Notes under the pieces: model-generated
What the model was told of the DNA's origin: nothing
The model's database searches: none
The model's input: the letters and a program-made list of their open reading frames with translations, nothing else
Source: an uncultured Eubacterium sp.
GTDB lineage: Bacteria > Bacillota > Clostridia > Lachnospirales > Lachnospiraceae
NCBI GenBank assembly: GCA_945920185.1
Contig: CAMEJP010000002.1
Location: forward strand, 1 to 64,000
Direction of reading: 5' to 3'
DNA: 64,000 nt
Part shown: positions 1 through 64,000 of the stretch, piece after piece
How positions within the stretch are numbered: position 1 is the first letter of the stretch
How the letters are laid out: each line of letters begins with the position of its first letter
Translations under genes and position numbers: made by a program

Positions 1-43
1 ATTAAATAAGCTCAAGAGTGTAAAACGATTCAAGAGCAGGTAT

Positions 44-104
44 TAATTTGAATTTGTCGGATTGGTAAATTCCAATTTTTAGAATTAGACAAATTTGAAT
101 TTGG
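44..104. other. Inverted/direct repeat ahead of small membrane protein gene
   Basis: AATTTGTC and GACAAATT face each other and enclose a smaller hairpin (ATTGG / CCAAT). The phrase AATTTGAATTTG also occurs twice as a direct repeat. The block sits directly before the GGTGGAGG ribosome site of the gene at 118 and could be an operator or an attenuator; function is not known. Confidence 0.4.
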
Positions 105-117
105 TGGAGGTGTTTGT

Positions 118-426
118 ATGATTGGTTTTAGTATTATGATGTGGTTCGTCTCGTTTGTTATACTTATGGTTGCCGTAGCTTTATTAAGAGGAAATGTTTC
201 AACTATGCACGGAAAAGTTTTTGATACCACAGAAGATAAAGTTGGGTATGGTAAACAATTAGGTAAAATGTCCCTTTTTATAAGCATTGGATTGTGTACA
301 TGTGGTGTAGTAGCTTTCTTGATAAAAAGCAGTATGGCAATAGTCTATGCCTTGGTAATACTTTTAGTAGTTATAGTTGTATCTGCTATATGGTTTGTTT
401 TTATACAAAAAAGATATATGAGATAG
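118..426 (+). CDS. Small three-helix membrane protein, unknown function
   Basis: A 102-residue protein with three predicted membrane helices (about residues 4-23, 51-68 and 73-95) and a short hydrophilic loop (residues 25-50) rich in Gly, Asp and Lys. A strong GGTGGAGG ribosome site lies 7-8 bases before the ATG. Overall layout recalls DUF3784-type small membrane proteins of Clostridia, but I do not recognise a diagnostic motif. It lies on the mobile element, in the opposite direction to the mob operon. Confidence 0.6.
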   Translation: MIGFSIMMWFVSFVILMVAVALLRGNVSTMHGKVFDTTEDKVGYGKQLGKMSLFISIGLCTCGVVAFLIKSSMAIVYALVILLVVIVVSAIWFVFIQKRYMR

Positions 427-515
427 ATTATTCTATTTTAATAAATCGCTTGAAACTTTCAGTTTCATGAATTGTTATTGGGATGCATCTAAGGTCGGAA
501 AAGGTTGGTGTATGG

Positions 516-689
516 ATGAAAAATGAATTGGCAGGCATAATAAATGGTGTAGAGTTATATATCCCAGTTCCTGAGAATGAGACTGAAAAAAGAGAGCTAG
601 AATTTAGAGAAAAAAGGTTCTGCAATTTTCTTGGAGATATTATCCTAAAGTACTACAGTGAGATTGAAGAGAAAATGAATAGTGACTAA
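516..689 (+). CDS. Small hypothetical acidic protein of the mobile element
   Basis: A 57-residue protein starting at the ATG that follows an AAGG-type ribosome site (about 501-504). An ATG at 483 in the same frame has no ribosome site. The C-terminal half is a charged amphipathic helix (around residues 20-57). No family is recognised. It is followed closely by a strong hairpin terminator at 742-785, which supports it being the end of a transcript. Confidence 0.5.
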   Translation: MKNELAGIINGVELYIPVPENETEKRELEFREKRFCNFLGDIILKYYSEIEEKMNSD

Positions 690-741
690 TCTTGAAGTAA
701 ATCAAGTGGTGAAAAACAGTTTAAACATTATTTGATGAATT

Positions 742-785
742 ATGCAGCCATTGTATGATTTTGTAAAATCATACGCCGGCTGCAT
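742..785 (+). terminator. Rho-independent terminator
   Basis: Two stacked stems: ATGCAGCC pairs with GGCTGCAT, and inside it GTATGATTTT pairs with AAAATCATAC. The hairpin is followed by CTTTTTAT on the plus strand. Confidence 0.85.
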
Positions 786-826
786 CTTTTTATGTTACAC
801 TAAAGAAAAACGAAAGAGGTGCCATA

Positions 827-1105
827 ATGGACATTGATGGATATGTAAGATTTTTAGAAGGACAAAGACTTAGCCCTGCCGGAATAGCAACACGCAAAAC
901 GAAACTGTATGATGCAGAAGATTATATAGGAAAATCCGTGGATGAGGTTGTAGCAAACGATAAAGAGATGTATCAAGCATTGATTAAATTACAAGAGATA
1001 GATAATCCTGCTCATACTCCAAGACAAAATGCCTTAAGAAAATATTATGCATTTAAAAATGGAAAAGAGTTTCCAAGATTAAATAAGTTTTGTGCTGTGG
1101 AATAG
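827..1105 (+). CDS. Hypothetical protein of mobile element
   Basis: A 92-residue protein with a GAAAGAGG ribosome site 7 bases upstream. The sequence is basic to neutral and predicted mostly helical (LSPAGIATRKTKLYDAEDYI near the N-terminus, then a second helical block from residue 35). It has the feel of an N-terminal, SAM-like DNA-binding domain of tyrosine recombinases, but no catalytic residues follow and the homology is not certain. It may be a stand-alone small protein or the remnant of a larger gene. Confidence 0.5.
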   Translation: MDIDGYVRFLEGQRLSPAGIATRKTKLYDAEDYIGKSVDEVVANDKEMYQALIKLQEIDNPAHTPRQNALRKYYAFKNGKEFPRLNKFCAVE

Positions 1106-1130
1106 TGTTGCTTTTACGAAAACAATTATA

Positions 1131-1170
1131 GCCGGTGCAGATCACACAAAAGTGTTCTGTATCGGCTAAG
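1131..1170. other. Hairpin in gap before mob operon 3' end
   Basis: TAGCCG and CGGCTA face each other, with inner paired CAGA/TCTG and CAC/GTG and a short A-rich loop. It is followed on the plus strand by TTAATTTTAT and may end transcription of the gene at 827. A second 8-bp inverted repeat, TCCCCTTG / CAAGGGGA, lies at 1191-1216. Confidence 0.4.
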
Positions 1171-1257
1171 TTAATTTTATCCCTATTCTTTCCCCTTGGG
1201 AGTTCGGGCAAGGGGATAAAGGGGTTGGGAATGGTACACAAATCTTAATAAAATTTA

Positions 1258-1286
1258 TCCCGCCCATAAAAAGTACGGACGGGATT
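1258..1286 (-). terminator. Candidate terminator of the leftward mob operon
   Basis: ATCCCG and CGGGAT form a GC-rich stem with a short loop, just past the stop of the last leftward mob-operon gene. On the minus strand it is followed by AAATTTTATT, a weak U-tract; on the plus strand by TTTTG. Confidence 0.5.
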
Positions 1287-1292
1287 TTGAAA

Positions 1293-1472
1293 TTATTCAA
1301 CATTTTTCGACACCTCATTTATGAGCTTGGATGCATCGTAAAGCTGCTCTGCAAGGATGTAAAAGGCGTTTTCTTCGGGCGTGCCACGAAACATATCTGC
1401 AGTCTGTAGTTGGCGAAGCACACACTCAACGCCACCGATTTTCCACTCGGCAATCATAAGTTTGTCTTGCAT
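1293..1472 (-). CDS. Small hypothetical protein downstream of relaxase
   Basis: A 59-residue acidic protein. The start was chosen at 1472 because an AAAGGTGGTG ribosome site lies just upstream on the minus strand; a longer in-frame extension to 1613 would overlap the relaxase and lacks a ribosome site. The C-terminal half is a predicted helix. It follows the relaxase by 82 bases in the same direction and probably shares its transcript. No family is recognised; similar tiny proteins are common at the ends of Firmicutes mob operons. Confidence 0.6.
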   Translation of the reverse strand: MQDKLMIAEWKIGGVECVLRQLQTADMFRGTPEENAFYILAEQLYDASKLINEVSKNVE

Positions 1473-1554
1473 AAATTCACCACCTTTCGAGGTGACTTTA
1501 ATTCTACAAATGGCGAATAGCAAGCAATTCTCGTTATACAAGAAATTATTGCAT

Positions 1555-3216
1555 TTAGCGATGTTTTCTTCGCGGTCCACGAGAAATCTCCGGCACATTT
1601 CTGACATCTTCAAGGTCGTGCTTTTTGATTAAGTAATCAACCGAATCTAAAGGATTTGAAAGAAAACCATCTGCTTCTTTGCCAAGAACAGCAAGGTCTT
1701 CATCGCTTACTTCATCTCTGCCACCGCTAACAAGTTCGATGGTTTTAGCAGCACGCTTTTCTTCATAACCACGATAATTCAAAGCATATTTGGATGCAAG
1801 TTTCAATGTAAGAGGCGTAGCCTCATTTATTGCACACTGGTAATCAAATAGCTTTTGAGTTAATTCTTGGTAATAATTTTTAAGCGTTTCACGATACCAA
1901 GGGTCTTCCTTTTGTTCTAAGTACCACATCATTTTTTTGATGTCAAAAATGGAAATCATAATAGAACTACGTCGCTCTTCCATATTGCTGGCAAATTCAT
2001 TTGCAATATCAATATCATCCTCGGTAGCTTTGCTTACATCGAAATTCCTAAGTTTTCTAATTCCTTCAAACAACTGTTTACTCTTTGTGTTAGCTCTGCT
2101 TGCGAGTTTTCTAGCTCCGTCACGGATTCCTGCAACTCCTTCATTACTGTCTGACAGGAACGAGCTAATTCCAAGGATTTCTTTGATTGTTCCTCGTAAT
2201 CCGCTACGAGCTTCTTGAGTGAATCTATCTGTTTCTGTAGCTTTTCTATCGTTTCTCTCAAGGAAATTATCTCTGCTTCCAGAGTAGCCACCTCTTTTAA
2301 GAGCTTTTTCTCCCTCGCCACGGACATCTCGTACTCGCTCTTCCAATTCTCTTTTTCCCTCGCAGATTGCAGCTTCTTCAAGGTCGAATTGGTCTTGTAA
2401 GTCTTTGTTTCTTGTAATCTCATTTATAATAGCCTCCTTTGAAAAATCCATATTAAAGGTTTTGGTTAAAGTCTTATCTCTGACTGTAACCGTACCAAGT
2501 TCAAAAGTAATATATTTCTTTTTCCAGTTAGAAGACACGACAATATCATATTTGCGGTCAAGCTCCCCGATAAATTCATCCTTAGTACAAGCGTAGGATA
2601 GAACATCAAGTATTTCTGTAGCAATTTCTGATAGTCTTGCCTGCTTTTTGTTGTCGGTAAGCAAATTGTAGATGTCTTTCTTATAAGAAGTGATTGTACC
2701 CTCTTCGATTTTCTTGCCGTTAAAGTGCTTTCCTTTTTGAGTAATGCTAAGACCATAGGACGCACATAATTCATCGTTTATATCTTTTGCATTTTGCAGT
2801 TCCTCCGGGTTCATATGATATTTGTGTCCGTCTATCATTGATACAGAGTTAAGCACGATATGACAGTGTAAGTGTTCTCTGTCAGTATGTACTGTCACAA
2901 GCGTACAAAACTCTGGAAATACTTTTTCTACCCATTGTTTAGCAATATCAAGAGCAACTTCCGGTGTAATGTTTTCATCTTTATGCCAAGAAATAACGAA
3001 GTGCTTATACATTCGCCCACCGGTTTTATTGAAAAGCTCTTTGGTCTGCATAAAATGTTGAAACACTTTATCTGCAGTAACATCAAGATGAGGATAATCT
3101 CCAAGTACAAGTGTTAGGTCAGATGTAGTTTTCTTATCTTGTAGCACATATCCAAGAGTATTTCTTAATGCTGCTCGGGAACCTGAGCGTGAATTAACTG
3201 ACTTAATAACTGACAT
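1555..3216 (-). CDS. Relaxase / mobilization nuclease (MobP-like)
   Basis: A 553-residue relaxase of the PF03432 type, which nicks one strand at oriT and stays covalently bound to it during transfer. Visible motifs are a likely catalytic tyrosine at residue 23 (LGYVLQDKKT) and the metal-binding histidine cluster at residues 110-119 (HTDREHLHCH). An AAAGGAGGTG ribosome site lies 8 bases from the start. The start overlaps the end of mobC by 52 bases, which points to coupled translation. The region of residues 265-393 is a charged linker and carries a second, nested gene in another frame (2034-2423). The C-terminal third is helical with no recognised domain. Family assignment is firm; the exact MOB subclass is an inference. 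Confidence 0.9.
   Translation of the reverse strand: MSVIKSVNSRSGSRAALRNTLGYVLQDKKTTSDLTLVLGDYPHLDVTADKVFQHFMQTKELFNKTGGRMYKHFVISWHKDENITPEVALDIAKQWVEKVFPEFCTLVTVHTDREHLHCHIVLNSVSMIDGHKYHMNPEELQNAKDINDELCASYGLSITQKGKHFNGKKIEEGTITSYKKDIYNLLTDNKKQARLSEIATEILDVLSYACTKDEFIGELDRKYDIVVSSNWKKKYITFELGTVTVRDKTLTKTFNMDFSKEAIINEITRNKDLQDQFDLEEAAICEGKRELEERVRDVRGEGEKALKRGGYSGSRDNFLERNDRKATETDRFTQEARSGLRGTIKEILGISSFLSDSNEGVAGIRDGARKLASRANTKSKQLFEGIRKLRNFDVSKATEDDIDIANEFASNMEERRSSIMISIFDIKKMMWYLEQKEDPWYRETLKNYYQELTQKLFDYQCAINEATPLTLKLASKYALNYRGYEEKRAAKTIELVSGGRDEVSDEDLAVLGKEADGFLSNPLDSVDYLIKKHDLEDVRNVPEISRGPRRKHR
2034..2423 (-). CDS. Nested coiled-coil protein inside relaxase gene (MobB-like?)
   Basis: A 129-residue reading frame lying wholly inside the relaxase gene, same strand, different frame. 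It has its own near-perfect ribosome site: AAAGGAGG, then 9 bases (CTATTATAA), then ATG. The product is almost entirely a coiled coil from residue 35 to 125, with Leu/Ile/Val repeats spaced by charged residues (for example EVATLEAEIISLRETIEKLQ). Such a coherent heptad pattern is not expected of a chance shadow frame. Nested accessory genes inside relaxase genes are known in ColE1-type plasmids (mbeB and mbeD within mbeA) and in staphylococcal mobilizable plasmids (mobB within mobA). A relaxosome or membrane-tethering role is inferred by analogy only. Confidence 0.75.
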   Translation of the reverse strand: MRLQETKTYKTNSTLKKLQSAREKENWKSEYEMSVAREKKLLKEVATLEAEIISLRETIEKLQKQIDSLKKLVADYEEQSKKSLELARSCQTVMKELQESVTELENSQAELTQRVNSCLKELENLGISM

Positions 3217-3578
3217 ATTGGTTGCACCTCCTTTATCAATCCCATCACATCATCTGTCATTTGGTTTAGTTCATTCTTTGTAGGTAATTGTCCAGTGGTA
3301 TTTGCCACCTTTGCCATCTGATTATGATTAACGCCCATTCCTCTGGCTTGATTAAGTATGCCAATAAGATTAGCGTTAATATCTCTCAAATCTTTTCTAG
3401 TATCCGTATCAACCACTTTTGCTCCTTTGATGGCATTAAGAATAAATGATTGAGCTGTCATGCCGGTATCATCAAGCTGTGACAAAAAGGAATCATATTC
3501 CTGCTCGGACATATAGAATTTAATTTGAATTGGTCGTTTGCGTTTCGGGTAACTGTCTATTTTTCTTTTTGTTTGCAT
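3165..3578 (-). CDS. mobC: MobC-family mobilization accessory protein
   Basis: A 137-residue relaxosome protein that would bind near oriT and help the relaxase open the nick site. The N-terminal part is strongly basic (KRKIDSYPKRKR), then a ribbon-helix-helix-like segment, then the MobC signature region around residues 68-95 (ANLIGILNQARGMGVNHNQM), related to the N-L-N-Q-I-A pattern of the family. An AAAGGAG ribosome site lies about 9 bases upstream of the start. It is first in the mob operon and overlaps the relaxase start by 52 bases. Confidence 0.85.
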   Translation of the reverse strand: MQTKRKIDSYPKRKRPIQIKFYMSEQEYDSFLSQLDDTGMTAQSFILNAIKGAKVVDTDTRKDLRDINANLIGILNQARGMGVNHNQMAKVANTTGQLPTKNELNQMTDDVMGLIKEVQPICQLLSQLIHAQVPEQH

Positions 3579-3654
3579 TGTTCATCATCTCCTTTCGCTT
3601 GTGTGCAAACAAATCCGTTATGAAAAGCTGCGATGTTTCCTATCCATTTCATAA

Positions 3655-3770
3655 CGGAAGGGTAATCCAAAAGGGCAAAGCCCTGTTGGTGGGGTGCAGG
3701 GGCAAAGCTCCTAATCTTACATAAGGAATAGGGAGTGCGTTTTGTGTGCAATTTCCTATTCCGTTGGAAG
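3655..3770. other. Candidate origin of transfer (oriT)
   Basis: Directly upstream of mobC, in the usual place for oriT. It contains a short hairpin AGGGC-AAA-GCCCT near 3670 and a clear inverted repeat GGAATAGG ... CCTATTCC (about 3726-3764) enclosing about 22 bases. The GC-rich, G-tract-bearing stretch between them stands out from the AT-rich surroundings. A nick site cannot be named from sequence alone. Confidence 0.45.
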
Positions 3771-3784
3771 ATGTGCTCAGGTTG

Positions 3785-4203
3785 TTAGGGCTGAAAGCCT
3801 TAACTGGGTCCCGAGGGCTAGCCCTGGCAAGCGACCATTTGAGTCACTTCGTAAGAAGTGGGTACTCATAATGGGAAGCTTGCCTATCAGCAGATAAATA
3901 AAAAGTGGGATTGGATGGTCGTTTCAAGGGTGAAACTTCCAATCCCACTAATGCGTAAATTCTGCTGATGGTGGGTTTGCGATTTTGCCATGATGTGTCC
4001 AATATTGCAGCCGGTGTGTAAATTTGGATGCAGGTATTGAGGTTTGCATCGGGGCAAAATTGCTTCGTCATCGGCAACGATGGCGAACGGGATGGATATA
4101 ATTTTTTGGGTAAAGTCAGATTGGATAGATAAATATGTGATGTCATTTTGATGCCACTATATGCAGTCAATCTGACGTCATTTCTTTGTTTTTATCCATC
4201 CGG
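3785..4203 (+). ncRNA. Candidate large structured RNA or multi-hairpin DNA region
   Basis: Helices tile this gene-free stretch almost end to end: TTAGGGCT/AGCCTTAA (3785-3803); palindrome AGGGCTAGCCCT (3814-3825); GGCAAGC/GCTTGCC with inner GAGT/ACTC and CACTTC-GTAA-GAAGTG (3826-3884); TCAGCAGA/TCTGCTGA enclosing an 11-bp stem GTGGGATTGGA/TCCAATCCCAC and GTTTC/GAAAC (3887-3968); GCGATTTTGCC/GGCAAAATTGC (3979-4063); TTCGTCATCG-GCAA-CGATGGCGAA (4064-4087); an outer GGATGGATA/TATCCATCC with inner GTCAGATTG/CAATCTGAC (4088-4203). Two loops, GTAA and GCAA, are GNRA tetraloops only when read on the plus strand, which favours a plus-strand RNA. No protein reading frame fits. It matches no RNA class I can name; it could also be part of oriT or a single-strand replication signal. 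Confidence 0.5.
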
Positions 4204-4298
4204 AGAGATATTGCTGATTGATGATAGATAATTGTGAAATACAATGTAGATTATGTTTAACATAGGGATTTGCTTTGTTCCCGAGGTGGGCTAAGAAG
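4204..4298. other. Element edge, no gene seen
   Basis: AT-rich stretch between the hairpin block and the pilin remnant. It holds small palindromes (ATTGT-GAAAT-ACAAT and TATGTT-T-AACATA) that might be recombinase or terminal sites. No gene and no recognisable terminal inverted repeat. Confidence 0.3.
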
Positions 4299-4403
4299 TT
4301 TTTTGTGGTGCTGGTGGGTCTTGTAGTTCTTTTTAAAAAAGAGATTACAGGTCTTATAAAGGATATACTGTCAAAAGCTACTTCTCAGGCAAAGGATTTG
4401 TAA
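4299..4403 (+). pseudogene. 3' remnant of Flp-type Tad pilin gene
   Basis: A frame open only from 4266 encodes, in its last 34 codons, the end of a Flp-like pilin: a hydrophobic stretch (VVLVGLVVLF) followed by an amphipathic tail KKEITGLIKDIL and a stop three bases before the next gene. Clostridial Flp pilins have just this ending after an E-x-V-L-I-I-type segment. Here the leader peptide, cleavage site, Glu and first half of the helix are missing and replaced by unrelated mobile-element DNA. The position immediately ahead of the other Tad genes supports the call. No start codon or ribosome site remains, so it is very likely dead. Confidence 0.75.
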
Positions 4404-4406
4404 TTT

Positions 4407-6446
4407 ATGAATTTGAAGATATATAAAGGTCAAATAACGGTATTTCTGTCAATGATATTTATGATAATTGTTTCACTTCTCATTACACTTATCAATTACG
4501 TACGTGTAAGCAGCAGTATAACGGTTATAAATATGGCAGAAAGTATGGGCATTGACAGCAGCTTTTCTGCCTATGACAGAGAATTGCTTGAGGAGTTTGG
4601 TATTTTTGCATATGCAGGCGGCAAAGCTGCACTGCAATCAGAGATAAGTTCATATATAAATGAGAATCTTGATACGGACGAAAGTCTTATGGATATTTCG
4701 CTTAATAATCTTATTGTTTCACGGGTATATACCGTGTCTGAAAACGGCGGTGAATTTTTGGAGCGTCAGATTGTTGATTATATGAAATATGCTGCGCCCA
4801 TAGGCATCGGCGAGGATATTATAAAAGAAATATTAGGTATTGAAGACGATACCCCGGCAAAGCTGGTAACGGATAAGGTTATGGAACTGACGGATGAGAT
4901 TACGGAGGCATCCAATGCCGTATATATGCTTATGTCAGCCGTAGACGGCGTGGAAGTACAGGAAACCTTTATAGTGCATGACGGATTTGATATTGCACGC
5001 AGGGATACATTTGCAAAGCAGTTATCTCTTTATGATGATCCGGAGAGTTTGGGAATCAATTCTATGTATATTATGGATTCTCTGTCAGGCAAAGTAACTA
5101 ACCCGCTGAAGCTTTTAGGCAGAATAGAAATTCTTTTGATACAGTGGAAGCAGAGCAGGGATGAAGCTTTAGAAATTGAACTTATGATGAACATTGATGA
5201 ACTAAATGAACTCATAGAAAGTACTTATGCATGCCTGAAGGAAGCTAAATTTCAGGCATACCGGATAAAGGACTGTTCAGATACCATAGATAAGGAATCT
5301 GATGAGATTCTTAGTATGCTTGAGAACAACAGGGATAATATTGACGAAGAAGTTTATGAAGCACTGCTTAAGGAAGCAAATGCTTATCGGGATTTTAAAA
5401 GTCTTGAGACAAATCAAATGTGTGATACGGATGCGCTTATTACGGCAATAGACAGAAATATCGCTATACTCGAAAAGGGAATGTTCCTTAAAAGAGATTA
5501 TGGCGGCTCCTATATGGACTGGGATTATGAAAAATATCTCAAAAATATAGAGGCTTTCAGGGAGGCCTTATACGGATACAGCGTGTCGGATATTAAGATA
5601 GATTACAGTAACGTCAAGATATTCAATGACGGCGGCACAGACATTTTGAGAGAACTTAAAGGTATATACAACGAAGGTCTGCTTCATATGATTATGGGTG
5701 ATAAAGCCGTGTCTGATAAGTGTATACCTCAAAAATACGAAGTGAGTGAGAACTTCCCGTCTCCGCTTAAAGGAGTAAGTGCATTTTCAAGAAATGTAAT
5801 GTTTAATGAATATGATATAAGCAAATTTTCAAGTGCTGTTGACAATGATGCGGCAGGTTATCTTGATTATGAGCTGGAATATGTCATAGGCGGAAGAATA
5901 AGTGACAGGGATAATCTTGCCTGTGTGGCAGGAAAGATTACAGCCATACGAGAAGCGTCAAATTTTCTTTATCTTCTTACGGATGCAAAAAAATGTGAGG
6001 AAGCATACAGCCTTGCGACGGCAATTGCAGCAGGAAGCGGTATACCATGCCTTACAGAGGTGACAAAGCTTATTATATTAGCCGTATGGGCTTATGCAGA
6101 GTCTGTATCTGATGTAAGGCAGCTTCTTAACGGAGGCAGGGTTCCCATATGGAAGAGTGCTGATACCTTTAATATGTCTTTTGAAAAACTGATGACGCTT
6201 GATATGTCGGCAGAAAATAGAAATAAGACAGGTCTTTCCTACGAGGATTATATAAGATATCTGCTGTTTGTGGAAAATTACGGTAAGAAAAATATTGCTA
6301 CTGCCAATCTCATGGAGCTTTATATGATTGGCAGCGGAAATAGCGGTTTTTGCATTTCTGATATGATAGTGGGAGCTGATGTTATGTCAGAATATCTTTA
6401 TGACCGGGACAGGCAGTATATGAGAACTTCATCATTTTGTTACTAA
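4407..6446 (+). CDS. DUF5702-type Tad-cluster protein
   Basis: A 679-residue protein with one N-terminal membrane helix (about residues 10-32) in the pattern KGQITVFLSMIFMIIVSLLI, typical of the large TadE/TadG-like proteins annotated DUF5702 in Clostridia. The rest is predicted extracytoplasmic, mainly helical, acidic, with no catalytic motif visible. It starts three bases after the pilin remnant. A role as a minor pilin, tip or assembly factor of the Tad pilus is inferred from context. The gene is intact, but its native promoter upstream of the pilin has been cut off by the mobile element. Confidence 0.75.
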   Translation: MNLKIYKGQITVFLSMIFMIIVSLLITLINYVRVSSSITVINMAESMGIDSSFSAYDRELLEEFGIFAYAGGKAALQSEISSYINENLDTDESLMDISLNNLIVSRVYTVSENGGEFLERQIVDYMKYAAPIGIGEDIIKEILGIEDDTPAKLVTDKVMELTDEITEASNAVYMLMSAVDGVEVQETFIVHDGFDIARRDTFAKQLSLYDDPESLGINSMYIMDSLSGKVTNPLKLLGRIEILLIQWKQSRDEALEIELMMNIDELNELIESTYACLKEAKFQAYRIKDCSDTIDKESDEILSMLENNRDNIDEEVYEALLKEANAYRDFKSLETNQMCDTDALITAIDRNIAILEKGMFLKRDYGGSYMDWDYEKYLKNIEAFREALYGYSVSDIKIDYSNVKIFNDGGTDILRELKGIYNEGLLHMIMGDKAVSDKCIPQKYEVSENFPSPLKGVSAFSRNVMFNEYDISKFSSAVDNDAAGYLDYELEYVIGGRISDRDNLACVAGKITAIREASNFLYLLTDAKKCEEAYSLATAIAAGSGIPCLTEVTKLIILAVWAYAESVSDVRQLLNGGRVPIWKSADTFNMSFEKLMTLDMSAENRNKTGLSYEDYIRYLLFVENYGKKNIATANLMELYMIGSGNSGFCISDMIVGADVMSEYLYDRDRQYMRTSSFCY

Positions 6447-6460
6447 AGGAGAAGCACCTT

Positions 6461-7300
6461 ATGAAGCATACTGATTTAAAAGCAAGTCTTAGTATTGAAG
6501 CGGCACTTATACTGCCTGTATTTATATATGCAGTCATGGCGGTTATGTCGGTAATCAATTTCATAGGTACGGAGCTTAGGGTAAGAGAGGCATTATACAA
6601 CACTGCCATGTCACTTGCAAAGTATGAGTATGCTTATGAAACGGTAAAAGCAAATACGGATATAAATCTTGAGGAACTGGAAGACAGCTCTTTTATAACA
6701 TATCTCATAGGAACAGGTATTGAAATAGGCGCTTCAAAGGTTATGGTTGTTGATTATATCGGAGAAGACTGGCTTGATAAATCGTACATATCGGGAGGCG
6801 CGTCAGGGCTTAAATTCTGGTATTCGGACATTTTAAACGAACAGGGAATAATAGACCTTGTGGTTACTTATGAGCTTAGAAATCCTTATGATATATTCGG
6901 ACTGCTAAAGATTCCCGTAACATCACGCGCAAGAGTGAGGGTGTGGAAAGGTGATAAAAGCATATATGCATCTTCCGGTGAAGAAGATGAAAAATATGTA
7001 TATATAACCGAAAATGGCTTGGTTTATCATACAGACAGCGACTGCACATATATAAAACGGCAGATAATGCAGAGCAGCATATCTGACATTGCTCAGAAAA
7101 GAAATGACAGCGGTGCAAAATATTACAAATGCGATAAATGCCGTAAGGAAGGCAAAATATCGGAAAATGTATATTTTACACGTTATGGAACGAGATATCA
7201 TAGTGATAAAAACTGTTCTGAACTTGAAAGAGGAATAATTAAAGTAAAGCTTTCGGATGTATCTGACAGGGATATATGCAGTAAATGCAAAGGAGAATGA
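6461..7300 (+). CDS. TadE-like pseudopilin with two Ada-like Cys/His metal-binding modules
   Basis: A 279-residue protein; the start at 6461 is preferred over 6437 because AAAGGAG lies 9-10 bases before it. The N-terminus (SLSIEAALILPVFIYAVMAV) is a class III/TadE pseudopilin helix with the conserved Glu. The C-terminal 100 residues carry two copies of a small module with the order YHxDxxC ... CxxC: VYHTDSDCTYI ... YYKCDKC, and RYHSDKNCSEL ... DICSKC. This resembles the metal-binding fold found in Ada and attached to many secreted proteins. It suggests a pseudopilin that displays a paired zinc-binding head. Sits between the DUF5702 gene and the prepilin peptidase, closely spaced. Confidence 0.8.
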   Translation: MKHTDLKASLSIEAALILPVFIYAVMAVMSVINFIGTELRVREALYNTAMSLAKYEYAYETVKANTDINLEELEDSSFITYLIGTGIEIGASKVMVVDYIGEDWLDKSYISGGASGLKFWYSDILNEQGIIDLVVTYELRNPYDIFGLLKIPVTSRARVRVWKGDKSIYASSGEEDEKYVYITENGLVYHTDSDCTYIKRQIMQSSISDIAQKRNDSGAKYYKCDKCRKEGKISENVYFTRYGTRYHSDKNCSELERGIIKVKLSDVSDRDICSKCKGE

Positions 7301-7305
7301 GAAAA

Positions 7306-7728
7306 ATGACCATAATATTTATAATAATTGTCTGCACATTGGCTATATTAAGTCTGACAGACATAAGGAGAAGAGAGGTAACGCTTGTGGGACCTTTGAT
7401 TATAGCGTCAGCAGGCATCATTGAAATCTTTATGGGTAATCAGAGTATGGCAGGCGCTTTGTCAGGACTTTTAATCGGTGCCGTTTTTTATGTGGCTGCA
7501 GTTATAACAGGAGAGAGTATAGGAAAGGGAGATGCCATTTTACTTGGCTGTCTTGGAATATATCTCGGATTGGAGCGTTTGCTCTATATTATGCTCATTA
7601 CAGGTATGGCACTATTTTTAAGCGCGGCAGTTTTGTTTGCAATAAAAAGAAACAGAAAACAAAAACTTCCGATGATACCTTTTATTTTTGTAGGATTTTT
7701 GGGAGGGATGTTAATTGAAAAAATATAG
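7306..7728 (+). CDS. Prepilin peptidase, A24 family (TadV/CpaA-like)
   Basis: A 140-residue integral membrane aspartic protease that would cleave the leader of Flp pilins and pseudopilins at the membrane. Two catalytic aspartates are seen in LTDIRRREV (near residue 20) and in GKGDAILLG (around residue 79). It is short, as in Tad systems, and has no N-methylase domain. The start at 7306 is chosen because AAAGGAG lies 10 bases ahead; ATGs at 7285 and 7297 are in frame but badly spaced. It overlaps the next gene by 14 bases. Confidence 0.85.
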   Translation: MTIIFIIIVCTLAILSLTDIRRREVTLVGPLIIASAGIIEIFMGNQSMAGALSGLLIGAVFYVAAVITGESIGKGDAILLGCLGIYLGLERLLYIMLITGMALFLSAAVLFAIKRNRKQKLPMIPFIFVGFLGGMLIEKI

Positions 7729-8185
7729 TGCATCATTTACGGTAGAGGCAAGCATTATCATGCCGTTAATTACCTTCCTTACGGTAGGGCTTATGCTGCT
7801 TGCCATGTACATGGCAGATTGTCAGACAGCAAGAAATATGAGTATGATAAACAGTATAAAACGTGCGGAAGAATATTATTTTTATGCAGACGAAGACACA
7901 CGTTTTTTGAATACGGAGAATAAAATTCAGGATAATATTTACAAGTCAGGATTTCGGTCAGGGACATTAGGTTTTAGAGAATTGGTTAATAAAAATCAGT
8001 TTATACTTGGCGTGTCCGACATTGAAACGGATACAAATCTTTATGGAATACAAACAAAGCTGTATTTAAAATCAAAGACAGCATTTTCGCAGGATGATGC
8101 TGTCGTGGTAAAAGAAACTGCCGTCAGGCGTGACAATGTTGATTTTATACGTATTATAAGCGTGCTGGCGAAAGGAGGAATATAG
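7715..8185 (+). CDS. TadE-like pseudopilin
   Basis: A 156-residue protein with an N-terminal pseudopilin segment (ASFTVEASIIMPLITFLTVG), including the Glu of the class III signal, followed by a helix and a short extracytoplasmic domain. The start is a TTG at 7715 with GGGAGGG 7 bases upstream. It overlaps both its neighbours, so it is translated as part of the same Tad operon and is a likely substrate of the peptidase encoded just before it. Confidence 0.8.
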   Translation: MKKYSASFTVEASIIMPLITFLTVGLMLLAMYMADCQTARNMSMINSIKRAEEYYFYADEDTRFLNTENKIQDNIYKSGFRSGTLGFRELVNKNQFILGVSDIETDTNLYGIQTKLYLKSKTAFSQDDAVVVKETAVRRDNVDFIRIISVLAKGGI

Positions 8186-9423
8186 TGAATATACACATGG
8201 AAACAGGTTCAGACGGCAAAATGTTAATTGTCGAGGGAAAAGAAAGTGAAATGGTGGATAACTATGAGTTAAAAATGTTTAAGAGCAACGTCATATGCGG
8301 CTTTCTTGATTTTGACGTGGTAAGTATTGATAACAAAAGACGTTATAGCTATGACATAAGCGGAGCGACAAGTATCAGGGATGCATTTGGAAGCGAAGCC
8401 ATGAACAGACTTCAGGTTATACAGCTTGTTACGGCCCTCAAAAATGCGGTGAGTGAACTTAACACATTTCTTATCGATTATGATAAAATTTTTCTGACGC
8501 CGGATACCGTCTTTTTAAAAGACGGTAAATACAATTTTTGTTTTTGCATGGAAAATGATATTTCCTTTACGGAAGGACTTAGAGACATTATGGAATATAT
8601 TCTGGAACGGATAGATTATCGTGACAATGAAGCTGTGGTTCTTGCGTATAAGCTGTACCATCAGGTGGTACGTGACGGGATAGGTATAGAAGCTCTGGAC
8701 GTTGAAGGTGAAAAAAGAGATACTTTTGAAAGAAATGCATGGGAAAATGTTGCGAAAAAAGAGATTATATCTTACAAAGACTATGCGGAAGAATATGATA
8801 TTCGTGAGGATAAATGCAAAAGTGAAAATGATGCGTCCAAAAAGAATTTTTCTCTCACGGGACAAACCATATTTTTTGCAGCGTTGTGCGGAATAAGTTT
8901 TGTCGGAATATTTGTTGAGGGTATGCTGCCGCTTCCGGATACTCTTTTAAAGTGTGTAGTGCTTATTTCGATGGCAGCGGGCGCATATTCTTTGATGTGC
9001 GATTACAGAAAATATAAGGGCAACGCCGGTAAAAAGACAAATGAAGCTGAAAGTGATGCAAAAACGTACGGGGCAAAAACAGAAGATTCCTCAGGAGAGC
9101 AAACTATGCTGCTTGAACCGCAGTGTCCGCGTATTATATACAGTATGGGCGGTGAGGATGTGCGTGTAAGTGTTGACCGTATTCCGTTTACGATAGGAAG
9201 CGGAAGGGATGTTGACTGTCTTATAAAGCGAAGGTCCGTAAGCAGGCTTCATGCCAGAATATTTAACGAGGGAAGCCGATATTTCATAGAGGATTTAAGG
9301 TCTACCAACGGAACGAGAGTGGACAATAAAAGGCTTGCACATAATCAGGTGGTGGAGCTTTTTGACGGAAGCATTATTGAAATAGCGGATGTGGAGGCAG
9401 AGTTTAAAAAAGCCCTTGACTAA
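8185..9423 (+). CDS. FHA-domain membrane protein with DUF6382-like N-terminus
   Basis: A 412-residue protein. Residues 1-200 form a domain seen in Clostridia Tad clusters (DUF6382-like); residues 230-275 hold two membrane helices; residues 315-410 are a forkhead-associated domain with GSGRDVDC, the RRSVSRLHARI block and the STNGTRVDN motif, which bind phosphothreonine. Start is GTG, sharing its first base with the last base of the previous stop, with AAAGGAGG ahead. It probably links the pilus machinery to Ser/Thr phosphorylation. It is the last gene of the Tad operon. Confidence 0.8.
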   Translation: MNIHMETGSDGKMLIVEGKESEMVDNYELKMFKSNVICGFLDFDVVSIDNKRRYSYDISGATSIRDAFGSEAMNRLQVIQLVTALKNAVSELNTFLIDYDKIFLTPDTVFLKDGKYNFCFCMENDISFTEGLRDIMEYILERIDYRDNEAVVLAYKLYHQVVRDGIGIEALDVEGEKRDTFERNAWENVAKKEIISYKDYAEEYDIREDKCKSENDASKKNFSLTGQTIFFAALCGISFVGIFVEGMLPLPDTLLKCVVLISMAAGAYSLMCDYRKYKGNAGKKTNEAESDAKTYGAKTEDSSGEQTMLLEPQCPRIIYSMGGEDVRVSVDRIPFTIGSGRDVDCLIKRRSVSRLHARIFNEGSRYFIEDLRSTNGTRVDNKRLAHNQVVELFDGSIIEIADVEAEFKKALD

Positions 9424-9446
9424 CTTGCAATCAGATGTTAATATTC

Positions 9447-9699
9447 ATACATACAGTTTAAAAGGCTGAGAAGGAGACTTGTATACTTAGGCGTCGACAG
9501 GGATACGGTGTCATTGACTGAGAGCACCGTTTGAAAGAGAGTATTGCAGGAACACTCCGGAGCCGGCATTCTGAAATTAAGTAGGTTTGCACGTTGCACG
9601 CGTTAAGTGTATTGAGTGGAGGCTTTTTGGCCTCAATACGGGTGGTACCGCGGTTTAAGATTTATCCGTCCCGAAGTGTTTTTCACTTCGGGATTTTTT
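9447..9699 (+). promoter_or_regulatory. T-box riboswitch ahead of aspS-gatCAB
   Basis: The T-box signature GGGTGGTACCGCGG is at 9640-9653 and a terminator (TCCCGAAGTG/CACTTCGGGA plus six T) at 9669-9699. Stem I can be folded: basal GGAG (9473-9476) with CTCC (9555-9558), then ATACT with AGTAT, and an apical ACGGTG/CACCGT hairpin holding the GAGAG element. That leaves GAACA on the 3' side of the specifier loop. GAAC (9550-9553) contains GAA (Glu) and AAC (Asn), offset by one base. A two-codon T-box reading tRNA-Asn and tRNA-Glu has been described ahead of the transamidation operon of Clostridium acetobutylicum, and this layout matches it. A possible promoter, TTGCAA with TACATA 17 bases on, is at 9424-9452. 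Confidence 0.9.
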
Positions 9700-9700
9700 A

Positions 9701-9734
9701 TGTAATAGGAAAGTTCTTTGAATTTCCTATTACA
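9701..9734. other. Hairpin between T-box terminator and aspS
   Basis: A perfect 12-bp inverted repeat, TGTAATAGGAAA / TTTCCTATTACA, with a 10-base loop. It follows the T-box terminator directly. No U-tract follows, so it is more likely an RNA-stability or processing hairpin than a second terminator. The remaining sequence to 9840 shows nothing else. Confidence 0.45.
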
Positions 9735-9850
9735 CAAAAAGTGCTCCGCACTCGAGCGAATAAGAAGTAGTTGCTGATATTCAAAAGGATTATGCGGATA
9801 AGACCCGAAAGAACAGAAAATATATCTGATTCATTTTTTAGGAGGACGCT

Positions 9851-11596
9851 ATGTCAAACATTTACAGAGAAAGAACCATTAATAATGTCAGTGAGCAGGA
9901 CATCGGAAGCACTTTGAGAGTGGCAGGATGGGTTGAGAATATAAGAGATCACGGCGGAGTATCTTTTATTGACCTCAGAGATATGTACGGTGTGCTTCAG
10001 GTTGTCATTCGTGACACAAAACTTCTTGAAGGTATTAAGAAGGAAGAGTGTGTAAGTATTCAGGGTATCGTGGAGAAAAGAGATGAGGAAACTTATAATC
10101 CTAAGATTCCGTCAGGTACCATTGAGCTTGAAGCAAAGAGTATAGACATTCTCGGACAGGTATACACGGCACTTCCTTTTGAGGTTATGACATCTAAGGA
10201 GGTCAGAGAAGATGTACGTCTTAAGTATCGTTATCTTGACCTTAGAAATCAAAAGGTAAAGGATAATATTATTTTCCGTTCACAGGTTATATCATTTCTT
10301 CGTCAGAAGATGACAGAGATGGGATTTTTGGAGATACAGACACCTATTCTGTGTGCCTCAAGCCCGGAGGGTGCAAGAGATTATATAGTTCCGTCAAGAA
10401 AGTATAAGGGCAAATTTTATGCGCTTCCGCAGGCACCGCAGCAGTATAAGCAGCTTTTAATGGTTTCGGGTTTTGATAAATATTTTCAGGTAGCTCCTTG
10501 CTTTAGAGATGAAGATGCAAGAGCGGATCGTTCTCCGGGCGAGTTCTATCAGCTTGATTTTGAGATGAGCTTTGCCACACAGGAGGATGTATTTAAGGTG
10601 GGCGAAGAAGTACTCAGTGCCACATTTGAGAAGTTTGCACCTGAGGGCTTTGAAGTTACGAAAGCACCTTATCCTATTATCAGCTACAAGCAGGCTATGC
10701 TGGAGTTTGGTTCAGATAAGCCGGACCTCAGAAATCCGCTTAGAATTATAGATGTTACGGACTTCTTCCAGAAGTGTACGTTTAAACCATTCATAGGAAA
10801 GACGGTAAGAGCCATAAAGGTTCATGCCGAGATGAGCAAGGGATTCCATGAAAAGCTTTTGAAGTTTGCTACGGGTCTTGGCATGGGAGGACTCGGATAT
10901 CTTGAAGTGCTTGAGGACCTTTCTTACAAAGGACCTATTGACAAGTTCATTCCAGATGAGCTTAAGAAAGAGTTTATTGAGCTTGCAGGACTTAGAGCAG
11001 GCGATACGATTTTCTTTATGGCAGATAAGGAAGAGAGAGCGGCTTACTATGCGGGAATGATTCGTAATGAGCTTGGAGAGAAACTTGACATTATAGAGAA
11101 AAATGCTTACAGATTCTGCTATGTAAATGATTTCCCAATGTTTGAGAAGGATCCGGAGACAAAGAAAATTGGATTTACGCATAATCCGTTTTCAATGCCG
11201 CAGGGCGGTCTTGAGGCTCTCAACACAAAAGACCCTCTGGATATACTTGCTTATCAGTATGACATCGTATGTAACGGTGTTGAGCTTTCAAGCGGTGCAG
11301 TCCGTAATCACGACATGCAGATAATGGTTAAGGCATTTGAAATTGCCGGATATGACGAGGAAGTGCTTAAGGCTAAATTTGGAGCACTCTACAATGCATT
11401 CCAGTTCGGTGCGCCTCCACATGCAGGTATGGCACCGGGTATAGACAGAATGATTATGCTTCTTACCAATGAGGAAAATATTCGTGAGGTTATACCGTTC
11501 CCTATGAGTGGTACGGCACAGGACCTTATGTGCGGTGCGCCGAATGAGGTTACCGAGCAGCAGCTTCGCGAGGTTCATATAAAGGTAAGAGATTAA
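9851..11596 (+). CDS. aspS: Aspartyl-tRNA synthetase, probably non-discriminating
   Basis: A 581-residue bacterial-type AspRS that charges tRNA-Asp and, in this context, probably also tRNA-Asn with aspartate. Seen: an OB-fold anticodon-binding domain (residues 1-110), class II motif 2 (FRDEDARADRSPGEF), the bacterial insertion domain (about 290-410) and motif 3 (GMAPGIDRM). His34 in the RDHGG segment is the residue found in non-discriminating enzymes, where discriminating ones carry Leu (for example RDLGS). It heads the gatCAB operon under the T-box. AGGAGG precedes the ATG. Confidence 0.95.
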   Translation: MSNIYRERTINNVSEQDIGSTLRVAGWVENIRDHGGVSFIDLRDMYGVLQVVIRDTKLLEGIKKEECVSIQGIVEKRDEETYNPKIPSGTIELEAKSIDILGQVYTALPFEVMTSKEVREDVRLKYRYLDLRNQKVKDNIIFRSQVISFLRQKMTEMGFLEIQTPILCASSPEGARDYIVPSRKYKGKFYALPQAPQQYKQLLMVSGFDKYFQVAPCFRDEDARADRSPGEFYQLDFEMSFATQEDVFKVGEEVLSATFEKFAPEGFEVTKAPYPIISYKQAMLEFGSDKPDLRNPLRIIDVTDFFQKCTFKPFIGKTVRAIKVHAEMSKGFHEKLLKFATGLGMGGLGYLEVLEDLSYKGPIDKFIPDELKKEFIELAGLRAGDTIFFMADKEERAAYYAGMIRNELGEKLDIIEKNAYRFCYVNDFPMFEKDPETKKIGFTHNPFSMPQGGLEALNTKDPLDILAYQYDIVCNGVELSSGAVRNHDMQIMVKAFEIAGYDEEVLKAKFGALYNAFQFGAPPHAGMAPGIDRMIMLLTNEENIREVIPFPMSGTAQDLMCGAPNEVTEQQLREVHIKVRD

Positions 11597-11641
11597 CAAA
11601 GCTGTTTTGAGTGTTTTAGCACTCAGGAAAGTGAGGAAAAT

Positions 11642-11935
11642 ATGGCAAATGTTATTTCGGACGAGACAATAGAGTATGTAGGCATTTTGGCAAAGCTGGA
11701 GCTTTCTGACGAGGAGAAAGAGGCTGCCAAAAATGATATGGCACGTATGCTTGACTATATTGATATGCTGAATGAACTTGATACGACAGGCGTTGAGCCG
11801 ATGTCACACATTTTTCCTGTGGAAAATGTTATGAGAGAGGACGTGGTGACAAACGGTGACGGCAGCGAGGAAACTCTTGCAAATGCACCGGAACGCCATG
11901 ATACGGCATTTGTTGTGCCTAAAACAGTAGAGTAG
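11642..11935 (+). CDS. gatC: Asp/Glu-tRNA amidotransferase subunit C
   Basis: A 97-residue small subunit that holds GatA and GatB together in the GatCAB complex. The sequence shows the usual helical N-terminus (YVGILAKLELSDEEKE), the middle LDYIDMLNELDTTGVEPMSH and the belt segment near VENVMREDVV. It has the extended AGGAAAGTGAGGAAAAT ribosome block described elsewhere in this window, preceded by a small hairpin GAGTG/CACTC. Confidence 0.95.
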   Translation: MANVISDETIEYVGILAKLELSDEEKEAAKNDMARMLDYIDMLNELDTTGVEPMSHIFPVENVMREDVVTNGDGSEETLANAPERHDTAFVVPKTVE

Positions 11936-11991
11936 GCAGTGTTACAGATGGAATGTCTGCAATTATCGGCAGGCTTGGAAAGGAGATTTGT

Positions 11992-13437
11992 ATGAGTTTG
12001 TTAGATTTAACGGCTACCGCTCTTGCAAAGGAGATAAAGCTGGGACACACTACGGCTGTTGAGGCTATGGAAGCGTGTCTTGGCAGAATTGACGAGTCAG
12101 AGAAAGAATATAACTGTTATGTCACTATTGACAGAGAGGCTGCATTAAAGGCTGCGGCAGAAGTTCAGAAAAAGATTGAAAACGGTGAGCTTTCAGGACC
12201 TTTAGCCGGTGTTCCGGTCGCAATAAAGGATAATATGTGTACAAAGGGAATGCTTACGACTTGTTCCTCTAAAATACTTGAAAACTTTATTCCTCAGTTT
12301 AGCAGCGAGGCGGTGTTAAAGCTTGAGGAAGCCGGAGCTGTAATCATAGGAAAGACGAATATGGATGAGTTCGCCATGGGTTCGACAACGGAAACAAGTG
12401 CCTACGGCGTAACGAAAAATCCAAGAAATACGGAGCATGTACCGGGAGGTTCATCAGGAGGTTCGGCTGCGGCTGTGGCTGCAAATGAATGTTTCTTTGC
12501 GTTGGGTTCTGATACGGGAGGTTCTATACGTCAGCCGGCATCATACTGCGGCGTGGTAGGTATGAAGCCTACTTACGGTACGGTCAGCAGATACGGACTT
12601 ATAGCTTACGGTTCATCCCTTGACCAGATTGGACCACTTTGCAAGGATGTTACGGATTGTGCAACAATCCTTGAGATTATATCGGGTCATGACAAAAAGG
12701 ATTCTACTTCCGTGAAGCGTTTGGATACGGATTTTACTTCTGCATTGACAGATGACGTTAAGGGTATGCGAATCGGTATTCCAAAGGATTACTTTGGCGA
12801 GGGACTTGACAGCGAAGTAAAAGAGGCTGTTTTAAATGTAGCTAAGGTGCTTGAACAGAAGGGCGCGATAGTCGAGGAGTTTGATTTGAGCCTTGTTTCA
12901 TATGCCATTCCAACCTATTATACAATAGCTGCGGCAGAAGCCAGCTCTAATCTTGAAAGATTTGACGGTGTAAAGTACGGTTACAGGGCTAAAGATTTTG
13001 AAGGTCTGCACAGTATGTATAAAAAGACGCGTTCAGAAGGTTTTGGCGCAGAGGTTAAGCGTAGAATCATGCTTGGTTCGTTCGTCTTAAGCTCAGGCTA
13101 CTATGATGCGTATTATCTTAAGGCGCTAAGAGTTAAAGCAATGATTAAAAAGGCATTTGACGAGGCGTTTGCAAAATATGATGTAATTCTCGGACCTGTA
13201 GCGCCTACTACAGCTCCGAAGCTTGGTTCATCGCTTTCAGACCCTATAAAAATGTACCTTGGAGATATATATACCATTTCAGTAAATCTTGCGGGACTTC
13301 CGGGAATCAGTGTTCCTTGCGGAAAGGACAGTGCGGGACTTCCGATAGGTGTACAGCTTATAGGTGACTGCTTTAACGAGAAAAAGCTGATACAGACAGC
13401 TTACGCATATGAGCAGGCTCGTGGAAAATTTGAGTGA
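11992..13437 (+). CDS. gatA: Asp/Glu-tRNA amidotransferase subunit A
   Basis: A 481-residue amidase-signature enzyme that releases ammonia from glutamine for transamidation. The Ser-cisSer-Lys catalytic set is visible: Lys in AIKDNMCTKG, the GSSGGSAAAV loop and GSDTGGSIRQP. The start at 11992 is chosen because GGAAAGGAG lies about 8 bases upstream; the longer frame from 11953 begins in the gap with no ribosome site. Third gene of the T-box operon. Confidence 0.95.
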   Translation: MSLLDLTATALAKEIKLGHTTAVEAMEACLGRIDESEKEYNCYVTIDREAALKAAAEVQKKIENGELSGPLAGVPVAIKDNMCTKGMLTTCSSKILENFIPQFSSEAVLKLEEAGAVIIGKTNMDEFAMGSTTETSAYGVTKNPRNTEHVPGGSSGGSAAAVAANECFFALGSDTGGSIRQPASYCGVVGMKPTYGTVSRYGLIAYGSSLDQIGPLCKDVTDCATILEIISGHDKKDSTSVKRLDTDFTSALTDDVKGMRIGIPKDYFGEGLDSEVKEAVLNVAKVLEQKGAIVEEFDLSLVSYAIPTYYTIAAAEASSNLERFDGVKYGYRAKDFEGLHSMYKKTRSEGFGAEVKRRIMLGSFVLSSGYYDAYYLKALRVKAMIKKAFDEAFAKYDVILGPVAPTTAPKLGSSLSDPIKMYLGDIYTISVNLAGLPGISVPCGKDSAGLPIGVQLIGDCFNEKKLIQTAYAYEQARGKFE

Positions 13438-13473
13438 AAGTGTCATCATTGATACTTTAGAATGGAGGAAGAA

Positions 13474-14913
13474 ATGTCAAAACAATATGAAACTGTCATA
13501 GGACTTGAAGTTCATGTGGAGCTTGCCACCAAAACAAAGATTTTCTGCGGCTGTTCGACTGCATTTGGCGGTGCACCTAACACACATACATGTCCGGTAT
13601 GTACCGGTATGCCGGGCTCGCTTCCCGTGTTAAATAAGCAGGTGGTAGAGTATGCGGCAGCAGTGGGTCTTGCCACCAACTGTACCATAACAAAGAATTG
13701 CAAATTTGACAGAAAGAATTATTTTTATCCTGATAATCCGCAGAATTATCAGATTTCACAGCTTTATCTGCCTATATGCCGCGACGGACACATAGACATT
13801 ACGCTGTCTGACGGAAGCACAAAGGCTGTAAGGATTCATGAGATTCATATGGAGGAGGACGCAGGAAAGCTCATCCATGACGACTGGGAAGATGTTTCTT
13901 ATGTGGATTTTAACCGTTCAGGCGTGCCTCTTATCGAGATAGTGTCTGAGCCTGATATGAGAAGCGCAGAGGAAGTTATCGCATATCTTGAGAAGCTTAG
14001 ACTTATTATTCAGTATCTCGGTGCTTCCGACTGTAAGCTTCAGGAAGGCTCTATGAGAGCGGATGTAAACCTTTCCGTAAGAGAGGTGGGAGCAAGCGAA
14101 TTTGGTACGAGAACCGAAACCAAGAATCTTAACTCATTTTCTGCCATAGCAAGAGCGATTGAGGCAGAGAAAAACAGACAGATTGACCTTATAGAGGCAG
14201 GTGAGCCTGTTATACAGGAAACGAGAAGATGGGATGACAATAAGGCATACTCTTATGCTATGCGTTCTAAGGAGGATGCTCAGGATTACAGATATTTCCC
14301 GGATCCTGACCTTGTTCCGTTAAATATAAGTGACGAGTGGCTTGCTGAGATAAGAAGCCGCCAGCCTGAGTTTAAGACAGAGAAAATGGAACGCTATGCA
14401 AGGGAATTTGGCATACCTGAGTATGATATCAATATAATCACGGATTCCAAGCGTCTTGCGGACTTATTTGAAGCGACCACGGCACTTTGCAATCAGCCTA
14501 AAAAGGTGTCAAACTGGATACTTGGCGAAACTATGAGAATTTTGAAGGAAGAAGGCAAGGAGCCGGAGGATATTACATTTTCACCGGAAAATCTTGCTAA
14601 ACTCATAAAGCTCGTAGAGGACGGCACAATCAATATGACGGTTGCAAAGGAGATATTTGAAAAGATATTTGCCGATGATATTGACCCTGAAAAATATGTT
14701 GAGGAAAACGGCCTTAAAATGGTAAGTGACGAAGGTGAACTTGTAAAGATAATCAGTGAGATTATAGCTGCCTCACCACAGTCAGTAGCAGACTACAAGG
14801 CAGGAAAAACCAAGGCTATGGGCTATATTGTAGGTCAGGCTATGAAGGCTATGAAGGGCAAGGCAAATCCGGCAACAATCAATAAGCTTGTAAAGGAAGA
14901 ACTTGATAAGTAG
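13474..14913 (+). CDS. gatB: Asp/Glu-tRNA amidotransferase subunit B
   Basis: A 479-residue subunit that binds the misacylated tRNA, activates the side-chain carboxylate with ATP and receives ammonia through a tunnel from GatA. Seen: GLEVHVELAT at the N-terminus, a zinc-site cysteine set (CGCS ... CPVC), and a C-terminal YqeY-like tRNA-binding domain (from about residue 330). Start at 13474 has GGAGG 5 bases upstream. With GatC and GatA it makes Asn-tRNA-Asn and Gln-tRNA-Gln. Confidence 0.95.
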   Translation: MSKQYETVIGLEVHVELATKTKIFCGCSTAFGGAPNTHTCPVCTGMPGSLPVLNKQVVEYAAAVGLATNCTITKNCKFDRKNYFYPDNPQNYQISQLYLPICRDGHIDITLSDGSTKAVRIHEIHMEEDAGKLIHDDWEDVSYVDFNRSGVPLIEIVSEPDMRSAEEVIAYLEKLRLIIQYLGASDCKLQEGSMRADVNLSVREVGASEFGTRTETKNLNSFSAIARAIEAEKNRQIDLIEAGEPVIQETRRWDDNKAYSYAMRSKEDAQDYRYFPDPDLVPLNISDEWLAEIRSRQPEFKTEKMERYAREFGIPEYDINIITDSKRLADLFEATTALCNQPKKVSNWILGETMRILKEEGKEPEDITFSPENLAKLIKLVEDGTINMTVAKEIFEKIFADDIDPEKYVEENGLKMVSDEGELVKIISEIIAASPQSVADYKAGKTKAMGYIVGQAMKAMKGKANPATINKLVKEELDK

Positions 14914-14968
14914 TCATTTGTTTACAGGTAACATTTTGGATATCAGTACAATCTGATGAATTGAGGTA

Positions 14969-15910
14969 ATGATGAATACGATAATCAAAGTATCAAATCT
15001 TACGAAGGAATATAAAGGATTAAAGGCAGTTAATGATTTGTCCTTCGAGGTATACGAGGGAGAAATACTGGGCCTTTTAGGACCTAACGGAAGCGGAAAG
15101 TCCACTACCATTAACTGCATATTGTCTTTGCTTACATTCAGCAAGGGCAGCATAACTGTCTTTGGCGAGGAAATGAAGCCAAGCGCATATAACATAAAAG
15201 AGAAAATAGGCGTTGTATTTCAGGAAGTGTCTGTGTTTGATGAGCTTACCGTGTATGAAAACATAGACTATTTCTGCGGTCTGTATGTAAAGGACAAGAA
15301 AAAGAGGGCAGAATATGTCGAGGATTCCATAGCGCTTGTTGCTTTGGAGGATTTTAAGAAGTTTTATCCTAAGCAGCTTTCGGGCGGTCTTTTAAGAAGG
15401 CTTAACATTGCCTGCGGCATAGCTCACAAACCGAAGGTTATCATATTTGATGAGCCTACCGTGGCAGTTGACCCACAGAGCAGAAATAACATTCTTGACG
15501 GAATCAGGAGGCTTCGTGACGATGGAGCTACCATTATCTATACTACCCATTATATGGAGGAAGTGGAAATACTCTGCGACAGGGTAATCATACTTGATAA
15601 GGGAAGTATAATAGCGGCAGGAACCATTGATGAGCTTAAGGCACTTGCTCACATTGAAGAGAAAGTGTCCGTACATATGGGCAAACCTGACGAATCGCTG
15701 TTTACTCTTCTCAAGTCCGATAAAAATGTGGAGGCTGTATCGTATGATGACGGCGTGCTTAAGATAACTTATGTAAAGGATGAGAACAATCTTGTAGGTC
15801 TTATTGATACGCTTAAAGAACAAAAGGTTTCTTACAGCAAGGTGTATTCGGAACGTCCTACGTTAAATGATGTATTCTTGGAGCTTACAGGAAAGGATTT
15901 GCGCGACTGA
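14969..15910 (+). CDS. ABC transporter ATP-binding protein
   Basis: A 313-residue ATPase with Walker A (GPNGSGKST, about residues 37-45), a Q-loop, an LSGG signature (QLSGGLLRRLNIA), Walker B (VIIFDEPTVAVDP) and the H-loop (TTHYMEEVE). The C-terminal 80 residues match the accessory domain of drug/sodium exporters of the DrrA/NatA type. It starts a three-gene operon with two permeases; the stop overlaps the next start by one base. Substrate cannot be told from sequence. Confidence 0.9.
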   Translation: MMNTIIKVSNLTKEYKGLKAVNDLSFEVYEGEILGLLGPNGSGKSTTINCILSLLTFSKGSITVFGEEMKPSAYNIKEKIGVVFQEVSVFDELTVYENIDYFCGLYVKDKKKRAEYVEDSIALVALEDFKKFYPKQLSGGLLRRLNIACGIAHKPKVIIFDEPTVAVDPQSRNNILDGIRRLRDDGATIIYTTHYMEEVEILCDRVIILDKGSIIAAGTIDELKALAHIEEKVSVHMGKPDESLFTLLKSDKNVEAVSYDDGVLKITYVKDENNLVGLIDTLKEQKVSYSKVYSERPTLNDVFLELTGKDLRD

Positions 15911-17016
15911 TGTTTTTGCATAATTTTAAGTATACTTTAAAAGTGCTTTTCAGAAGCAGAATACTTATATTCTGGACCTACGCATTTCCTATAATAATGG
16001 CGACATTTTTCTATATGGCATTTTCTGACATTGAAAATTCTGAAAAGCTGGATATTATCGACATAGCGGTGGTGGATAATGAAGCCTTCAATAATAACTT
16101 CGCCTTGTCACAGTCGATAAAGGTATTAAGCAACAATGACAGTGACGGCAGGATGTTTGACACACGCTATGTTACTGAAGAAGAAGCAAAGAACCTTCTT
16201 GAAAATGATGAAATAACAGGTTACATTCTCTGCGGTGAAAATGTAAGCGTTGTGGTAAACGGAAGCGGCATAAATGAAACCATTTTTAAAAGTGTTGTCG
16301 AAGAGGTAAGCCAATCGGGAAATGTGGCAGCCGACCTTATGAGTATGGAAATTTATAAGACTTCGGCAAATGTCACGGACATTTCAAAGAGCAATTTGAG
16401 CTATACAATGATAGAGTTTTATACCCTTATTGCCATGACCTGTCTTTACGGAGGTTTACTTGGTGTTACCGCAATCAATCAGAATCTTGCAAATATGAGC
16501 AACAATGGTAAAAGGGTATCCGTAAGTCCCATAAAAAAGGGAGGAATGGTGCTCTCAAGCCTTATGGCAGCGTATATTGTACAGGTAATCGGTATTGCCA
16601 TACTGTTTGTATATACCATATTTGCACTGAAGGTAGATTACGGTAATAATCTTTTGATGATAGTACTGCTTTCTCTGGTGGGATGTCTTGCAGGAACTTC
16701 CGTGGGTGTTGCAATAGCTGCTTGCGTGAAGGGAAATGAAAATACAAAAACAGGAATAATTATAGCCTATACCATGCTTTGCTGTTTCCTTTCGGGAATG
16801 ATGGGAATTACGATGAAGTACATAGTTGACAAGAATGTGCCTTTCATAAACAAAATTAATCCGGCAAATATGATTACGGACGGTTTCTATTCTCTGTACT
16901 ACTATGACACCAAAGAGCGTTTTTATATGAATATTATAAGCCTTTTGGTGTTTTCGGCAGTAGCGGTGCTTATATCTTTGGGAAGTTTAAGGAGGCAGAA
17001 GTATGACAGTATTTAA
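15910..17016 (+). CDS. ABC-2 type permease
   Basis: A 368-residue ABC-2 family membrane subunit: one N-terminal helix (residues 18-36), a large extracytoplasmic domain (about 40-165) and five or six C-terminal helices. It overlaps the ATPase gene by one base and the second permease gene by 14 bases, so the three products are made together. The two permeases likely form a heterodimer over the ATPase dimer. Confidence 0.85.
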   Translation: MFLHNFKYTLKVLFRSRILIFWTYAFPIIMATFFYMAFSDIENSEKLDIIDIAVVDNEAFNNNFALSQSIKVLSNNDSDGRMFDTRYVTEEEAKNLLENDEITGYILCGENVSVVVNGSGINETIFKSVVEEVSQSGNVAADLMSMEIYKTSANVTDISKSNLSYTMIEFYTLIAMTCLYGGLLGVTAINQNLANMSNNGKRVSVSPIKKGGMVLSSLMAAYIVQVIGIAILFVYTIFALKVDYGNNLLMIVLLSLVGCLAGTSVGVAIAACVKGNENTKTGIIIAYTMLCCFLSGMMGITMKYIVDKNVPFINKINPANMITDGFYSLYYYDTKERFYMNIISLLVFSAVAVLISLGSLRRQKYDSI

Positions 17017-18157
17017 GACGTATCTTCATGTACTCAATAAAGCAAAGGGTGTGGTAATACTCTTTTCCGTGCTGCTTATAGTGTTTGCTGCCACCAATAT
17101 GAAGACAAGTGACAATAATATGACCTTTGTGGCTTCAAAGCCCGATGTGTATATAGTCAATGAAGATGAGAGCAATTCTCTGACGGACGGGCTCATAAAA
17201 TATATTTCTGATAATTGTAACATTATAAAGTTAAAAGACGACGAGGAAGCGATAAGCGACGCACTTTTTTACCGTGACGTAAATATGATTATCCGTATTG
17301 AAAAGGGCTTTGGAAAGGCTCTGGCAGACGGCAGGCGACCGGAGGTAAAGATAGAGAGTACAGGCGATTATCAGTCAGCACTTGCAAAGCTGTATCTTGA
17401 GAGATACCTTAAAACGGCATATACTTATGCTGACAGCGGCAAAGCGTTTTCTGCTGAGGAAATGGCTTCACATATAGAAAAAGCACTTTCCACTCAGGTG
17501 GATACGGTTGTAACCACAAAGCTTGACACAGACAAATTGAATAATGTCTCTTTTTATTACAATTTTTTAAGTTACAGTATTATGGCGGGAACAATATACG
17601 CCATATGTATAATACTGTATAGCTTCAGACAGGAAAAGATACGAAAGAGAATTATCATAAGCAGTATGGATTACAGGAAGCATAACGCCATACTTCTTCT
17701 TGCAAACTGTCTGCTTGCAATATTTATCTGGTGTGTATATGTGGCGGTAAGCAGAATTTTATGCGGAGACATTATCTTTTCCGCACACGGCGCAATACAT
17801 ATCGTAAATTCATTTATATTTACCGTATGTGCCGTTACAATGGCATTTCTTATAAGCAGCATTGTAAATACAAAGAATGCCATTTCAGGGATTGTAAATG
17901 TGGTGGCACTTGGCTCAAGCTTTTTGTGCGGTGCTTTTGTGCCGAGCGAGTATCTTCCTGACGCGGTGCTTACCATAGCTCATATTCTTCCGACGTACTG
18001 GTACATAAAGACAAATGATGCCGTAAAAACTCTGGAGGAGATAAATGCAGATACCTTACGTCCGCTTGTTGTAAATATGGCAGTTGTTGCGGGCTTTGCG
18101 GTATTATTTGTGGTAATTACAAATATAGTTACAAAGAAAAAGCAGAAGATAAGATAG
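17003..18157 (+). CDS. ABC-2 type permease
   Basis: A 384-residue partner of the preceding permease with the same plan: N-terminal helix, extracytoplasmic domain to about residue 185, then six membrane helices (FLCGAFVPSEYLPDAVL lies in the typical ABC-2 C-terminal motif). Ends the exporter operon just before a bidirectional terminator. A lipid, peptide or drug substrate is possible. Confidence 0.85.
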   Translation: MTVFKTYLHVLNKAKGVVILFSVLLIVFAATNMKTSDNNMTFVASKPDVYIVNEDESNSLTDGLIKYISDNCNIIKLKDDEEAISDALFYRDVNMIIRIEKGFGKALADGRRPEVKIESTGDYQSALAKLYLERYLKTAYTYADSGKAFSAEEMASHIEKALSTQVDTVVTTKLDTDKLNNVSFYYNFLSYSIMAGTIYAICIILYSFRQEKIRKRIIISSMDYRKHNAILLLANCLLAIFIWCVYVAVSRILCGDIIFSAHGAIHIVNSFIFTVCAVTMAFLISSIVNTKNAISGIVNVVALGSSFLCGAFVPSEYLPDAVLTIAHILPTYWYIKTNDAVKTLEEINADTLRPLVVNMAVVAGFAVLFVVITNIVTKKKQKIR

Positions 18158-18192
18158 ATGAGAAAATAGAGAGAACTTGAAGTCAAATATAA

Positions 18193-18242
18193 AAAGGCTG
18201 TGCTTTAACGGTTAAAAACCGCCAGAGCACAGCCTTTATTTT
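18193..18242. terminator. Bidirectional terminator
   Basis: AAAGGCTGTGCT pairs perfectly with AGCACAGCCTTT over 12 bp. T-rich runs follow on both strands (ATTTTTAC on plus, TTATATTTG on minus). It separates the convergent ABC exporter and aminotransferase genes. Confidence 0.9.
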
Positions 18243-19486
18243 TACATACATTCCTTTACGGCATCTGTAACTATTTTAAGACCGCGAAGCAATGTTTCAT
18301 CATCGATTGTAAGAGCCGGCATAAGCTTTACAACGCAGTTGCCGCGTCCCGCCTTTTCGGCGATAACTCCGTTTTCAAAGCATTTTGTCGTAATCTTTGA
18401 ACAAAGCTCGCCTGTACCTACGTCTATGCCCCAGATAAAACCGATACCACGCACATCAAAGCAGGATGGAACATTTTTCTCAAGGAAATCTTTTATAAGG
18501 GCCTCCTTACGGACTACCTCATCCTCAATGTGATTTTCCAGCATAAACTCAAGACCGGCCTTAGCAGCTACCATGGCAAGCTGGTTGCCGCGGAAGGTTC
18601 CGTTGTGTTCGCCCGGTGCGAATTTGTCAAGTTCAGGCTTAAACAGTGTGAGTGCAAAAGGAAGACCGTAGCCACCTATGGATTTTGAAAGTACCACCAT
18701 ATCAGGAACAATGCCTGCACGTTCAAATGAGAAGAAATGTCCGCTTCTTGCACAGCCTACCTGAATATCATCTACGATAAGCAGAATGTCATGTTTGTCA
18801 CACAGATTTCTCACCGCTTTTAAATAATCGACAGGGAAAGGATGTACTCCTCCCTCTGCCTGAATGGTTTCAAGAATAATGGCAGCAGGTTTATTTACGG
18901 CTGAATGGTCGTCCGTGAGAAGCATTTCCATATATTTTACGGTATCAAAATCTACCATGTAAGGGGCAGGGATATGAGTCACATTGTCAAGAGTTACGCC
19001 TGCACCGCCTCTGCTGTCGCTATCGCTTGTAAGAGCCAGTGAACCGAGCGTCATACCGTGAAAGCAGCCCATAAGAGCCCATATTTCACTTCTCTTTTTA
19101 ACTTTTCTTGCAAGCTTAAGGGCAGCCTCTACGCTGTTTGTGCCTGTAGGACCCGGAAACATAATCTTGTAGTCAAGACCACGGGCTTTAAGTATATTTT
19201 CCTCAAAGTAGTTTATGAATTCACCTTTTGGTACGGTCATCATATCAAGTGAATGCAAAATACCGTCATTCATAAGGTAATCGATAAGTCTCTGCTTGAT
19301 AAAGTCATTGTTGTGACCGTAATTCACGGCGCCTGCGCCGCACCAGAAGTCGATATATTCCTTTCCGGACACATCTGTCATTATTGAACCCTTCGCTTTT
19401 TCAAAAATCGTAGGAAAGCATCTGCAGTAAGAGCGTACATTTGATTCGTATTCATTAAATATATTTTCATTTACTGTTGTATTCAT
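18242..19486 (-). CDS. Diaminobutyrate-2-oxoglutarate aminotransferase (EctB-type)
   Basis: A 414-residue class III PLP aminotransferase closely resembling EctB, which converts L-aspartate semialdehyde to L-2,4-diaminobutyrate with glutamate as donor. Family marks: FPTIFEKAKGS, GAGAVNYGHNN, HSLDMMTVPKGEF, FPGPTGTNSVEAALKLAR, and the PLP lysine in VLSKSIGGYG. No ectA, ectC or siderophore genes flank it; both neighbours point the other way, so it is a single-gene unit. It might supply diaminobutyrate to a pathway encoded elsewhere or act on a related omega-amino acid. Family is sure; substrate is inferred. Confidence 0.85.
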   Translation of the reverse strand: MNTTVNENIFNEYESNVRSYCRCFPTIFEKAKGSIMTDVSGKEYIDFWCGAGAVNYGHNNDFIKQRLIDYLMNDGILHSLDMMTVPKGEFINYFEENILKARGLDYKIMFPGPTGTNSVEAALKLARKVKKRSEIWALMGCFHGMTLGSLALTSDSDSRGGAGVTLDNVTHIPAPYMVDFDTVKYMEMLLTDDHSAVNKPAAIILETIQAEGGVHPFPVDYLKAVRNLCDKHDILLIVDDIQVGCARSGHFFSFERAGIVPDMVVLSKSIGGYGLPFALTLFKPELDKFAPGEHNGTFRGNQLAMVAAKAGLEFMLENHIEDEVVRKEALIKDFLEKNVPSCFDVRGIGFIWGIDVGTGELCSKITTKCFENGVIAEKAGRGNCVVKLMPALTIDDETLLRGLKIVTDAVKECM

Positions 19487-19622
19487 AATAAATCCTCCGT
19501 TTTTAAGTATCGGTAATTCATTTACATTGTATACAATATCACATATATTAAAAAAATGCTACAATGTTTTGAAAAATATTTTGCGGGGATTTGTTACGCA
19601 TTATATAAGTGCTTTAAATGAC

Positions 19623-19653
19623 TTGACATAATCATTGCACTATATTCTAATAT
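19623..19653 (+). promoter_or_regulatory. Candidate promoter
   Basis: TTGACA at 19623-19628 with a possible -10 (TAATAT) at 19648-19653, 19-base spacer, or TATTCT nearer. It drives toward an AAAGGAGG ribosome site at 19662. Confidence 0.5.
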
Positions 19654-19670
19654 TAATATTCAAAGGAGGG

Positions 19671-19841
19671 CATTTATATTACGTCATACAAAAGAAAAAT
19701 ATAAACATATCAAGCTATAACGGTTCAACAAGCTGTTATTATTGGCAATTTTATGATCAGGGAATAATATACACAGTTTTTTTGGAAGTAGATGAATATG
19801 GAGATGTTTCGGTATCATATATACCATATAGAGAGCAGTAA
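19671..19841 (+). CDS. Possible small ORF without canonical start
   Basis: An open frame of about 57 codons follows a promoter-like TTGACA and a perfect AAAGGAGGG ribosome site (19662-19670), and ends before a hairpin terminator. No ATG, GTG or TTG lies at a proper distance in this frame; the nearest in-frame TTG (19635) is upstream of the ribosome site. The product is rich in Tyr, Ser and acidic residues (YGDVSVSYIPYREQ at the end). Either it starts at a rare codon, or the start has been lost by mutation, or it is not a gene. Confidence 0.3.
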   Translation, partial: HLYYVIQKKNINISSYNGSTSCYYWQFYDQGIIYTVFLEVDEYGDVSVSYIPYREQ

Positions 19842-19862
19842 TTAAGCCAATAATATTTCGAA

Positions 19863-19905
19863 AAGGGGCTGTCGCATTAAGAATTAGTGCGGCGCCTCTT
19901 TTTCT
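19863..19905 (+). terminator. Likely terminator
   Basis: An imperfect stem, AGGGGC...TCGCA with TGCGGCGCCTCT, followed by TTTTT. It would end transcription from the promoter at 19623. Confidence 0.6.
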
Positions 19906-19908
19906 ATG

Positions 19909-20052
19909 TAAAAAACAACATATAGTTCTGCAGTTCAGGCACGCTTGCGCTGCTCTCGCCTCGCAGCGGATACTAAATTCGCGCTACGCGCTCATTAAGT
20001 ACCGGCGGGCTCAAAGCACCTGAATCTACATGAACTATATGTTGTCTTTTTT
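19909..20052. repeat. Long hairpin repeat with GC-rich core
   Basis: A 14-bp perfect inverted repeat, ACAACATATAGTTC (19915-19928) and GAACTATATGTTGT (20032-20045), extended by A-run and T-run arms. Inside are TTCAGG/CCTGAA and a GC-rich core of about 75 bases with small palindromes such as GCGCTACGCGC, unlike the AT-rich surroundings. It encodes nothing and looks like a dispersed MITE-like or REP-like unit beside an IS remnant. Copy number in the genome is unknown. Confidence 0.5.
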
Positions 20053-20177
20053 TTAGTCTTTGAAGACGCCGCAATCTACATTTCATAATACGAGCAAAAG
20101 CCTAAAATTCCGTTAAATTTTCACAAAAAATAACAGCTAGGCTCCTAAAAACCTGGCTGTTAGTGTATAATTAATGT

Positions 20178-20601
20178 ATGACCAAACACATTAACTTACA
20201 GAAAAATTATAGCGAAAATTCAAGTGGATATCAACTAAAACTTCCACTAAACATTGAAACAATTATTCCAGAGAATGATTCTGTACGATTACTCAGTCAG
20301 TTTGTGGAGGAGATGGATTTGACTGATTTATATTCTACTTATGAGAGAATAAATTCTTTATCGCCAAGAACACTCTTGAAAATTGTTCTGTACTCTTATA
20401 TGAATGGAGATTACTCGTCTCGTTCTATGGAATTAAACTGTAAAAGGGATATAAATTTTATGTATCTTCTTGAGGGCAAATCAGCACCTGATCATGCTAC
20501 GTTAGCAAGATTCAGAATGAAAAGACAGGAATGCATTTGTTCCCGTTAAAAAGTGCTTAAATTTAAAAAAGTTAAAACAAAAATTTTTTGAACCTGTATA
20601 G
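20178..20601 (+). pseudogene. Internally deleted IS1182-family transposase
   Basis: The first about 112 codons match the N-terminus of IS1182/DUF772-type transposases (NDSVRLLSQFVEEMDL, SPRTLLKIVLYSYMNG, SAPDHATLARFR). Then the frame stops. In the next frame from 20530 a short stretch (NAFVPVKKCLNLKKL) runs to a stop at 20599 and looks like the natural C-terminus of such a protein. The middle of roughly 1 kb, with the catalytic residues, is gone. A leader hairpin (AACAGC.AGG / CCT.GCTGTT, about 20129-20161) lies just before the ATG. It cannot transpose by itself; it could be mobilised by a full copy. Confidence 0.7.
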
Positions 20602-20685
20602 GTTTATTAAAGTGCGCCAATTATTGAATTTACATTTGAAAACACTATAAAATACTTAAGAAACGTATGAAATGTAGTCAAAAAA

Positions 20686-20728
20686 GGAGCTACGCAATAA
20701 CGATTGAAAATCGTTATTGCGTAGCTCC
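20686..20728 (-). terminator. Terminator of the phosphofructokinase gene
   Basis: A perfect 19-bp stem, GGAGCTACGCAATAACGAT on one arm, with a 5-base loop. On the minus strand it is followed by TTTTTTGAC, so it terminates the leftward gene ending at 20771. It may originally belong to the IS remnant. Confidence 0.8.
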
Positions 20729-20770
20729 AAAATGTAATAATACGAGGAATTTAATAAGAAAACGCAGTAA

Positions 20771-21997
20771 TTATCTGTCTAACTTGATGTGCTTTGGCAG
20801 ACCGTTTACCATGATTGGTGTAAGCTCTGCCTGGATAAGAGGTGTTGCGTAATTGATGAAGTCCTGACTTACATAAGTACCGTCATTGATAATCCAGTCA
20901 AGAGGAACTTTCTTTTCAATGTTTGCAATCTTGTGAACATCCTTGCAGCCTGTGATGCAGATATACGGGTCGTCAGAAATTCTTTCAAGTACGATAACCA
21001 TACCTGTCTCGCCTTCGCTTGCGGCTTTGACGGCTGCACCGCCTACCTGATAAGCCTCGGTGATATCCGTTCGGCTGGTCAGATGACCTGAACAACGCTG
21101 CATTGTAGAAAATTCGATGGCTCTTGTCTTACATCCGATAGTTGCACTAATCTTGTTGGCAAGGAATTTTGCTGCACCCTGAAGCTGCTTGTGACCGAAG
21201 GCATCCACGAACTCAATGTGGTCGGCAAGCTCGAATACATAACGGCCGTCTGCAACCTTAATGCCTTCAGATACGGCTACGACAACGGAACGTTTCTTAG
21301 ATAACAGCTCTCTTATCTTATCCATAAATTTGTCTACGTCAAATGCAATCTCAGGAAGATAAATAAGATCCACGCCTTCACAGTCATCACCTTTGGCAAG
21401 TGCTGATGCTGCCGTAAGCCAGCCGGCGTTACGTCCCATAATCTCGATAATGGTTACACATGGAGTATCGTATACAAGACCGTCGCGGATGATTTCCTTT
21501 GTAGATGAAGCTATGTACTTAGCCGCGCTGCCATATCCCGGCGTGTGGTCCGTAAGGTTTAAGTCATTATCGATAGTCTTAGGAACGCCCATAAATTTTA
21601 TAGGGCTGCTTGTAAGGATAGCAAAATCAGAAAGTTTTTTGATGGTATCCATTGAGTCGTTTCCGCCTATATAGAAGAAAGCGTCAATTTCAAGCTCCTC
21701 AAGGATGGCAAAAATCTGCTCATATACTTCTCTGTTATCGGCTATCTCAGGAAGCTTATAACGACAAGAACCTAAGAATGAGGAAGGTGTTCTTTTTAAG
21801 AGCTCTATGTCAAGAGTGCTCTTGATATAATCAGACATATCAATGTACTGTCTGTCGAGAAGACCTTTGATACCGTTAAGCATACCGTAAACCTTGTTAG
21901 CCCCTCTGTCCTTGGCTGTCTTGAATACCCCGGCAAGGCTTGAGTTAATTACGGAAGTAGGACCTCCTGATTGTCCTACCATAACATTTCCTATCAT
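20771..21997 (-). CDS. pfkA: 6-phosphofructokinase, probably PPi-dependent
   Basis: A 408-residue phosphofructokinase for glycolysis. Active-site signatures: GQSGGPTSVINSS at the N-terminus, the catalytic loop PKTIDNDL and MGRNAGWLTA. The phosphoryl-donor loop reads GGNDSMD. PPi enzymes carry Asp where ATP enzymes have a Gly (GGDD against GGDG), and Lys in PKTID against Gly in PGTID; both marks here point to pyrophosphate. The Asn in place of the usual first Asp is a variant of this clade. AGGAGG lies before the start. Single-gene unit with a strong terminator. Confidence 0.88.
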   Translation of the reverse strand: MIGNVMVGQSGGPTSVINSSLAGVFKTAKDRGANKVYGMLNGIKGLLDRQYIDMSDYIKSTLDIELLKRTPSSFLGSCRYKLPEIADNREVYEQIFAILEELEIDAFFYIGGNDSMDTIKKLSDFAILTSSPIKFMGVPKTIDNDLNLTDHTPGYGSAAKYIASSTKEIIRDGLVYDTPCVTIIEIMGRNAGWLTAASALAKGDDCEGVDLIYLPEIAFDVDKFMDKIRELLSKKRSVVVAVSEGIKVADGRYVFELADHIEFVDAFGHKQLQGAAKFLANKISATIGCKTRAIEFSTMQRCSGHLTSRTDITEAYQVGGAAVKAASEGETGMVIVLERISDDPYICITGCKDVHKIANIEKKVPLDWIINDGTYVSQDFINYATPLIQAELTPIMVNGLPKHIKLDR

Positions 21998-22092
21998 AGA
22001 ATATCGTCCTCCTAGAATGTTTTATTTGTCTTTATTTTAACATATTTGTGTTCAATCTACAAGAAAGATTTTGCAAAAGAGGTATTATTCTG

Positions 22093-22126
22093 AATAATTA
22101 TTTTTCGTTAAGGAAAAATAATTATT
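22093..22126. other. AT-rich hairpin in divergent gap
   Basis: ATAATTATTTTT and AAAAATAATTAT form a near-perfect stem with a short loop between the divergent pfk and HD-domain genes. It could be an operator or a transcript end; no U-tract of note. Confidence 0.4.
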
Positions 22127-22214
22127 GCACATATTTGCAAATAATAGTAATATAAAATTGAGATATTATGGAAGGGAGATTTTTCTACCCAAATAGCAGG
22201 AATGTGAGGAAAAT

Positions 22215-22700
22215 ATGACAGCCAGTGCTTTAAAAAAACGCAGACGTGAAAAGGAAGAATTCAAGGCTTCCATAAGGGAAGTTCTTAAGAATAAAAGCGT
22301 GCAGAGTATGAGAAAATTTAATCATCACAGTGACACTACATGCCACAGACATTGTATGCACGTTGCTTATTATAATTATAAAATATGCAAGTTTCTGGGA
22401 TTGGATGAGAAGGCCGCCGCTAAGGCAGGGATGCTTCATGATTTGTTTCTGTACGATTGGCACACCCACAGCAAGGAGACAGGTGAGAAGTGGCACGGTT
22501 TTACGCATCCGAGAGTGGCTCTTATGAATGCCAAAAAGAATTTTGACATAAACGATAAGGAAAAGGATATTATACTTAAACATATGTGGCCGCTTACCGT
22601 GGCTCTTCCGAAATACAAGGAAACGTATGTGATAGTATTTACTGACAAATTCTGCGGATTCTGTGAGGTTATGGATAAATATGTCAGGAAATTTGTTTGA
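22215..22700 (+). CDS. HD-domain phosphohydrolase
   Basis: A 161-residue protein with a compact HD domain. Metal ligands are visible: His in RHCMHVAYYNY, HD in GMLHDLFLYDWH, HGFTHPRVAL and HMWPLT. Short HD proteins of this kind hydrolyse nucleotides or phosphate esters; the substrate is not known. The N-terminus is basic (KKRRREKEE). It carries the extended AGGAATGTGAGGAAAAT ribosome block. Confidence 0.8.
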   Translation: MTASALKKRRREKEEFKASIREVLKNKSVQSMRKFNHHSDTTCHRHCMHVAYYNYKICKFLGLDEKAAAKAGMLHDLFLYDWHTHSKETGEKWHGFTHPRVALMNAKKNFDINDKEKDIILKHMWPLTVALPKYKETYVIVFTDKFCGFCEVMDKYVRKFV

Positions 22701-22725
22701 TTTTGTGAAATAAGTGTGATATAAT
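22697..22725 (+). promoter_or_regulatory. Promoter of zinc-ribbon membrane protein gene
   Basis: TTGATT, 17-base spacer, TATAAT. The -35 overlaps the last codons of the HD gene. Confidence 0.7.
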
Positions 22726-22791
22726 TTTCTGTGTTACAATGGAATATATTGTAAAATATATTAAGTTTCAAATTTCTAGGAGGAAATGAAA

Positions 22792-23556
22792 ATGGGATTT
22801 TGTCCAAAATGTGGAAAAGAACTTGCAGACGGCGAAGTTTGTTCATGCCAGGCAAAAAAGTCATCTGCCATTAATTCAGCAGCAGTAGATAATGAAGTCA
22901 GCGGAATGGTAGCTACTGCAAAGGAATTGGTTTTGAATCCGGCACAGGGTGTTAAGAATTTTGTAAAGAATGCCGGATGGCTTCAGGTTGGTGTTCTGGC
23001 AGCTATTGAAACAATCCTTGTTATAGTATTCAGGATGATCAGTATGGTAAGAACCAACATCAGGCATTACCATGATGTCAAGAAGTGGGCCGACCAGGCT
23101 GATATGTCAGTAAGTAAGTACCTTAAGTGGACAGGTATTGACAAGTATACATACGGCTTTGGCGATTTTTTTAAACAGGCATTTGTTTCACTTCTTACCA
23201 CAGTTGCAATTCTTGCTTTGATGGCAGTTATCATTTACTTTGCCGCAAAGCTCATTAAGAAGGCACAGGTTACCTGGACACAGTCATTTGCTGTTGCTGC
23301 CGTTCAGGCATATGTAGTTGTTCCATGTATTATAGTAAACGGTCTGCTTGGTTTCCTTTCAGGCATTACTTTCTTCTCATGGATTATATCAACCGTGAAT
23401 ATGTTTAAGAATGCAGCAGTAGGCGTTATGTACTATCTGGCATTCAAGAGCTTTGATGATGACTCAAAGACATCCGTATATGCTACGGTTCTTTCGTTTA
23501 CGGCAATACAGTTTGTATCACTTATTGTGAACTTCCTGTTTGCAAAGATTTTCTAA
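22792..23556 (+). CDS. Zinc-ribbon membrane protein, unknown function
   Basis: A 254-residue protein that begins with a zinc ribbon (CPKCGKELADGEVCSC, residues 4-19), a hydrophilic linker and then four or five membrane helices (about 75-92, 135-158, 172-196, 200-222 and 232-252). The start at 22792 is 8 bases from AGGAGG; the ATG at 22786 would be only 2 bases away. Own promoter. Such N-terminal ribbons are common on Clostridia membrane proteins of unknown role. A distant relative with a similar ribbon is at 47155. Confidence 0.75.
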   Translation: MGFCPKCGKELADGEVCSCQAKKSSAINSAAVDNEVSGMVATAKELVLNPAQGVKNFVKNAGWLQVGVLAAIETILVIVFRMISMVRTNIRHYHDVKKWADQADMSVSKYLKWTGIDKYTYGFGDFFKQAFVSLLTTVAILALMAVIIYFAAKLIKKAQVTWTQSFAVAAVQAYVVVPCIIVNGLLGFLSGITFFSWIISTVNMFKNAAVGVMYYLAFKSFDDDSKTSVYATVLSFTAIQFVSLIVNFLFAKIF

Positions 23557-23609
23557 TTAGAAAATATGCAGGCAGAAAAATGTTTGCTTTACTATTTTGC
23601 ACAACTTTG

Positions 23610-23643
23610 TATAATGAGCACTTCGAAAGAGGTGCTCATTATA
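23610..23643 (+). terminator. Probable terminator hairpin
   Basis: TATAATGAGCAC pairs perfectly with GTGCTCATTATA. The following AATTTGTAAC is only a weak U-tract. Confidence 0.55.
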
Positions 23644-23737
23644 AATTTGTAACATTTTAAAATATTTTTGGCGGCAGGAGATTGTGTTTTAACGCATAAT
23701 TCCGAATGGACTTTTATGAATGGAGGTCAGAGGTAAT

Positions 23738-24307
23738 ATGAAAAGGCAGGAATTTAAACCGGGAAATATGCTGTATCCGCTTCCGGCAGTTATGGTAAGC
23801 TGCAAAAGGGAGGGGGAACGCCCCAATATACTTACCGTGGCGTGGGCAGGCACTGTAAATACCAATCCTCCGATGGTATCCATATCGGTAAGACCGGAGA
23901 GGTATTCTTATGATATCATAAAGGAAACAGGGGAATTTGTCATAAACCTTACGACAGAGAATTTGGCGTATGCCACCGATTTTTGCGGAGTGAAGTCGGG
24001 GCGTGACGTAGATAAATTCGCAGAACTTGCACTGACGCCGGTTGAGCTTTCACACGTATCCGTTCCGGGAATAGGCGAGAGTCCCGTAAATATAGAATGC
24101 AGGGTAAACCGTATTTTGGAGCTTGGAAGCCATCATATGTTTATTGCTGATGTAGTCGGTGTAAATGTGGATGAAAAATATATGGATAAAAACGGAAAAT
24201 TTGCACTGAATGATGCCGGACTTTTAGTATATTCTCACGGAGAGTATTTTGCCCTTGGTGATAAGCTTGGCACATTTGGCTATTCTGTGTCAAAAAAGAC
24301 GAGATAG
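23738..24307 (+). CDS. Flavin reductase-like, FMN-binding protein
   Basis: A 189-residue protein of the flavin reductase/HpaC-like split-barrel fold, with the family marks MVSCKREGERPNILTVAW, NTNPPMVSISVRPERYSYD and GEFVINLTTENLAYATDFCG. It binds FMN and either reduces it or uses it as a small oxidoreductase. Start at 23738 follows AGAGG; a frame from 23720 starts inside the ribosome site. The next gene begins 22 bases after its stop. Confidence 0.88.
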   Translation: MKRQEFKPGNMLYPLPAVMVSCKREGERPNILTVAWAGTVNTNPPMVSISVRPERYSYDIIKETGEFVINLTTENLAYATDFCGVKSGRDVDKFAELALTPVELSHVSVPGIGESPVNIECRVNRILELGSHHMFIADVVGVNVDEKYMDKNGKFALNDAGLLVYSHGEYFALGDKLGTFGYSVSKKTR

Positions 24308-24329
24308 CGTAAGGAGGAAAGGTCGGCTT

Positions 24330-26183
24330 ATGAAGATTACGGATATAATAATCAAAAATTTTAAATCTGTCAGGGAACTTCATATCAAAGACATTACTGA
24401 CGTTCTTATACTTGTCGGAAAGAATAATTCGGGCAAAAGTTCCATACTTGATGCTATCCGTGCGGCTTTAGGATGCTATGACGTAAGCAGTAAGCATTTT
24501 AATCATTCGGGCAACATGACAGTGGATATGACGCTCACATTTTCTGATGATGACATAAAAAACCTTCATTCTAAAGGCATAGTAAGCAAGTATAAGGATT
24601 ACGGGAAATGGATGGAGGATTTTAAAAAGAAACTTCCGGATTTCTCCGGCAATACGCTGACCTTTCAATATATTTTTACGGAAAAGGGCGAAGAGAGGTA
24701 TAAAGATTCCAAAACTAAGAATAATAATTATATAAGGCAGGTTTTGCCAAAACTGTATTTTGTCGACCATATGCGAAACAATAACGAAATACAGGATGAC
24801 ATTCTTATGATGCAGGGAAACGAAGGCATAAGTAAGCTTCGTGAAAACAGGTGTGTATTTGATAATACAAGAAAGTGCAATCAGTGTTTTAACTGCATAG
24901 GCATGATTAATAAAAAGACTCCCGACAAATTGTCTGTTTTAGAGGCGGCAAGACTTTTTGAGTATAAGCTGTTTTCGCTCAATCTGAACAATTTTGCAAG
25001 GAAGCTTAATGCTTATTTTGCCAAAAACGGCGGAGGTTCACAGCAGATACGCTATGAAATGAAGTTTGACATTGATGAGGTTCTTAAGATAAACACCATA
25101 GTTACAGACAGAGAAAGAGGTAATGAAGGCAATCTTATGGACCTTTCGGAGGGCTTTAAGAGCATATATACGCTTTCTCTTTTGGAGGCATACATTGATG
25201 AGAAAAATGTTGCTCCTTATATCATAATGGTGGAGGATCCTGAAAGCTATCTGCATCCGCAGCTTCAGAAGGTTGCCAGCGAAATTTTGTACAGGCTGTC
25301 GAAGAAAAATCAGGTTATTTTCTCGACTCATTCTCCAAATATGATTTTCAATTTTACTTCTAAGCAAATCAGGCAGGTAGTAACGGATAAAAGTTTTAGC
25401 ACCACCATAAACGAAAGAACGGATATAGATGATATACTTGATGATTTGGGGTATACGGCAAACGACCTGATGAATGTGAGTTTTGTCTTTTTTGTCGAGG
25501 GAAAGCAGGACAGAAGCAGGCTTCCTCTGCTTCTTGAAAAGTACTATTCGGAAATATATGATGACAACAATAAGCTGCAGAGAATAGCCATAATAAATAC
25601 AAACAGCTGTACCAATATAAAGACTTACGCAAATCTCAAATATATAAATCAGCTGTATATTAAAGACCAGTTTCTTATGATAAGGGACAGCGACGGAAAA
25701 GATAAAGAGGAACTGGCAAGAAGCCTTTGCAGATATTATGAGGAAAGGGGCGATGTGGATTACGGACATCTCCCGAGAGTGACAAGAAGAAATGTGCTGA
25801 TACTCAAGTACTATTCTTTTGAAAACTATTTTCTGGACCCTGCGGTTATGGCGAAAATCGGCGTTGTAAAAAGCGAGGAAGAATTTTTTGACATACTGTA
25901 TGCAAAGTATAATGAATACCTTTACAAGCTTTCAAGCGTGAAGAAGATGCTGGCAGCTAAAAATATAACCATTAAGTCAAAGCAGGACATAAAGGATAAT
26001 CTGGAAAATATCAGAATATATGTAAGAGGACATAACCTTTATGATATATTTTACGGCAGATATAAGAAAGAAAAAGAAACAAAAATTTTAAAACAATATA
26101 TTGATGTTGCACCGCGTGATACCTTTAAAGACATACTAGATAATGTGGACAAGTTTGTCTATTTCAACTCCAGAAAGCTCTAG
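24330..26183 (+). CDS. OLD-family ATP-dependent nuclease with Cys4 insert
   Basis: A 617-residue protein. N-terminal ABC/SMC-like ATPase: Walker A GKNNSGKSS at 30-38, signature LSEGFKSIYTLSLLEA, Walker B MVEDPESYLHP and H-loop FSTHSPNM. C-terminal TOPRIM nuclease: FFVEGKQDRSRL and the acidic IRDSDGKD. Between the ATPase halves is an insert with four cysteines, C175, C183, C186 and C189 (CNQCFNC), probably a zinc or Fe-S site. OLD proteins act in phage defence and DNA repair. No UvrD-like gajB or other partner is adjacent, so it is a stand-alone class 1 type. The start at 24330 has AAGGAGGAAAGG upstream; a longer frame from 24249 overlaps the previous gene. Confidence 0.85.
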   Translation: MKITDIIIKNFKSVRELHIKDITDVLILVGKNNSGKSSILDAIRAALGCYDVSSKHFNHSGNMTVDMTLTFSDDDIKNLHSKGIVSKYKDYGKWMEDFKKKLPDFSGNTLTFQYIFTEKGEERYKDSKTKNNNYIRQVLPKLYFVDHMRNNNEIQDDILMMQGNEGISKLRENRCVFDNTRKCNQCFNCIGMINKKTPDKLSVLEAARLFEYKLFSLNLNNFARKLNAYFAKNGGGSQQIRYEMKFDIDEVLKINTIVTDRERGNEGNLMDLSEGFKSIYTLSLLEAYIDEKNVAPYIIMVEDPESYLHPQLQKVASEILYRLSKKNQVIFSTHSPNMIFNFTSKQIRQVVTDKSFSTTINERTDIDDILDDLGYTANDLMNVSFVFFVEGKQDRSRLPLLLEKYYSEIYDDNNKLQRIAIINTNSCTNIKTYANLKYINQLYIKDQFLMIRDSDGKDKEELARSLCRYYEERGDVDYGHLPRVTRRNVLILKYYSFENYFLDPAVMAKIGVVKSEEEFFDILYAKYNEYLYKLSSVKKMLAAKNITIKSKQDIKDNLENIRIYVRGHNLYDIFYGRYKKEKETKILKQYIDVAPRDTFKDILDNVDKFVYFNSRKL

Positions 26184-26326
26184 CATAAAGCATTTGCGGG
26201 CTTTTTGGACTTTACAAACATTTTAAAATGTGATATAGTTATAGCAAATGTTGTTTAGGTAGGAAAATTAAACATCTTAATTATTATGTAGTTTATGGAC
26301 ATTTCGCGGCATATAATATAAGTGCT

Positions 26327-26355
26327 TTACAAATATACAAAAAGCTGATACAATA
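26327..26355 (+). promoter_or_regulatory. Promoter of M23 peptidase gene
   Basis: TTTACA, 17-base spacer, TACAAT. The leader is about 40 bases long to the ATG at 26403. The rest of the 219-base gap shows only an imperfect GTTTA/TAAAC repeat. Confidence 0.65.
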
Positions 26356-26402
26356 AAAATGTTACGGAAATGTTACAAAGAATTTGACAATATGGAGGCG
26401 TT

Positions 26403-27944
26403 ATGAAAAAAGTATCTAAATACTCTAGAAAGATGAAACTTACCTTTCTAAAAGTAGCTACAGTTGTTAGCGTGGCCGGATTCATAGTTGTTCCAACAGT
26501 TGGAAGTAATTCTCAGAGAATTAAGAATGCGTTACAGGCATATAAAGTCGTAGTAAATGATGAATGCATGGGCTATGCGTCATCCGAGGAGGAAGCTAAC
26601 GAGGCATATCTTGAGGCAAGAACCCGTATGAACAGTGATGCGCAGGGCGTGGCTTATGTTGATGCAAGTATAGAAGTAGTAAAGCAGAATGTGTCTAAGG
26701 TATCTTTTGAGACCAAAGAACAGCTTTCGGACAAGATATATGAAAAGCTGAGTGACGAGGTTATAGTAAGCAATCAGGTAAAGGCTTACACTATAAGAAT
26801 CAATGATTTTACCGTCACTTTGGCAAGCAAGGAAGACGTTGTAAAGGTATTAGAGTCTGTTAAAGGCAATTATGATACGGAAAATCAGTTCCAGGTAAGC
26901 TTAAAGACGGAGACTGACGGAAATATGTCGGTAAAGATGCAGAATGCAAAAATTTCCGCACTTGATGTAGATACCGTATCTGCCGTTCTTGACGGTGAGA
27001 CAGTAAAAGTAAGTGCAGTGACGGAGAGTACAGTCATAGAAGACGGAGTTCTCGCTGTTGGTTTTGCCGAGAATGTAGAGATTGTAGAATCAACTGCATC
27101 ACCTGACAATATCGTTTCGGTAGATGAGGCATACAATGCTATCACAAAGGAAAAGGACGAAAAAGAAACATACACCATTCAGGCAGGAGACTGTCTCTAT
27201 GATATAGCTATCAAATATGGTATGACTGTTGATCAGTTATTGGCTCTCAACGAGGGTATGACGATTAATTCCCTGATTCAGCCGGGTGACAAGATAGTAA
27301 TTACGGTTCCTAAGCCGGAGCTTTCGGTTATAACGGTTTCTACGGAGACTTATGAGGAAGCATATGACGCACCGATTGAGTATATAGAAGACAGTTCGCT
27401 TTATATAGGACAAACAGCGGTTGTCAGCAACGGTACTCCGGGATACAGACAGGTTGATGCAGTTGTCACATACAAGGACGGTGTACCTGTTTCAAGCCAG
27501 ATTATAAATGAAAAAGTGATTTCGACACCTGTTGCAAAGGTTGTCAGGAAGGGTACAACGGTAGCACCTACCTATATTATGCCGCTCACATGGTACTATT
27601 ATGTATCAGACCCATACGGATGGAGAGCGGAAACGGGAAGCTTCCATGGCGGTATCGATTATGCAGCACCGGTTAATACTACAGTAAGAGCATCAAGAAG
27701 CGGATATGTTTCTTATGCAGGCTGGAAAGGTAGCTATGGTAACTGTATAGAGATAACTCATCCTGACGGACATATGACAAGATATGCACATCTTAACAGT
27801 ATTGCAGTAAGCTACGGACAGCAGGTATCACAGTGGGAGACCATTGGATATGTTGGAAGTACAGGCTTCTCGACAGGTTATCATTTGCACTTTGAAATTA
27901 TTATCGGTGGTGTACAGGTCAACCCTAATAATTGGCTAAACTAA
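26403..27944 (+). CDS. M23 peptidoglycan endopeptidase with LysM and G5 domains
   Basis: A 513-residue exported cell-wall hydrolase. An N-terminal membrane anchor/signal (residues 12-32) is followed by a long helical-beta region, a LysM domain (YTIQAGDCLYDIAIKYGMTV, about 257-300), a G5 domain (about 310-380) and a C-terminal M23 metallopeptidase with zinc motifs HGGIDYA and HLHFEI. LysM and G5 bind peptidoglycan, the M23 domain cuts peptide cross-links. Its own promoter and terminator make it a single-gene unit next to murA. Confidence 0.92.
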   Translation: MKKVSKYSRKMKLTFLKVATVVSVAGFIVVPTVGSNSQRIKNALQAYKVVVNDECMGYASSEEEANEAYLEARTRMNSDAQGVAYVDASIEVVKQNVSKVSFETKEQLSDKIYEKLSDEVIVSNQVKAYTIRINDFTVTLASKEDVVKVLESVKGNYDTENQFQVSLKTETDGNMSVKMQNAKISALDVDTVSAVLDGETVKVSAVTESTVIEDGVLAVGFAENVEIVESTASPDNIVSVDEAYNAITKEKDEKETYTIQAGDCLYDIAIKYGMTVDQLLALNEGMTINSLIQPGDKIVITVPKPELSVITVSTETYEEAYDAPIEYIEDSSLYIGQTAVVSNGTPGYRQVDAVVTYKDGVPVSSQIINEKVISTPVAKVVRKGTTVAPTYIMPLTWYYYVSDPYGWRAETGSFHGGIDYAAPVNTTVRASRSGYVSYAGWKGSYGNCIEITHPDGHMTRYAHLNSIAVSYGQQVSQWETIGYVGSTGFSTGYHLHFEIIIGGVQVNPNNWLN

Positions 27945-27951
27945 AGAATAT

Positions 27952-27988
27952 AACGATATAAGCTACAGGCTGGCTTATATCGTTTTTG
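27952..27988 (+). terminator. Rho-independent terminator
   Basis: AACGATATAAGC pairs with GCTTATATCGTT, then TTTG; just past the M23 stop. Confidence 0.8.
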
Positions 27989-28019
27989 TGTTGAAATAAA
28001 TATGGTTGGAGAGTCTACT

Positions 28020-29315
28020 ATGGAACAGTATGTTATAAAAGGAGGAACTTCACTAAAAGGTGAGGTTTCCATCAGTGGTGCTAAGAATGCAGCACTGGGC
28101 ATTCTTGCAGGAGCAATTATGACAGATGAGGTTGTTACTGTTGAGAATTTGCCGGATGTAAGAGATACTCAGGTGCTTTTGCAGGCTATGCAGGGTATCG
28201 GAGCTATTGTTGAGCGTGTTGATAAAAATACAGTAAGAATATGTGGAAAGAGCATACACAGTGTAAGTGTTGATGACGAATATATAAGAAAAATAAGAGC
28301 TTCATATTATCTTCTTGGATCTCTTCTTGGAAAGTATGGCAAGGCAGAGGTGGCACTTCCTGGAGGCTGTGAGATAGGAAGCAGACCTATAGACCAGCAT
28401 ATAAAAGGTTTCAAGGCTCTTGGTGCAAACGTAAACATAGGTTACGGTATGATTAAGGCAGAAGCAGATAACTGTCTTAAGGGAAACCATATATATCTTG
28501 ATATGGTTTCTGTAGGTGCGACTATTAATATTATGCTGGCAGCAGTTATGGCTGTCGGAAACACCATTATAGAAAATGCAGCTAAGGAACCGCATATTGT
28601 TGATGTAGCAAATTTCCTTAACTCTATGGGTGCCAACATAAAGGGCGCAGGAACGGACGTTATAAGAATAAAAGGCGTCGACAGGCTTCATGGAACAACC
28701 TATGCGATAGTGCCGGATCAGATAGAGGCCGGTACCTTTATGTTTGCGGCGGCTGCCACAAAGGGTGATGTGGTTATAAAGAATGTTATTCCTAAGCATC
28801 TTGAGGCACTCAGTGCAAAACTTGTGGAGATTGGATGCGAAGTAGAGGAATATGATGACGCAGTCAGGGTAAAGGCTACGGGAAGACTTAAACATACTCA
28901 GGTTAAGACTTTGCCGTACCCGGGATTTCCAACGGATATGCAGCCTCAGATGGCAGTTCTCTTGTCTGTGGCAGAGGGCGTAAGCATTGTTACGGAGAGT
29001 ATATTTGAAAACCGTTTCAGATATGTGGATGAGCTTTCAAGAATGGGTGCAACCGTAAAGGTTGAAGGAAATATAGCTGTTATCGAAGGTGTTGAAAGAC
29101 TTTCGGGAGCTAAGGTAAATGCCCCTGATTTGAGGGCAGGAGCGGCTCTTGTCATAGCAGGTCTTGTGGCAGACGGATTTACGGTCGTTGATGATATAAA
29201 GTATATCCAGAGAGGATATGAGGATTTTGAAATAAAACTCAGAGGACTTGGAGCCGTTATTGAAAAGGTAACGAGTGAGAGTGAGGTTCAGAAATTTAAA
29301 CTAAAGGTGTCATAG
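28020..29315 (+). CDS. murA: UDP-N-acetylglucosamine 1-carboxyvinyltransferase
   Basis: A 431-residue enzyme that transfers enolpyruvate from PEP to UDP-GlcNAc, the first committed step of peptidoglycan synthesis. The catalytic cysteine sits in PGGCEIGSRPIDQH, equal to Cys115 of E. coli MurA, so fosfomycin sensitivity is expected. The N-terminal KNAALGIL and C-terminal PTDMQPQ blocks fit the family. Start at 28020 follows GGAGAG; 28002 is a longer in-frame ATG without support. Confidence 0.95.
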   Translation: MEQYVIKGGTSLKGEVSISGAKNAALGILAGAIMTDEVVTVENLPDVRDTQVLLQAMQGIGAIVERVDKNTVRICGKSIHSVSVDDEYIRKIRASYYLLGSLLGKYGKAEVALPGGCEIGSRPIDQHIKGFKALGANVNIGYGMIKAEADNCLKGNHIYLDMVSVGATINIMLAAVMAVGNTIIENAAKEPHIVDVANFLNSMGANIKGAGTDVIRIKGVDRLHGTTYAIVPDQIEAGTFMFAAAATKGDVVIKNVIPKHLEALSAKLVEIGCEVEEYDDAVRVKATGRLKHTQVKTLPYPGFPTDMQPQMAVLLSVAEGVSIVTESIFENRFRYVDELSRMGATVKVEGNIAVIEGVERLSGAKVNAPDLRAGAALVIAGLVADGFTVVDDIKYIQRGYEDFEIKLRGLGAVIEKVTSESEVQKFKLKVS

Positions 29316-29376
29316 TTATTTTGAAATGTGACATTTGTTTTGTAAATATAGGGCTAAGAATATCATATGAACAAAA

Positions 29377-29420
29377 AAACAGGCTGGAGTTTCATCGGTT
29401 TTGAAGCTGCCAGCCTGTTT
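29377..29420. terminator. Bidirectional terminator
   Basis: AAACAGGCTGG pairs with CCAGCCTGTTT between convergent murA and the HD-GYP gene. A-tracts and T-tracts flank both sides. The HD-GYP stop codon overlaps the right arm. Confidence 0.85.
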
Positions 29421-30534
29421 ATATAATTGCTGAAATACTTAAATCAGGATATTCGGCAAGATTAATAAACTCATTTCCACACTGTATGACAGGCTTGGTG
29501 AGATTCATCTTGTTGATAAGTACAATCTCGCCTGTTCTGCCGTCATTTAACTGCACTGTGTTATGCATATATGTTTGTGTAATGTTTTCAAGAAACGTGA
29601 GTATTACACGAGGATCATAATGGTAAAGTCCCTCATTTTCAAAAATTTTTATGACTTCAAAAGGACACAGGGCATTTCTGTAACACCTGTTGGCAGTCAT
29701 GGCATCGTATACATCCGCAACGGCAATTATCTTTGCACACATTGGAATTTTATTGCCTGTAAGTTTAAAGGGATAACCTGAACCGTCGCATCTTTCATGG
29801 TGAAGCAGGCAGGATTCCTTTATCCGGCTGTCAATATTCTGGTCCTTTATAAGATTGTATCCGTTGACGGGATGATTTTTAATAATGGCATACTCTTTAT
29901 CAGTAAGCTTTGCCGGTTTGGTAAGAATCTCATGCGGGATGGTAAGCTTTCCGATATCATGAAAAATTCCGCACAGAATAAGAGTATCTATGTCATCTTT
30001 GTCAAAGTTCAGCCATTTTCCTATAATTCCGGAAATAAGTCCTACATTTAATGAATGAACATGAGTGGCATCGTCAAAGTCACGCATATTATGGAGCATA
30101 TCGAATATATGAATGCTGTTATAGGATTCACCCAAAAGCTGCATCGAATGGTCGATAAATGCCTGCGGGTCTATCGGCATATTGCGGTTGACCACGTCAT
30201 TAAACATATTTTTTATATCGGAAATATTTTCAAGATAATCTTCTTTGAATACTTTGAAATCCTGACTTGATTTTATTCTCTGGGAATAGGAGGTGCTGTT
30301 TATGACCGGCTCATAACTGATCTCAGGGATTTCCGTATTTGTATCTTTGGAATTATCTTCATCATCTTCTATAATGTTTAATTCTATAATCGAGTTGTAT
30401 GACAGCTTTGATATAATCTGTTCGGTTAGTTTGGTACCAGCTACAGTGATAAGCTTTCCGTCATCAGAATATACATCTTCAGCTATAGTCATACCAGGTT
30501 GCAATTCAAAATAGAATAATTTTTTATGTTTCAC
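29419..30534 (-). CDS. HD-GYP cyclic-di-GMP phosphodiesterase
   Basis: A 371-residue protein. Residues 1-60 form a DUF3391-like N-terminal segment (FYFELQPGMTIAEDVYSDDG); residues 150-330 are an HD-GYP domain with HVHSLNVGLI, HDIGKLTIP, HHERCDGSGYP and DVYDAMTANRCYR. HD-GYP enzymes hydrolyse cyclic di-GMP. No receiver or membrane domain is present. It has its own promoter at 30561-30589. Confidence 0.88.
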   Translation of the reverse strand: MKHKKLFYFELQPGMTIAEDVYSDDGKLITVAGTKLTEQIISKLSYNSIIELNIIEDDEDNSKDTNTEIPEISYEPVINSTSYSQRIKSSQDFKVFKEDYLENISDIKNMFNDVVNRNMPIDPQAFIDHSMQLLGESYNSIHIFDMLHNMRDFDDATHVHSLNVGLISGIIGKWLNFDKDDIDTLILCGIFHDIGKLTIPHEILTKPAKLTDKEYAIIKNHPVNGYNLIKDQNIDSRIKESCLLHHERCDGSGYPFKLTGNKIPMCAKIIAVADVYDAMTANRCYRNALCPFEVIKIFENEGLYHYDPRVILTFLENITQTYMHNTVQLNDGRTGEIVLINKMNLTKPVIQCGNEFINLAEYPDLSISAII

Positions 30535-30560
30535 AGTATCACAGCCCTTCTTATTAAGTG

Positions 30561-30589
30561 ATTATAATAAAAAAATCAGAAAAAGTCAA
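30561..30589 (-). promoter_or_regulatory. Promoter of HD-GYP gene
   Basis: On the minus strand TTGACT, 17-base spacer, TATAAT. Confidence 0.8.
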
Positions 30590-30599
30590 TTTGTAATGG

Positions 30600-30628
30600 T
30601 TGACTAATTAAATGAAATAGTTTATTAT
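30600..30628 (+). promoter_or_regulatory. Promoter of metK
   Basis: TTGACT, 17-base spacer, TATTAT. Its -35 lies 10 bases from the -35 of the divergent HD-GYP promoter. No SAM-binding riboswitch fold was found in the 75-base leader. Confidence 0.75.
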
Positions 30629-30705
30629 GAAAATGTTAGATATGCCTTTTGTATTAACATTTCAGGCGTTGGTTTGAAAATAAATTTATAGATTGGAGAA
30701 AAGAA

Positions 30706-31905
30706 ATGGAAAAAATTTTATTTACTTCAGAATCTGTTACAGAGGGACATCCTGATAAAATTTGTGACCAGATTTCTGATGCGGTGCTTGATGCATTGCT
30801 AAAAGAAGACCCGATGAGCCGTGTGGCTTGTGAAACCTGCACAAATACAGGTTTTGTAATGGTTATGGGCGAGATAAGCACAAATGCTTATGTAGATATT
30901 CCTAAGATTGTCAGGGATACAGTCCTTGAGATAGGATATGATAAGTCGGAGTACGGTTTTGACGGCAACACATGTGCGGTACTGACAGCCATAGACGAGC
31001 AGTCGGCAGATATAGCCATGGGTGTTGATAAGGCACTTGAGGAGAAGCAGAGTGCTTTAGAGAACAATATGACGGATGATGAGCTTAACCAGATAGGTGC
31101 AGGCGACCAGGGTATGATGTTTGGATATGCCACAGACGAGACAGAAGAATATATGCCATATCCTATATCCCTTGCACATAAGCTTGCAAGACAGCTTACA
31201 AAGGTTCGTAAGGATGGAACATTAAAGTATTTAAGACCTGACGGAAAGACTCAGGTAACGGTTGAATACAACGAAAACGGTGTTCCCGTAAGAATAGATA
31301 CGGTAGTTCTTTCTACACAGCATGACCCTGACGCTACTCAGGATCAGATACGCGAAGATATTATGAAATATGTATTTAAACCGATTCTTCCTGAAGATAT
31401 GACAGATGATGAAACCAAGTATTTCATTAACCCTACCGGAAGATTTGTAATCGGAGGTCCTCACGGTGACAGCGGTCTTACGGGACGTAAGATAATAGTC
31501 GATACCTACGGCGGATATGCACGTCACGGCGGCGGAGCTTTTTCAGGAAAGGATCCGACCAAGGTTGACCGTTCGGCAGCGTATGCTGCAAGGTATGTTG
31601 CCAAGAATATAGTGGCAGCGGGACTTGCCAAGAAATGTGAAATACAGCTTGCCTATGCCATAGGTGTAGCGCATCCTATGTCAGTAAGAGTGGATACTTT
31701 CGGTACAGGAAAGATTTCTGACGACAGGCTTGTGGAGATTATCAGAGATAACTTTGATTTAAGACCGGCAGGCATAATAAAGATGCTTGACCTTAGAAGA
31801 CCTATATACAGGCAGACTGCAGCTTACGGACATTTCGGAAGAAATGATTTATCGCTTCCGTGGGAGCAGCTTGACAGGGTAGAGGTATTAAAGGCATATC
31901 TCTAA
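30706..31905 (+). CDS. metK: S-adenosylmethionine synthetase
   Basis: A 399-residue enzyme making SAM from methionine and ATP. Family signatures: [18 protein letters not shown] at the N-terminus, [12 protein letters not shown], and [19 protein letters not shown]. All metal and phosphate ligands appear intact and the length is normal. The histidine kinase gene begins 33 bases after the stop and may be read from the same promoter. Confidence 0.97.
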
Positions 31906-31938
31906 TTGATGTAACAGGTACGAAGAAACGAGGAAAAT

Positions 31939-33054
31939 ATGAAAATAGTGAAGAAATATGCAGGCACTTTGTTTGTGGCAATCATTTTGCCCTTGCTTGT
32001 ACTTACCCTATCTTTTCTTATGCTTGTTGCCATTGGATTTGAAAATGACGGCACACTTAATCAGAGTACTGTTATAAAGTATTTTCTTATATCTTTAGCC
32101 ATAAGCCTTGTAGCGTGCGTTCCGGTGATTATCTGGTTTGTAAAAAATATATTTGCACCTGTCAATATGCTTAATGAGGCGACGGCAAAGATAAAGGAAG
32201 GCAACCTTGACGTTCCTCTTGATTATAAGGAAAAGGGTCAGCTTGGCGGACTGTGCAGAAATTTTGACGATATGAGAAAGCGTCTTAAAGACAATGCAGA
32301 GGAAGCCATACTAAGCGATAAAGAAAGCCGGGAGATGATTAGCAACATTTCTCATGACTTAAAGACCCCTATTACCGCAATCAAAGGTTATGTTGAAGGA
32401 CTGCTTGACAATGTGGTTGCAGACAATCCTGCCAAAAAGGAAAAGTATATAAAAACCATTTACAACAAGGCGAATGATATGGACAGGCTTATAGATGAGC
32501 TTACCCTTTATGCAAAGATAGGCAGCAACAGAGCTACCTACAATTTCAGGGACATCAATGCCAAAGAATATTTTTCTGATTGTATGGATGAGCTTCGAAC
32601 AGAACTTGATGCCAAGGGCATACATTTTGAACTGGAGGACAGTCTTGATGAAAATGTATGTATTGTGGCTGACCCTGAATACTTAAAGCGTGTAATTAAC
32701 AACATCATAAGTAATTCAGTAAAAAACATGCCGCCTAAGGACGGAAAGATATGTATCCGTTTAGGCGATGAGAGCCGATATGTGAGAGTGGATATATCCG
32801 ACAACGGCAAGGGAATATCCACTAAGGATTTACCACATATATTTGACCGCTTTTACCGCGGTGATGCCTCAAGAAATACGGCACAGGGAGGCAGCGGAAT
32901 AGGTCTTTCCATCGTGAAAAAAGTCATCGAGGAACATGATGGAAAGATATGGGTCAGTAGTGAGGAAGGAAAAGGCACTACTATGAGTTTCATTTTAAAA
33001 AAAGCAGATGAAAGGACGGAAAGCAAAAATGACAAAGAAAATTTTGATTATTGA
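31939..33054 (+). CDS. Sensor histidine kinase
   Basis: A 371-residue membrane kinase: helices at about residues 10-32 and 48-70 with only a short extracytoplasmic loop, a HAMP-like linker (75-115), the phosphoacceptor histidine in SNISHDLKTPITAIKG (about residue 139), and an ATPase domain with N, G1 (DNGKGI), F (FDRFYRG) and G2 (GGSGIGLSI) boxes. The tiny sensor loop suggests it senses the membrane or a partner. It overlaps its response regulator by 26 bases; the kinase-first order is unusual for OmpR-type pairs. Confidence 0.93.
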   Translation: MKIVKKYAGTLFVAIILPLLVLTLSFLMLVAIGFENDGTLNQSTVIKYFLISLAISLVACVPVIIWFVKNIFAPVNMLNEATAKIKEGNLDVPLDYKEKGQLGGLCRNFDDMRKRLKDNAEEAILSDKESREMISNISHDLKTPITAIKGYVEGLLDNVVADNPAKKEKYIKTIYNKANDMDRLIDELTLYAKIGSNRATYNFRDINAKEYFSDCMDELRTELDAKGIHFELEDSLDENVCIVADPEYLKRVINNIISNSVKNMPPKDGKICIRLGDESRYVRVDISDNGKGISTKDLPHIFDRFYRGDASRNTAQGGSGIGLSIVKKVIEEHDGKIWVSSEEGKGTTMSFILKKADERTESKNDKENFDY

Positions 33055-33721
33055 AGACGAGCAGAGCATAGCTGAGTTGGAGAAGGATTACCTTGAATTA
33101 AGCGGATTTGATGTTACCATTGAACCTGACGGAGAGAGCGGCTTAAAGAGAATAAACGACGAAGAATTTGACCTTTTCATCCTCGATGTAATGCTTCCTA
33201 ACGTAGACGGTTATGAAGTATGCCGTGCAATCAGAGGAAAGACAAATAAGCCTGTGTTGATGGTGTCAGCTAAAAAGGATGACATCGATAAGATAAGAGG
33301 ACTCGGAACAGGTGCAGATGACTATATTACAAAGCCATTCAGTCCAAGCGAACTTGTTGCAAGAGTTAAGGCACATATTTCAAGATATCAGCGCCTTGTA
33401 GGTGATTCTCTTATGGAAAATGAGATTGTTGAAATCAGAGGACTTAAGATTGACAAGACTTCAAGAAGAGTATTTGTTGACGGCGAAGAGAAAAACTTCA
33501 CTACCAAGGAATTTGAGCTTCTCACATTCCTTGCAGAGCATCCAAACAGAGTGTACTCAAAGGAAGAGCTTTTTGCACATATCTGGAATATGGAGTCTGT
33601 AGGCGATATAGCTACCGTTACTGTTCATATCAAGAAAATACGTGAAAAGATTGAGCGTAACTCAAGCAAGCCTCAGTATATTGAAACGATGTGGGGCGTA
33701 GGCTACCGTTTCAAGATATAA
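33029..33721 (+). CDS. OmpR-family response regulator
   Basis: A 230-residue regulator: receiver domain with EDE near residue 10, phosphoacceptor Asp in LFILDVMLP (about residue 52), and Lys in ITKPFSP (about 102); a C-terminal winged helix with FTTKEFELL and TVTVHIKKIREKIE. Partner of the kinase just upstream. Start at 33029 follows AAAGGACGG; 33008 is in frame without spacing support. Confidence 0.94.
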   Translation: MTKKILIIEDEQSIAELEKDYLELSGFDVTIEPDGESGLKRINDEEFDLFILDVMLPNVDGYEVCRAIRGKTNKPVLMVSAKKDDIDKIRGLGTGADDYITKPFSPSELVARVKAHISRYQRLVGDSLMENEIVEIRGLKIDKTSRRVFVDGEEKNFTTKEFELLTFLAEHPNRVYSKEELFAHIWNMESVGDIATVTVHIKKIREKIERNSSKPQYIETMWGVGYRFKI

Positions 33722-33752
33722 TATATAAAAAGTCAAAGATAACCCAGTTCCG

Positions 33753-33835
33753 TTTTTATGACTCGCAAATTGCGAAGCAATTCGCGAGTATTGACACGGA
33801 AAAAATGAGCCTCCGAACCTGCGGTTTGGGGGCTT
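33753..33835 (+). terminator. Two hairpins after the two-component operon
   Basis: First, ACTCGC.AATTGC with GCAATT.GCGAGT, one mismatch (about 33761-33789). Then AGCCTCCGAACC with GGTTTGGGGGCT, followed by TTGAT (about 33808-33838). The second is a likely terminator. Confidence 0.55.
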
Positions 33836-33841
33836 TGATAT

Positions 33842-33877
33842 GCATTTCTACGCTAACGCTTGAAATACGAGGTAGTT
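33842..33877 (+). repeat. 5'-flank hairpin repeat, short copy
   Basis: Holds the ATTTC-TACGCTAACGCTT-GAAAT hairpin and a GAGGTAGTT ribosome site running into the ATG. It equals the third hairpin of the longer copies at 34546, 41642 and 56641, but the closing stem has changed on both sides. Confidence 0.55.
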
Positions 33878-34540
33878 ATGAAACTGAACATATTGTATGA
33901 GGACAAAAATCTGATAGTGTGCTTCAAACCATCGGGAGTGCCATCGCAAAGCGATAAATCTTTTGATACGGATATGGTATCGGCGGTGCTTTTATATGAG
34001 AGAGAAAATGGCGTCAAAGAGCCGTACTGTGCGCTGATAAACAGACTGGACAAGCCTGTTATGGGTATAGTCCTTATGGCAAAGAATAAAAAGACGGCTG
34101 CTCTTTTGTCGAATACTGATTTTAAAAAGGAATATCTTGCCGTGGTGTCGGGATGTCCTTTGCAAAATTCCGGAGAGTACAGGGATTTTCTTGTAAAAGA
34201 TGGGCGGACTAATACGTCAAAAGTTACCGGTAAGAATACCCCGAATGCAAAGGAAGCAGTGCTTGAGTATGAAGTGCTTGAAACAGACGATAATGAGAGA
34301 ACGCTTGTAAAAATCAGACTTATAACGGGGCGACACCACCAGATAAGAGTGCAGTTTGCACACAGAGGCACACCTTTATGCGGCGATACAAAATATGGCA
34401 TGGAAGACAGAAAATGTAATGGCGTGGCACTCTGCGCTTACAGGCTTACATTTCTTCATCCATACAGACATGAAGAGATGTCTTTTGAAGTAAAGCCTCA
34501 GGGTGAAATATTTGAAAACTTTAAGCTTCTGTCAGATTAG
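33878..34540 (+). CDS. RluA-family pseudouridine synthase
   Basis: A 220-residue RNA pseudouridine synthase. The catalytic aspartate is in INRLDKPVMGIV, a variant of the usual H-R-L-D-x-x-T-S-G motif. Other marks are the N-terminal VCFKPSGVPSQ and the C-terminal TGRHHQIRVQFAHRG and CGDTKYG. No S4 domain. Target rRNA or tRNA position unknown. Start at 33878 follows ACGAGG. Confidence 0.9.
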   Translation: MKLNILYEDKNLIVCFKPSGVPSQSDKSFDTDMVSAVLLYERENGVKEPYCALINRLDKPVMGIVLMAKNKKTAALLSNTDFKKEYLAVVSGCPLQNSGEYRDFLVKDGRTNTSKVTGKNTPNAKEAVLEYEVLETDDNERTLVKIRLITGRHHQIRVQFAHRGTPLCGDTKYGMEDRKCNGVALCAYRLTFLHPYRHEEMSFEVKPQGEIFENFKLLSD

Positions 34541-34545
34541 TCAGG

Positions 34546-34639
34546 GTTTGTGCCGAAACGTCACAAACATCGTACATTGCAGCCGAAAATCTGAAATTTC
34601 GGCGTCCCTTACGATAACGCTTCGGAATGTGAGGTAATT
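34546..34639 (+). repeat. 5'-flank hairpin repeat, long copy A
   Basis: Three hairpins in a row: TTTGTG/CACAAA, CCGAAA/TTTCGG, and a TACGATAACGCTT-centred hairpin ending in CGGAATGTGAGGTAATT, which is the ribosome site of the next gene. Shares about 90 aligned bases of plan with copies at 41642 and 56641. Confidence 0.6.
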
Positions 34640-35389
34640 ATGAGAAAACATAGAAAACAAAAAATATGCGCGGCAGTGCTTATAGCCGCACTTTGCTTTA
34701 CCGGATGTGTAAAGCCTGAAACAAATGACGTAAAAGACACTACGAAGGAGGCACAAAGCACTCAGCCTGCTTCTCAGAGTGTACCTGCAACGCAGGAAGT
34801 AAAGACTGAGCCTCAGACAAAATATACAGGAAATCCAAATCCTGTGACAAAACTTAACTTTTACTGTCCTAATAAGGCTCTAGGAGTCCGCGAGCTGCAA
34901 AAAGGATATGAGGGTCCGTTTACACAGGGCAAGGATATTATAGAGTACCAGATATTTGCAACAGACGCGGAAACCATAAGTGGCGGATATTTTAAGAGAG
35001 TCTGGGAAGAATACTGGAACGGCTATGAAGGTGCGTGGGACTTTAAGATAGGCTATGAAATTAATTTTACCGTAAACGGCACTGAAAAAATCAGCAAAAA
35101 CATATTTTCACCTGCTGACACAGAAAGCTATTTTGACTATATAGAGACATATATGTACGACGATACACATATACCTGAAGGACAGTGGTACAGCCATGTA
35201 ACCGAAAGCCAGATGACGGACGAAGTGCTTTTGACATCAATAAAGCTGACTGCCGGAAAGGAAATAGACAAAGTAGGCGATTTGATAACGGTAACTGCAT
35301 TTGTGTATAAGGACGATAAGGATTTTGACCCGGGTACGGGAAAATATATCGGAACCTGCAGTAAAACAATTACTTATACAAGAAAATAA
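34640..35389 (+). CDS. Putative lipoprotein, unknown function
   Basis: A 249-residue protein with a lipoprotein signal peptide (ICAAVLIAALCFTGC; lipidated Cys about residue 24), then a Thr/Gln/Pro-rich linker (to about 70) and a globular domain without recognised motifs. Likely membrane-anchored outside the cell. Copy A of the hairpin repeat forms its leader. Confidence 0.7.
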   Translation: MRKHRKQKICAAVLIAALCFTGCVKPETNDVKDTTKEAQSTQPASQSVPATQEVKTEPQTKYTGNPNPVTKLNFYCPNKALGVRELQKGYEGPFTQGKDIIEYQIFATDAETISGGYFKRVWEEYWNGYEGAWDFKIGYEINFTVNGTEKISKNIFSPADTESYFDYIETYMYDDTHIPEGQWYSHVTESQMTDEVLLTSIKLTAGKEIDKVGDLITVTAFVYKDDKDFDPGTGKYIGTCSKTITYTRK

Positions 35390-35438
35390 GCATTTTTTAC
35401 GTCAAAATGCACATACTACCCTAAAAAGGGGTGCTGGT

Positions 35439-36467
35439 ATGGAAAAGAAAAGATGGGTAATTGTTTTAAAGATTATAGGAGTGACGCTTGGTGTATATCT
35501 GGTATTCAAATATATACTCGGGCTTGTCGCTCCTTTTATATTGGCATATATATTCGCAGTGCTTATAGAAAAACCTGTAAGATGGCTTCATGAAAAATGG
35601 AAAATAAAGAGAATCGTGTCATCCACCGTAATTATGGTTATATTGGTTGCGGTGCTAGGGGTTGCGATATCATATCTTTGCGGCAAACTTTTTTCGCAGA
35701 TAAGACTGTTTATCAGCAATTATGACACGCTAAGCCGCAGTGTTGATGAAAAAATGTGTACGCTGTGTGAAAATGTGGACTCATATGCAGGGCTTGAAGC
35801 CGGAAGAAGCAAGGAAATGCTTGACAATACTGTTGCAAGCGTAAGGGAAAAACTTACTGACAGCGTAGTGTCAAAGGCGGTCAAGGGAGTAGTGCCGTTT
35901 GGAATATATGTGCTGGGGGCTTTGGGATTCATTGTAATAACGCTTATCGCCACGATTCTTTTCAGTAGCCGCATGGAGAATATAGAGAAAGAGGAAAAAA
36001 ACGGGTTGTTCTCCAAGGAGATAAGCTACGCAAAAAGCAGGCTGTTTTCTATGCTGTTTGCATACATTAAGGCACAGGGCGTGCTTATGATTATAACTGC
36101 CATAATATGTACGGTGGGTTTATATATAACCAAAAATCCTTACGGGCTTTTGCTCGGAATGCTTATCGGTCTTCTTGATGCACTGCCTCTTTTTGGAAGC
36201 GGAACCATTCTTGTGCCGTGGACCATTGTGCAATTCTTCAAAGGCAATTATGTACATGCTGCAATCATATTTACAACTTTCTGTCTGTGTTATATAGTGA
36301 GACAGACTATGGAGCCAAAACTTATGGGAGGCAATTTCGGCGTGTCCTCGCTTGAAATGCTCATAAGCATATATGTGGGACTTTTGCTGTTTGGAATACT
36401 GGGCTTTATGCTTGGTCCTTTTGCATATATCATCATCAAGGAAATATGCAGCGCCCTCTTGTCATAA
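35439..36467 (+). CDS. AI-2E/PerM-family membrane protein
   Basis: A 342-residue protein with seven or eight membrane helices and the family plan of a large soluble loop after the third helix. The C-terminal block (PYGLLLGMLIGLLDALPLFGSG) is typical. Sporulation protein YtvI is a member; in a genome with other sporulation genes this is possible but not shown. Start at 35439 follows AAGGGG; the frame from 35301 overlaps the previous gene. Confidence 0.8.
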   Translation: MEKKRWVIVLKIIGVTLGVYLVFKYILGLVAPFILAYIFAVLIEKPVRWLHEKWKIKRIVSSTVIMVILVAVLGVAISYLCGKLFSQIRLFISNYDTLSRSVDEKMCTLCENVDSYAGLEAGRSKEMLDNTVASVREKLTDSVVSKAVKGVVPFGIYVLGALGFIVITLIATILFSSRMENIEKEEKNGLFSKEISYAKSRLFSMLFAYIKAQGVLMIITAIICTVGLYITKNPYGLLLGMLIGLLDALPLFGSGTILVPWTIVQFFKGNYVHAAIIFTTFCLCYIVRQTMEPKLMGGNFGVSSLEMLISIYVGLLLFGILGFMLGPFAYIIIKEICSALLS

Positions 36468-36469
36468 GG

Positions 36470-36497
36470 TTGCAAATGTGCTATCATAAATTATTAT
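36470..36497 (+). promoter_or_regulatory. Promoter of proS
   Basis: TTGCAA, 16-base spacer, TATTAT, directly after the previous stop. Confidence 0.55.
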
Positions 36498-36560
36498 CTA
36501 TTTGAGACAAAATAATAGTGCGGCGTTGTTACACGACAGTCGCAGGAATGTGAGGAAATT

Positions 36561-37991
36561 ATGGCAGAGAAAAAGTTGGTAGAAGCAATAACCTCTATGG
36601 AGGAGGATTTTGCCCAGTGGTACACTGATGTTGTGAAGAAAGCGGAGCTTATTGATTATTCTGCAGTTAAAGGCTGTATGATTATAAAGCCCGCAGGATA
36701 CGCAATATGGGAAAACATACAGAAAGAGCTTGATGCAAGATTTAAGGCAACAGGCGTTGAAAATGTATATATGCCTCTTTTTATACCGGAAAGCCTGCTT
36801 CAGAAGGAGAAGGACCATGTGGAAGGATTTGCTCCTGAAGTAGCATGGGTTACACAGGGAGGACTTAACCCTCTTCAGGAGAAGTTGTGCGTAAGACCTA
36901 CGTCTGAAACTCTCTTCTGTGATTTTTATAAGAATATAATCGAGTCTTACAGGGATTTGCCAAAGGTATACAATCAGTGGTGCTCTGTAGTAAGATGGGA
37001 GAAGGAAACAAGACCGTTCCTTCGTTCAAGAGAGTTTTTGTGGCAGGAGGGACATACGGCTCATGCCACGGCAGAAGATGCAGAGGCAAGAACAATTCAG
37101 ATGCTTAACTTATATGCAACATTCTGCGAAGAGGTGCTTGCAATACCTGTCATCAAAGGACAGAAGACTGAAAAGGAAAAATTTGCCGGAGCAAAGGATA
37201 CATATACCATAGAAGCTCTTATGCATGACGGAAAAGCGCTTCAGTCAGGTACAAGCCACAATTTCGGAGACGGCTTTGCCAAAGCATTTGGTATACAGTA
37301 CACTGATAAAGACAACACATTAAAATATGTTCATCAGACTTCATGGGGTATGACAACACGACTTATAGGTGCCATTATCATGGTACACGGTGATAACAGC
37401 GGTCTGGTGCTTCCGCCAAGAATCGCTCCCGTTAAGGTATGCATAGTTCCTATTATGCAGAATAAGGAAGGCGTTCTTGACAAAGCATATGAGCTTAAGA
37501 ACAGACTTGAAAGATTCAGTGCAAAAGTTGATGATACGGACAAAACTCCGGGCTGGAAATTTGCAGAGCAGGAGATGAGAGGTATTCCTCTTCGTGTAGA
37601 AGTAGGGCCAAAGGATATAGCAAACAATCAGTGCGTTATCGTAAGACGTGACACAAGAGAAAAGATTGTCTGCTCACTTGATGAGATAGAGAGCACTGTT
37701 GAAACGCTTCTTGAAACAATACAGAAGGATATGCTTGAGCGTGCAAGAAATCACAGGGACTCACATACATATGTGGCAACGACATATGATGAGTTCAAGG
37801 ATATCGTAGCTAATAAGCCTGGTTTTGTTAAGGCTATGTGGTGTATGGACGAGGTATGCGAGAATAAGATAAAAGAGGACACGACAGCTACCTCAAGATG
37901 TATGCCTTTTGAACAGGAACAGATTAGCGATAAATGTGTATGCTGCGGCAGACCGGCAAAGAAAATGGTATACTGGGGCAAGGCGTATTAG
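36561..37991 (+). CDS. proS: Prolyl-tRNA synthetase, archaeal/eukaryote type
   Basis: A 476-residue class II synthetase without the long editing insertion of E. coli ProRS. Seen: motif 2 region ([20 protein letters not shown]), the [11 protein letters not shown] helix, and a C-terminal zinc-binding tail (CMPFEQE ... [18 protein letters not shown]), ending in Tyr as usual for this class. This ProRS class is common in Clostridia. Preceded by the extended AGGAATGTGAGGAAATT ribosome block. Confidence 0.95.
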
Positions 37992-38040
37992 GAGATAATG
38001 ATATCAGTGCCTACGTTTTGGCTTTGGAATTGAGGTAATT

Positions 38041-39258
38041 ATGAAGATAAATATGCCGCAGGCGGCACAGGATATAATAAATACTTTAACCGAACACGGA
38101 TACGAGGCATACATTGTCGGCGGATGTGTGAGGGACGTGGTGCTTGGCAGACAGCCGGAGGATTGGGATATAACCACTTCAGCACCGCCTCTTACGGTAA
38201 AGAATCTTTTCAGACGTACGGTTGATACCGGACTTAAGCACGGTACGGTAACAGTTATGCTGGGAAAGACCGGATATGAGGTAACCACATACAGAATTGA
38301 CGGCGAGTACAGGGATGGAAGGCATCCTGACAGCGTAGAGTTTACGGCAAATCTTTTGGAAGACTTAAAAAGGCGTGACTTTACGATAAATGCCATGGCA
38401 TATAATGACAAAGAAGGCATTGTGGACGCATTTAACGGACTCGGGGATATTGAAAGAAAGGTTGTAAGATGCGTGGGAAATGCTTCTCACAGATTTACGG
38501 AAGACGCTCTCAGGATGATGAGAGCCATACGGTTTTCCGCACAGCTTTCTTTTGATATAGAAGAAGATACAGGAAACGCAGTAAGAAAGCTTTCGCATAC
38601 CATTTCAAAAGTAAGTGCCGAGAGAATACAGACAGAACTTACGAAAACGCTTTGCTCAGGTCATCCCGATTATGTATTTTTGTTTGAGGATTACGGACTT
38701 AGTCCATACATTCTTCCCGTGCTTGACAGGCTGACCAAAGCCGGAAAGAGAGAACTTTCAAAGAGGATTCTTTTAAATCTTCCAAGCGATACGGTGTTAA
38801 GGTATGCTGCGCTTCTTTATGATGAAGGAGAAAGTGAGGCAGAAAAAGTGCTTCGGGAACTTCGTTTTGACAACAGGACGGTAAGTGCGGTGTCAAAGCT
38901 TGCCATGTATGCAAAACTGCCCCTTGTAAATGATGAAGCAAAAATCCGAAAAAACCTTAATATATGCGGACCTGACATATACGAAAAGCTGCTTTTGCTT
39001 CGTGAGGCAATAAGTATTGCCGTGTGTGAGGATACACAGATATATGAAGATATAAGAAGTACGCTTAACATGATATTTGAACGGGGGGACTGTTACAGTC
39101 TTAGTATGCTTAAATTTTCGGGGAAAGACCTTATCGCCATGGGGATAAAAGACGGAAAACAGATTGGATATATCCTCAACGTGCTTCTGGATGAGGTCAT
39201 AGAGCATCCGGAGAAAAATGATTTTGAAACTTTAAAGGCAATGGCAAAATGTTCATAA
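38041..39258 (+). CDS. cca: CCA-adding tRNA nucleotidyltransferase
   Basis: A 405-residue class II nucleotidyltransferase that adds or repairs the 3' CCA of tRNAs. Seen: GGCVRDVVLG, the metal-binding EDWDITT, KHGTVTV, RRDFTINAMAYN and the neck/body segment. In most bacterial homologues an HD domain follows; here the matching place reads LRYAALLYDEGES, so the HD pair is lost. Ends 61 bases before a CotS-like gene. Confidence 0.92.
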   Translation: MKINMPQAAQDIINTLTEHGYEAYIVGGCVRDVVLGRQPEDWDITTSAPPLTVKNLFRRTVDTGLKHGTVTVMLGKTGYEVTTYRIDGEYRDGRHPDSVEFTANLLEDLKRRDFTINAMAYNDKEGIVDAFNGLGDIERKVVRCVGNASHRFTEDALRMMRAIRFSAQLSFDIEEDTGNAVRKLSHTISKVSAERIQTELTKTLCSGHPDYVFLFEDYGLSPYILPVLDRLTKAGKRELSKRILLNLPSDTVLRYAALLYDEGESEAEKVLRELRFDNRTVSAVSKLAMYAKLPLVNDEAKIRKNLNICGPDIYEKLLLLREAISIAVCEDTQIYEDIRSTLNMIFERGDCYSLSMLKFSGKDLIAMGIKDGKQIGYILNVLLDEVIEHPEKNDFETLKAMAKCS

Positions 39259-39260
39259 AT

Positions 39261-39320
39261 AAATGCTTCCACTCATATTAATGATATATCAGAAAATCGA
39301 TATATGAGGAGGAAGCATTT
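39261..39320 (+). promoter_or_regulatory. Hairpin masking ribosome site and start of CotS-like gene
   Basis: AAATGCTTCC and CTCATAT on the left pair with ATATGAG and GGAAGCATTT on the right. The right arm contains the GAGGAGGAA ribosome site and the first base of the TTG start codon. It may act as a translation switch, and perhaps also a weak terminator for cca (only TTTT follows). Confidence 0.55.
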
Positions 39321-40312
39321 TGGCTGTCAATTTAACAGATGTTTTGGAAAAATATGATTTGAATATATATGGTATCAAAAAGACGAGAGGTGCTTATGCG
39401 GTGGATACCGATAGGGGTTTAAGGCTTTTGTGCGAGTGCAATAAGGGTGACAGCGTGGTAGATATGCTTCACAGTCTGCAACAGTGTCTTGCAGAGCAGG
39501 GATTTGGAAATGTTGATTTTATAGTAAAGAATGCAGAAGGAAATCTTGTGACGGAGGATGAAGAACACAGACGTTATATTCTGAAAGAGTGGTTTGATGC
39601 AAAGGAATGTGACATAACGGATGAAGAACAGGTATTGTCATGTGTAAGGCAGCTTGCGAAGCTTCATAATGTGTTTGGAACGGTAAGGGAAAGAAAACGT
39701 TATACCGGAAGGCTTTATGATATGGCAGGAGAGTATGACAGGCACACAAGAGAGCTTAGAAAGACAAGCGGATACATACGGAATAAACGTGTAAAGAATG
39801 AGTTTGAGCTGCTGGCGGGAAACAATATAGGAAAATTTGTGGAGGACGCTTCGCTTGCTTCAAGGATGCTTTGTGAAAATGATTACGAGGAAAGGCTTAA
39901 GGCTGCAAAGGAAAATATGGAGCTGTGTCACGGTGACTATAATTATCACAATGTTCTTTTTAACAATGATTTTGTGGCGGTGACCGATTTTGAAAATGTG
40001 GGATGCGGTATGCAGATAGGCGATCTTTATACTTTTATGAGAAAGATACTTGAGAAATGTGACTGGGACATTGAGTTTGGCAGGCGTATGCTTTACGAGT
40101 ACATAAACATAAAACCCATAACATGCCGTGATATGAATATTTTGGCGGCATTTTTTATATATCCCGAAAAATTGTGGAAAGTAATAAATGTGTACTTTAA
40201 CAGAAAAAAATCACTTGTGCTTCAGAAAAATATGGATAAATTAAAGGTTTGCATAAGGCAGAGGGAATTAAAAAACTTGTTTGTTCAGGAATTGTTGCAA
40301 ACTAAGGTTTAA
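39320..40312 (+). CDS. CotS-family spore coat protein
   Basis: A 330-residue protein with an aminoglycoside-phosphotransferase/choline-kinase-like fold, as in the CotS/CotI spore coat family. Kinase-like blocks: LCHGDYNYHNVLF (catalytic loop) and AVTDFENVGCG (metal-binding). The start is a TTG with GAGGAGG in the usual place. CotS proteins are laid down in the spore coat; CotI-like members glycosylate or phosphorylate coat proteins. Fits the other sporulation genes in the window. Confidence 0.85.
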   Translation: MAVNLTDVLEKYDLNIYGIKKTRGAYAVDTDRGLRLLCECNKGDSVVDMLHSLQQCLAEQGFGNVDFIVKNAEGNLVTEDEEHRRYILKEWFDAKECDITDEEQVLSCVRQLAKLHNVFGTVRERKRYTGRLYDMAGEYDRHTRELRKTSGYIRNKRVKNEFELLAGNNIGKFVEDASLASRMLCENDYEERLKAAKENMELCHGDYNYHNVLFNNDFVAVTDFENVGCGMQIGDLYTFMRKILEKCDWDIEFGRRMLYEYINIKPITCRDMNILAAFFIYPEKLWKVINVYFNRKKSLVLQKNMDKLKVCIRQRELKNLFVQELLQTKV

Positions 40313-40323
40313 TATGTTAAAAT
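40295..40323 (+). promoter_or_regulatory. Promoter of PEGA lipoprotein gene
   Basis: TTGCAA, 17-base spacer, TAAAAT; lies over the end of the CotS-like gene. Confidence 0.6.
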
Positions 40324-40375
40324 TTATTTAAGAATAAAATTAATATGGTATTTTACGCTCAGAATAGAGGTAGAT

Positions 40376-41590
40376 ATGAAAAGACAAAGGCTTATTATAG
40401 GAGCATTTCTCATCGTACTTATAATAGCTATGTGCGCCTGCGATAACGGCAGCGGGAAAAATGACACTGTCATAGGAAACGACGTGTTGATGCTTGGAAA
40501 AGGCGATGAAAAGGCAAGTACATCGGATAGGGAAGATGGAGTTGTGGACATAGTGGCTGTGATAACAGGCGTAGACACATCCAAAAAGACGTTAAATGCC
40601 AAAACGGTTGTATTGGAAGGAAATCACAGTGAATACAACGCAAGCCAAAAGGAGTATGCACTTAAGTATTCGGGAAGTACCGATATAAAGGATGCTTATG
40701 GGAAGGCTATCTCGGCAGGTCAGTTGAAATGCGGAAATATAGTAAATGTAGTATATGATTCAAATACAGACAAGATTGAAAGCATTGAGATTTCAAAGGA
40801 ATTTTTTGAAATCAAAGGTGTTACCGGTGTAAATGTGTCAAAGACCGGAAAGACACTTGCGTATGGCAAGAGTACATACAGCTACAGCGATTATACACTG
40901 GCGTTCGATAAAGAAGATACGATGAATATTTCGGATGTCAGCCCGGAGGATGTCATAACGCTTAGAGGCATAGGAAACAAGGTATACTCTATAACCCTTG
41001 AAAAAGGACACGGAACCATAAAACTTTCGGGGTATACGCAGTTTTTGGGCGGATACATTGAGATAGGAGACAGTAAGGTTTTAAAAGTCGTTGAGGATAT
41101 GTCTATAACCGTTACGGAAGGCACTTACAGGGTAATCATCTCAAAGGGTGACGTTACAGCCACCAGGAACATTACGGTGGAGCGGGGGAAAACCGCACTT
41201 GCCGAGTTTGACGAATACCTTCAAAATCCCGCGAAGCAGGGCAGCATAGAATTTGTCCTTAAGCCTGACAATGCAAAGCTATACGTAGACGGAGTTAAGG
41301 TGGATACAAAAGAGTTGGTGGCACTGACTTACGGGGTTCACACCTTTACGGTTGTTGCAACCGGTTATGACAATTATATAGCGACATTTGTTGTTGATTC
41401 TCCGTACGAGAAACTGACCATAGATATGGACAACAATTCTTCAAAGAATGAAAGCACTACTAAGCAAAACAGCAGTACAAAAAGTCAGACGACAACTAAG
41501 GCTTCATCGTCATCAACCACACGGCATCAGTTGTCGACAAACCCGAGTACGACAAGTGTGTCTAACATACTTGACAAATTATTTAATTAG
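40376..41590 (+). CDS. PEGA-domain lipoprotein
   Basis: A 404-residue surface protein: signal peptide with lipobox-like IIAMCAC (Cys about residue 22), a beta-rich body, and a PEGA domain (GSIEFVLKPDNAKLYVDGVK, about 295-360) with the usual GVHTFTVVATGYDNY ending. The last 45 residues are Ser/Thr-rich, a probable low-complexity tail. PEGA domains occur on surface-layer and sugar-associated proteins; no enzyme motif is seen. Confidence 0.75.
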   Translation: MKRQRLIIGAFLIVLIIAMCACDNGSGKNDTVIGNDVLMLGKGDEKASTSDREDGVVDIVAVITGVDTSKKTLNAKTVVLEGNHSEYNASQKEYALKYSGSTDIKDAYGKAISAGQLKCGNIVNVVYDSNTDKIESIEISKEFFEIKGVTGVNVSKTGKTLAYGKSTYSYSDYTLAFDKEDTMNISDVSPEDVITLRGIGNKVYSITLEKGHGTIKLSGYTQFLGGYIEIGDSKVLKVVEDMSITVTEGTYRVIISKGDVTATRNITVERGKTALAEFDEYLQNPAKQGSIEFVLKPDNAKLYVDGVKVDTKELVALTYGVHTFTVVATGYDNYIATFVVDSPYEKLTIDMDNNSSKNESTTKQNSSTKSQTTTKASSSSTTRHQLSTNPSTTSVSNILDKLFN

Positions 41591-41618
41591 AAAAATTAAT
41601 TCTGAATAGGAGAAAAAG

Positions 41619-41730
41619 ATAATGCTTGCATTATCTTTATCGAGTTTGTGCCGAAGCGTCACAAACATCGGATATCGCGACCGCAAATCGGTGATTTGCG
41701 GCACATTCCTTCGCTAACGCTTCGGAATAG
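41619..41730 (+). other. Possible leader peptide ORF before glmM
   Basis: A GAATAGGAG ribosome-like site at about 41604 is followed by ATG at 41622 and about 29 codons, ending in TAA inside the glmM leader (MLALSLSSLC ...). The same GAATAGGAG motif appears again before glmM. A hairpin AAAGATAATGC/GCATTATCTTT overlaps the start. It may only be a duplicate of the ribosome site. Confidence 0.3.
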
Positions 41731-41738
41731 GAGAAAAA
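41642..41738 (+). repeat. 5'-flank hairpin repeat, long copy B
   Basis: TTTGTG/CACAAA, CCGCAAAT/ATTTGCGG, and ATTCC-TTCGCTAACGCTTC-GGAAT, ending in AGGAG before the glmM ATG. Same order and spacing as copy A at 34546, with paired stem changes. Confidence 0.65.
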
Positions 41739-43082
41739 ATGGGAAAATATTTTGGAACAGACGGCTTCAGAGGAGAAGCAAACGTAGGGCTTACCGTAGA
41801 ACACGCATACAAGGTAGGCAGATTTTTGGGCTGGTACTTTGGCAGGGAAAAGAAATGTAATGTCGTAATCGGAAAAGATACGAGAAGAAGCAGCTATATG
41901 TTTGAGTATTCGCTTGTGGCAGGACTCACGGCATCAGGTGCGGATGTTTACCTTCTTCATGTCACTACGACACCTAGCGTATCATATGTGGTAAGGACAG
42001 AAGATTTTGACTGTGGCATTATGATTTCGGCAAGCCATAATCCTTTCTATGACAACGGAATAAAGCTTATAAACGATAAGGGCGAGAAAATGCAGGAGTC
42101 AGTTATAGAAAAGATTGAGCAGTATATTGACGGCAAAACGGAGGAGATACCTTTTGCACTGAAGGAGAATATAGGCCGTACCGTGGATTATGCAGCAGGC
42201 CGTAACCGCTATATGGGATATCTTATATCACTTGCCGTAAATTCATACAAGGGCATGAGAGTGGGACTTGACTGTGCAAACGGTTCGTCAAGTGCCATTG
42301 CAAAGAGCATATTTGACGCTCTCGGAGCAAAGACTTATGTCATAAATAACGAGCCTGACGGAACAAATATCAATGAAAACTGCGGTTCGACTCATATAGA
42401 GGCGTTACAGGAGCTTGTTGTCAGGGAGGGACTTGACGTAGGCTTTGCTTATGACGGAGATGCCGACAGATGTCTTTGCGTCGATGAAAAGGGTAATGTT
42501 GTAAACGGCGATTTGATTTTGTACATTTACGGAACATATATGAAGGAGAGGGGAAAGCTTCTCAACAATACGGTAGTTACTACGGTTATGTCAAATTTCG
42601 GACTTTACAAGGCATTTGACGCAGCAGGCATAGAGTATGAGAAGACGGCTGTAGGCGATAAATATGTATATGAAAATATGATTACCAACGGTCACAGACT
42701 CGGAGGAGAACAGTCAGGACACATTATATTCAGCAAATATGCGTCAACAGGTGACGGCATACTGACATCAATTAAGATGATGGAGGTAATGTTAGCTAAG
42801 AAGAAGAAGCTGTCAGAGCTTGCAATGCCTGTAACAATATACCCTCAGCTCCTAAAAAATATCAGAGTTAAGGACAAGGCAGAAGTAAAAGAGGACAAGG
42901 ATGTAAAGGCGGCCGTAAACGCTGTGGCAGAGGCACTTGGAGATGACGGCAGAATACTTGTGAGAGAGAGCGGTACTGAGCCTCTGATACGTGTTATGGT
43001 AGAGGCAAAGTCACAGGAAGTGTGCGAAAAGTACGTGGACAGTGTGGTAAATGTCATAAAGCAAAAAGGATATGAGTGCTGA
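41739..43082 (+). CDS. glmM: Phosphoglucosamine mutase
   Basis: A 447-residue phosphohexomutase that makes glucosamine-1-phosphate for UDP-GlcNAc. The phosphoserine is Ser98 in ISASHNP; the metal loop is YDGDADR; the sugar-binding GGEQSGH and the C-terminal RESGTEPLIRVM are present. The N-terminal GTDGFRGEANVGLT marks it as GlmM. It lies just before a sugar-nucleotide gene. Confidence 0.93.
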   Translation: MGKYFGTDGFRGEANVGLTVEHAYKVGRFLGWYFGREKKCNVVIGKDTRRSSYMFEYSLVAGLTASGADVYLLHVTTTPSVSYVVRTEDFDCGIMISASHNPFYDNGIKLINDKGEKMQESVIEKIEQYIDGKTEEIPFALKENIGRTVDYAAGRNRYMGYLISLAVNSYKGMRVGLDCANGSSSAIAKSIFDALGAKTYVINNEPDGTNINENCGSTHIEALQELVVREGLDVGFAYDGDADRCLCVDEKGNVVNGDLILYIYGTYMKERGKLLNNTVVTTVMSNFGLYKAFDAAGIEYEKTAVGDKYVYENMITNGHRLGGEQSGHIIFSKYASTGDGILTSIKMMEVMLAKKKKLSELAMPVTIYPQLLKNIRVKDKAEVKEDKDVKAAVNAVAEALGDDGRILVRESGTEPLIRVMVEAKSQEVCEKYVDSVVNVIKQKGYEC

Positions 43083-43109
43083 TTTTTGCACTTAGGAATG
43101 GAGAAAGAT

Positions 43110-45032
43110 ATGTCTATATTAGTTACCGGCGGTGCCGGATTTATAGGAAGCCATACCTGCGTGGAGCTTTTGCAGGCAGGATATGATGTGGTAGTAATAG
43201 ATAACCTGTGCAACTCTTCTAAGGAAGCTCTTGACAGAGTTATGGAGATTACGGGAAAGAAGCTTAAGTTTTACGAGGGAGACCTTCTTAACAGAGAGTT
43301 TGTCGAGCATGTAATGTGTTCGGAGGATATAGAGGCGTGCATACATTTTGCAGGCCTTAAAGCGGTAGGCGAATCAGTCGCAAAGCCTTGGGAATATTAC
43401 AATAACAATATAACCGGCACACTTATACTTGTGGATGTGCTGAGAAAGCACAATGTTAAAAACATAGTATTTTCTTCATCTGCTACCGTATACGGAACAC
43501 CGGAGACCATACCTATTACGGAGGACTGTAAAAAAGGCGAGGTTACCAACCCATACGGTCAGACAAAGTCAATGTTAGAGCAGATACTTATGGATATGGG
43601 AAAAGCTGACCCTGAGTGGAATATCATTTTGTTAAGATATTTCAACCCGATTGGTGCTCATGAAAGCGGAAGAATAGGTGAAAATCCAAAAGGTATTCCA
43701 AACAACCTTATGCCGTATATAACACAGGTTGCCGTGGGCAAGCTTGAAAAGCTCAAAGTATTCGGAAATGATTACGATACTCCTGACGGAACAGGCGTAA
43801 GGGATTACATACATGTGGTTGACCTTGCAAAAGGTCATATCTGCGCTCTGAAAAAACTTAAAGAGAACAAGGGAACGCTTATATATAATCTCGGAACAGG
43901 AAAAGGTTACAGTGTGCTTGATATCGTAAAGGCATTTGAGGAGGCAAACGGCGTTACCATTCCTTATGAGATAGTAGAGAGACGTCCGGGTGATATTGCC
44001 TGCTGTTACGCCGACCCGTCAAAAGCGAGAGAGGAAATGGGCTGGGCAGCAGAGAAAAATCTTGTTGATATGTGCAGGGATTCCTTCAGATGGCAGACAA
44101 ATAATCCTAACGGTTTTGAGAAGGAAGAAAAGAAGAACGCTACTCTTGTAGTTATGGCGGCAGGCATAGGCAGCCGCTTCGGCGGTGGAATCAAGCAGCT
44201 TGAACCGGTAGGACCTAATGGGGAAATAATTATGGATTATTCCATTCTTGATGCCAAGCGTGCCGGATTCAATAAAGTAGTGTTTGTCATAAGACGCGAC
44301 CTTAAGAAGGACTTTATGGAGGTCATCGGAAACAGAATAGCAGAAATTATAGACGTTGATTATGCATATCAGGAGCTTGACAATCTTCCGGAAGGATTTT
44401 CACTTCCTGAGGGCAGGGTTAAGCCATGGGGAACGGGACAGGCTATACTTGCCTGCAAGGGAATCGTAAATGAGCCGTTTGCAGTTATAAATGCAGATGA
44501 CTATTACGGAAAAGAAGCATTTGAAAAGCTTTACAGATACCTTACGACAGAAAAACTGTATGATAAGGGCAGATTTAATATTTGCATGGCAGGATTTATT
44601 CTCAAAAATACACTTAGTGATAACGGTGCAGTTACGCGCGGAATATGCCTGGTAAATGATGAAGATAAGCTTGTCGGAGTCAAGGAGACCAAGGGCATAG
44701 AAAAGACTCCGACCGGACCTGTATGCAGAAAGGACGGAGCGGAAACGCACCTTGATGAGAATTCTTATGTATCCATGAATATGTGGGGACTGACACCGCA
44801 GTTTATAGACGGACTTGAGAGTGAATTCAAGCTGTTTCTTGCAAAGTTGGCTCCGAACGATATTACAAGCGAGTTTCTTCTTCCTACCATAATCGATACC
44901 ATGATTAAGACAGGAAAAGCAGAGGTTACGCTTCTTGAAAGCAGGGATAAATGGTTCGGAGTAACCTACAAGGAGGACAAGCAGACGGTAGTTGATGAGA
45001 TAAGAAAGCTTGTAGAGTCAGGAGAATACTAG
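43110..45032 (+). CDS. galE: Fused UDP-glucose 4-epimerase and sugar nucleotidyltransferase
   Basis: A 640-residue two-domain protein. Residues 1-338 are GalE: NAD loop GGAGFIG, Ser124, Tyr149 and Lys153 ([11 protein letters not shown]), and the usual [10 protein letters not shown] end. From about residue 346 a second enzyme starts ([20 protein letters not shown]), a Rossmann-type nucleotidyltransferase with an NADDYYGKE metal site, similar to proteins normally encoded alone. Between them is a 7-residue Glu/Lys linker whose DNA (GAGAAGGAAG) looks like an old ribosome site. No in-frame ATG, GTG or TTG lies in the linker, so it reads as a true fusion. Start at 43110 is 5 bases past GGAG. Which nucleotide sugar the second part makes is unknown. 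Confidence 0.85.
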
Positions 45033-45111
45033 AGCTTTCAGGCAGATAAATGGCATTATAACAAATACTCATACATATACTTTATAAAGAATTATTCCGG
45101 AGAGTAATGAT

Positions 45112-45516
45112 ATGAGGAAGGCTTTAATAATGCTTGTGCTGCTTGTGCTTTGTGTACTTTGTGCAGCCTGCAGGGTCAAGGATACAAGCGATACCGAGAA
45201 AAAGAGCGAGCTTGACTATACCGTGGCAGATGATGAAGATTTGCCGGAGGAGGTGGCAAATTACATTACAGACAGGAAAAGGGACAGCTTTTCCACTACG
45301 TTTGTTTCCGGGGAGTATATGTATATTATAGTGTGCTTCGGAACGATGAACACAAGCGGCTACAGTATACAGGTGACAAGCGCATACGAAACAGATAACA
45401 GGATAGTTATAGAAACCAAACTTAGCGGTCCTAAGACTGAGGGAGATAAGACCGAAACGTATCCTTATATCGTACTCAAGACAGAAAAAAGTGATAAACA
45501 GGTTGTGTTTAAATAG
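45112..45516 (+). CDS. Small putative lipoprotein
   Basis: A 134-residue protein with a lipoprotein signal peptide (IMLVLLVLCVLCAAC, Cys about residue 19) and a short globular domain without known motifs. It lies 8 bases before the SipL-like gene, so the two are probably co-transcribed. A role in sporulation is a guess from position. Confidence 0.6.
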   Translation: MRKALIMLVLLVLCVLCAACRVKDTSDTEKKSELDYTVADDEDLPEEVANYITDRKRDSFSTTFVSGEYMYIIVCFGTMNTSGYSIQVTSAYETDNRIVIETKLSGPKTEGDKTETYPYIVLKTEKSDKQVVFK

Positions 45517-45524
45517 GAGGTTGT

Positions 45525-47090
45525 ATGGAGTTATTAAGGGAAAACATTTGTGCAAGCAGGGAAATAAAACGTGAGATATTGCAGATAACAATAGACGACG
45601 ATTATAATATACCGGATGTTAAGCCGGATGTGTCGGAGCTTTTGTGGCAGGAGGCAAATGTAAGCGATATTACGTTAAGACCGGATGAAAAGAGGGTAGG
45701 AGTAAGCGCAAAATTTGTTTTTGATGTGCTTTATCTTTCAAATGATAAAGAGAAGCTTTTAGAAAATATAATGGGAGAGCTTCCTTTAAGAGAAATGATA
45801 AATGCCGATATGTATATGGAAAGCGACGAACTTACGGCAGACGCTCAGATTCTTGATCTCAGCGTAAGAATGATAAATTCAAGAAAGCTCAACATAAAGG
45901 CAATCGTAAATATTGAACTTGTAATACATAGAATTGTGACAGCTCCTGTGGTGTCTGACGTATTGGCTGATGCCAGCAAGAGATTTTTTGAGGTAAAATA
46001 TAACAGCCTTGTGGCAAAAAAAGCAGATGTCCTGAGAATTAAGGAAAATGTCACGCTGGCGGCAAGCAAGCCTGACGTGGGAAATATACTGTTTCGCTCC
46101 GTAAAACTTCGCCAAAGACAGGTGCGCCTTATAGACAACGGCTTTAATATAAGGGGTGAACTGGCATTTTTTATAATATATTCTCACAACAGCGGCAGTC
46201 GTGACAATAAGGAGGATATAGTATGGTATGAGGGCAGCGTTCCGTTTGATGAAACAGTAAGCGTAAACGGTGTGGCTGAGGACATGGTAGGAAGCATAGG
46301 TGCAAAGCTTTCCTCATATACCATAGAGGTGCAGCCGGATGATGACGGCGAGGAGAGAGTACTTTGTGTGGAAGCGGTAGTAGGTCTTGATATCAGGGTA
46401 CTTGAGGATAAAGAAATGAGGATGCTTGAGGATATTTACAATCCTACGGTTGATTATGATATTGCCCAAAATGATATAGAACTTGAAAAAATAGTCGTAA
46501 AAAACGAATCAAAATGCAGTGTTACAGGCGGAATAAAAAGCACGGTTCCATCAGAAAGCCTGCTCCAGATATGCTATGTAGACGGTAAGGTCATAGAAGA
46601 CGAAAGAGAACTTACACCGGCAGGAATAGTTATCAGGGGAATACTGGAGGTAAACATTATAGTCATCGTTGCCGATGATATAAGACCTGTAGGAGTCATT
46701 AAGGGACAGCTTCCGTTTGAACATACCATTTCCGTGCCGGAGACTGACGGCGAAATAAAATATGCCTATGACTGCTATCTTGAAAAAATAAATGTAAATT
46801 TAACCGGAGATAATGAAGCATCTGTCAAGGCCAATATAGTATTTGATACATTTGTCACAGAAAGCATAACTGCCAGGGCGATAGACAACATTGAAGCCGT
46901 GGAGGCGGATATGAAAGAAATAATGGATATGCCGGGAATTATAGGTTACATTGTAAAGGACGGCGATACCATGTGGAACATAGCCAAGAAATTCAGAACC
47001 ACAACAGATGACATTAAACTTATAAATGACAAGAGTGACGAGAGAATAAGCCGAGGCGAAAAGCTGATAATTGTAAAAAATGTAAGGTAG
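45525..47090 (+). CDS. SPOCS and LysM domain protein, SipL-like
   Basis: A 521-residue protein: SPOCS (DUF3794) domains over about residues 10-460, with the N-terminal DDDYNIPDVKPDV seen in the family, and a C-terminal LysM (YIVKDGDTMWNIAKKFRTT, about 473-518). This matches SipL of Clostridioides difficile, a spore coat morphogenesis factor that binds SpoIVA and attaches the coat to the forespore. A GGAGG ribosome site precedes the ATG. Confidence 0.9.
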   Translation: MELLRENICASREIKREILQITIDDDYNIPDVKPDVSELLWQEANVSDITLRPDEKRVGVSAKFVFDVLYLSNDKEKLLENIMGELPLREMINADMYMESDELTADAQILDLSVRMINSRKLNIKAIVNIELVIHRIVTAPVVSDVLADASKRFFEVKYNSLVAKKADVLRIKENVTLAASKPDVGNILFRSVKLRQRQVRLIDNGFNIRGELAFFIIYSHNSGSRDNKEDIVWYEGSVPFDETVSVNGVAEDMVGSIGAKLSSYTIEVQPDDDGEERVLCVEAVVGLDIRVLEDKEMRMLEDIYNPTVDYDIAQNDIELEKIVVKNESKCSVTGGIKSTVPSESLLQICYVDGKVIEDERELTPAGIVIRGILEVNIIVIVADDIRPVGVIKGQLPFEHTISVPETDGEIKYAYDCYLEKINVNLTGDNEASVKANIVFDTFVTESITARAIDNIEAVEADMKEIMDMPGIIGYIVKDGDTMWNIAKKFRTTTDDIKLINDKSDERISRGEKLIIVKNVR

Positions 47091-47093
47091 TTC

Positions 47094-47122
47094 TTGAAAA
47101 ACAATGATAATTTTGGTAAAAT
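47094..47122 (+). promoter_or_regulatory. Promoter of zinc-ribbon membrane protein gene
   Basis: TTGAAA, 17-base spacer, TAAAAT, starting four bases after the SipL-like stop. Confidence 0.65.
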
Positions 47123-47154
47123 AAAACAAATGAAAAATGTAGGAGGATTGAGCT

Positions 47155-48201
47155 ATGTTTTGTATGGTATGCGGTAATAAACTGGCAGACGGTGCAAAGT
47201 TTTGCCCATCTTGCGGTTCACCGGTTGCAGCAGCACCTGCACCAAGTGAAGCGGTTTTTGTGGATGAAGCAGTTAAGGCAGCAGCACAACCGGAAGTAAA
47301 AGAAGAAATAATTGAAAATCAGGAAGATGTTTCACAAAGCACTCCTGTTATTGAAGAAGCCTCTGAAATAGAAGATGTAGAGGTGGAGGAGTCAAGCGTA
47401 AGCCTTGAAAGTGAAGTAGATACATCTTTGGACCCTAGTGTGTTGGCAGCATTGGAAACACCGGATATTCCTGAGAGCGAGATTGATGTTGATGAGTTAT
47501 CGGATACATTAAAGAGTACGGAAGAATCCGAAGATAAGCCGGAGCCTGAAGCTGTTACACCTGTGCAGCAGGAGGTTAATCAAAACGTGACTCCGGTACA
47601 GCCGGTATCTCCCGTTGCAGAGCCTGTTAAGATTCAGTCACAGAATTCGGTTATAGGAAGCGTACCCGTACAGCCAAGCCAGCCGCAGTCTGCACCCGTA
47701 CCGCCTGTTATTCCTGTGCCTCCTGTCGCTCCGGCAACACCTATGATGCCATTGACAGGTGCGTCGACTAAAAGTGCACCAAAGGTTAAAAAGGAGAAGG
47801 AAGCATTTAAGATATTTGCACTTCTCGGAATACTTATTACCCTTGCAGGCTGTTTCCTTAACATACATAAGTTTAACAACTGGGACGGCGAAGAGTATGT
47901 GTCAAGAACAGATAAGCAGTGGGAATTTACTGAAGGTCAGATTATCATAGCAGCTATGGTGATTGCACTTGTATTTGTGATTTTGAGACTTAGCGCATTT
48001 GCACTTACCGGAGTTGTGGCTTCGTGGGTATCATATGCTTTGTTCTGTATGAGATTTTATTACTATCAGTCAGACATTCTTAAAGACGCTGATGTTGCCT
48101 TTAAGCTTGAGATAGGAACTTTCCTTATATGGGCAGGTCTTGTAATATCACTTATCGGACTTTTCATTAAGTTTGGAAAGAAAAAATTATTTAAAATATA
48201 A
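47155..48201 (+). CDS. Zinc-ribbon protein with acidic/Pro-rich linker and membrane helices
   Basis: A 348-residue protein: zinc ribbon (CMVCGNKLADGAKFCPSCG, residues 3-21), a long disordered region rich in Glu, Val, Pro and Gln (25-210, with PVIPVPPVAPATP), and four membrane helices (about 220-238, 262-282, 284-302, 318-338). No enzyme motif. Its own promoter and strong terminator make it monocistronic. The ribbon resembles that of the protein at 22792, but the rest does not align by eye. Confidence 0.7.
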   Translation: MFCMVCGNKLADGAKFCPSCGSPVAAAPAPSEAVFVDEAVKAAAQPEVKEEIIENQEDVSQSTPVIEEASEIEDVEVEESSVSLESEVDTSLDPSVLAALETPDIPESEIDVDELSDTLKSTEESEDKPEPEAVTPVQQEVNQNVTPVQPVSPVAEPVKIQSQNSVIGSVPVQPSQPQSAPVPPVIPVPPVAPATPMMPLTGASTKSAPKVKKEKEAFKIFALLGILITLAGCFLNIHKFNNWDGEEYVSRTDKQWEFTEGQIIIAAMVIALVFVILRLSAFALTGVVASWVSYALFCMRFYYYQSDILKDADVAFKLEIGTFLIWAGLVISLIGLFIKFGKKKLFKI

Positions 48202-48212
48202 TTATGTATAAA

Positions 48213-48248
48213 AGAGGTCAGAATTTCACAGATTCTGACCTCTTTTTT
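48213..48248 (+). terminator. Rho-independent terminator
   Basis: AGAGGTCAGAAT pairs with ATTCTGACCTCT, then TTTTT. Confidence 0.92.
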
Positions 48249-48249
48249 C

Positions 48250-48278
48250 TTGATTTATTGTCAGAAATTGTATATAAT
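48250..48278 (+). promoter_or_regulatory. Promoter of ispE-gntR-type operon
   Basis: TTGATT, 17-base spacer, TATAAT. It lies inside the longest open frame of ispE and so argues for the later GTG start at 48313. Confidence 0.75.
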
Positions 48279-48312
48279 ATACTGTATACAAAATACGTCA
48301 AAGGGTGATTTT

Positions 48313-49179
48313 GTGGATAATATTAAATTAAAAGCAAGAGCAAAGATAAATATTGGTTTGGACGTAGTGAGGAAACGTCCTGACGGATACCATGATATGA
48401 GGATGGTTATGCAGACTTTAAAAATGTATGACGGTATCAGCATGGCTAAGAATCATAACGGAAATATTTCGATTAAGACTAATCTTCCGTATGTGCCTGA
48501 CAATGAGAATAATCTTTGTTACAAAGCAGCAAAGCTTTTGAGGGATGAATTTAATATCGATACAGGCGTTGATATAGATTTGGTAAAATATATACCGGTC
48601 TCTGCGGGAATGGCAGGCGGAAGTTCCGACGCTGCTGCTGTCATGGTAGGTATGAACAAGCTGTTTGGCTTATCGCTTTCGATGCAGGATTTGATGGAAA
48701 GAGCGGTTAACATAGGTGCTGACGTACCATACTGCATAATGCGCGGAACGGCAATGGCGGAAGGAATCGGCGAGAAGCTGACAAGACTTAATCCGTTTCC
48801 TGAATGTGTGGTGCTGGTTGCAAAGCCGGGGATAGCAGTTTCCACAAGAAGCGTATTTGGAAAGCTTCGCCTTACCGAAGATACTTACCATCCTGATATA
48901 GACAGTATCGTTAAAGGCATAAACGAAAAAAATATGGATATGATAGCTTCTAATATGGGAAATGTACTTGAAGACGTCACGGAGAAAGATTTTCCGGTGA
49001 TTAGTACCATTAAAAGCAAAATGGCAGAAAACGGTGCCATAAAGGCTCTTATGAGCGGAAGCGGACCTACGGTATTCGGACTGTTTGAAAATATTGAAGA
49101 TGCCAGAAAGGCATTTTACAGCATAAAAAAAGAGCATATTGCAAGACAAATGTTTATAACGGACATTTTTAATGTATAG
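48313..49179 (+). CDS. ispE: 4-diphosphocytidyl-2-C-methyl-D-erythritol kinase
   Basis: A 288-residue GHMP kinase that phosphorylates CDP-methylerythritol in the MEP isoprenoid pathway. Seen: the N-terminal KARAKINIGLDVVRKRPDGY, the ATP loop PVSAGMAGGSSDAAA and the C-terminal LMSGSGPTVFGLF. Start is GTG at 48313 with AAAGGGTGA upstream and a promoter between it and the upstream ATG at 48250. GntR-family regulator gene follows by 30 bases. Confidence 0.94.
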   Translation: MDNIKLKARAKINIGLDVVRKRPDGYHDMRMVMQTLKMYDGISMAKNHNGNISIKTNLPYVPDNENNLCYKAAKLLRDEFNIDTGVDIDLVKYIPVSAGMAGGSSDAAAVMVGMNKLFGLSLSMQDLMERAVNIGADVPYCIMRGTAMAEGIGEKLTRLNPFPECVVLVAKPGIAVSTRSVFGKLRLTEDTYHPDIDSIVKGINEKNMDMIASNMGNVLEDVTEKDFPVISTIKSKMAENGAIKALMSGSGPTVFGLFENIEDARKAFYSIKKEHIARQMFITDIFNV

Positions 49180-49209
49180 GAAATAACGCATAGAAAGGGC
49201 GAAAAGCAG

Positions 49210-49878
49210 ATGAAAAAAGATTTGAAGCTGGAAATTAACGATTATTTACCTTTAAGAGAGGTAGTATTTCTCACCTTGAGGCAGGCTATTTTAAAGGGAG
49301 AACTGGAGCCGGGTGAAAGACTGATGGAAATATCTCTTGCCAATCAGCTTGGCGTCAGCAGAACGCCGATAAGAGAAGCTATCAGAAAGCTTGAACTTGA
49401 AGGGCTTGTTGTCATGGTGCCAAGAAAAGGTGCTGAGGTGGCGTCCATAACAGAGAAGGATATGAAGGATGTCCTTGAGCTTCGTTGCGCTCTTGACGCT
49501 TTTTCAGTTAAACTTGCATGTGAGCGCATGAGCCAGGAAGAACTTGAAAAGCTTGAGCTTGCGAACAAGGATTTTGAGGAAGCTATAGTTTCCCATGACC
49601 TTATAAAGATAGCTGAGGCAGACGTGAAGTTCCATGAGGTTATTTACAATGCCACAACAAACCAGAGACTTATACAAATGATTAGTAATCTTCGCGAGCA
49701 GATGTACAGATATCGGCTGGAGTATCTTAAGGATGCAAGAAACCATTCGATACTCATAAATGAGCACAATGACATTATAAAAAGCATAAAGGACGGCGAT
49801 GTTGAGGCTGCTCAGAAAATGGTTACAACTCATATACAGAACCAGGAGAAATGCATTTACAAATTAATCAGCAAATAA
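49210..49878 (+). CDS. GntR-family transcription regulator (FadR-like)
   Basis: A 222-residue regulator: N-terminal winged helix (LREVVFLTLRQAILKGEL ... GVSRTPIREAIRKLE, about residues 12-75) and an all-helical C-terminal FCD domain (about 85-215) with the metal-ligand pattern of FadR-type proteins (ADVKFHEVIYNAT). Ligand unknown. Co-transcribed with ispE by spacing. Confidence 0.9.
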   Translation: MKKDLKLEINDYLPLREVVFLTLRQAILKGELEPGERLMEISLANQLGVSRTPIREAIRKLELEGLVVMVPRKGAEVASITEKDMKDVLELRCALDAFSVKLACERMSQEELEKLELANKDFEEAIVSHDLIKIAEADVKFHEVIYNATTNQRLIQMISNLREQMYRYRLEYLKDARNHSILINEHNDIIKSIKDGDVEAAQKMVTTHIQNQEKCIYKLISK

Positions 49879-49937
49879 GTGAATATGATTTAAAATAAAG
49901 GCAATAATCAGTGTAAGTTAATAATGGAGGTTTGATT

Positions 49938-50570
49938 ATGAAAAGATTTATTAGACTGCTGATGGTTGCCTTTGTTGTCATTTTGGGCATATATGTTACA
50001 TACGAAAACAAAAAGATGGAAAAGATTCAGCAGGGCATAGCTGATAAGATTATCAGATTTCATGTTCGCGCCAACAGCGACAGTGAAAAAGACCAAAACA
50101 TTAAGACAAGGGTAAAAGAAAATGTGGTGGATTACCTTTATGACAGGCTGTCGGCTTCAGAAAGCCTTGATGAGACAAAACAGATTCTTACGGATAATAT
50201 GGATGAGATAAAAGAGATAGCCGTGGAAACCGTCAGGGAATCCGGAGAGAATTACGACGTAAACGTGTATTTTGAAGAAGCATATTTTCCACTCAGGACT
50301 TACGGTGATATGAGTTTTCCGCCGGGAGTCTATGAGGCTTTCAGAATTGACATCGGTGATTACGAGGGAAAAAACTGGTGGTGTGTGCTGTATCCTCCGC
50401 TTTGCTTTGTGGATTCTACATATGCCGTTGTGCCGGACGCTTCAAAGCAGCAGTTTAAAGAAATTCTGTCGCCTGAGGAATATTGTGCGGTAACGGTTGG
50501 CACGCTTAGCAAAAGCAAGGTAAAATTTGAATTTAAGTATTTTAAATTTCTGAACAGACTTATGCCATAG
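49938..50570 (+). CDS. spoIIR: Stage II sporulation protein R
   Basis: A 210-residue protein with an N-terminal signal/anchor helix (residues 5-22) and the family marks IIRFHVRANSDSEKDQ, FGDYPVK-like region FPLRTYGDMSFPPGVYEA and WWCVLYPPLCFVD. SpoIIR is made in the forespore, exported and triggers SpoIIGA to process pro-sigma-E. Start at 49938 has TGGAGG upstream. Shows that the organism, or a recent ancestor, forms spores. Confidence 0.94.
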   Translation: MKRFIRLLMVAFVVILGIYVTYENKKMEKIQQGIADKIIRFHVRANSDSEKDQNIKTRVKENVVDYLYDRLSASESLDETKQILTDNMDEIKEIAVETVRESGENYDVNVYFEEAYFPLRTYGDMSFPPGVYEAFRIDIGDYEGKNWWCVLYPPLCFVDSTYAVVPDASKQQFKEILSPEEYCAVTVGTLSKSKVKFEFKYFKFLNRLMP

Positions 50571-50600
50571 TCCTTTTGATGAATAGCATTTTTTCCCTGA

Positions 50601-50629
50601 TTGCATATTTTATAGAATAGTAGTAAAAT
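50601..50629 (+). promoter_or_regulatory. Promoter of glutamate racemase gene
   Basis: TTGCAT, 17-base spacer, TAAAAT, 30 bases before the ATG. Confidence 0.65.
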
Positions 50630-50659
50630 AGTGTTAAATTTTCATAGCAGGAGGCTGAA

Positions 50660-51478
50660 ATGGATAATAATGCACCTATCGGTGTTTTTGATTCGGGCGT
50701 GAGCGGACTTACGGTAGCCCGCGAGATAATGCGCCAGATACCGAATGAGCGGATTGTATATTTTGGCGATACCGCCAGAGTCCCATATGGCTCTAAGTCA
50801 AAACAAACAATTCTCAAATTTTCAAGACAGATAATACGCTTCCTCAAAACAGAGGGCGTCAAGGCGATAGTTATAGCGTGTAATACAGCTAGCGCGCTGG
50901 CTCTGGATGATATAGAAAAAGAGCTGGATATACCTATAATAGGAGTTGTCAGAAGCGGAGCCTCCATGGCGGCAAAGGCGACAAAGAATAAGCGCGTGGG
51001 CATTATAGCTACCGAGGGTACGATTAACAGCAACATTTACAAAGATTATCTAAGCAGCATCGACAGTGAAATTACGGTTATCGGGAAAGCGTGTCCGCTA
51101 TTTGTTCCTCTGGTGGAGGAGGGGATGATAGACGACCCCGTAACAAAGGAGATTGCAACAAGATACCTTAATTATTTAAGAAATGAAAATATAGACACTC
51201 TCATACTTGGATGTACTCATTATCCTTTGCTTAGAAATACAATAAAAGAGATTATGGGAGACGGTGTTACCCTTGTAAATCCTGCCTATGAGACGGCTGT
51301 TGAGCTTAAGACTCTTCTTAAGGAGAAGAATTTGGCAAATATAAAGGAATATGAGAGCGCGTCAGTTATGTATAAGTTTTATGTGTCGGATGCTGCCGAG
51401 AAATTCAGCCGTTTCGCAAACAGTATAATGCCTTTTGACATTATGCCGGCGCAACAGATAAATATTGATGAATATTAA
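50660..51478 (+). CDS. murI: Glutamate racemase
   Basis: A 272-residue cofactor-free racemase giving D-glutamate for peptidoglycan. Both catalytic cysteines are seen, in VIACNTASALA and LGCTHYPLL, as are GVFDSGVSGLTVA and the YFGDTARVPYG segment. A GGAGG ribosome site lies ahead. The DUF1934 gene starts 9 bases after the stop. Confidence 0.94.
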   Translation: MDNNAPIGVFDSGVSGLTVAREIMRQIPNERIVYFGDTARVPYGSKSKQTILKFSRQIIRFLKTEGVKAIVIACNTASALALDDIEKELDIPIIGVVRSGASMAAKATKNKRVGIIATEGTINSNIYKDYLSSIDSEITVIGKACPLFVPLVEEGMIDDPVTKEIATRYLNYLRNENIDTLILGCTHYPLLRNTIKEIMGDGVTLVNPAYETAVELKTLLKEKNLANIKEYESASVMYKFYVSDAAEKFSRFANSIMPFDIMPAQQINIDEY

Positions 51479-51486
51479 GTGAGAAT

Positions 51487-51894
51487 ATGGAAAAAGATAT
51501 CAGGATAAATATACATACGACTAACAGCTACGGTCATGAAAGCGATGAGACAAAGCAGAGTTATCCGGGAAAGCTCTTCGTAAAGAACGGTAAAAGATAC
51601 TGCGTGTATAATGACGAAGAGTGCAGCAATATGATAAAGCTTGGAAGCAGCGAGATAGAAATACTAAGGAGAGCTGATGGTTTTTCAAGCAAAATGTTTT
51701 TTAAAGGCGGCGAGGCAACAATATCTTCTTACAGTATGCAGGGTTCTGTTATGTCCATGAAGGTTCATACCCGATGGCTTGGGATAGAAGAATATGAAGA
51801 CAGGATAGCCGTAAGCATTAAATACGATTTAGAGATGAACGGACAGTTTGTCTCGGAAAATAATGTTTTTATTGAGATAGGATATGTACGGTAA
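51487..51894 (+). CDS. DUF1934 protein
   Basis: A 135-residue beta-barrel protein of the DUF1934 (YwiB-like) family, calycin fold. Marks: the alternating beta strands KLFVKNGKRYCVYND, FKGGEATISSYSMQGSVMSM and IKYDLEMNGQFVSENNV. Function not known. Translated with murI in one transcript by spacing; start 9 bases after its stop. Confidence 0.8.
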   Translation: MEKDIRINIHTTNSYGHESDETKQSYPGKLFVKNGKRYCVYNDEECSNMIKLGSSEIEILRRADGFSSKMFFKGGEATISSYSMQGSVMSMKVHTRWLGIEEYEDRIAVSIKYDLEMNGQFVSENNVFIEIGYVR

Positions 51895-51927
51895 GCACTT
51901 CATAAGATATGCGGAATGGAGATTAAT

Positions 51928-53286
51928 ATGCACAGAGAACAATATAAAAGGATTGTTAATTTCTTACAGGGATTAGTATTGCTTGCTATTGAAACAGGAA
52001 TTTTTGCTTATGTATGGTACGGAAAGTATGCCGACGTCATAGAGCTCCCGTTTTTTAAGCGTGGAAATTGGGCAGTAATAGGTATGTACGCCCTTATGGC
52101 GTTTTTGTTTACAAAGATATATTCGGGATATAAGATAGGTTATATAAGAACCATGGATACGGTGTATTCAAATGTTATTGCAATGCTTTGTACAAACGTG
52201 GTTATGTACTTCCAGCTTGTGCTTATATCGCGTCACTATTACAGTGCAAGCATTATGGTGCTTATTATGGGAATAGATGTATGTGTGATTATATTGTGGA
52301 CTTTTGCATGCAAGAGGATATATGCAAGTATTTATCCTGCACGAAATATGATTATCATATATGATAAGTATTCGCCAACATTTCTTATGGAGAAAATGAA
52401 TTCGCGAAAGGACAAGTATAACGTAACAAAGGCTATAAACGTAAATGTAGGCAAGGAAAAGCTTCTTGAGGAGATAAGCAGATATGATGCTGTTGTCATA
52501 TGCGATATTGAAGCGGTGATGCGTAACTTTATTTTGAAATACTGTTACAAAAATTCAATAAGAACATATGTCACACCAAGAATATCAGATATTATTATCA
52601 TAGGTTCCGATGAAATGCATCTTTTTGACACACCTCTGCTTTTGTCAAGAAATCAGGGACTTTCCATAGACCAGAGGTTTATCAAAAGGGCAATGGATAT
52701 AATCGTATCGTCGGTGGGCATAGTCATAGCTTCGCCTATTATGCTTATATGTGCCATTGCCATAAAGGCGTATGACGGAGGTCCTGTATTTTACAGGCAG
52801 GACAGGCAGACAATCAACGGAAAGATATTTAGGATATACAAGTTCAGAAGCATGATAGTGGATTCAGAGAAAAACGGTGCCAGACTTGCAAAAAAGAATG
52901 ATGACCGTATTACGCCTGTGGGAAAGGTGCTAAGAAATCTGCATTTTGACGAGCTTCCGCAGCTTTTTAACGTTTTTGTCGGCGATATGTCCATGGTAGG
53001 TCCAAGACCTGAAAGACCGGAAATATGCGAGCAGTATATGAAGGACATGCCTGAGTTTGATTTCAGGCTTAAGGTAAAGGCAGGGCTTACAGGCTATGCA
53101 CAGGTGTACGGAAAGTACAATACCACCCCGTACGATAAATTAAAACTTGATTTAAGTTACATTCAGAAACAGAGTATTCTTCTGGACCTTAAGCTGATGC
53201 TGCTCACATTTAAAATAATGTTTCAAAAGGAATCATCAGAAGGTGTGGAAAATGACCAGACTACTGCATTGAAAGGAAAAAAATGA
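51928..53286 (+). CDS. Polyprenyl-phosphate sugar-1-phosphate transferase
   Basis: A 452-residue initiating enzyme of surface polysaccharide synthesis: four N-terminal membrane helices (about 10-120), a nucleotide-binding-like middle region, a fifth helix (KRAMDIIVSSVGIVIASPIM) and the catalytic bacterial sugar transferase domain (PVFYRQDRQ, KFRSMIVDSE, LRNLHFDELPQLFNV, MVGPRPERPE). It loads the first sugar phosphate on undecaprenyl phosphate. Start at 51928 follows GGAATGGAG. It overlaps the ABC permease gene by four bases and heads the polysaccharide cluster. Confidence 0.92.
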   Translation: MHREQYKRIVNFLQGLVLLAIETGIFAYVWYGKYADVIELPFFKRGNWAVIGMYALMAFLFTKIYSGYKIGYIRTMDTVYSNVIAMLCTNVVMYFQLVLISRHYYSASIMVLIMGIDVCVIILWTFACKRIYASIYPARNMIIIYDKYSPTFLMEKMNSRKDKYNVTKAINVNVGKEKLLEEISRYDAVVICDIEAVMRNFILKYCYKNSIRTYVTPRISDIIIIGSDEMHLFDTPLLLSRNQGLSIDQRFIKRAMDIIVSSVGIVIASPIMLICAIAIKAYDGGPVFYRQDRQTINGKIFRIYKFRSMIVDSEKNGARLAKKNDDRITPVGKVLRNLHFDELPQLFNVFVGDMSMVGPRPERPEICEQYMKDMPEFDFRLKVKAGLTGYAQVYGKYNTTPYDKLKLDLSYIQKQSILLDLKLMLLTFKIMFQKESSEGVENDQTTALKGKK

Positions 53287-54074
53287 AAAGTATAATTATA
53301 GATTTATGGAAAAACAAGCGGCTTATATTTAATCTGGCAAAGAATGATTTTAAAACAAAATATGCGGGTTCTTATCTCGGAATATTTTGGGCATTTGTAC
53401 AGCCCATAGTTACGATACTTGTATACTGGTTTGTATTTCAGGTCGGCTTTCGTTCGGGAACGGTATCAGAGTTTCCTTTTGTAGTATGGCTTACCTGCGG
53501 TATGGTGCCATGGTTCTTTTTCTCTGACGCATGGATGAGTGCAACAAACAGTATGCTGGAATACAGTTATCTTGTAAAAAAGGTTGTGTTTAATATCGGT
53601 ATACTTCCGATGGTAAAGATATTGTCGGCCTTTTTTGTAAATCTGTTTTTTATACTGGTAATGCTGGTGCTTTGTGCCGTATACGGATATTATCCTAACC
53701 TTTACTCACTGCAGTTTATATATTACATTTTTGCAATGTTTATGCTGGTACTGTCACTTTCATATCTGACAAGTGCCATTGTAATATTTTTCAGGGATTT
53801 GACTCAGCTTATGAACATAGTGCTTCAGGTAGGTATGTGGATGACTCCCATTATGTGGAACAAGGCTATGCTTGATGAAAGCTTATGGTGGATACTTAAG
53901 CTTAATCCGATGTTCTATATAGTGCAGGGCTACAGGGATTCCATACTGGAGCAGACGTGGTTCTTTGAGCATATGACATGGACCATATATTTCTGGGTAT
54001 TTATCATAGTGGCATTTATCATAGGTACGGCTATATTTAAGAAGCTTCGTCCACATTTTGCGGATGTACTGTAA
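53283..54074 (+). CDS. Polysaccharide ABC exporter, permease (Wzm/TagG-like)
   Basis: A 263-residue ABC-2 permease with six membrane helices and the family marks NDFKTKYAGSYLGIFWAFVQP and LSYLTSAIVIFFRDLTQL. It moves lipid-linked polysaccharide or teichoic acid across the membrane with the ATPase encoded next. Overlap with the gene before is four bases. Confidence 0.92.
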   Translation: MKSIIIDLWKNKRLIFNLAKNDFKTKYAGSYLGIFWAFVQPIVTILVYWFVFQVGFRSGTVSEFPFVVWLTCGMVPWFFFSDAWMSATNSMLEYSYLVKKVVFNIGILPMVKILSAFFVNLFFILVMLVLCAVYGYYPNLYSLQFIYYIFAMFMLVLSLSYLTSAIVIFFRDLTQLMNIVLQVGMWMTPIMWNKAMLDESLWWILKLNPMFYIVQGYRDSILEQTWFFEHMTWTIYFWVFIIVAFIIGTAIFKKLRPHFADVL

Positions 54075-54100
54075 TGAAAATTTCAGAAGGCGAGGAGCAT

Positions 54101-55363
54101 ATGGAAGCAGAAAAGATGATTGAGATTGAAAATCTCACAAAGATATACAATTTGTACGAAAAGCCTATCGACAGGCTTAAGGAATCTTTAAGTATAGGAC
54201 ATAAATGCTACCACAAAGAGCATTATGCCTTAAAGGATGTGTCGTTTACCGTAAACAGGGGTGAATCCATAGGTATTATGGGTATAAACGGCTCGGGAAA
54301 ATCCACAATTCTCAAGATTATAACAGGAGTTTTGAATCCTACCTCGGGAAAGGTTGTCACTCACGGAAAGATTTCAGCACTTCTGGAGCTTGGAGCAGGC
54401 TTTAATCCTGAGTATACGGGCATAGAAAACATTTATCTTAACGGAACAATGATGGGCTATACAAAGGAAGAAATGAAGGAGAGGGTTCCGTCCATTGTGG
54501 AGTTTGCAGATATAGGTGATTTTATAAACCAGCCTGTAAAGACATATTCAAGCGGTATGTTTGCAAGACTGGCATTTGCCGTTTCCATAAATGTAGAACC
54601 GGAGATACTCATTGTTGATGAAGCATTGAGCGTTGGAGATATAAGATTTCAGCTTAAATGTATTGAAAAAATGAAACAGATGATGAAGGGCGGTACAACC
54701 GTACTGTTTGTTTCGCATGACGTAAATGCCATAAGACGTTTCTGTACCCGTGCCATATGGTTAAGACACGGTGTCATAGAGGAAGACGGCGATGTAAACC
54801 GTATCTCCGATAAGTATCTTGACTTTTTAAAGATTGGCGAAGAGTACTATGATGAAAAGAAAAATGAAGATACGGCTGTAAAGACAGAGGAAGATAAAGA
54901 GCAGGAAGAAGAGAAGCTTGCAAAAAATGTCATAGCAGAGATAACAAGTTTTAAGGTTATGAACAGCAATAATGTCGAGGTGTCGGAGGTTGACATTAAC
55001 GAGCCTCTTAATATTGAAGTGACATACAATGTTTATGACGAAAACATAAAAAAACCGGTTGTCGGTATTGCGGTACGTGGTATGGACGACGATTATGTGT
55101 GCGGACTTAACTCGCTCCTTGACAATCACAGGGTAGATTGGAAAAAGGGTGAAAACAGAATAACCCTGCGATATACTCAGGGCATGCTTGCCATAGGCGG
55201 AAAATATTACTTTGATGTTGCACTTTATGATGAAACGGCAACCGTTCCGATACAGTATATATCTGTGGTAAAGAAAATTGCAGTGTATTCAGGATACAAA
55301 GGCGAGGGAAGATATATTATCCCTCATGTCTGGGAAAATGGAGGAAACAATGAGCAAATATGA
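54101..55363 (+). CDS. Polysaccharide ABC exporter, ATPase with Wzt-like C-terminal domain
   Basis: A 420-residue ATPase: Walker A GINGSGKST, signature YSSGMFARLAFA, Walker B LIVDEALSVGD and H-loop FVSHDVNAI, then a Glu/Lys-rich linker (about 255-290) and a beta-sandwich C-terminal domain (about 295-400) like the Wzt-C glycan-binding domain. Such domains recognise the finished, often capped or methylated, glycan end. Start at 54101 follows GGCGAGGAG; an ATG at 54074 overlaps the permease stop and has no ribosome site. Confidence 0.9.
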   Translation: MEAEKMIEIENLTKIYNLYEKPIDRLKESLSIGHKCYHKEHYALKDVSFTVNRGESIGIMGINGSGKSTILKIITGVLNPTSGKVVTHGKISALLELGAGFNPEYTGIENIYLNGTMMGYTKEEMKERVPSIVEFADIGDFINQPVKTYSSGMFARLAFAVSINVEPEILIVDEALSVGDIRFQLKCIEKMKQMMKGGTTVLFVSHDVNAIRRFCTRAIWLRHGVIEEDGDVNRISDKYLDFLKIGEEYYDEKKNEDTAVKTEEDKEQEEEKLAKNVIAEITSFKVMNSNNVEVSEVDINEPLNIEVTYNVYDENIKKPVVGIAVRGMDDDYVCGLNSLLDNHRVDWKKGENRITLRYTQGMLAIGGKYYFDVALYDETATVPIQYISVVKKIAVYSGYKGEGRYIIPHVWENGGNNEQI

Positions 55364-56642
55364 GTGTGAACTTGATTTAGAGACAGATAACTCGCTTTCG
55401 CTTATAGTAAGAAGAATTAAAGAAGGTTCAAAGATACTTGAATTCGGACCGGCAGCAGGAAGGCTTACAAAGCATTTGAAGGAGGGTATGAACTGTCAGG
55501 TGTACATTGTGGAGCTTGACGGCGAGGCATATAAGAAAGCTCTTTTGTATGCGGAAGACGGAGTTGTCGGTGACATAGAAACATATGAGTGGCATGAGAA
55601 ATTTAAAAACGAGAAATTTGATTATATATTGTTTGCGGATGTGCTGGAGCACCTGAGAAATCCAAAGAAGGTTATTAAAGTGTGCAGGGAGCATCTTTGC
55701 GAGAATGGAAGGATAATCACATCCATTCCTAATGTTGCCCACAATTCTGTCATATTTAACCTTTTAAAAAATAGTTTCAGATATAATAATCTCGGACTTC
55801 TTGATAATACGCATATACATTTGTTTACTTATAATTCGGTCAGGGAAATGTTTGAAGAAAACGGTATGTTCATATCGTATTTTGACGGAACTTATATTGA
55901 TGAGGTTGCCGGAGAATTTCCGCACAGCATAAAGGAGGCGGATTCCGTTCAAAGTCAGACACTTTGCGAACATCCTTACGGCGAAGTATATCAGTTTATA
56001 GCTGAAGCCGTAAATAGCAGTGAAGGTAAGGAATGTGAACACCGCATACGAAAATTTCTCCCAAACAGACTGTGTACCGTATATTTTGATAACGGAAACG
56101 GCTATAATGAAGATAATGTCAAACGATATTATTATGATGAAGAAAACAGAATAAGCATTGTTCTTGAACGTGGAAGAGATTATGATGAGAAAACTCTGCG
56201 TGTACGGTTTGATCCGTATGAAGGAAGAGCGGTGCGGGTAAGCGGATTTAAGGTTTCGGATGAGTCAGGAAATGCCGTTGAATATATATGTAACGGTGAA
56301 ATCTTTTCGGAAGGAATTATATTCGGAACAACTGATCCTGCCATTGAATTTGCCATAAACGGTGCGGTTAATGTGAAAATAGAGGCACAGCTTTTTGTCC
56401 TTGCTGATACCCAGACTGTTGAGAGAATGCAAAAATGGATATCAAAAAGAGAAGAAATTATAAATAATCAGGCTGAAGAACTTCTTATAAAGGATAACAG
56501 AATAAATGAACTTTGTGCCGAGATTAACTCTCTTCGTGGGAAGATAGAATCAAGACAGCAGATTATAGACAGTATGAAAAATTCAACTTCATGGAAAGTT
56601 ACCAAGCCAATAAGGACTGTAAAGGATGCATTTAAAAAATAG
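55350..56642 (+). CDS. SAM-dependent methyltransferase with coiled-coil tail
   Basis: A 430-residue protein. Residues 20-190: a class I methyltransferase with ILEFGPAAGRLTKHL (SAM loop) and FDYILFADVLEHLRNP. Middle region (about 230-365): beta-rich, unknown. C-terminus (about 375-420): a coiled coil followed by NSTSWKVTKPIRTVKDAF, a tail motif often seen at the ends of surface-polysaccharide glycosyltransferases. It overlaps the exporter ATPase gene by 14 bases, so it likely methylates the growing or finished glycan that the Wzt-like domain then recognises. Confidence 0.85.
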   Translation: MSKYECELDLETDNSLSLIVRRIKEGSKILEFGPAAGRLTKHLKEGMNCQVYIVELDGEAYKKALLYAEDGVVGDIETYEWHEKFKNEKFDYILFADVLEHLRNPKKVIKVCREHLCENGRIITSIPNVAHNSVIFNLLKNSFRYNNLGLLDNTHIHLFTYNSVREMFEENGMFISYFDGTYIDEVAGEFPHSIKEADSVQSQTLCEHPYGEVYQFIAEAVNSSEGKECEHRIRKFLPNRLCTVYFDNGNGYNEDNVKRYYYDEENRISIVLERGRDYDEKTLRVRFDPYEGRAVRVSGFKVSDESGNAVEYICNGEIFSEGIIFGTTDPAIEFAINGAVNVKIEAQLFVLADTQTVERMQKWISKREEIINNQAEELLIKDNRINELCAEINSLRGKIESRQQIIDSMKNSTSWKVTKPIRTVKDAFKK

Positions 56643-56708
56643 AACTGCAGCCGCAAATCTGAAATTTGCGGCGAGTTCTTACGCTAACGCTTCAGAATGT
56701 GAGGAAAT
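56641..56708 (+). repeat. 5'-flank hairpin repeat, copy C
   Basis: CCGCAAAT/ATTTGCGG (56651-56671) then TTCT-TACGCTAACGCT-...AGAA and the ribosome block AGAATGTGAGGAAAT before the ATG at 56709. It lacks the first TTTGTG/CACAAA hairpin of copies A and B. Aligned to copy A it shows paired changes in the stem. Confidence 0.65.
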
Positions 56709-57848
56709 ATGAAAAAGGCTTTAATAGTGACTACGGTCAGCGGGTTTGTGCCGCAGTTTGAAATGAATAATGTTCGTCTGTTGCAGGAGAGAGGCTATGA
56801 GGTTCATTATGCCGCAAATTACAATACTCCTGTGTATGGGGATAATTCCCGCCTTGAAGGAACGGGAATAATAAGGCATCAGGTGGATTTTGTGAAATCC
56901 CCGTTTTCCTTTTCAAACATAAAGGTATACAGACAGTTAAAGGCTGTGGTAAAGGAATTAAACAGGGATGGGGAACTGAAGATTATACACTGTCATACTC
57001 CTATGGGAGGAGCTATGGCAAGACTTGTGGGAAAGGGACTCCGAAAGTACGGTACAAAAATAATATATACGGCTCACGGTTTTCATTTTTTTAAGGGGGC
57101 AGATAAGCTTAACTGGCTTGTATACCATACCGCAGAAAAATGGCTTTCAAGATATACGGATGTACTTATAACAATTAACCGCGAGGATCACAGGGCTGCA
57201 AAAAGTTTTCATATGAAAAAGCTGGCATACATACCGGGAGTAGGTATGGATCTAAAAAAGATTGAAGCCATACCGTGTGAAAGAGAGGCAGTAAGGAATG
57301 AACTGGGACTTTCGGGTGATGATTACTGTCTTGCAAGCGTGGGAGAACTTTCTGACAGAAAGAATCATCGCATAGTTATAGAGGCAATGGCAGAGATTCC
57401 CGATAAGAATATCAAATATGTCATATGCGGAAGCGGTGCAAATGATGCCATGCTAAAAGAGCTGGCAAAAACGCTCGGTGTTGACAAAAAGATTATATTT
57501 GCGGGATACAGAACCGACGCGGTGAGAGTGCTTAAGGCTATGGACGCATTTGTATTTCCGTCACTTCAGGAGGGACTGCCGGTGGCACTTATGGAGGCTA
57601 TGGCAGCAGGACTTCCGGTAATAGCTTCTAAAATACGTGGAAATGAGGATTTGGTTGATAGTACAAGCGGTATTCTTGTGCCTTCTTCTGATAAGGCATC
57701 ATATGTAGCTGCCATAAAGACAATAAGTTCATATACTGATGAACAGCTTAGCGGGGTGCGTGAGCACAATAAACTGGTGCTGGGCAATTTTACGCTGGAA
57801 AAAGTAGAGAAGATTATGAAAAAGGTGTACAACTACGCAGAAAGGTGA
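56709..57848 (+). CDS. Glycosyltransferase family 4
   Basis: A 379-residue GT-B glycosyltransferase with an N-terminal acceptor domain (HCHTPMGGAMARLVGKG) and a C-terminal donor domain (SVGELSDRKNHRIVIEA, ICGSGAND, FPSLQEGLPVALMEAMAAGLP with the E-x7-E pattern). It transfers a sugar from a nucleotide donor in polysaccharide building. Donor unknown. Next gene begins 6 bases after its stop. Confidence 0.9.
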   Translation: MKKALIVTTVSGFVPQFEMNNVRLLQERGYEVHYAANYNTPVYGDNSRLEGTGIIRHQVDFVKSPFSFSNIKVYRQLKAVVKELNRDGELKIIHCHTPMGGAMARLVGKGLRKYGTKIIYTAHGFHFFKGADKLNWLVYHTAEKWLSRYTDVLITINREDHRAAKSFHMKKLAYIPGVGMDLKKIEAIPCEREAVRNELGLSGDDYCLASVGELSDRKNHRIVIEAMAEIPDKNIKYVICGSGANDAMLKELAKTLGVDKKIIFAGYRTDAVRVLKAMDAFVFPSLQEGLPVALMEAMAAGLPVIASKIRGNEDLVDSTSGILVPSSDKASYVAAIKTISSYTDEQLSGVREHNKLVLGNFTLEKVEKIMKKVYNYAER

Positions 57849-57854
57849 TGTGTA

Positions 57855-58763
57855 ATGGATAAAACAGAGGTGATTCTTTCCACATACAATGCCACTAAAT
57901 ATCTCAAGGTTCAGCTAGACAGCATATTGCAGCAGGATTATGAAAATATTTCCCTGCTTATTCGTGATGACGGCTCTACGGACGGCACTTTGGAGATTTT
58001 GGAGGAATATGCACAAAAATATGATAACGTAAGGTATTACGCAGGTGAAAATCTTGGTGCAGCGGGAAGCTTTTTTGACCTTATGAAAAATGTTTCTGAG
58101 GATGCTAAGTATATAGCACTCTCAGATCAGGATGATTATTGGATGCCTGAAAAGATAAGCGTGGCTGTGAGAAATATAAGGTCATGCGAGAACAGTCACA
58201 AAAATGTGGGTGTGCTGTATTGCACAAATCAGCTTCTTGTGGATGAAAATCTTACCCCGATTGACACTACATTTTCAAGGGCGGGACTCAGACCTTCTTT
58301 TGGAAACGCTCTTGTTGAAAACATATGTACAGGCTGTACGGCTGTATTTAACAGAAAGGTGTTAAAGGCTGTTGTTACACATATCCCTGATTACTGCATT
58401 ATGCACGATTTCTGGCTGTATCTTGTGGCGTCTTACATAGGAAAGGTAATCTATGACGATACCTCCTATATACTTTACAGACAACATGCTGACAATGTGC
58501 TTGGAGAGAGAAGCAGCCGCATTGAGGAGCTTAAGCACAGAATACAGTGCTTTAAGTCGAGATATAATACGCTTACCATGCAGAACAAGGAGTTTGTAAG
58601 ACTTTTTGAGATGAAAGGAAAGAAGGGAGAGCTTGCAAAGCTGGTGGCTGACTATAAGGAAGGCACAAACCGCTTTAAGGTGGCAACGTCTTCAAAGGTT
58701 TTTCGCCAAAGAACGGCTGATGACATTATATTCAGAATATTGTTTCTGTTTGGATTAAGATAA
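57855..58763 (+). CDS. Glycosyltransferase family 2, rhamnosyltransferase-like
   Basis: A 302-residue GT-A enzyme: VILSTYNATKYLKVQLDSIL, LLIRDDGSTDGT and the LSDQDDYWMPEKI donor/metal segment, typical of rhamnosyl- and related transferases. The rml operon lies just downstream, which fits a rhamnose donor, but this is inferred. The transcript seems to end in the 160-base gap before a new promoter. Confidence 0.88.
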   Translation: MDKTEVILSTYNATKYLKVQLDSILQQDYENISLLIRDDGSTDGTLEILEEYAQKYDNVRYYAGENLGAAGSFFDLMKNVSEDAKYIALSDQDDYWMPEKISVAVRNIRSCENSHKNVGVLYCTNQLLVDENLTPIDTTFSRAGLRPSFGNALVENICTGCTAVFNRKVLKAVVTHIPDYCIMHDFWLYLVASYIGKVIYDDTSYILYRQHADNVLGERSSRIEELKHRIQCFKSRYNTLTMQNKEFVRLFEMKGKKGELAKLVADYKEGTNRFKVATSSKVFRQRTADDIIFRILFLFGLR

Positions 58764-58842
58764 TGGCAGAGGTTATACAGATTTATAACGCAGAAACCTA
58801 AATTTGAGATTAAGCGTAAAGCTTGTTTTGCCTAAACAAATA

Positions 58843-58871
58843 TAGACAAGCTATTGAAAATATTGTATAAT
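58843..58871 (+). promoter_or_regulatory. Promoter of rfbABDC operon
   Basis: TAGACA, 17-base spacer, TATAAT, then a GAAGCATATGCTTC hairpin and the AGAATGTGAGG ribosome block. Confidence 0.75.
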
Positions 58872-58925
58872 CAAAGCAACTGTGCAAAATGATTTGAAGC
58901 ATATGCTTCAGAATGTGAGGTTAAA

Positions 58926-59813
58926 ATGAAAGGTATAATTTTGGCAGGAGGTTCAGGCACACGCCTCTACCCGCTTACAATGGTAACAAGTAAACAATTA
59001 CTCCCTATATATGATAAGCCGATGATATATTATCCTCTGTCTACGCTTATGCTTGCGGGCATAAAGGATATTCTTATCATATCTACGCCTACAGATTTGC
59101 CTAATTTTGAAAGACTTTTAGGTGATGGTTCAAATTTCGGACTGAATTTAAGCTATAAGGTTCAGCCGTCTCCGGACGGACTTGCTCAGGCGTTTATTCT
59201 CGGCGAGGAGTTTATCGGCGATGACACCTGTGCAATGGTGCTTGGAGACAATATATTTTACGGCAACGGATTTTCAAGGATACTTAAAAGTGCGGTTGAA
59301 AATGCCGAGCAGAATCACAGGGCTACGGTATTCGGATACTATGTGGATGACCCTGAAAGATTCGGCATAGTTGAATTTGACGAGAGTGGAAAGGTTATAT
59401 CCGTAGAGGAGAAACCACAAAAGCCTAAGTCAAATTATGCCATAACAGGTCTGTATTTTTACGACAACAGATGCGTAAAGTATGCTAAAGAGCAGAAGCC
59501 GTCAGCAAGAGGCGAGCTTGAGATAACGGATCTTAACAGGATGTATCTTGAGAACGGAGAGCTTGACGTAAAGCTTCTCGGACGTGGCTTTGCATGGCTT
59601 GATACGGGAACGATGGACAGTCTTCTTGAAGCTTCGGACTTTGTGGCCTGTGTTGAGAAAAGACAGGGTGTTAAGATATCTGCGATTGAAGAGATTGCCT
59701 ATATAAACGGCTGGATTGATAAGGAAAAACTTATGGAGTCAGCTAAGAAATACGGAAAGTCAACATACGGACAGCACCTTATGAGAGTTGCAGAGGGTAA
59801 GGTTCGTTATTAA
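58926..59813 (+). CDS. rfbA: Glucose-1-phosphate thymidylyltransferase
   Basis: A 295-residue RmlA that makes dTDP-glucose from dTTP and glucose-1-phosphate. Marks: [16 protein letters not shown], the [15 protein letters not shown] lysine region, VLGDNIFYG and GFAWLDTGT. First gene of the dTDP-L-rhamnose operon, followed in order by rfbB, rfbD and rfbC. Confidence 0.96.
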
Positions 59814-59843
59814 TAAAAATAAGCTTTAGAATGGAGGAAAAAT

Positions 59844-60872
59844 ATGAAGATTTTAGTTACCGGAGGCGCCGGATTTATAGGCGGTAATTTTGTACACCAT
59901 ATGGTAAACAAGTATCCTGACTATCAGATTGTAAATCTTGATTTACTTACTTATGCAGGCAATCTTGAAACATGTAAGCCTGTTGAGAACAAGCCCAATT
60001 ACAAGTTTGTAAAGGGTGACATTGCAGACAGACCGTTTATTATGGATTTGTTTGAGAAAGAAAAATTTGATGTTGTCGTAAACTTTGCGGCGGAGAGCCA
60101 TGTAGACCGTTCCATAACGGACCCGGGTATATTTGTACAGACAAACGTGCTTGGTACACAGGTGCTTCTTGACGCTTCAAAGGAATACGGAGTAAAGAGA
60201 TATCATCAGGTATCAACAGATGAGGTATACGGTGATTTGCCGCTTGACAGACCTGACCTGTTCTTTACGGAAACCACACCGCTCCACACATCAAGCCCAT
60301 ATTCTTCAAGTAAAGCAAGCGCAGATCTTTTTGTTCTTGCATATTACAGAACTTACGGACTTCCTGTTACAATAAGCAGATGTTCAAATAACTATGGCCC
60401 TTATCATTTCCCTGAGAAGCTCATTCCTCTTATCATAAGCCGTGCACTTGCAGACGAGGAGCTTCCTGTATACGGAAAGGGTGAAAATGTTCGTGACTGG
60501 CTTCATGTATCAGATCACTGTGAGGCTATAGACCTTATTATCCACAAGGGACGCGTAGGTGAGGTATACAATGTAGGCGGACACAATGAGAGAACAAATC
60601 TTGAAGTTGTAAAGACTATTCTTAAAGCACTCAACAAGCCAGAGAGCCTTATCAAGTATGTTACGGACAGACCGGGACATGATTTGAGATACGCCATTGA
60701 CCCTACAAAGCTTGAAACAGAGCTTGGCTGGAAGCCGAAGTATACATTTGACACAGGTATCCAGATGACTATCGAATGGTATCTTAACAATAAAGAGTGG
60801 TGGGAGAACATTATCAACGGTTCTTACACACAGTATTTTGACAAAATGTATGGAAAGAGGTTGGCAGACTAA
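59844..60872 (+). CDS. rfbB: dTDP-glucose 4,6-dehydratase
   Basis: A 342-residue short-chain dehydrogenase fold enzyme: NAD loop GGAGFIGG, the catalytic YSSSKASADL and STDEVYGDL blocks, and SHVDRSITDP. Second step of dTDP-rhamnose synthesis. Its last base is shared with the start of the following gene. Confidence 0.96.
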   Translation: MKILVTGGAGFIGGNFVHHMVNKYPDYQIVNLDLLTYAGNLETCKPVENKPNYKFVKGDIADRPFIMDLFEKEKFDVVVNFAAESHVDRSITDPGIFVQTNVLGTQVLLDASKEYGVKRYHQVSTDEVYGDLPLDRPDLFFTETTPLHTSSPYSSSKASADLFVLAYYRTYGLPVTISRCSNNYGPYHFPEKLIPLIISRALADEELPVYGKGENVRDWLHVSDHCEAIDLIIHKGRVGEVYNVGGHNERTNLEVVKTILKALNKPESLIKYVTDRPGHDLRYAIDPTKLETELGWKPKYTFDTGIQMTIEWYLNNKEWWENIINGSYTQYFDKMYGKRLAD

Positions 60873-61792
60873 TGAAAGTATTAGTTACAGGTGTTGGCGG
60901 TCAACTTGGTCATGACGTAGTAAATGAGCTGGCTGCAAGAGGTCATGAGGCAGTGGGAAGCGACATAGCAGAAAGCTATTCAGGCGTTGCAGACGGTTCT
61001 GCCGTTACAAAAGCAGCTTATGTGTCTTTGGATATAACTGATGCGGCTGCAGTTGAAAAAGTCATAAGAGAAGTTAATCCGGAGGCTGTCATTCACTGTG
61101 CGGCATGGACTGCCGTTGATATGGCAGAGGATGACGATAAGGTTGAAAAGGTTCGCGCAATCAATGCAGGCGGTACAAAGAATATCGCACTTATGTGCAA
61201 GGAACTTGACTGCAAAATGATTTATATATCTACAGACTATGTGTTTGACGGACAGGGAACAAAGCCGTGGGAACCTGACTGCAAGGATTATAAGCCTCTT
61301 AATGTCTATGGACAGACAAAGCTTGAAGGAGAGCAGGCCGTCAGCGGACTGCTTGAAAAGTATTTCATTGTCCGCATAGCATGGGTGTTTGGATTAAACG
61401 GAAAGAATTTCATAAAGACTATGCTGAATGTAGGAAAGAATCACGACACCGTAAGAGTGGTAAATGACCAGATAGGTACGCCTACCTACACGCTTGACCT
61501 TGCAAGACTTCTTGTTGATATGGCAGAGTCAGAAAAATACGGATACTATCATGCCACTAATGAGGGCGGATATATTTCATGGTATGATTTTACCTGTGAG
61601 ATATTTAAGCAGGCAGGCTACGGCACTAAGGTGGTTCCCGTAACTACTGAAGAGTACGGTCTTTCAAAGGCTGCGCGTCCGTTTAATTCAAGGCTTGATA
61701 AGAGCAAGCTTGTAACTGCGGGATTTACACCGCTTCCGACATGGCAGGACGCTCTTTCACGCTATTTGAAGGAATTAGAAAATCAGGCATAG
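60872..61792 (+). CDS. rfbD: dTDP-4-dehydrorhamnose reductase
   Basis: A 306-residue RmlD: GVGGQLGHD, STDYVFDGQG, YGQTKLEGE (catalytic Tyr and Lys) and RIAWVFG. Final NAD(P)H-dependent reduction step. In this operon it comes before rfbC. Confidence 0.95.
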   Translation: MKVLVTGVGGQLGHDVVNELAARGHEAVGSDIAESYSGVADGSAVTKAAYVSLDITDAAAVEKVIREVNPEAVIHCAAWTAVDMAEDDDKVEKVRAINAGGTKNIALMCKELDCKMIYISTDYVFDGQGTKPWEPDCKDYKPLNVYGQTKLEGEQAVSGLLEKYFIVRIAWVFGLNGKNFIKTMLNVGKNHDTVRVVNDQIGTPTYTLDLARLLVDMAESEKYGYYHATNEGGYISWYDFTCEIFKQAGYGTKVVPVTTEEYGLSKAARPFNSRLDKSKLVTAGFTPLPTWQDALSRYLKELENQA

Positions 61793-61859
61793 GAATGCTG
61801 TGGCGCAGCCGCAGAGATGTTGCGGTGCGTATTTATAACATTTCGGAATGGAGATAACA

Positions 61860-62462
61860 ATGGGAAAGATTAAAGTTACCAATTGTGACATAGAAGGCTT
61901 GTATGTAATAGAGCCGACTGTATTCGGCGATGAGCGCGGATACTTTATGGAAACATACAATTATAATGATATGAAAGAGGCAGGGCTTGACATGGAGTTC
62001 GTTCAGGACAATCAGTCAATGAGCGCCAAGGGCGTACTCAGAGGACTTCATTTTCAGAAGCAGTATCCGCAGGGTAAGCTTGTGAGGGTGGTTCGAGGCA
62101 AAGTATTTGATGTGGCAGTTGATTTGCGTGCTGATTCAAAAACTTACGGTAAATGGTTTGGCGTTGAACTCTCAGCAGAAAACAAAAAGCAGTTTTATAT
62201 TTCACCGGGATTTGCACACGGCTTTGTAGTGCTTTCGGATGAAGCAGAATTTTGCTACAAATGCACGGACTTCTATCATCCTAATGATGAGGGAGGCGTG
62301 GCATGGAATGATCCGGACATAGGAATTGAGTGGCCGGAAATTGTAGGTGAGTATAAGGGAAGCGCAAGCGCAGAAGGCTATGCTTTGTCAGACGGAACAA
62401 AGCTTAACCTGTCAGATAAGGATCAGAAGTGGCAGGGAATTAAAGATACATTTAAGTTTTAG
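61860..62462 (+). CDS. rfbC: dTDP-4-dehydrorhamnose 3,5-epimerase
   Basis: A 200-residue RmlC cupin: FGDERGYFMETYN, VLRGLHFQ with the catalytic His, and FAHGFVVLSDEAEFCYK. Third enzyme of the pathway. The 67-base gap before it holds hairpins GCTGTGGCGCAGC and CCGCA/TGCGG and a CGGAATGGAG ribosome site; the ATG at 61848 in frame is rejected since that site serves 61860. Confidence 0.95.
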   Translation: MGKIKVTNCDIEGLYVIEPTVFGDERGYFMETYNYNDMKEAGLDMEFVQDNQSMSAKGVLRGLHFQKQYPQGKLVRVVRGKVFDVAVDLRADSKTYGKWFGVELSAENKKQFYISPGFAHGFVVLSDEAEFCYKCTDFYHPNDEGGVAWNDPDIGIEWPEIVGEYKGSASAEGYALSDGTKLNLSDKDQKWQGIKDTFKF

Positions 62463-62536
62463 GCATCGGCAAAGTAATGCTTTCGGGCATTACTTTTCGT
62501 GCGTTGAAAGCAAAAGAAGTTTTGAAGGTTGCAGAA

Positions 62537-63334
62537 ATGAAGGCAAATATGAATCATACGTTTGTTATATGTGCATATAAGGAAAGTCCGTTTCTGGAAG
62601 AATGTGTAAAGTCGCTGTTAGCACAGAGCGAGAGCTCAGTGATAAAACTTGCCACATCAACTCCTAATGATTATATTATACATATCTCCCAAAAATATAA
62701 TATAGATATGTATGTCAATGATGGGGAAAATGGTATTGCGGGTGACTGGAATTTTGCATACAGCCTGACAGATACGGAATATGTTACGATTGCACATCAG
62801 GATGACATATATGAAAGTGAATATGCCAAGCGAGTACTTGAAAAGCTTAATACATGCAGGAAGAAGCCTCTTATTGCCTTTACTGATTATGGTGAAATAA
62901 AGTATGGAAAAAGAGAGAAATCAACGGCATTACTCAAGATAAAAAGAATGCTTCTGCTACCGATACGTCCTAAATGTATGCAAAATAAGAAATGGATAAA
63001 GCGAGGGATTCTTTCGCTTGGTAATCCTATATGCTGTCCGTCAGTAACGTATGCCAGGAAAAATATTCCTGATAAGCTGTTTATGACGCATTTCAGAAGT
63101 AATGTTGACTGGGAAACATGGGAGAGGCTTTCAAAGCTTGACGGTTCTTTTGTATATTGCAAAGATGTGCTTATGTTTCATAGAATTCACGAAGGCTCAG
63201 AAACGAGTTCCGTAATAAATGAAAATAAGCGCGGGCAGGAGGATTATGAAATGTTTCAAAAATTCTGGCCACGATTTATTGCAAAAATGCTGACAAAAAA
63301 GTATGCATCAAGCGAGAAATACAATAAGGGTTAG
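62537..63334 (+). CDS. Glycosyltransferase family 2
   Basis: A 265-residue GT-A protein with FVICAYKESPFLEECVKSLL at the N-terminus, VNDGENGIAGDWNFAY and IAHQDDIYESEYAK donor region. The C-terminal part is basic with conserved-looking CCPSVTYARK. Two ATGs (62537 and 62549) both have weak GAAGG-type sites; the frame from 62477 lacks one. Acceptor and donor unknown. Overlaps the broken gene after it. Confidence 0.82.
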   Translation: MKANMNHTFVICAYKESPFLEECVKSLLAQSESSVIKLATSTPNDYIIHISQKYNIDMYVNDGENGIAGDWNFAYSLTDTEYVTIAHQDDIYESEYAKRVLEKLNTCRKKPLIAFTDYGEIKYGKREKSTALLKIKRMLLLPIRPKCMQNKKWIKRGILSLGNPICCPSVTYARKNIPDKLFMTHFRSNVDWETWERLSKLDGSFVYCKDVLMFHRIHEGSETSSVINENKRGQEDYEMFQKFWPRFIAKMLTKKYASSEKYNKG

Positions 63335-64000
63335 GAAGGATATACTTGTTATAATACCTGCATACAATGAAGAGCTGAATATAGAGCGGGGTGTGGACGA
63401 GCTTATAGAAAAATATCCGCAGTATGATTATGTTGTGGTAAATGACGGCTCAAAGGATAATACGGCAAAAATATGCAGAAAAAGAGGATATAATCTGCTT
63501 GATTTGCCGGTAAATTTAGGACTTGCCGGAGCTTTTTAGACAGGACTTAAATATGCATATTATAAAGGATATGAGTATGCCATACAGTTTGACGCCGATG
63601 GTCAGCACAGACCTGAGTATATAGCCGGTATGGCAGAAGAACTGAAAAAGGGTGCAGATGTTGTCATCGGTTCAAGATTTGTTACCGAAAAGAAGAGTAT
63701 GTTACCGAGAATGCTCGGAAGCAGGCTCATATCTTTAGCCATAAAAATCACTACCGGAAAAAGAATAAACGATCCTACATCAGGTATGCGAATGTTTAAC
63801 AGGAAGCTCATTAAGGAAATGGCGCAGAATATGAATTACGGACCGAAACCGGACACCTATCATATCTTATAAAAAATGGCGCAAAAGTATCAGAGGTACA
63901 GGTAAAGATGGAAGAAAGAATTGCAGGAGAAAGCTATCTGAATTTTGCCAAATCCATTTCCTATATGATTAGAATGGTAACTTCAATACTCTTTATTCAG
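63303..64000 (+). pseudogene. Broken DPM1-like glycosyltransferase family 2, runs off window
   Basis: The frame reads like a polyisoprenyl-phosphate glycosyltransferase: ILVIIPAYNEELNIERGV, VVVNDGSKDNTAK, IQFDADGQHRPEYI, VIGSRFV, NDPTSGMRMFN. A TAG at 63537 interrupts NLGLAGAF-TGLKYAYY exactly where relatives have Gln (CAG), so one C-to-T change explains it. The second lesion is near 63859: after GPKPDT the frame reads YHIL and stops, but in the next frame the expected SYLIKNGAKVSEVQVKMEER continues, which fits a one-base deletion. The start is also unclear, with an ATG at 63303 overlapping the previous gene. Either a decaying gene or sequencing error. Confidence 0.8.

Follow-up and report, generated by a model that had tools for sequence, protein, structure and literature searches.

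The window, as we call the whole 64,000-nucleotide (64-kb) stretch of DNA analysed here, begins at the end of contig 2 of a 2.09 Mb genome of an uncultured Eubacterium sp. (Lachnospiraceae). On its minus strand lies an element consisting of mobC, a MOBP relaxase gene and, inside the relaxase gene, a further ORF in the +1 frame (Table 1). The relaxase carries the motif HTDREHLHCH (HxDxxHxHxH), the three histidines of which are invariant in our relaxase alignment. A MobC/NikA-like protein (PF21983) encoded upstream of a PF03432 relaxase with this motif is the combination by which we recognised a pC221-type module, and it is present here. Because the coupling-protein family PF02534 had no match in the window's genome, the element would need a helper. 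The small ORF downstream of the relaxase gene possibly shares the mob operon; a family scan of a translation covering most of this ORF gave no match. A near-perfect inverted repeat at 742-785 of the window (21-nt arms, 2-nt gap), located between two small plus-strand ORFs, is a probable terminator hairpin.

Table 1. Coordinates of the mobilization features in the window.
Feature	Position	Strand	Description
Small ORF downstream of relaxase gene	1293..1472	-	59 aa (MQDKLMIAEWK...); AAAGGTGG before start
MOBP relaxase (MobA/VirD2 type, PF03432)	1555..3216	-	553 aa; nuclease domain, predicted disordered linker ~294-392, helical C-terminal domain ~395-540
Nested mobB-like ORF	2034..2423	-	129 aa; ATG at 2423, stop at 2034; +1 frame relative to relaxase; predicted single long helix, no membrane segment
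Ribosome site AAAGGAGG of nested ORF	2433..2440	-	Spacer of 9 nt to ATG; based on sequence and on conservation of site and codons
mobC, NikA/MobC-like ribbon-helix-helix accessory	3165..3578	-	137 aa; PF21983, E-value 5e-9; overlaps relaxase start
Candidate oriT GGCAAGCTTCCC...GCTTGCCAGGGCTAGCCCTCGGGACCC	3806..3884	-	Upstream of mobC; resembles, by eye, the stretch upstream of mobC at locus L042

The sequence-only reading of this DNA had proposed a second gene hidden in the relaxase gene behind a perfect ribosome site, and we found the ORF as it was described: 129 codons in the +1 frame, with AAAGGAGG 9 nt before the ATG. The ribosome site includes the codons of relaxase residues Lys260 and Glu261 (AAG GAG). 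Against a background counted within the window, where 47 ORFs of 200 aa or more were scanned, it was the longest nested ORF on the same strand as its host and the sole one with a 6/6 match to AGGAGG, the runner-up reaching 4/6. When the synonymous codons of the window relaxase were shuffled, the nested frame stayed open in 0.75% of trials, the ribosome site not being counted; in some relatives it stayed open in 30-40%. RNA around the ribosome site and start codon folded more weakly than 200 of 200 shuffles. Another same-strand ORF in the relaxase gene (2466-2774, 102 aa, SD match 4/6) was rejected as a chance frame, as no ORF occurred at its offset among the relatives listed.

Structure prediction assigned very different characters to the two products of the shared DNA. 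AlphaFold2 modelled the nested product as one helix spanning residues 3-124 (mean pLDDT 92), so that its description as an almost pure coiled coil stands. The relaxase over the nested ORF had been described as a charged linker, and this is borne out by pLDDT values below 50 at residues 294-392, while the nuclease domain and a helical domain at ~395-540, after the linker, were both fairly confident. The relaxase is thus predicted to be a disordered linker over the DNA where the nested product is predicted to be an ordered helix. Kyte-Doolittle profiles revealed a feature that was no part of the earlier description: the nested products of the window and of its relative L042 have no hydrophobic segment. 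In contrast to these, all ten products of the ruminococcal type and two related clostridial ones end in a single hydrophobic segment, and most of the longer Lachnospiraceae products have one to five. Among relatives, the C-terminal helical domain of the relaxase (window 1555-2034, residues ~395-553) occurs only in the L042 clade, which combines this extra domain with a nested product without a membrane segment.

Relatives were gathered in three ways: the same GTDB family was searched with the relaxase, genome contigs were searched with a profile, and another family search added more. The first yielded nine divergent relaxases with good matches, and all nine have a +1-frame ORF, preceded by a ribosome site, that begins ~793-796 nt into the relaxase gene. 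The relaxases of relatives carrying a +1 ORF at the homologous site are only 32-47% identical. Scanning genome contigs with a single relaxase as query returned no relatives, whereas a profile built from the relaxase alignment detected 80 loci; viral contigs contained only two weak relaxase relatives. Clustering at 90% identity left 63 non-redundant relaxases, which we scored for a +1 ORF of at least 60 aa with an SD match of at least 5/6. Homologous relaxase genes were where the sequence-only reading had suggested looking for stops or a lost ribosome site; the nested frame is open behind such a site in 43 of the 63, mostly with a 9-nt spacer. The best such ORF lay in the +2 frame in none of the 63.

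The alignment placed the nested start within the relaxase motif [S/G]KExLxxEF. The ORF is present in 45 of the 62 relaxases aligned, and its start is exactly 16 nt from the Lys codon in 41 of these and 13 nt in three. The staphylococcal plasmid pC221 was scanned at 10 nt, from an upstream TTG in the same frame, and the ATG of its MSMKD... start is also at 16 nt. As scanned, the start codons of the 45 carriers were 38 ATG, five GTG and two TTG. We repeated the codon-choice test without SD-based selection of cases, and in that repeat the Lys-Glu pair was coded AAG-GAG in 37 of 39 carriers versus one of 11 non-carriers (p = 7e-8, a descriptive value, as the carriers are interrelated). Non-carriers include Clostridium-type relaxases of 312-318 aa. 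In Cetobacterium and Fusobacterium plasmids (L039, L040), a gene for a coiled coil with a membrane helix follows a shorter relaxase gene with no overlap, which may be the non-overlapping state of the same gene pair. A Ruminococcus relaxase gene (L091, offset about 765) keeps the motif and the ATG, and its nested frame stops after four codons; this is a natural loss of the nested gene.

A separate MOBP group from Ruminococcus, Oscillospiraceae and Clostridia (L092-L118) also nests an entire +1 gene in the relaxase gene. Its products, of 119-175 aa, have a hydrophobic segment at the C-terminus and belong to no clear Pfam family, and selection on the gene is visible in five sets. The relaxase tree pairs the window with L042 as sisters (SH-aLRT 84), beside the overlapping Lachnospiraceae group, and sets the ruminococcal nested group apart from them. 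It thus seems that full nesting arose, or was retained, on more than one occasion.

As the window copy had no close relative in the collections searched, selection was measured in sister clades. Four genomes (L042, L043, L137 and L139) make up the sister clade with the window layout, in which the gene of a 531-aa relaxase encloses an entire 112-codon ORF. Synonymous constraint in the relaxase frame, named in the sequence-only reading as the mark of a selected nested frame, proved strong exactly over the ORF: relaxase third positions vary in seven of 112 nested codons versus 127 of 313 control codons (p = 5e-13), and the two ends of the ORF mark the limits of this dip in variability. Where a site is synonymous for the relaxase but nonsynonymous for the nested frame, the rate of change is 0.053 within the ORF versus 0.37-0.38 outside. 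The dNN/dNS of the nested frame is 0.22 versus 0.45 and 0.73 in control stretches, approximate ratios from a simple OLGenie-like count with no multiple-hit correction; since the controls are also below 1, this ratio is not decisive by itself, and the argument is carried by the drop at relaxase-synonymous sites together with the position pattern. Within the ORF, change is fastest at position 1 of the relaxase codon, equivalent to position 3 of the nested one.

Of eleven further sets, ten showed the same flip of the fastest position. These were all five that comprise ruminococcal and clostridial relatives with full nesting, and five of six other Lachnospiraceae sets; in the sixth (three members, 363-431 aa), positions 1 and 3 were about equal. 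Judged by these substitution patterns, both frames code for protein in the sister clades, and the nested one is under the tighter constraint. For the window copy itself, purifying selection is supported only indirectly, through conservation of its product: the nested products of the window and L042 align at z = 7.5 (0 of 500 shuffles), both ends included, compared with z = 3.6 for the relaxase over the same DNA. From the cross-clade profile comparison of nested proteins, we claim product homology no further than the sister clade, through the window-L042 pair. An early profile match between nested products was discarded, as the window sequence was present in both profiles.

Family searches did not place the window product. 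Against Pfam, NCBIfam and PHROGs it had only generic coiled-coil matches among the matches listed, with no match to PF03904 (DUF334) among them, and a tblastn search of plasmids found no relative. PF04837 (MbeB_N), which ColE1 MbeB matches at 3.6e-22, was absent from the best 25 of its 103 weak generic coiled-coil matches. PF19506 (DUF6040) was not among the matches listed for the window product or for that of another locus (L002); four of six longer overlapping Lachnospiraceae products scanned match it in their C-terminal part, as does pCD-METRO. The DUF6040 and DUF334 models cover C-terminal parts beyond the overlap.

The likeness to staphylococcal mobB and ColE1 mbeB/mbeD, which had been offered as an analogy, turned out to be closer than proposed. 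In the staphylococcal mobC-mobA-mobB module of pC221, mobC lies upstream of a MOBP relaxase gene as in the window, and the start of MobB is identical to that of the window gene in both frame (+1) and place in the relaxase motif, exactly 16 nt from its Lys codon. Its ribosome site is AAAGGGG, and its N-terminal part is coiled-coil-like, as in the window product. Unlike the shorter and wholly nested window gene, pC221 mobB runs past the relaxase end and encodes two membrane segments and a DUF334 (PF03904) C-terminus; the two products have no significant sequence similarity. In ColE1, mbeA overlaps mbeB and mbeD (PMC6118388). These two nested genes, where the window has one, lie wholly inside a MOBP relaxase gene (HEN variant) in the +1 frame, with SDs drawn from relaxase codons, as in the window. 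Like the window gene, mbeB begins at the end of the relaxase domain, by eye roughly a dozen codons ahead of the window start when the motif is taken as reference, but MbeB has its own family (PF04837) and a membrane segment, neither of which the window product has.

DUF6040 proteins (PF19506) are encoded downstream of, or overlapping, clostridial relaxase genes, for example on pCD-METRO, and occupy the same position and +1 frame in sister relaxases. Their N-terminal coiled coil begins inside the relaxase gene, and their C-terminal half is membrane-associated, a half that the window protein is without. In the MOBQ plasmid RSF1010/R1162, mobB is a small accessory gene inside the mobA relaxase gene. 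There the relaxase family differs from that of the window, and the likeness drawn here is one of arrangement. According to its title, as cited in PMC3297438, the study of Parker & Meyer (2007) found that the transport signals of the R1162 relaxase depend on MobB, a small protein. By place and build, we read the window gene as a MobB-like accessory gene by analogy; because it has no DUF334, DUF6040 or MbeB_N match and no membrane segment, we do not file it in any of these families.

We consider it likely, on comparative sequence evidence, that the nested ORF is a true MobB-type mobilization gene, translated in its own right from within the relaxase gene of a mobilizable element. Alternatively, it could be a gene of the mob region that does not help transfer but serves entry exclusion, or regulates or chaperones the relaxase, much as has been suggested for ColE1 MbeD, a short coiled-coil protein; this reading strikes us as unlikely. 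It fits the soluble-looking, all-helical window product, which resembles short MbeD (labelled mobilization/exclusion in RefSeq), and the lack of a membrane segment throughout the window clade. However, the start site matches that of pC221 MobB and is near that of ColE1 MbeB, not that of MbeD.

Programmed frameshifting could also reach the ORF, producing a fusion of relaxase and coiled coil with AAGGAGG as stimulator. In favour are the existence of SD-like frameshift stimulators and the invariably +1 frame. Frameshifting could dispense with a start codon, though, and nearly all 45 carriers keep one at 16 or 13 nt from the Lys codon, with the spacing of an initiation site. This argues against the mechanism, which we regard as very improbable. 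We give hardly any credence to an RNA or DNA signal within the relaxase gene as the source of the constraint: synonymous constraint alone would fit signal and protein equally, but the nested third position is fastest inside the ORF, the constrained interval equals the ORF, the RNA at the start is unusually unfolded and there was no Rfam match. An open frame and ribosome site arising together by chance are just as hard to credit and, as far as selection tests on sequences can tell, already refuted, since although charged low-complexity linkers can leave other frames open, as the shuffles of some relatives illustrate, deeply diverged relaxases share the start, ribosome site and frame, frozen relaxase third positions in the sister clade end at the ORF borders and codon choice is tied to ORF presence. 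The nested ORF is a real gene.

For a MobB-like gene, comparison among relatives demonstrates two overlapping protein-coding frames in sister clades, a conserved internal ribosome site and a relaxase codon choice coupled to that site. With start site and frame conserved, ribosomes would reach the ORF through AAAGGAGG, formed largely by the relaxase's own conserved Lys-Glu codons. The product would form a long alpha-helix, which probably assembles with copies of itself into a coiled coil, and we infer that it joins the MobC-MobA-oriT relaxosome. Since most relatives have C-terminal membrane helices, these proteins in general probably anchor the relaxosome at the membrane, where they would present the relaxase to the type IV secretion channel of a helper element. 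In the anchor-less window clade, the nested protein might, more speculatively, act as a soluble partner of the relaxase, with docking left to the C-terminal helical domain of the relaxase or to a helper protein. The relaxase would pay little for the overlap, because its own protein there is a predicted disordered linker.

A wider proposal sees an ancient start site of dual use where the MOBP relaxase domain ends: clostridial, ruminococcal, staphylococcal and perhaps enterobacterial elements would express a +1 coiled-coil partner from it. KExxxxEF would then be conserved partly for the ribosome site and start codon of that partner, and the window clade would be a derived, anchor-less form in which the relaxase C-terminal domain took over membrane docking. 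We offer this tentatively, as possible rather than probable.

Gene exchange among gut Clostridia relies heavily on mobilizable elements, whose relaxosomes have been little studied. A widespread branch of these elements has an extra protein preserved by selection, and DUF6040, and by position DUF334, can be linked to one start site in the relaxase gene. The finding provides experiments with correct starts. It also exemplifies overlapping genes of which, over the shared DNA, one is predicted to encode a disordered linker and the other an ordered helix. No paper on DUF6040 was found in the literature searched.

The gene had been missed or mis-started in the two annotated Clostridia plasmids with the ORF whose annotation we checked. 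On the Waltera plasmid, an ORF of 192-199 aa is absent from the annotation. On pCD-METRO (L037, NZ_OM972905.1; 1682-2695), RefSeq starts the DUF6040 protein at 1994, although the open frame reaches back to a GTG at 1682 that has, within the relaxase gene, AAAGGAGG as its ribosome site. The annotation probably leaves off about 104 residues at the N-terminus.

Follow-up and report, generated by a model that had tools for sequence, protein, structure and literature searches.

What is the function of a gene-free stretch of DNA that lies next to the mobilization genes of a transposon and folds, almost from end to end, into abutting helices? The question is raised by positions 3785-4203 of the window, by which we mean the whole 64,000-nucleotide stretch analysed here (contig CAMEJP010000002.1 of an uncultured Eubacterium sp. 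in the Lachnospiraceae). The original prediction, made from the letters of this DNA, took the stretch for a possible large non-coding RNA, apparently multi-domain, on a mobile element. The analysis described below leads to a different answer: the region is very probably the oriT of a MOBP/MobC mobilization module together with its leading region, and not a large RNA. Origins of transfer are a known kind of element; what is new in this variant is a conserved, covarying structure that starts where the transferred strand is predicted to have its 5' end.

On this reading, a large group of mobilizable elements in gut bacteria, the transfer signals of which are missing from the libraries searched, gains a candidate oriT and a candidate site of nicking. 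It also means that selection keeps secondary structure in the very DNA that is predicted to enter the recipient first. If the hairpins matter, they would offer a handle on the recircularization and second-strand steps, which decide the establishment of transferred genes in gut bacteria. The oriT family is absent from Rfam, and no description of it was found in the literature searched, the reach of which stops short of most subscription journals.

A folded stretch beside mobC

The physical description in the original prediction has held up well. Helices with nested stems tile 3784-4201 with almost no spacer in a fold with DNA parameters, and 3760-4215 gives a z of -8.60 on the + strand and -8.59 on the - strand, with 0 of 100 shuffles per strand equally stable. 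Since the two strands fold nearly equally well, the fold alone is no pointer to an RNA over folded DNA. The folded structure reaches leftward to about 3660, with extra hairpins between mobC and 3784, and four other genera have conserved the part at 3660-3715. No sign of a gene appears in 3785-4203, which lies, as had been described, between mobC and the element edge near 4304; its location on a mobile element beside mobC, and the presence of structure beyond that of an ordinary oriT, were likewise borne out.

The stretch had not been matched to tmRNA, RNase P, 6S or group I and II introns, and this too agrees with the searches. The Rfam 15 covariance models, at gathering as well as permissive thresholds, gave nothing relevant in the window for these classes or any other, and ARAGORN reported neither a tRNA nor a tmRNA in it. 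No Rfam family matched at the motif in 11 relatives; at the L075 locus, a group II intron (RF02001, RF00029) lies on the same contig, away from the motif (L075:3563-4092). Both of the GNRA loops to which attention had been drawn exist in the window (CTTC-GTAA-GAAG at 3847-3858 and CG-GCAA-CG at 4072-4079). The first of them is not conserved, since relatives usually have GGCTTGCC as the loop of the nic-proximal hairpin. The features of the region are collected in Table 1, in which helices F and G are supported by the fold of the window, whereas the conservation described in the following sections is that of D and E.

Table 1. Position, strand and supporting evidence of the features of the mobilization region.
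Feature	Position in window	Strand	Evidence
MOBP-type relaxase gene	1555..3216	-	Pfam Relaxase PF03432, hmmscan E 3.7e-31
MobC / NikA-like relaxosome accessory gene	3165..3578	-	NikA-like E 5e-9, MobC PF05713 E 5.9e-5
Accessory inverted repeats, mobC to oriT core	3663..3762 (3667-3689, 3698-3712, 3725-3762)	+	DNA fold
Helix B, hairpin GTTAGGGCT-GAA-AGCCTTAAC	3784..3804	+	Fold; counterpart hairpins in the corresponding position in relatives
Candidate oriT inverted repeat CCCGAGGGCTAGCCCTGG (relatives TCCAAGGGGGC..GCCC.CTGG)	3810..3827	+	Core alignment
Helix C, stem GGCAAGC / GCTTGCC around nic-proximal hairpin 3835-3874	about 3826..3884	+	Fold (stem also given as 3828-3882), alignment
8-nt spacer GAAGCTTG and predicted nick 3882/3883	3875..3883	+	Spacing kept in relatives and distant plasmids; MOBP consensus
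Helix D, predicted 5' end of transferred strand	3883..3969 (stem 3886-3894/3961-3969, inner 3904-3949)	+	Covariation, 33 loci; arm-swap control
Conserved linker, window GGTGGGTTT, relatives GTGGTYTT	3970..3978	+	GTGG(T/G)YTT in 42/53 distinct loci
Helix E with nested stems	3979..4063	+	Covariation, 18 loci
Helix F, hairpin with GCAA loop	4064..4087	+	Fold in window
Helix G with nested stems	4090..4201	+	Fold in window
Right end of the transposon (approximate), with the 3' half of the interrupted Flp-type pilin gene	4304..4403	+	5' half on contig C41; joined halves form one pilin ORF

A conserved core adjoining the relaxase genes

A DNA search of 397 genomes of the family found the region in four other genera, where it adjoins mobC, and in a fifth (G329), where it lies away from the transposon edge. 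When loci were collected from a relaxase alignment instead, a common core was recognised upstream of mobC in 63 of 80, on the strand equivalent to the + strand of the window; among the 17 relaxase loci without a recognised core, some are truncated contigs and others may have diverged. In the alignment the core reads TCCAAGGGGNN..CCC.CTGGCAAGTTTAG, followed by one or more hairpins and then by GTGGCTTGCCAC..CGAAACTTGCC. Its stem has undergone a compensatory change at the inner end, being GGCAAGC/GCTTGCC in the window and the L046 family and GGCAAGT/ACTTGCC in the other loci (C-G as against T-A).

The linkage of this core to relaxase genes is tight. A covariance model of the core alone, run over the 397 family genomes and 391 genomes of the class, found 22 sites, all 22 of which adjoin a relaxase gene on the opposite strand in one relative orientation, several of the genomes concerned having also given training sequences. 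A short-pattern search that allowed 2 mismatches returned, outside mob loci, chance-like matches only, and a direct DNA search of plasmid and phage collections gave no match to the region. The genes next to the region, for a PF03432-class relaxase and a MobC/NikA-like protein, are those that a MOBP-type oriT requires.

A minimal version of the core is present in five distant plasmids of Firmicutes and Fusobacteria. These small mobilizable plasmids (pCD-METRO, pTRACA73, p19YCFAH0.3Co2-1, p19YCFAH0.3Co2-2 and Cetobacterium somerae unnamed6) share with the window the inverted repeat, the arrangement CAAG..hairpin..CTTG, the 8-nt spacing and a hairpin right after the predicted nick. They differ in having a shorter oriT region and a near-consensus mob promoter near hairpin D; neither the linker GTGGTYTTG nor helix E was recognised in them, and their relaxases show an identity of only about 33-38%, in alignments that cover at most half of the protein.

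The predicted nick site

The cleavage site of MOBP relaxases is (C/T)ATCCTG^(C/T), directly preceded on its 5' side by an inverted repeat (PMC3772185). In 21 of 45 distinct cores, an automatic finder placed the end of the inverted repeat or hairpin 8 nt before CTTG^C; in many of the remaining cores an internal mismatch shifts the detected end to 14, and the 8-nt spacing is visible by eye, as it is in the distant plasmids (GGAACTTG^C, GATACTTG^C and GTATCTTG^T). The window motif AGCTTG^C and the Lachnospiraceae motif AACTTG^C each match the MOBP core ATCCTG at only 4/6 positions, which in the case of the window tells against the reading; the Cetobacterium motif TATCTTG^T matches at 5/6, and pTRACA73 has ATACTTG^C. 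From the spacing and the consensus we infer a nick at 3882/3883 on the + strand. Helices B and C would then be the oriT proper, and the ~320 nt that hold helices D to G (3883-4203) would come at the front of the strand predicted to be transferred.

The IncP plasmids offer a useful comparison, for which we take the nick position of RP4 to be established knowledge. In pBS228 (NC_008357), as in the window, the mobilization genes (there traI and traJ) lie on the - strand to one side, an inverted repeat stands directly 5' of a nick motif on the + strand, and the leading region is on the opposite side. The nick motifs themselves differ, being A(A/G)CTTG^CC here and (C/T)ATCCTG^(C/T) in IncP/MOBP. 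Unlike in IncP, the predicted nick falls here within the 3' arm of a stem, GGCAAG/CTTGCC.

Hairpins on the predicted leading side

The excess of folding is a local property. Over 54 loci it is limited to -300..+300 of the predicted nick, with mean tile z values of -2.38, -3.32, -3.46 and -2.49 inside this span and of -0.27 to -1.07 outside it; in the IncP control, z is no lower than -1.6 across the first 300 nt. Helix D starts 2-4 nt past the predicted nick. Along the T-strand, a stem of 6 bp or more is first met at nt 2-6 in 35 of 50 loci, as against nt 61 in the IncP control.

Helices D and E both covary across relatives, a check that had been proposed together with the RNA reading. In both helices the arms were picked by complementarity, which inflates the pairing, and loci without a recognised partner arm are omitted: for D (33 distinct loci, in an alignment of the two arms joined by a fixed spacer with the loops removed), standard pairs make up 91.9% against 60.4% after shuffling and double-change cells number 94 against 31, while for E (18 loci) the corresponding figures are 96.5% against 59.4% and 53 against 17.5. 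When the alignment of D is slid out of register, 33-53% of the pairs are standard. Because of the inflation, arms were also swapped between loci. The threshold was then reached in D by 77% of own, 12% of foreign and 6% of shuffled arms, and in E by 69% of own arms against 16%. The 3' arm of E lies about 80 nt past the linker in most loci.

The pairs that depart from the Watson-Crick type carry information on the strand. Wobble-type pairs are few in D (about 9 of 273 paired cells). In the helices near nic, read on the + strand, G-T pairs number 62 and A-C pairs 28 (p 0.0004), as against 33 and 25 in control stretches. These counts suggest that it is the + strand, in single-stranded form, that is under selection, with the mob mRNA of the - strand an unlikely target; the asymmetry fits a + strand RNA and a transferred DNA strand alike.

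Two variations on hairpin D are worth recording. At several loci (L071, L075, L078, L086, L091, L094, L097, L098, L103 and L120), a near-GATTTRGAAGCTTAGGCGGTC motif is conserved in its loop and the stem is variable, which suggests a protein-binding loop. At L106, which has a minimal oriT, the bases that follow the predicted nick, CCAATTTACTC, can form pairs with GAGTAAATTGG, which lies just before the inverted repeat, in place of folding into hairpin D.

A possible role in the recipient

In the series of events that we envisage, the inverted repeat and the 3835-3874 hairpin would serve as binding sites for MobC and the relaxase, the latter of which would cut the + strand after GAAGCTTG and stay on the 5' C. 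The + strand from 3883 rightward would be the first DNA into the recipient, and the entering single strand may fold there into hairpin D, the linker GTGGTYTTG, hairpin E and a set of lineage-specific hairpins. Most likely, these hairpins would act on the single strand; candidate roles are to cap its 5' end and position the relaxase and the ends for recircularization, and/or to start second-strand synthesis, in the way of sso1 in ICEBs1 (PMC4595007). The two C residues after the predicted nick could pair with the GG of stem C or with the GG past stem D, so that a switch of pairing on cleavage is possible. We would tentatively go one step further and propose, as a possibility that falls short of probable, that the leading ~100-300 nt form a conserved single-stranded DNA device, in which a 5' hairpin with the relaxase attached is followed by a fixed linker and then by another hairpin. 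The device would work in the recipient with neither a sigma-70 promoter nor any known motif of a single-strand origin (sso), and it would represent a new class of leading-region signal, widespread among Lachnospiraceae mobilizable elements.

A more specific form of the oriT reading would make the hairpins an sso, or a single-strand promoter for the host RNA polymerase in the recipient, after the manner of sso1 of ICEBs1 and Frpo of F. We regard this as quite possible, if not as the outcome to be expected. The position in the leading region, the strand and the several stem-loops over ~300 nt are all as it would have them. In ICEBs1, sso1 lies downstream of oriT and depends on its structure and its orientation (PMC4595007), and it resembles the region here in occupying the leading side of oriT with several stem-loops over about 400 bp; however, it lies beyond nicK, whereas the hairpins here start at the predicted nick, and no sequence relation between the two was apparent. 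Frpo of plasmid F sets the precedent for a single-strand promoter (PMC11541004), and Frpo/ssi of F-like plasmids, which are defined by -35 and -10 elements in a paired stem, are likewise folded single-stranded DNA in the leading region. Unlike these, the structure here starts at the predicted nick itself and immediately serves no leading gene, and no -35/-10 site with at least 10/12 matches was found in 0..+330 of the window or of nearly all Lachnospiraceae loci; a strict Frpo-type promoter was dropped for this reason. Sites resembling CS-6, an sso motif, numbered 1 against 1 in the control, which is no enrichment.

Other readings of the structure

The oriT with its leading region has also to be weighed against a structured non-coding RNA transcribed from the + strand beside oriT. 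It would work either in trans or, on the relaxosome, in cis, much like the small RNA with which Salmonella Genomic Island 1 (SGI1) serves its own mobilization. Such an RNA would agree with the covariation of D and E, with the G-T excess on the + strand and with the GNRA loops in the window, and we nevertheless think it unlikely. Its precedent, the sgm-sRNA, is encoded between mpsA and oriT of SGI1 (PMC9299015) and is likewise a structured non-coding stretch by oriT and mobilization genes; the mobilization proteins of SGI1 are, however, tyrosine-recombinase-like, whereas a relaxase is encoded here and no promoter was found. Promoter and terminator signals in the window are not above chance. Rightward sigma-70-like sites number 0-3 per 100-nt bin over 61 loci, with almost none near nic in the 56 loci of Lachnospiraceae type. 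The absence of Rfam matches in the window and at the 11 related motifs, the unconserved GNRA loop and the scarcity of wobble pairs all tell against an RNA, as do a structure that straddles the nick motif and 22 motif copies that are all tied to a relaxase in one orientation. Together with an inverted repeat of MOBP type, the 8-nt spacing and a nick motif, these observations replace the large RNA of the original prediction with what we infer to be an oriT, an outcome that the prediction had itself named as speaking against its proposal.

A role of the stems in the 5' leader of the - strand mRNA for mobC and the relaxase, for example as an attenuator or an autoregulated operator, is very unlikely. 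In the five distant plasmids (L041, L042, L043, L044 and L045), a near-consensus promoter does point toward mobC; it is located inside or next to hairpin D, within about 20-75 nt of where the nick is predicted. This promoter is, however, missing from the window and from all Lachnospiraceae loci examined, and it is the + strand, not the strand of the mob mRNA, that shows the excess of wobble pairs. Lastly, sites at which a recombinase would bind the end of the transposon (arm sites of attR) are scarcely credible and were rejected, for although the stretch is no more than ~100 bp away from where the Tn554-like element ends on the right, the structure follows mobC and not the integrase, and L017/L092 (G329) and many other loci carry it away from the flp edge, among other neighbours.

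The host transposon

The host element is a Tn554-like transposon (a name that we assume for it from the tnpABC layout) that carries the mobilization module and splits an Flp pilin gene. The window begins at the end of its contig (C2), and the rest of the element, its left half, is on contig C41 of the same genome. This half encodes a TnpA that shares 57% identity with its counterpart in a relative. It also carries the 5' half of the pilin gene, an ORF homologous to the 105-aa one at the left end, and two more large ORFs where the relative has its two other integrase-family recombinases. To the right of the element come the 3' half of the pilin gene, at 4305-4403, and then tad-like genes. In the relative G196, the same genes encode three integrase-family recombinases, a DUF6262 protein and an actin-like (ParM/Alp) protein.

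Tn554-like mobilizable transposons have hit the same codon of the Flp-type pilin gene, in the tad cluster, in at least four genera. The loci with a split pilin gene are that of the window (~4304, with ~12140 of C41; L131), L013/L019, L014/L020, L021/L023 and L022, and the right junction is also present in a fifth genome, G285. These pilin-inserted transposons share the three integrase-family recombinases, the DUF6262 protein and the actin-like ParM, and their cargo varies and includes DNA methyltransferase and helicase-like genes.
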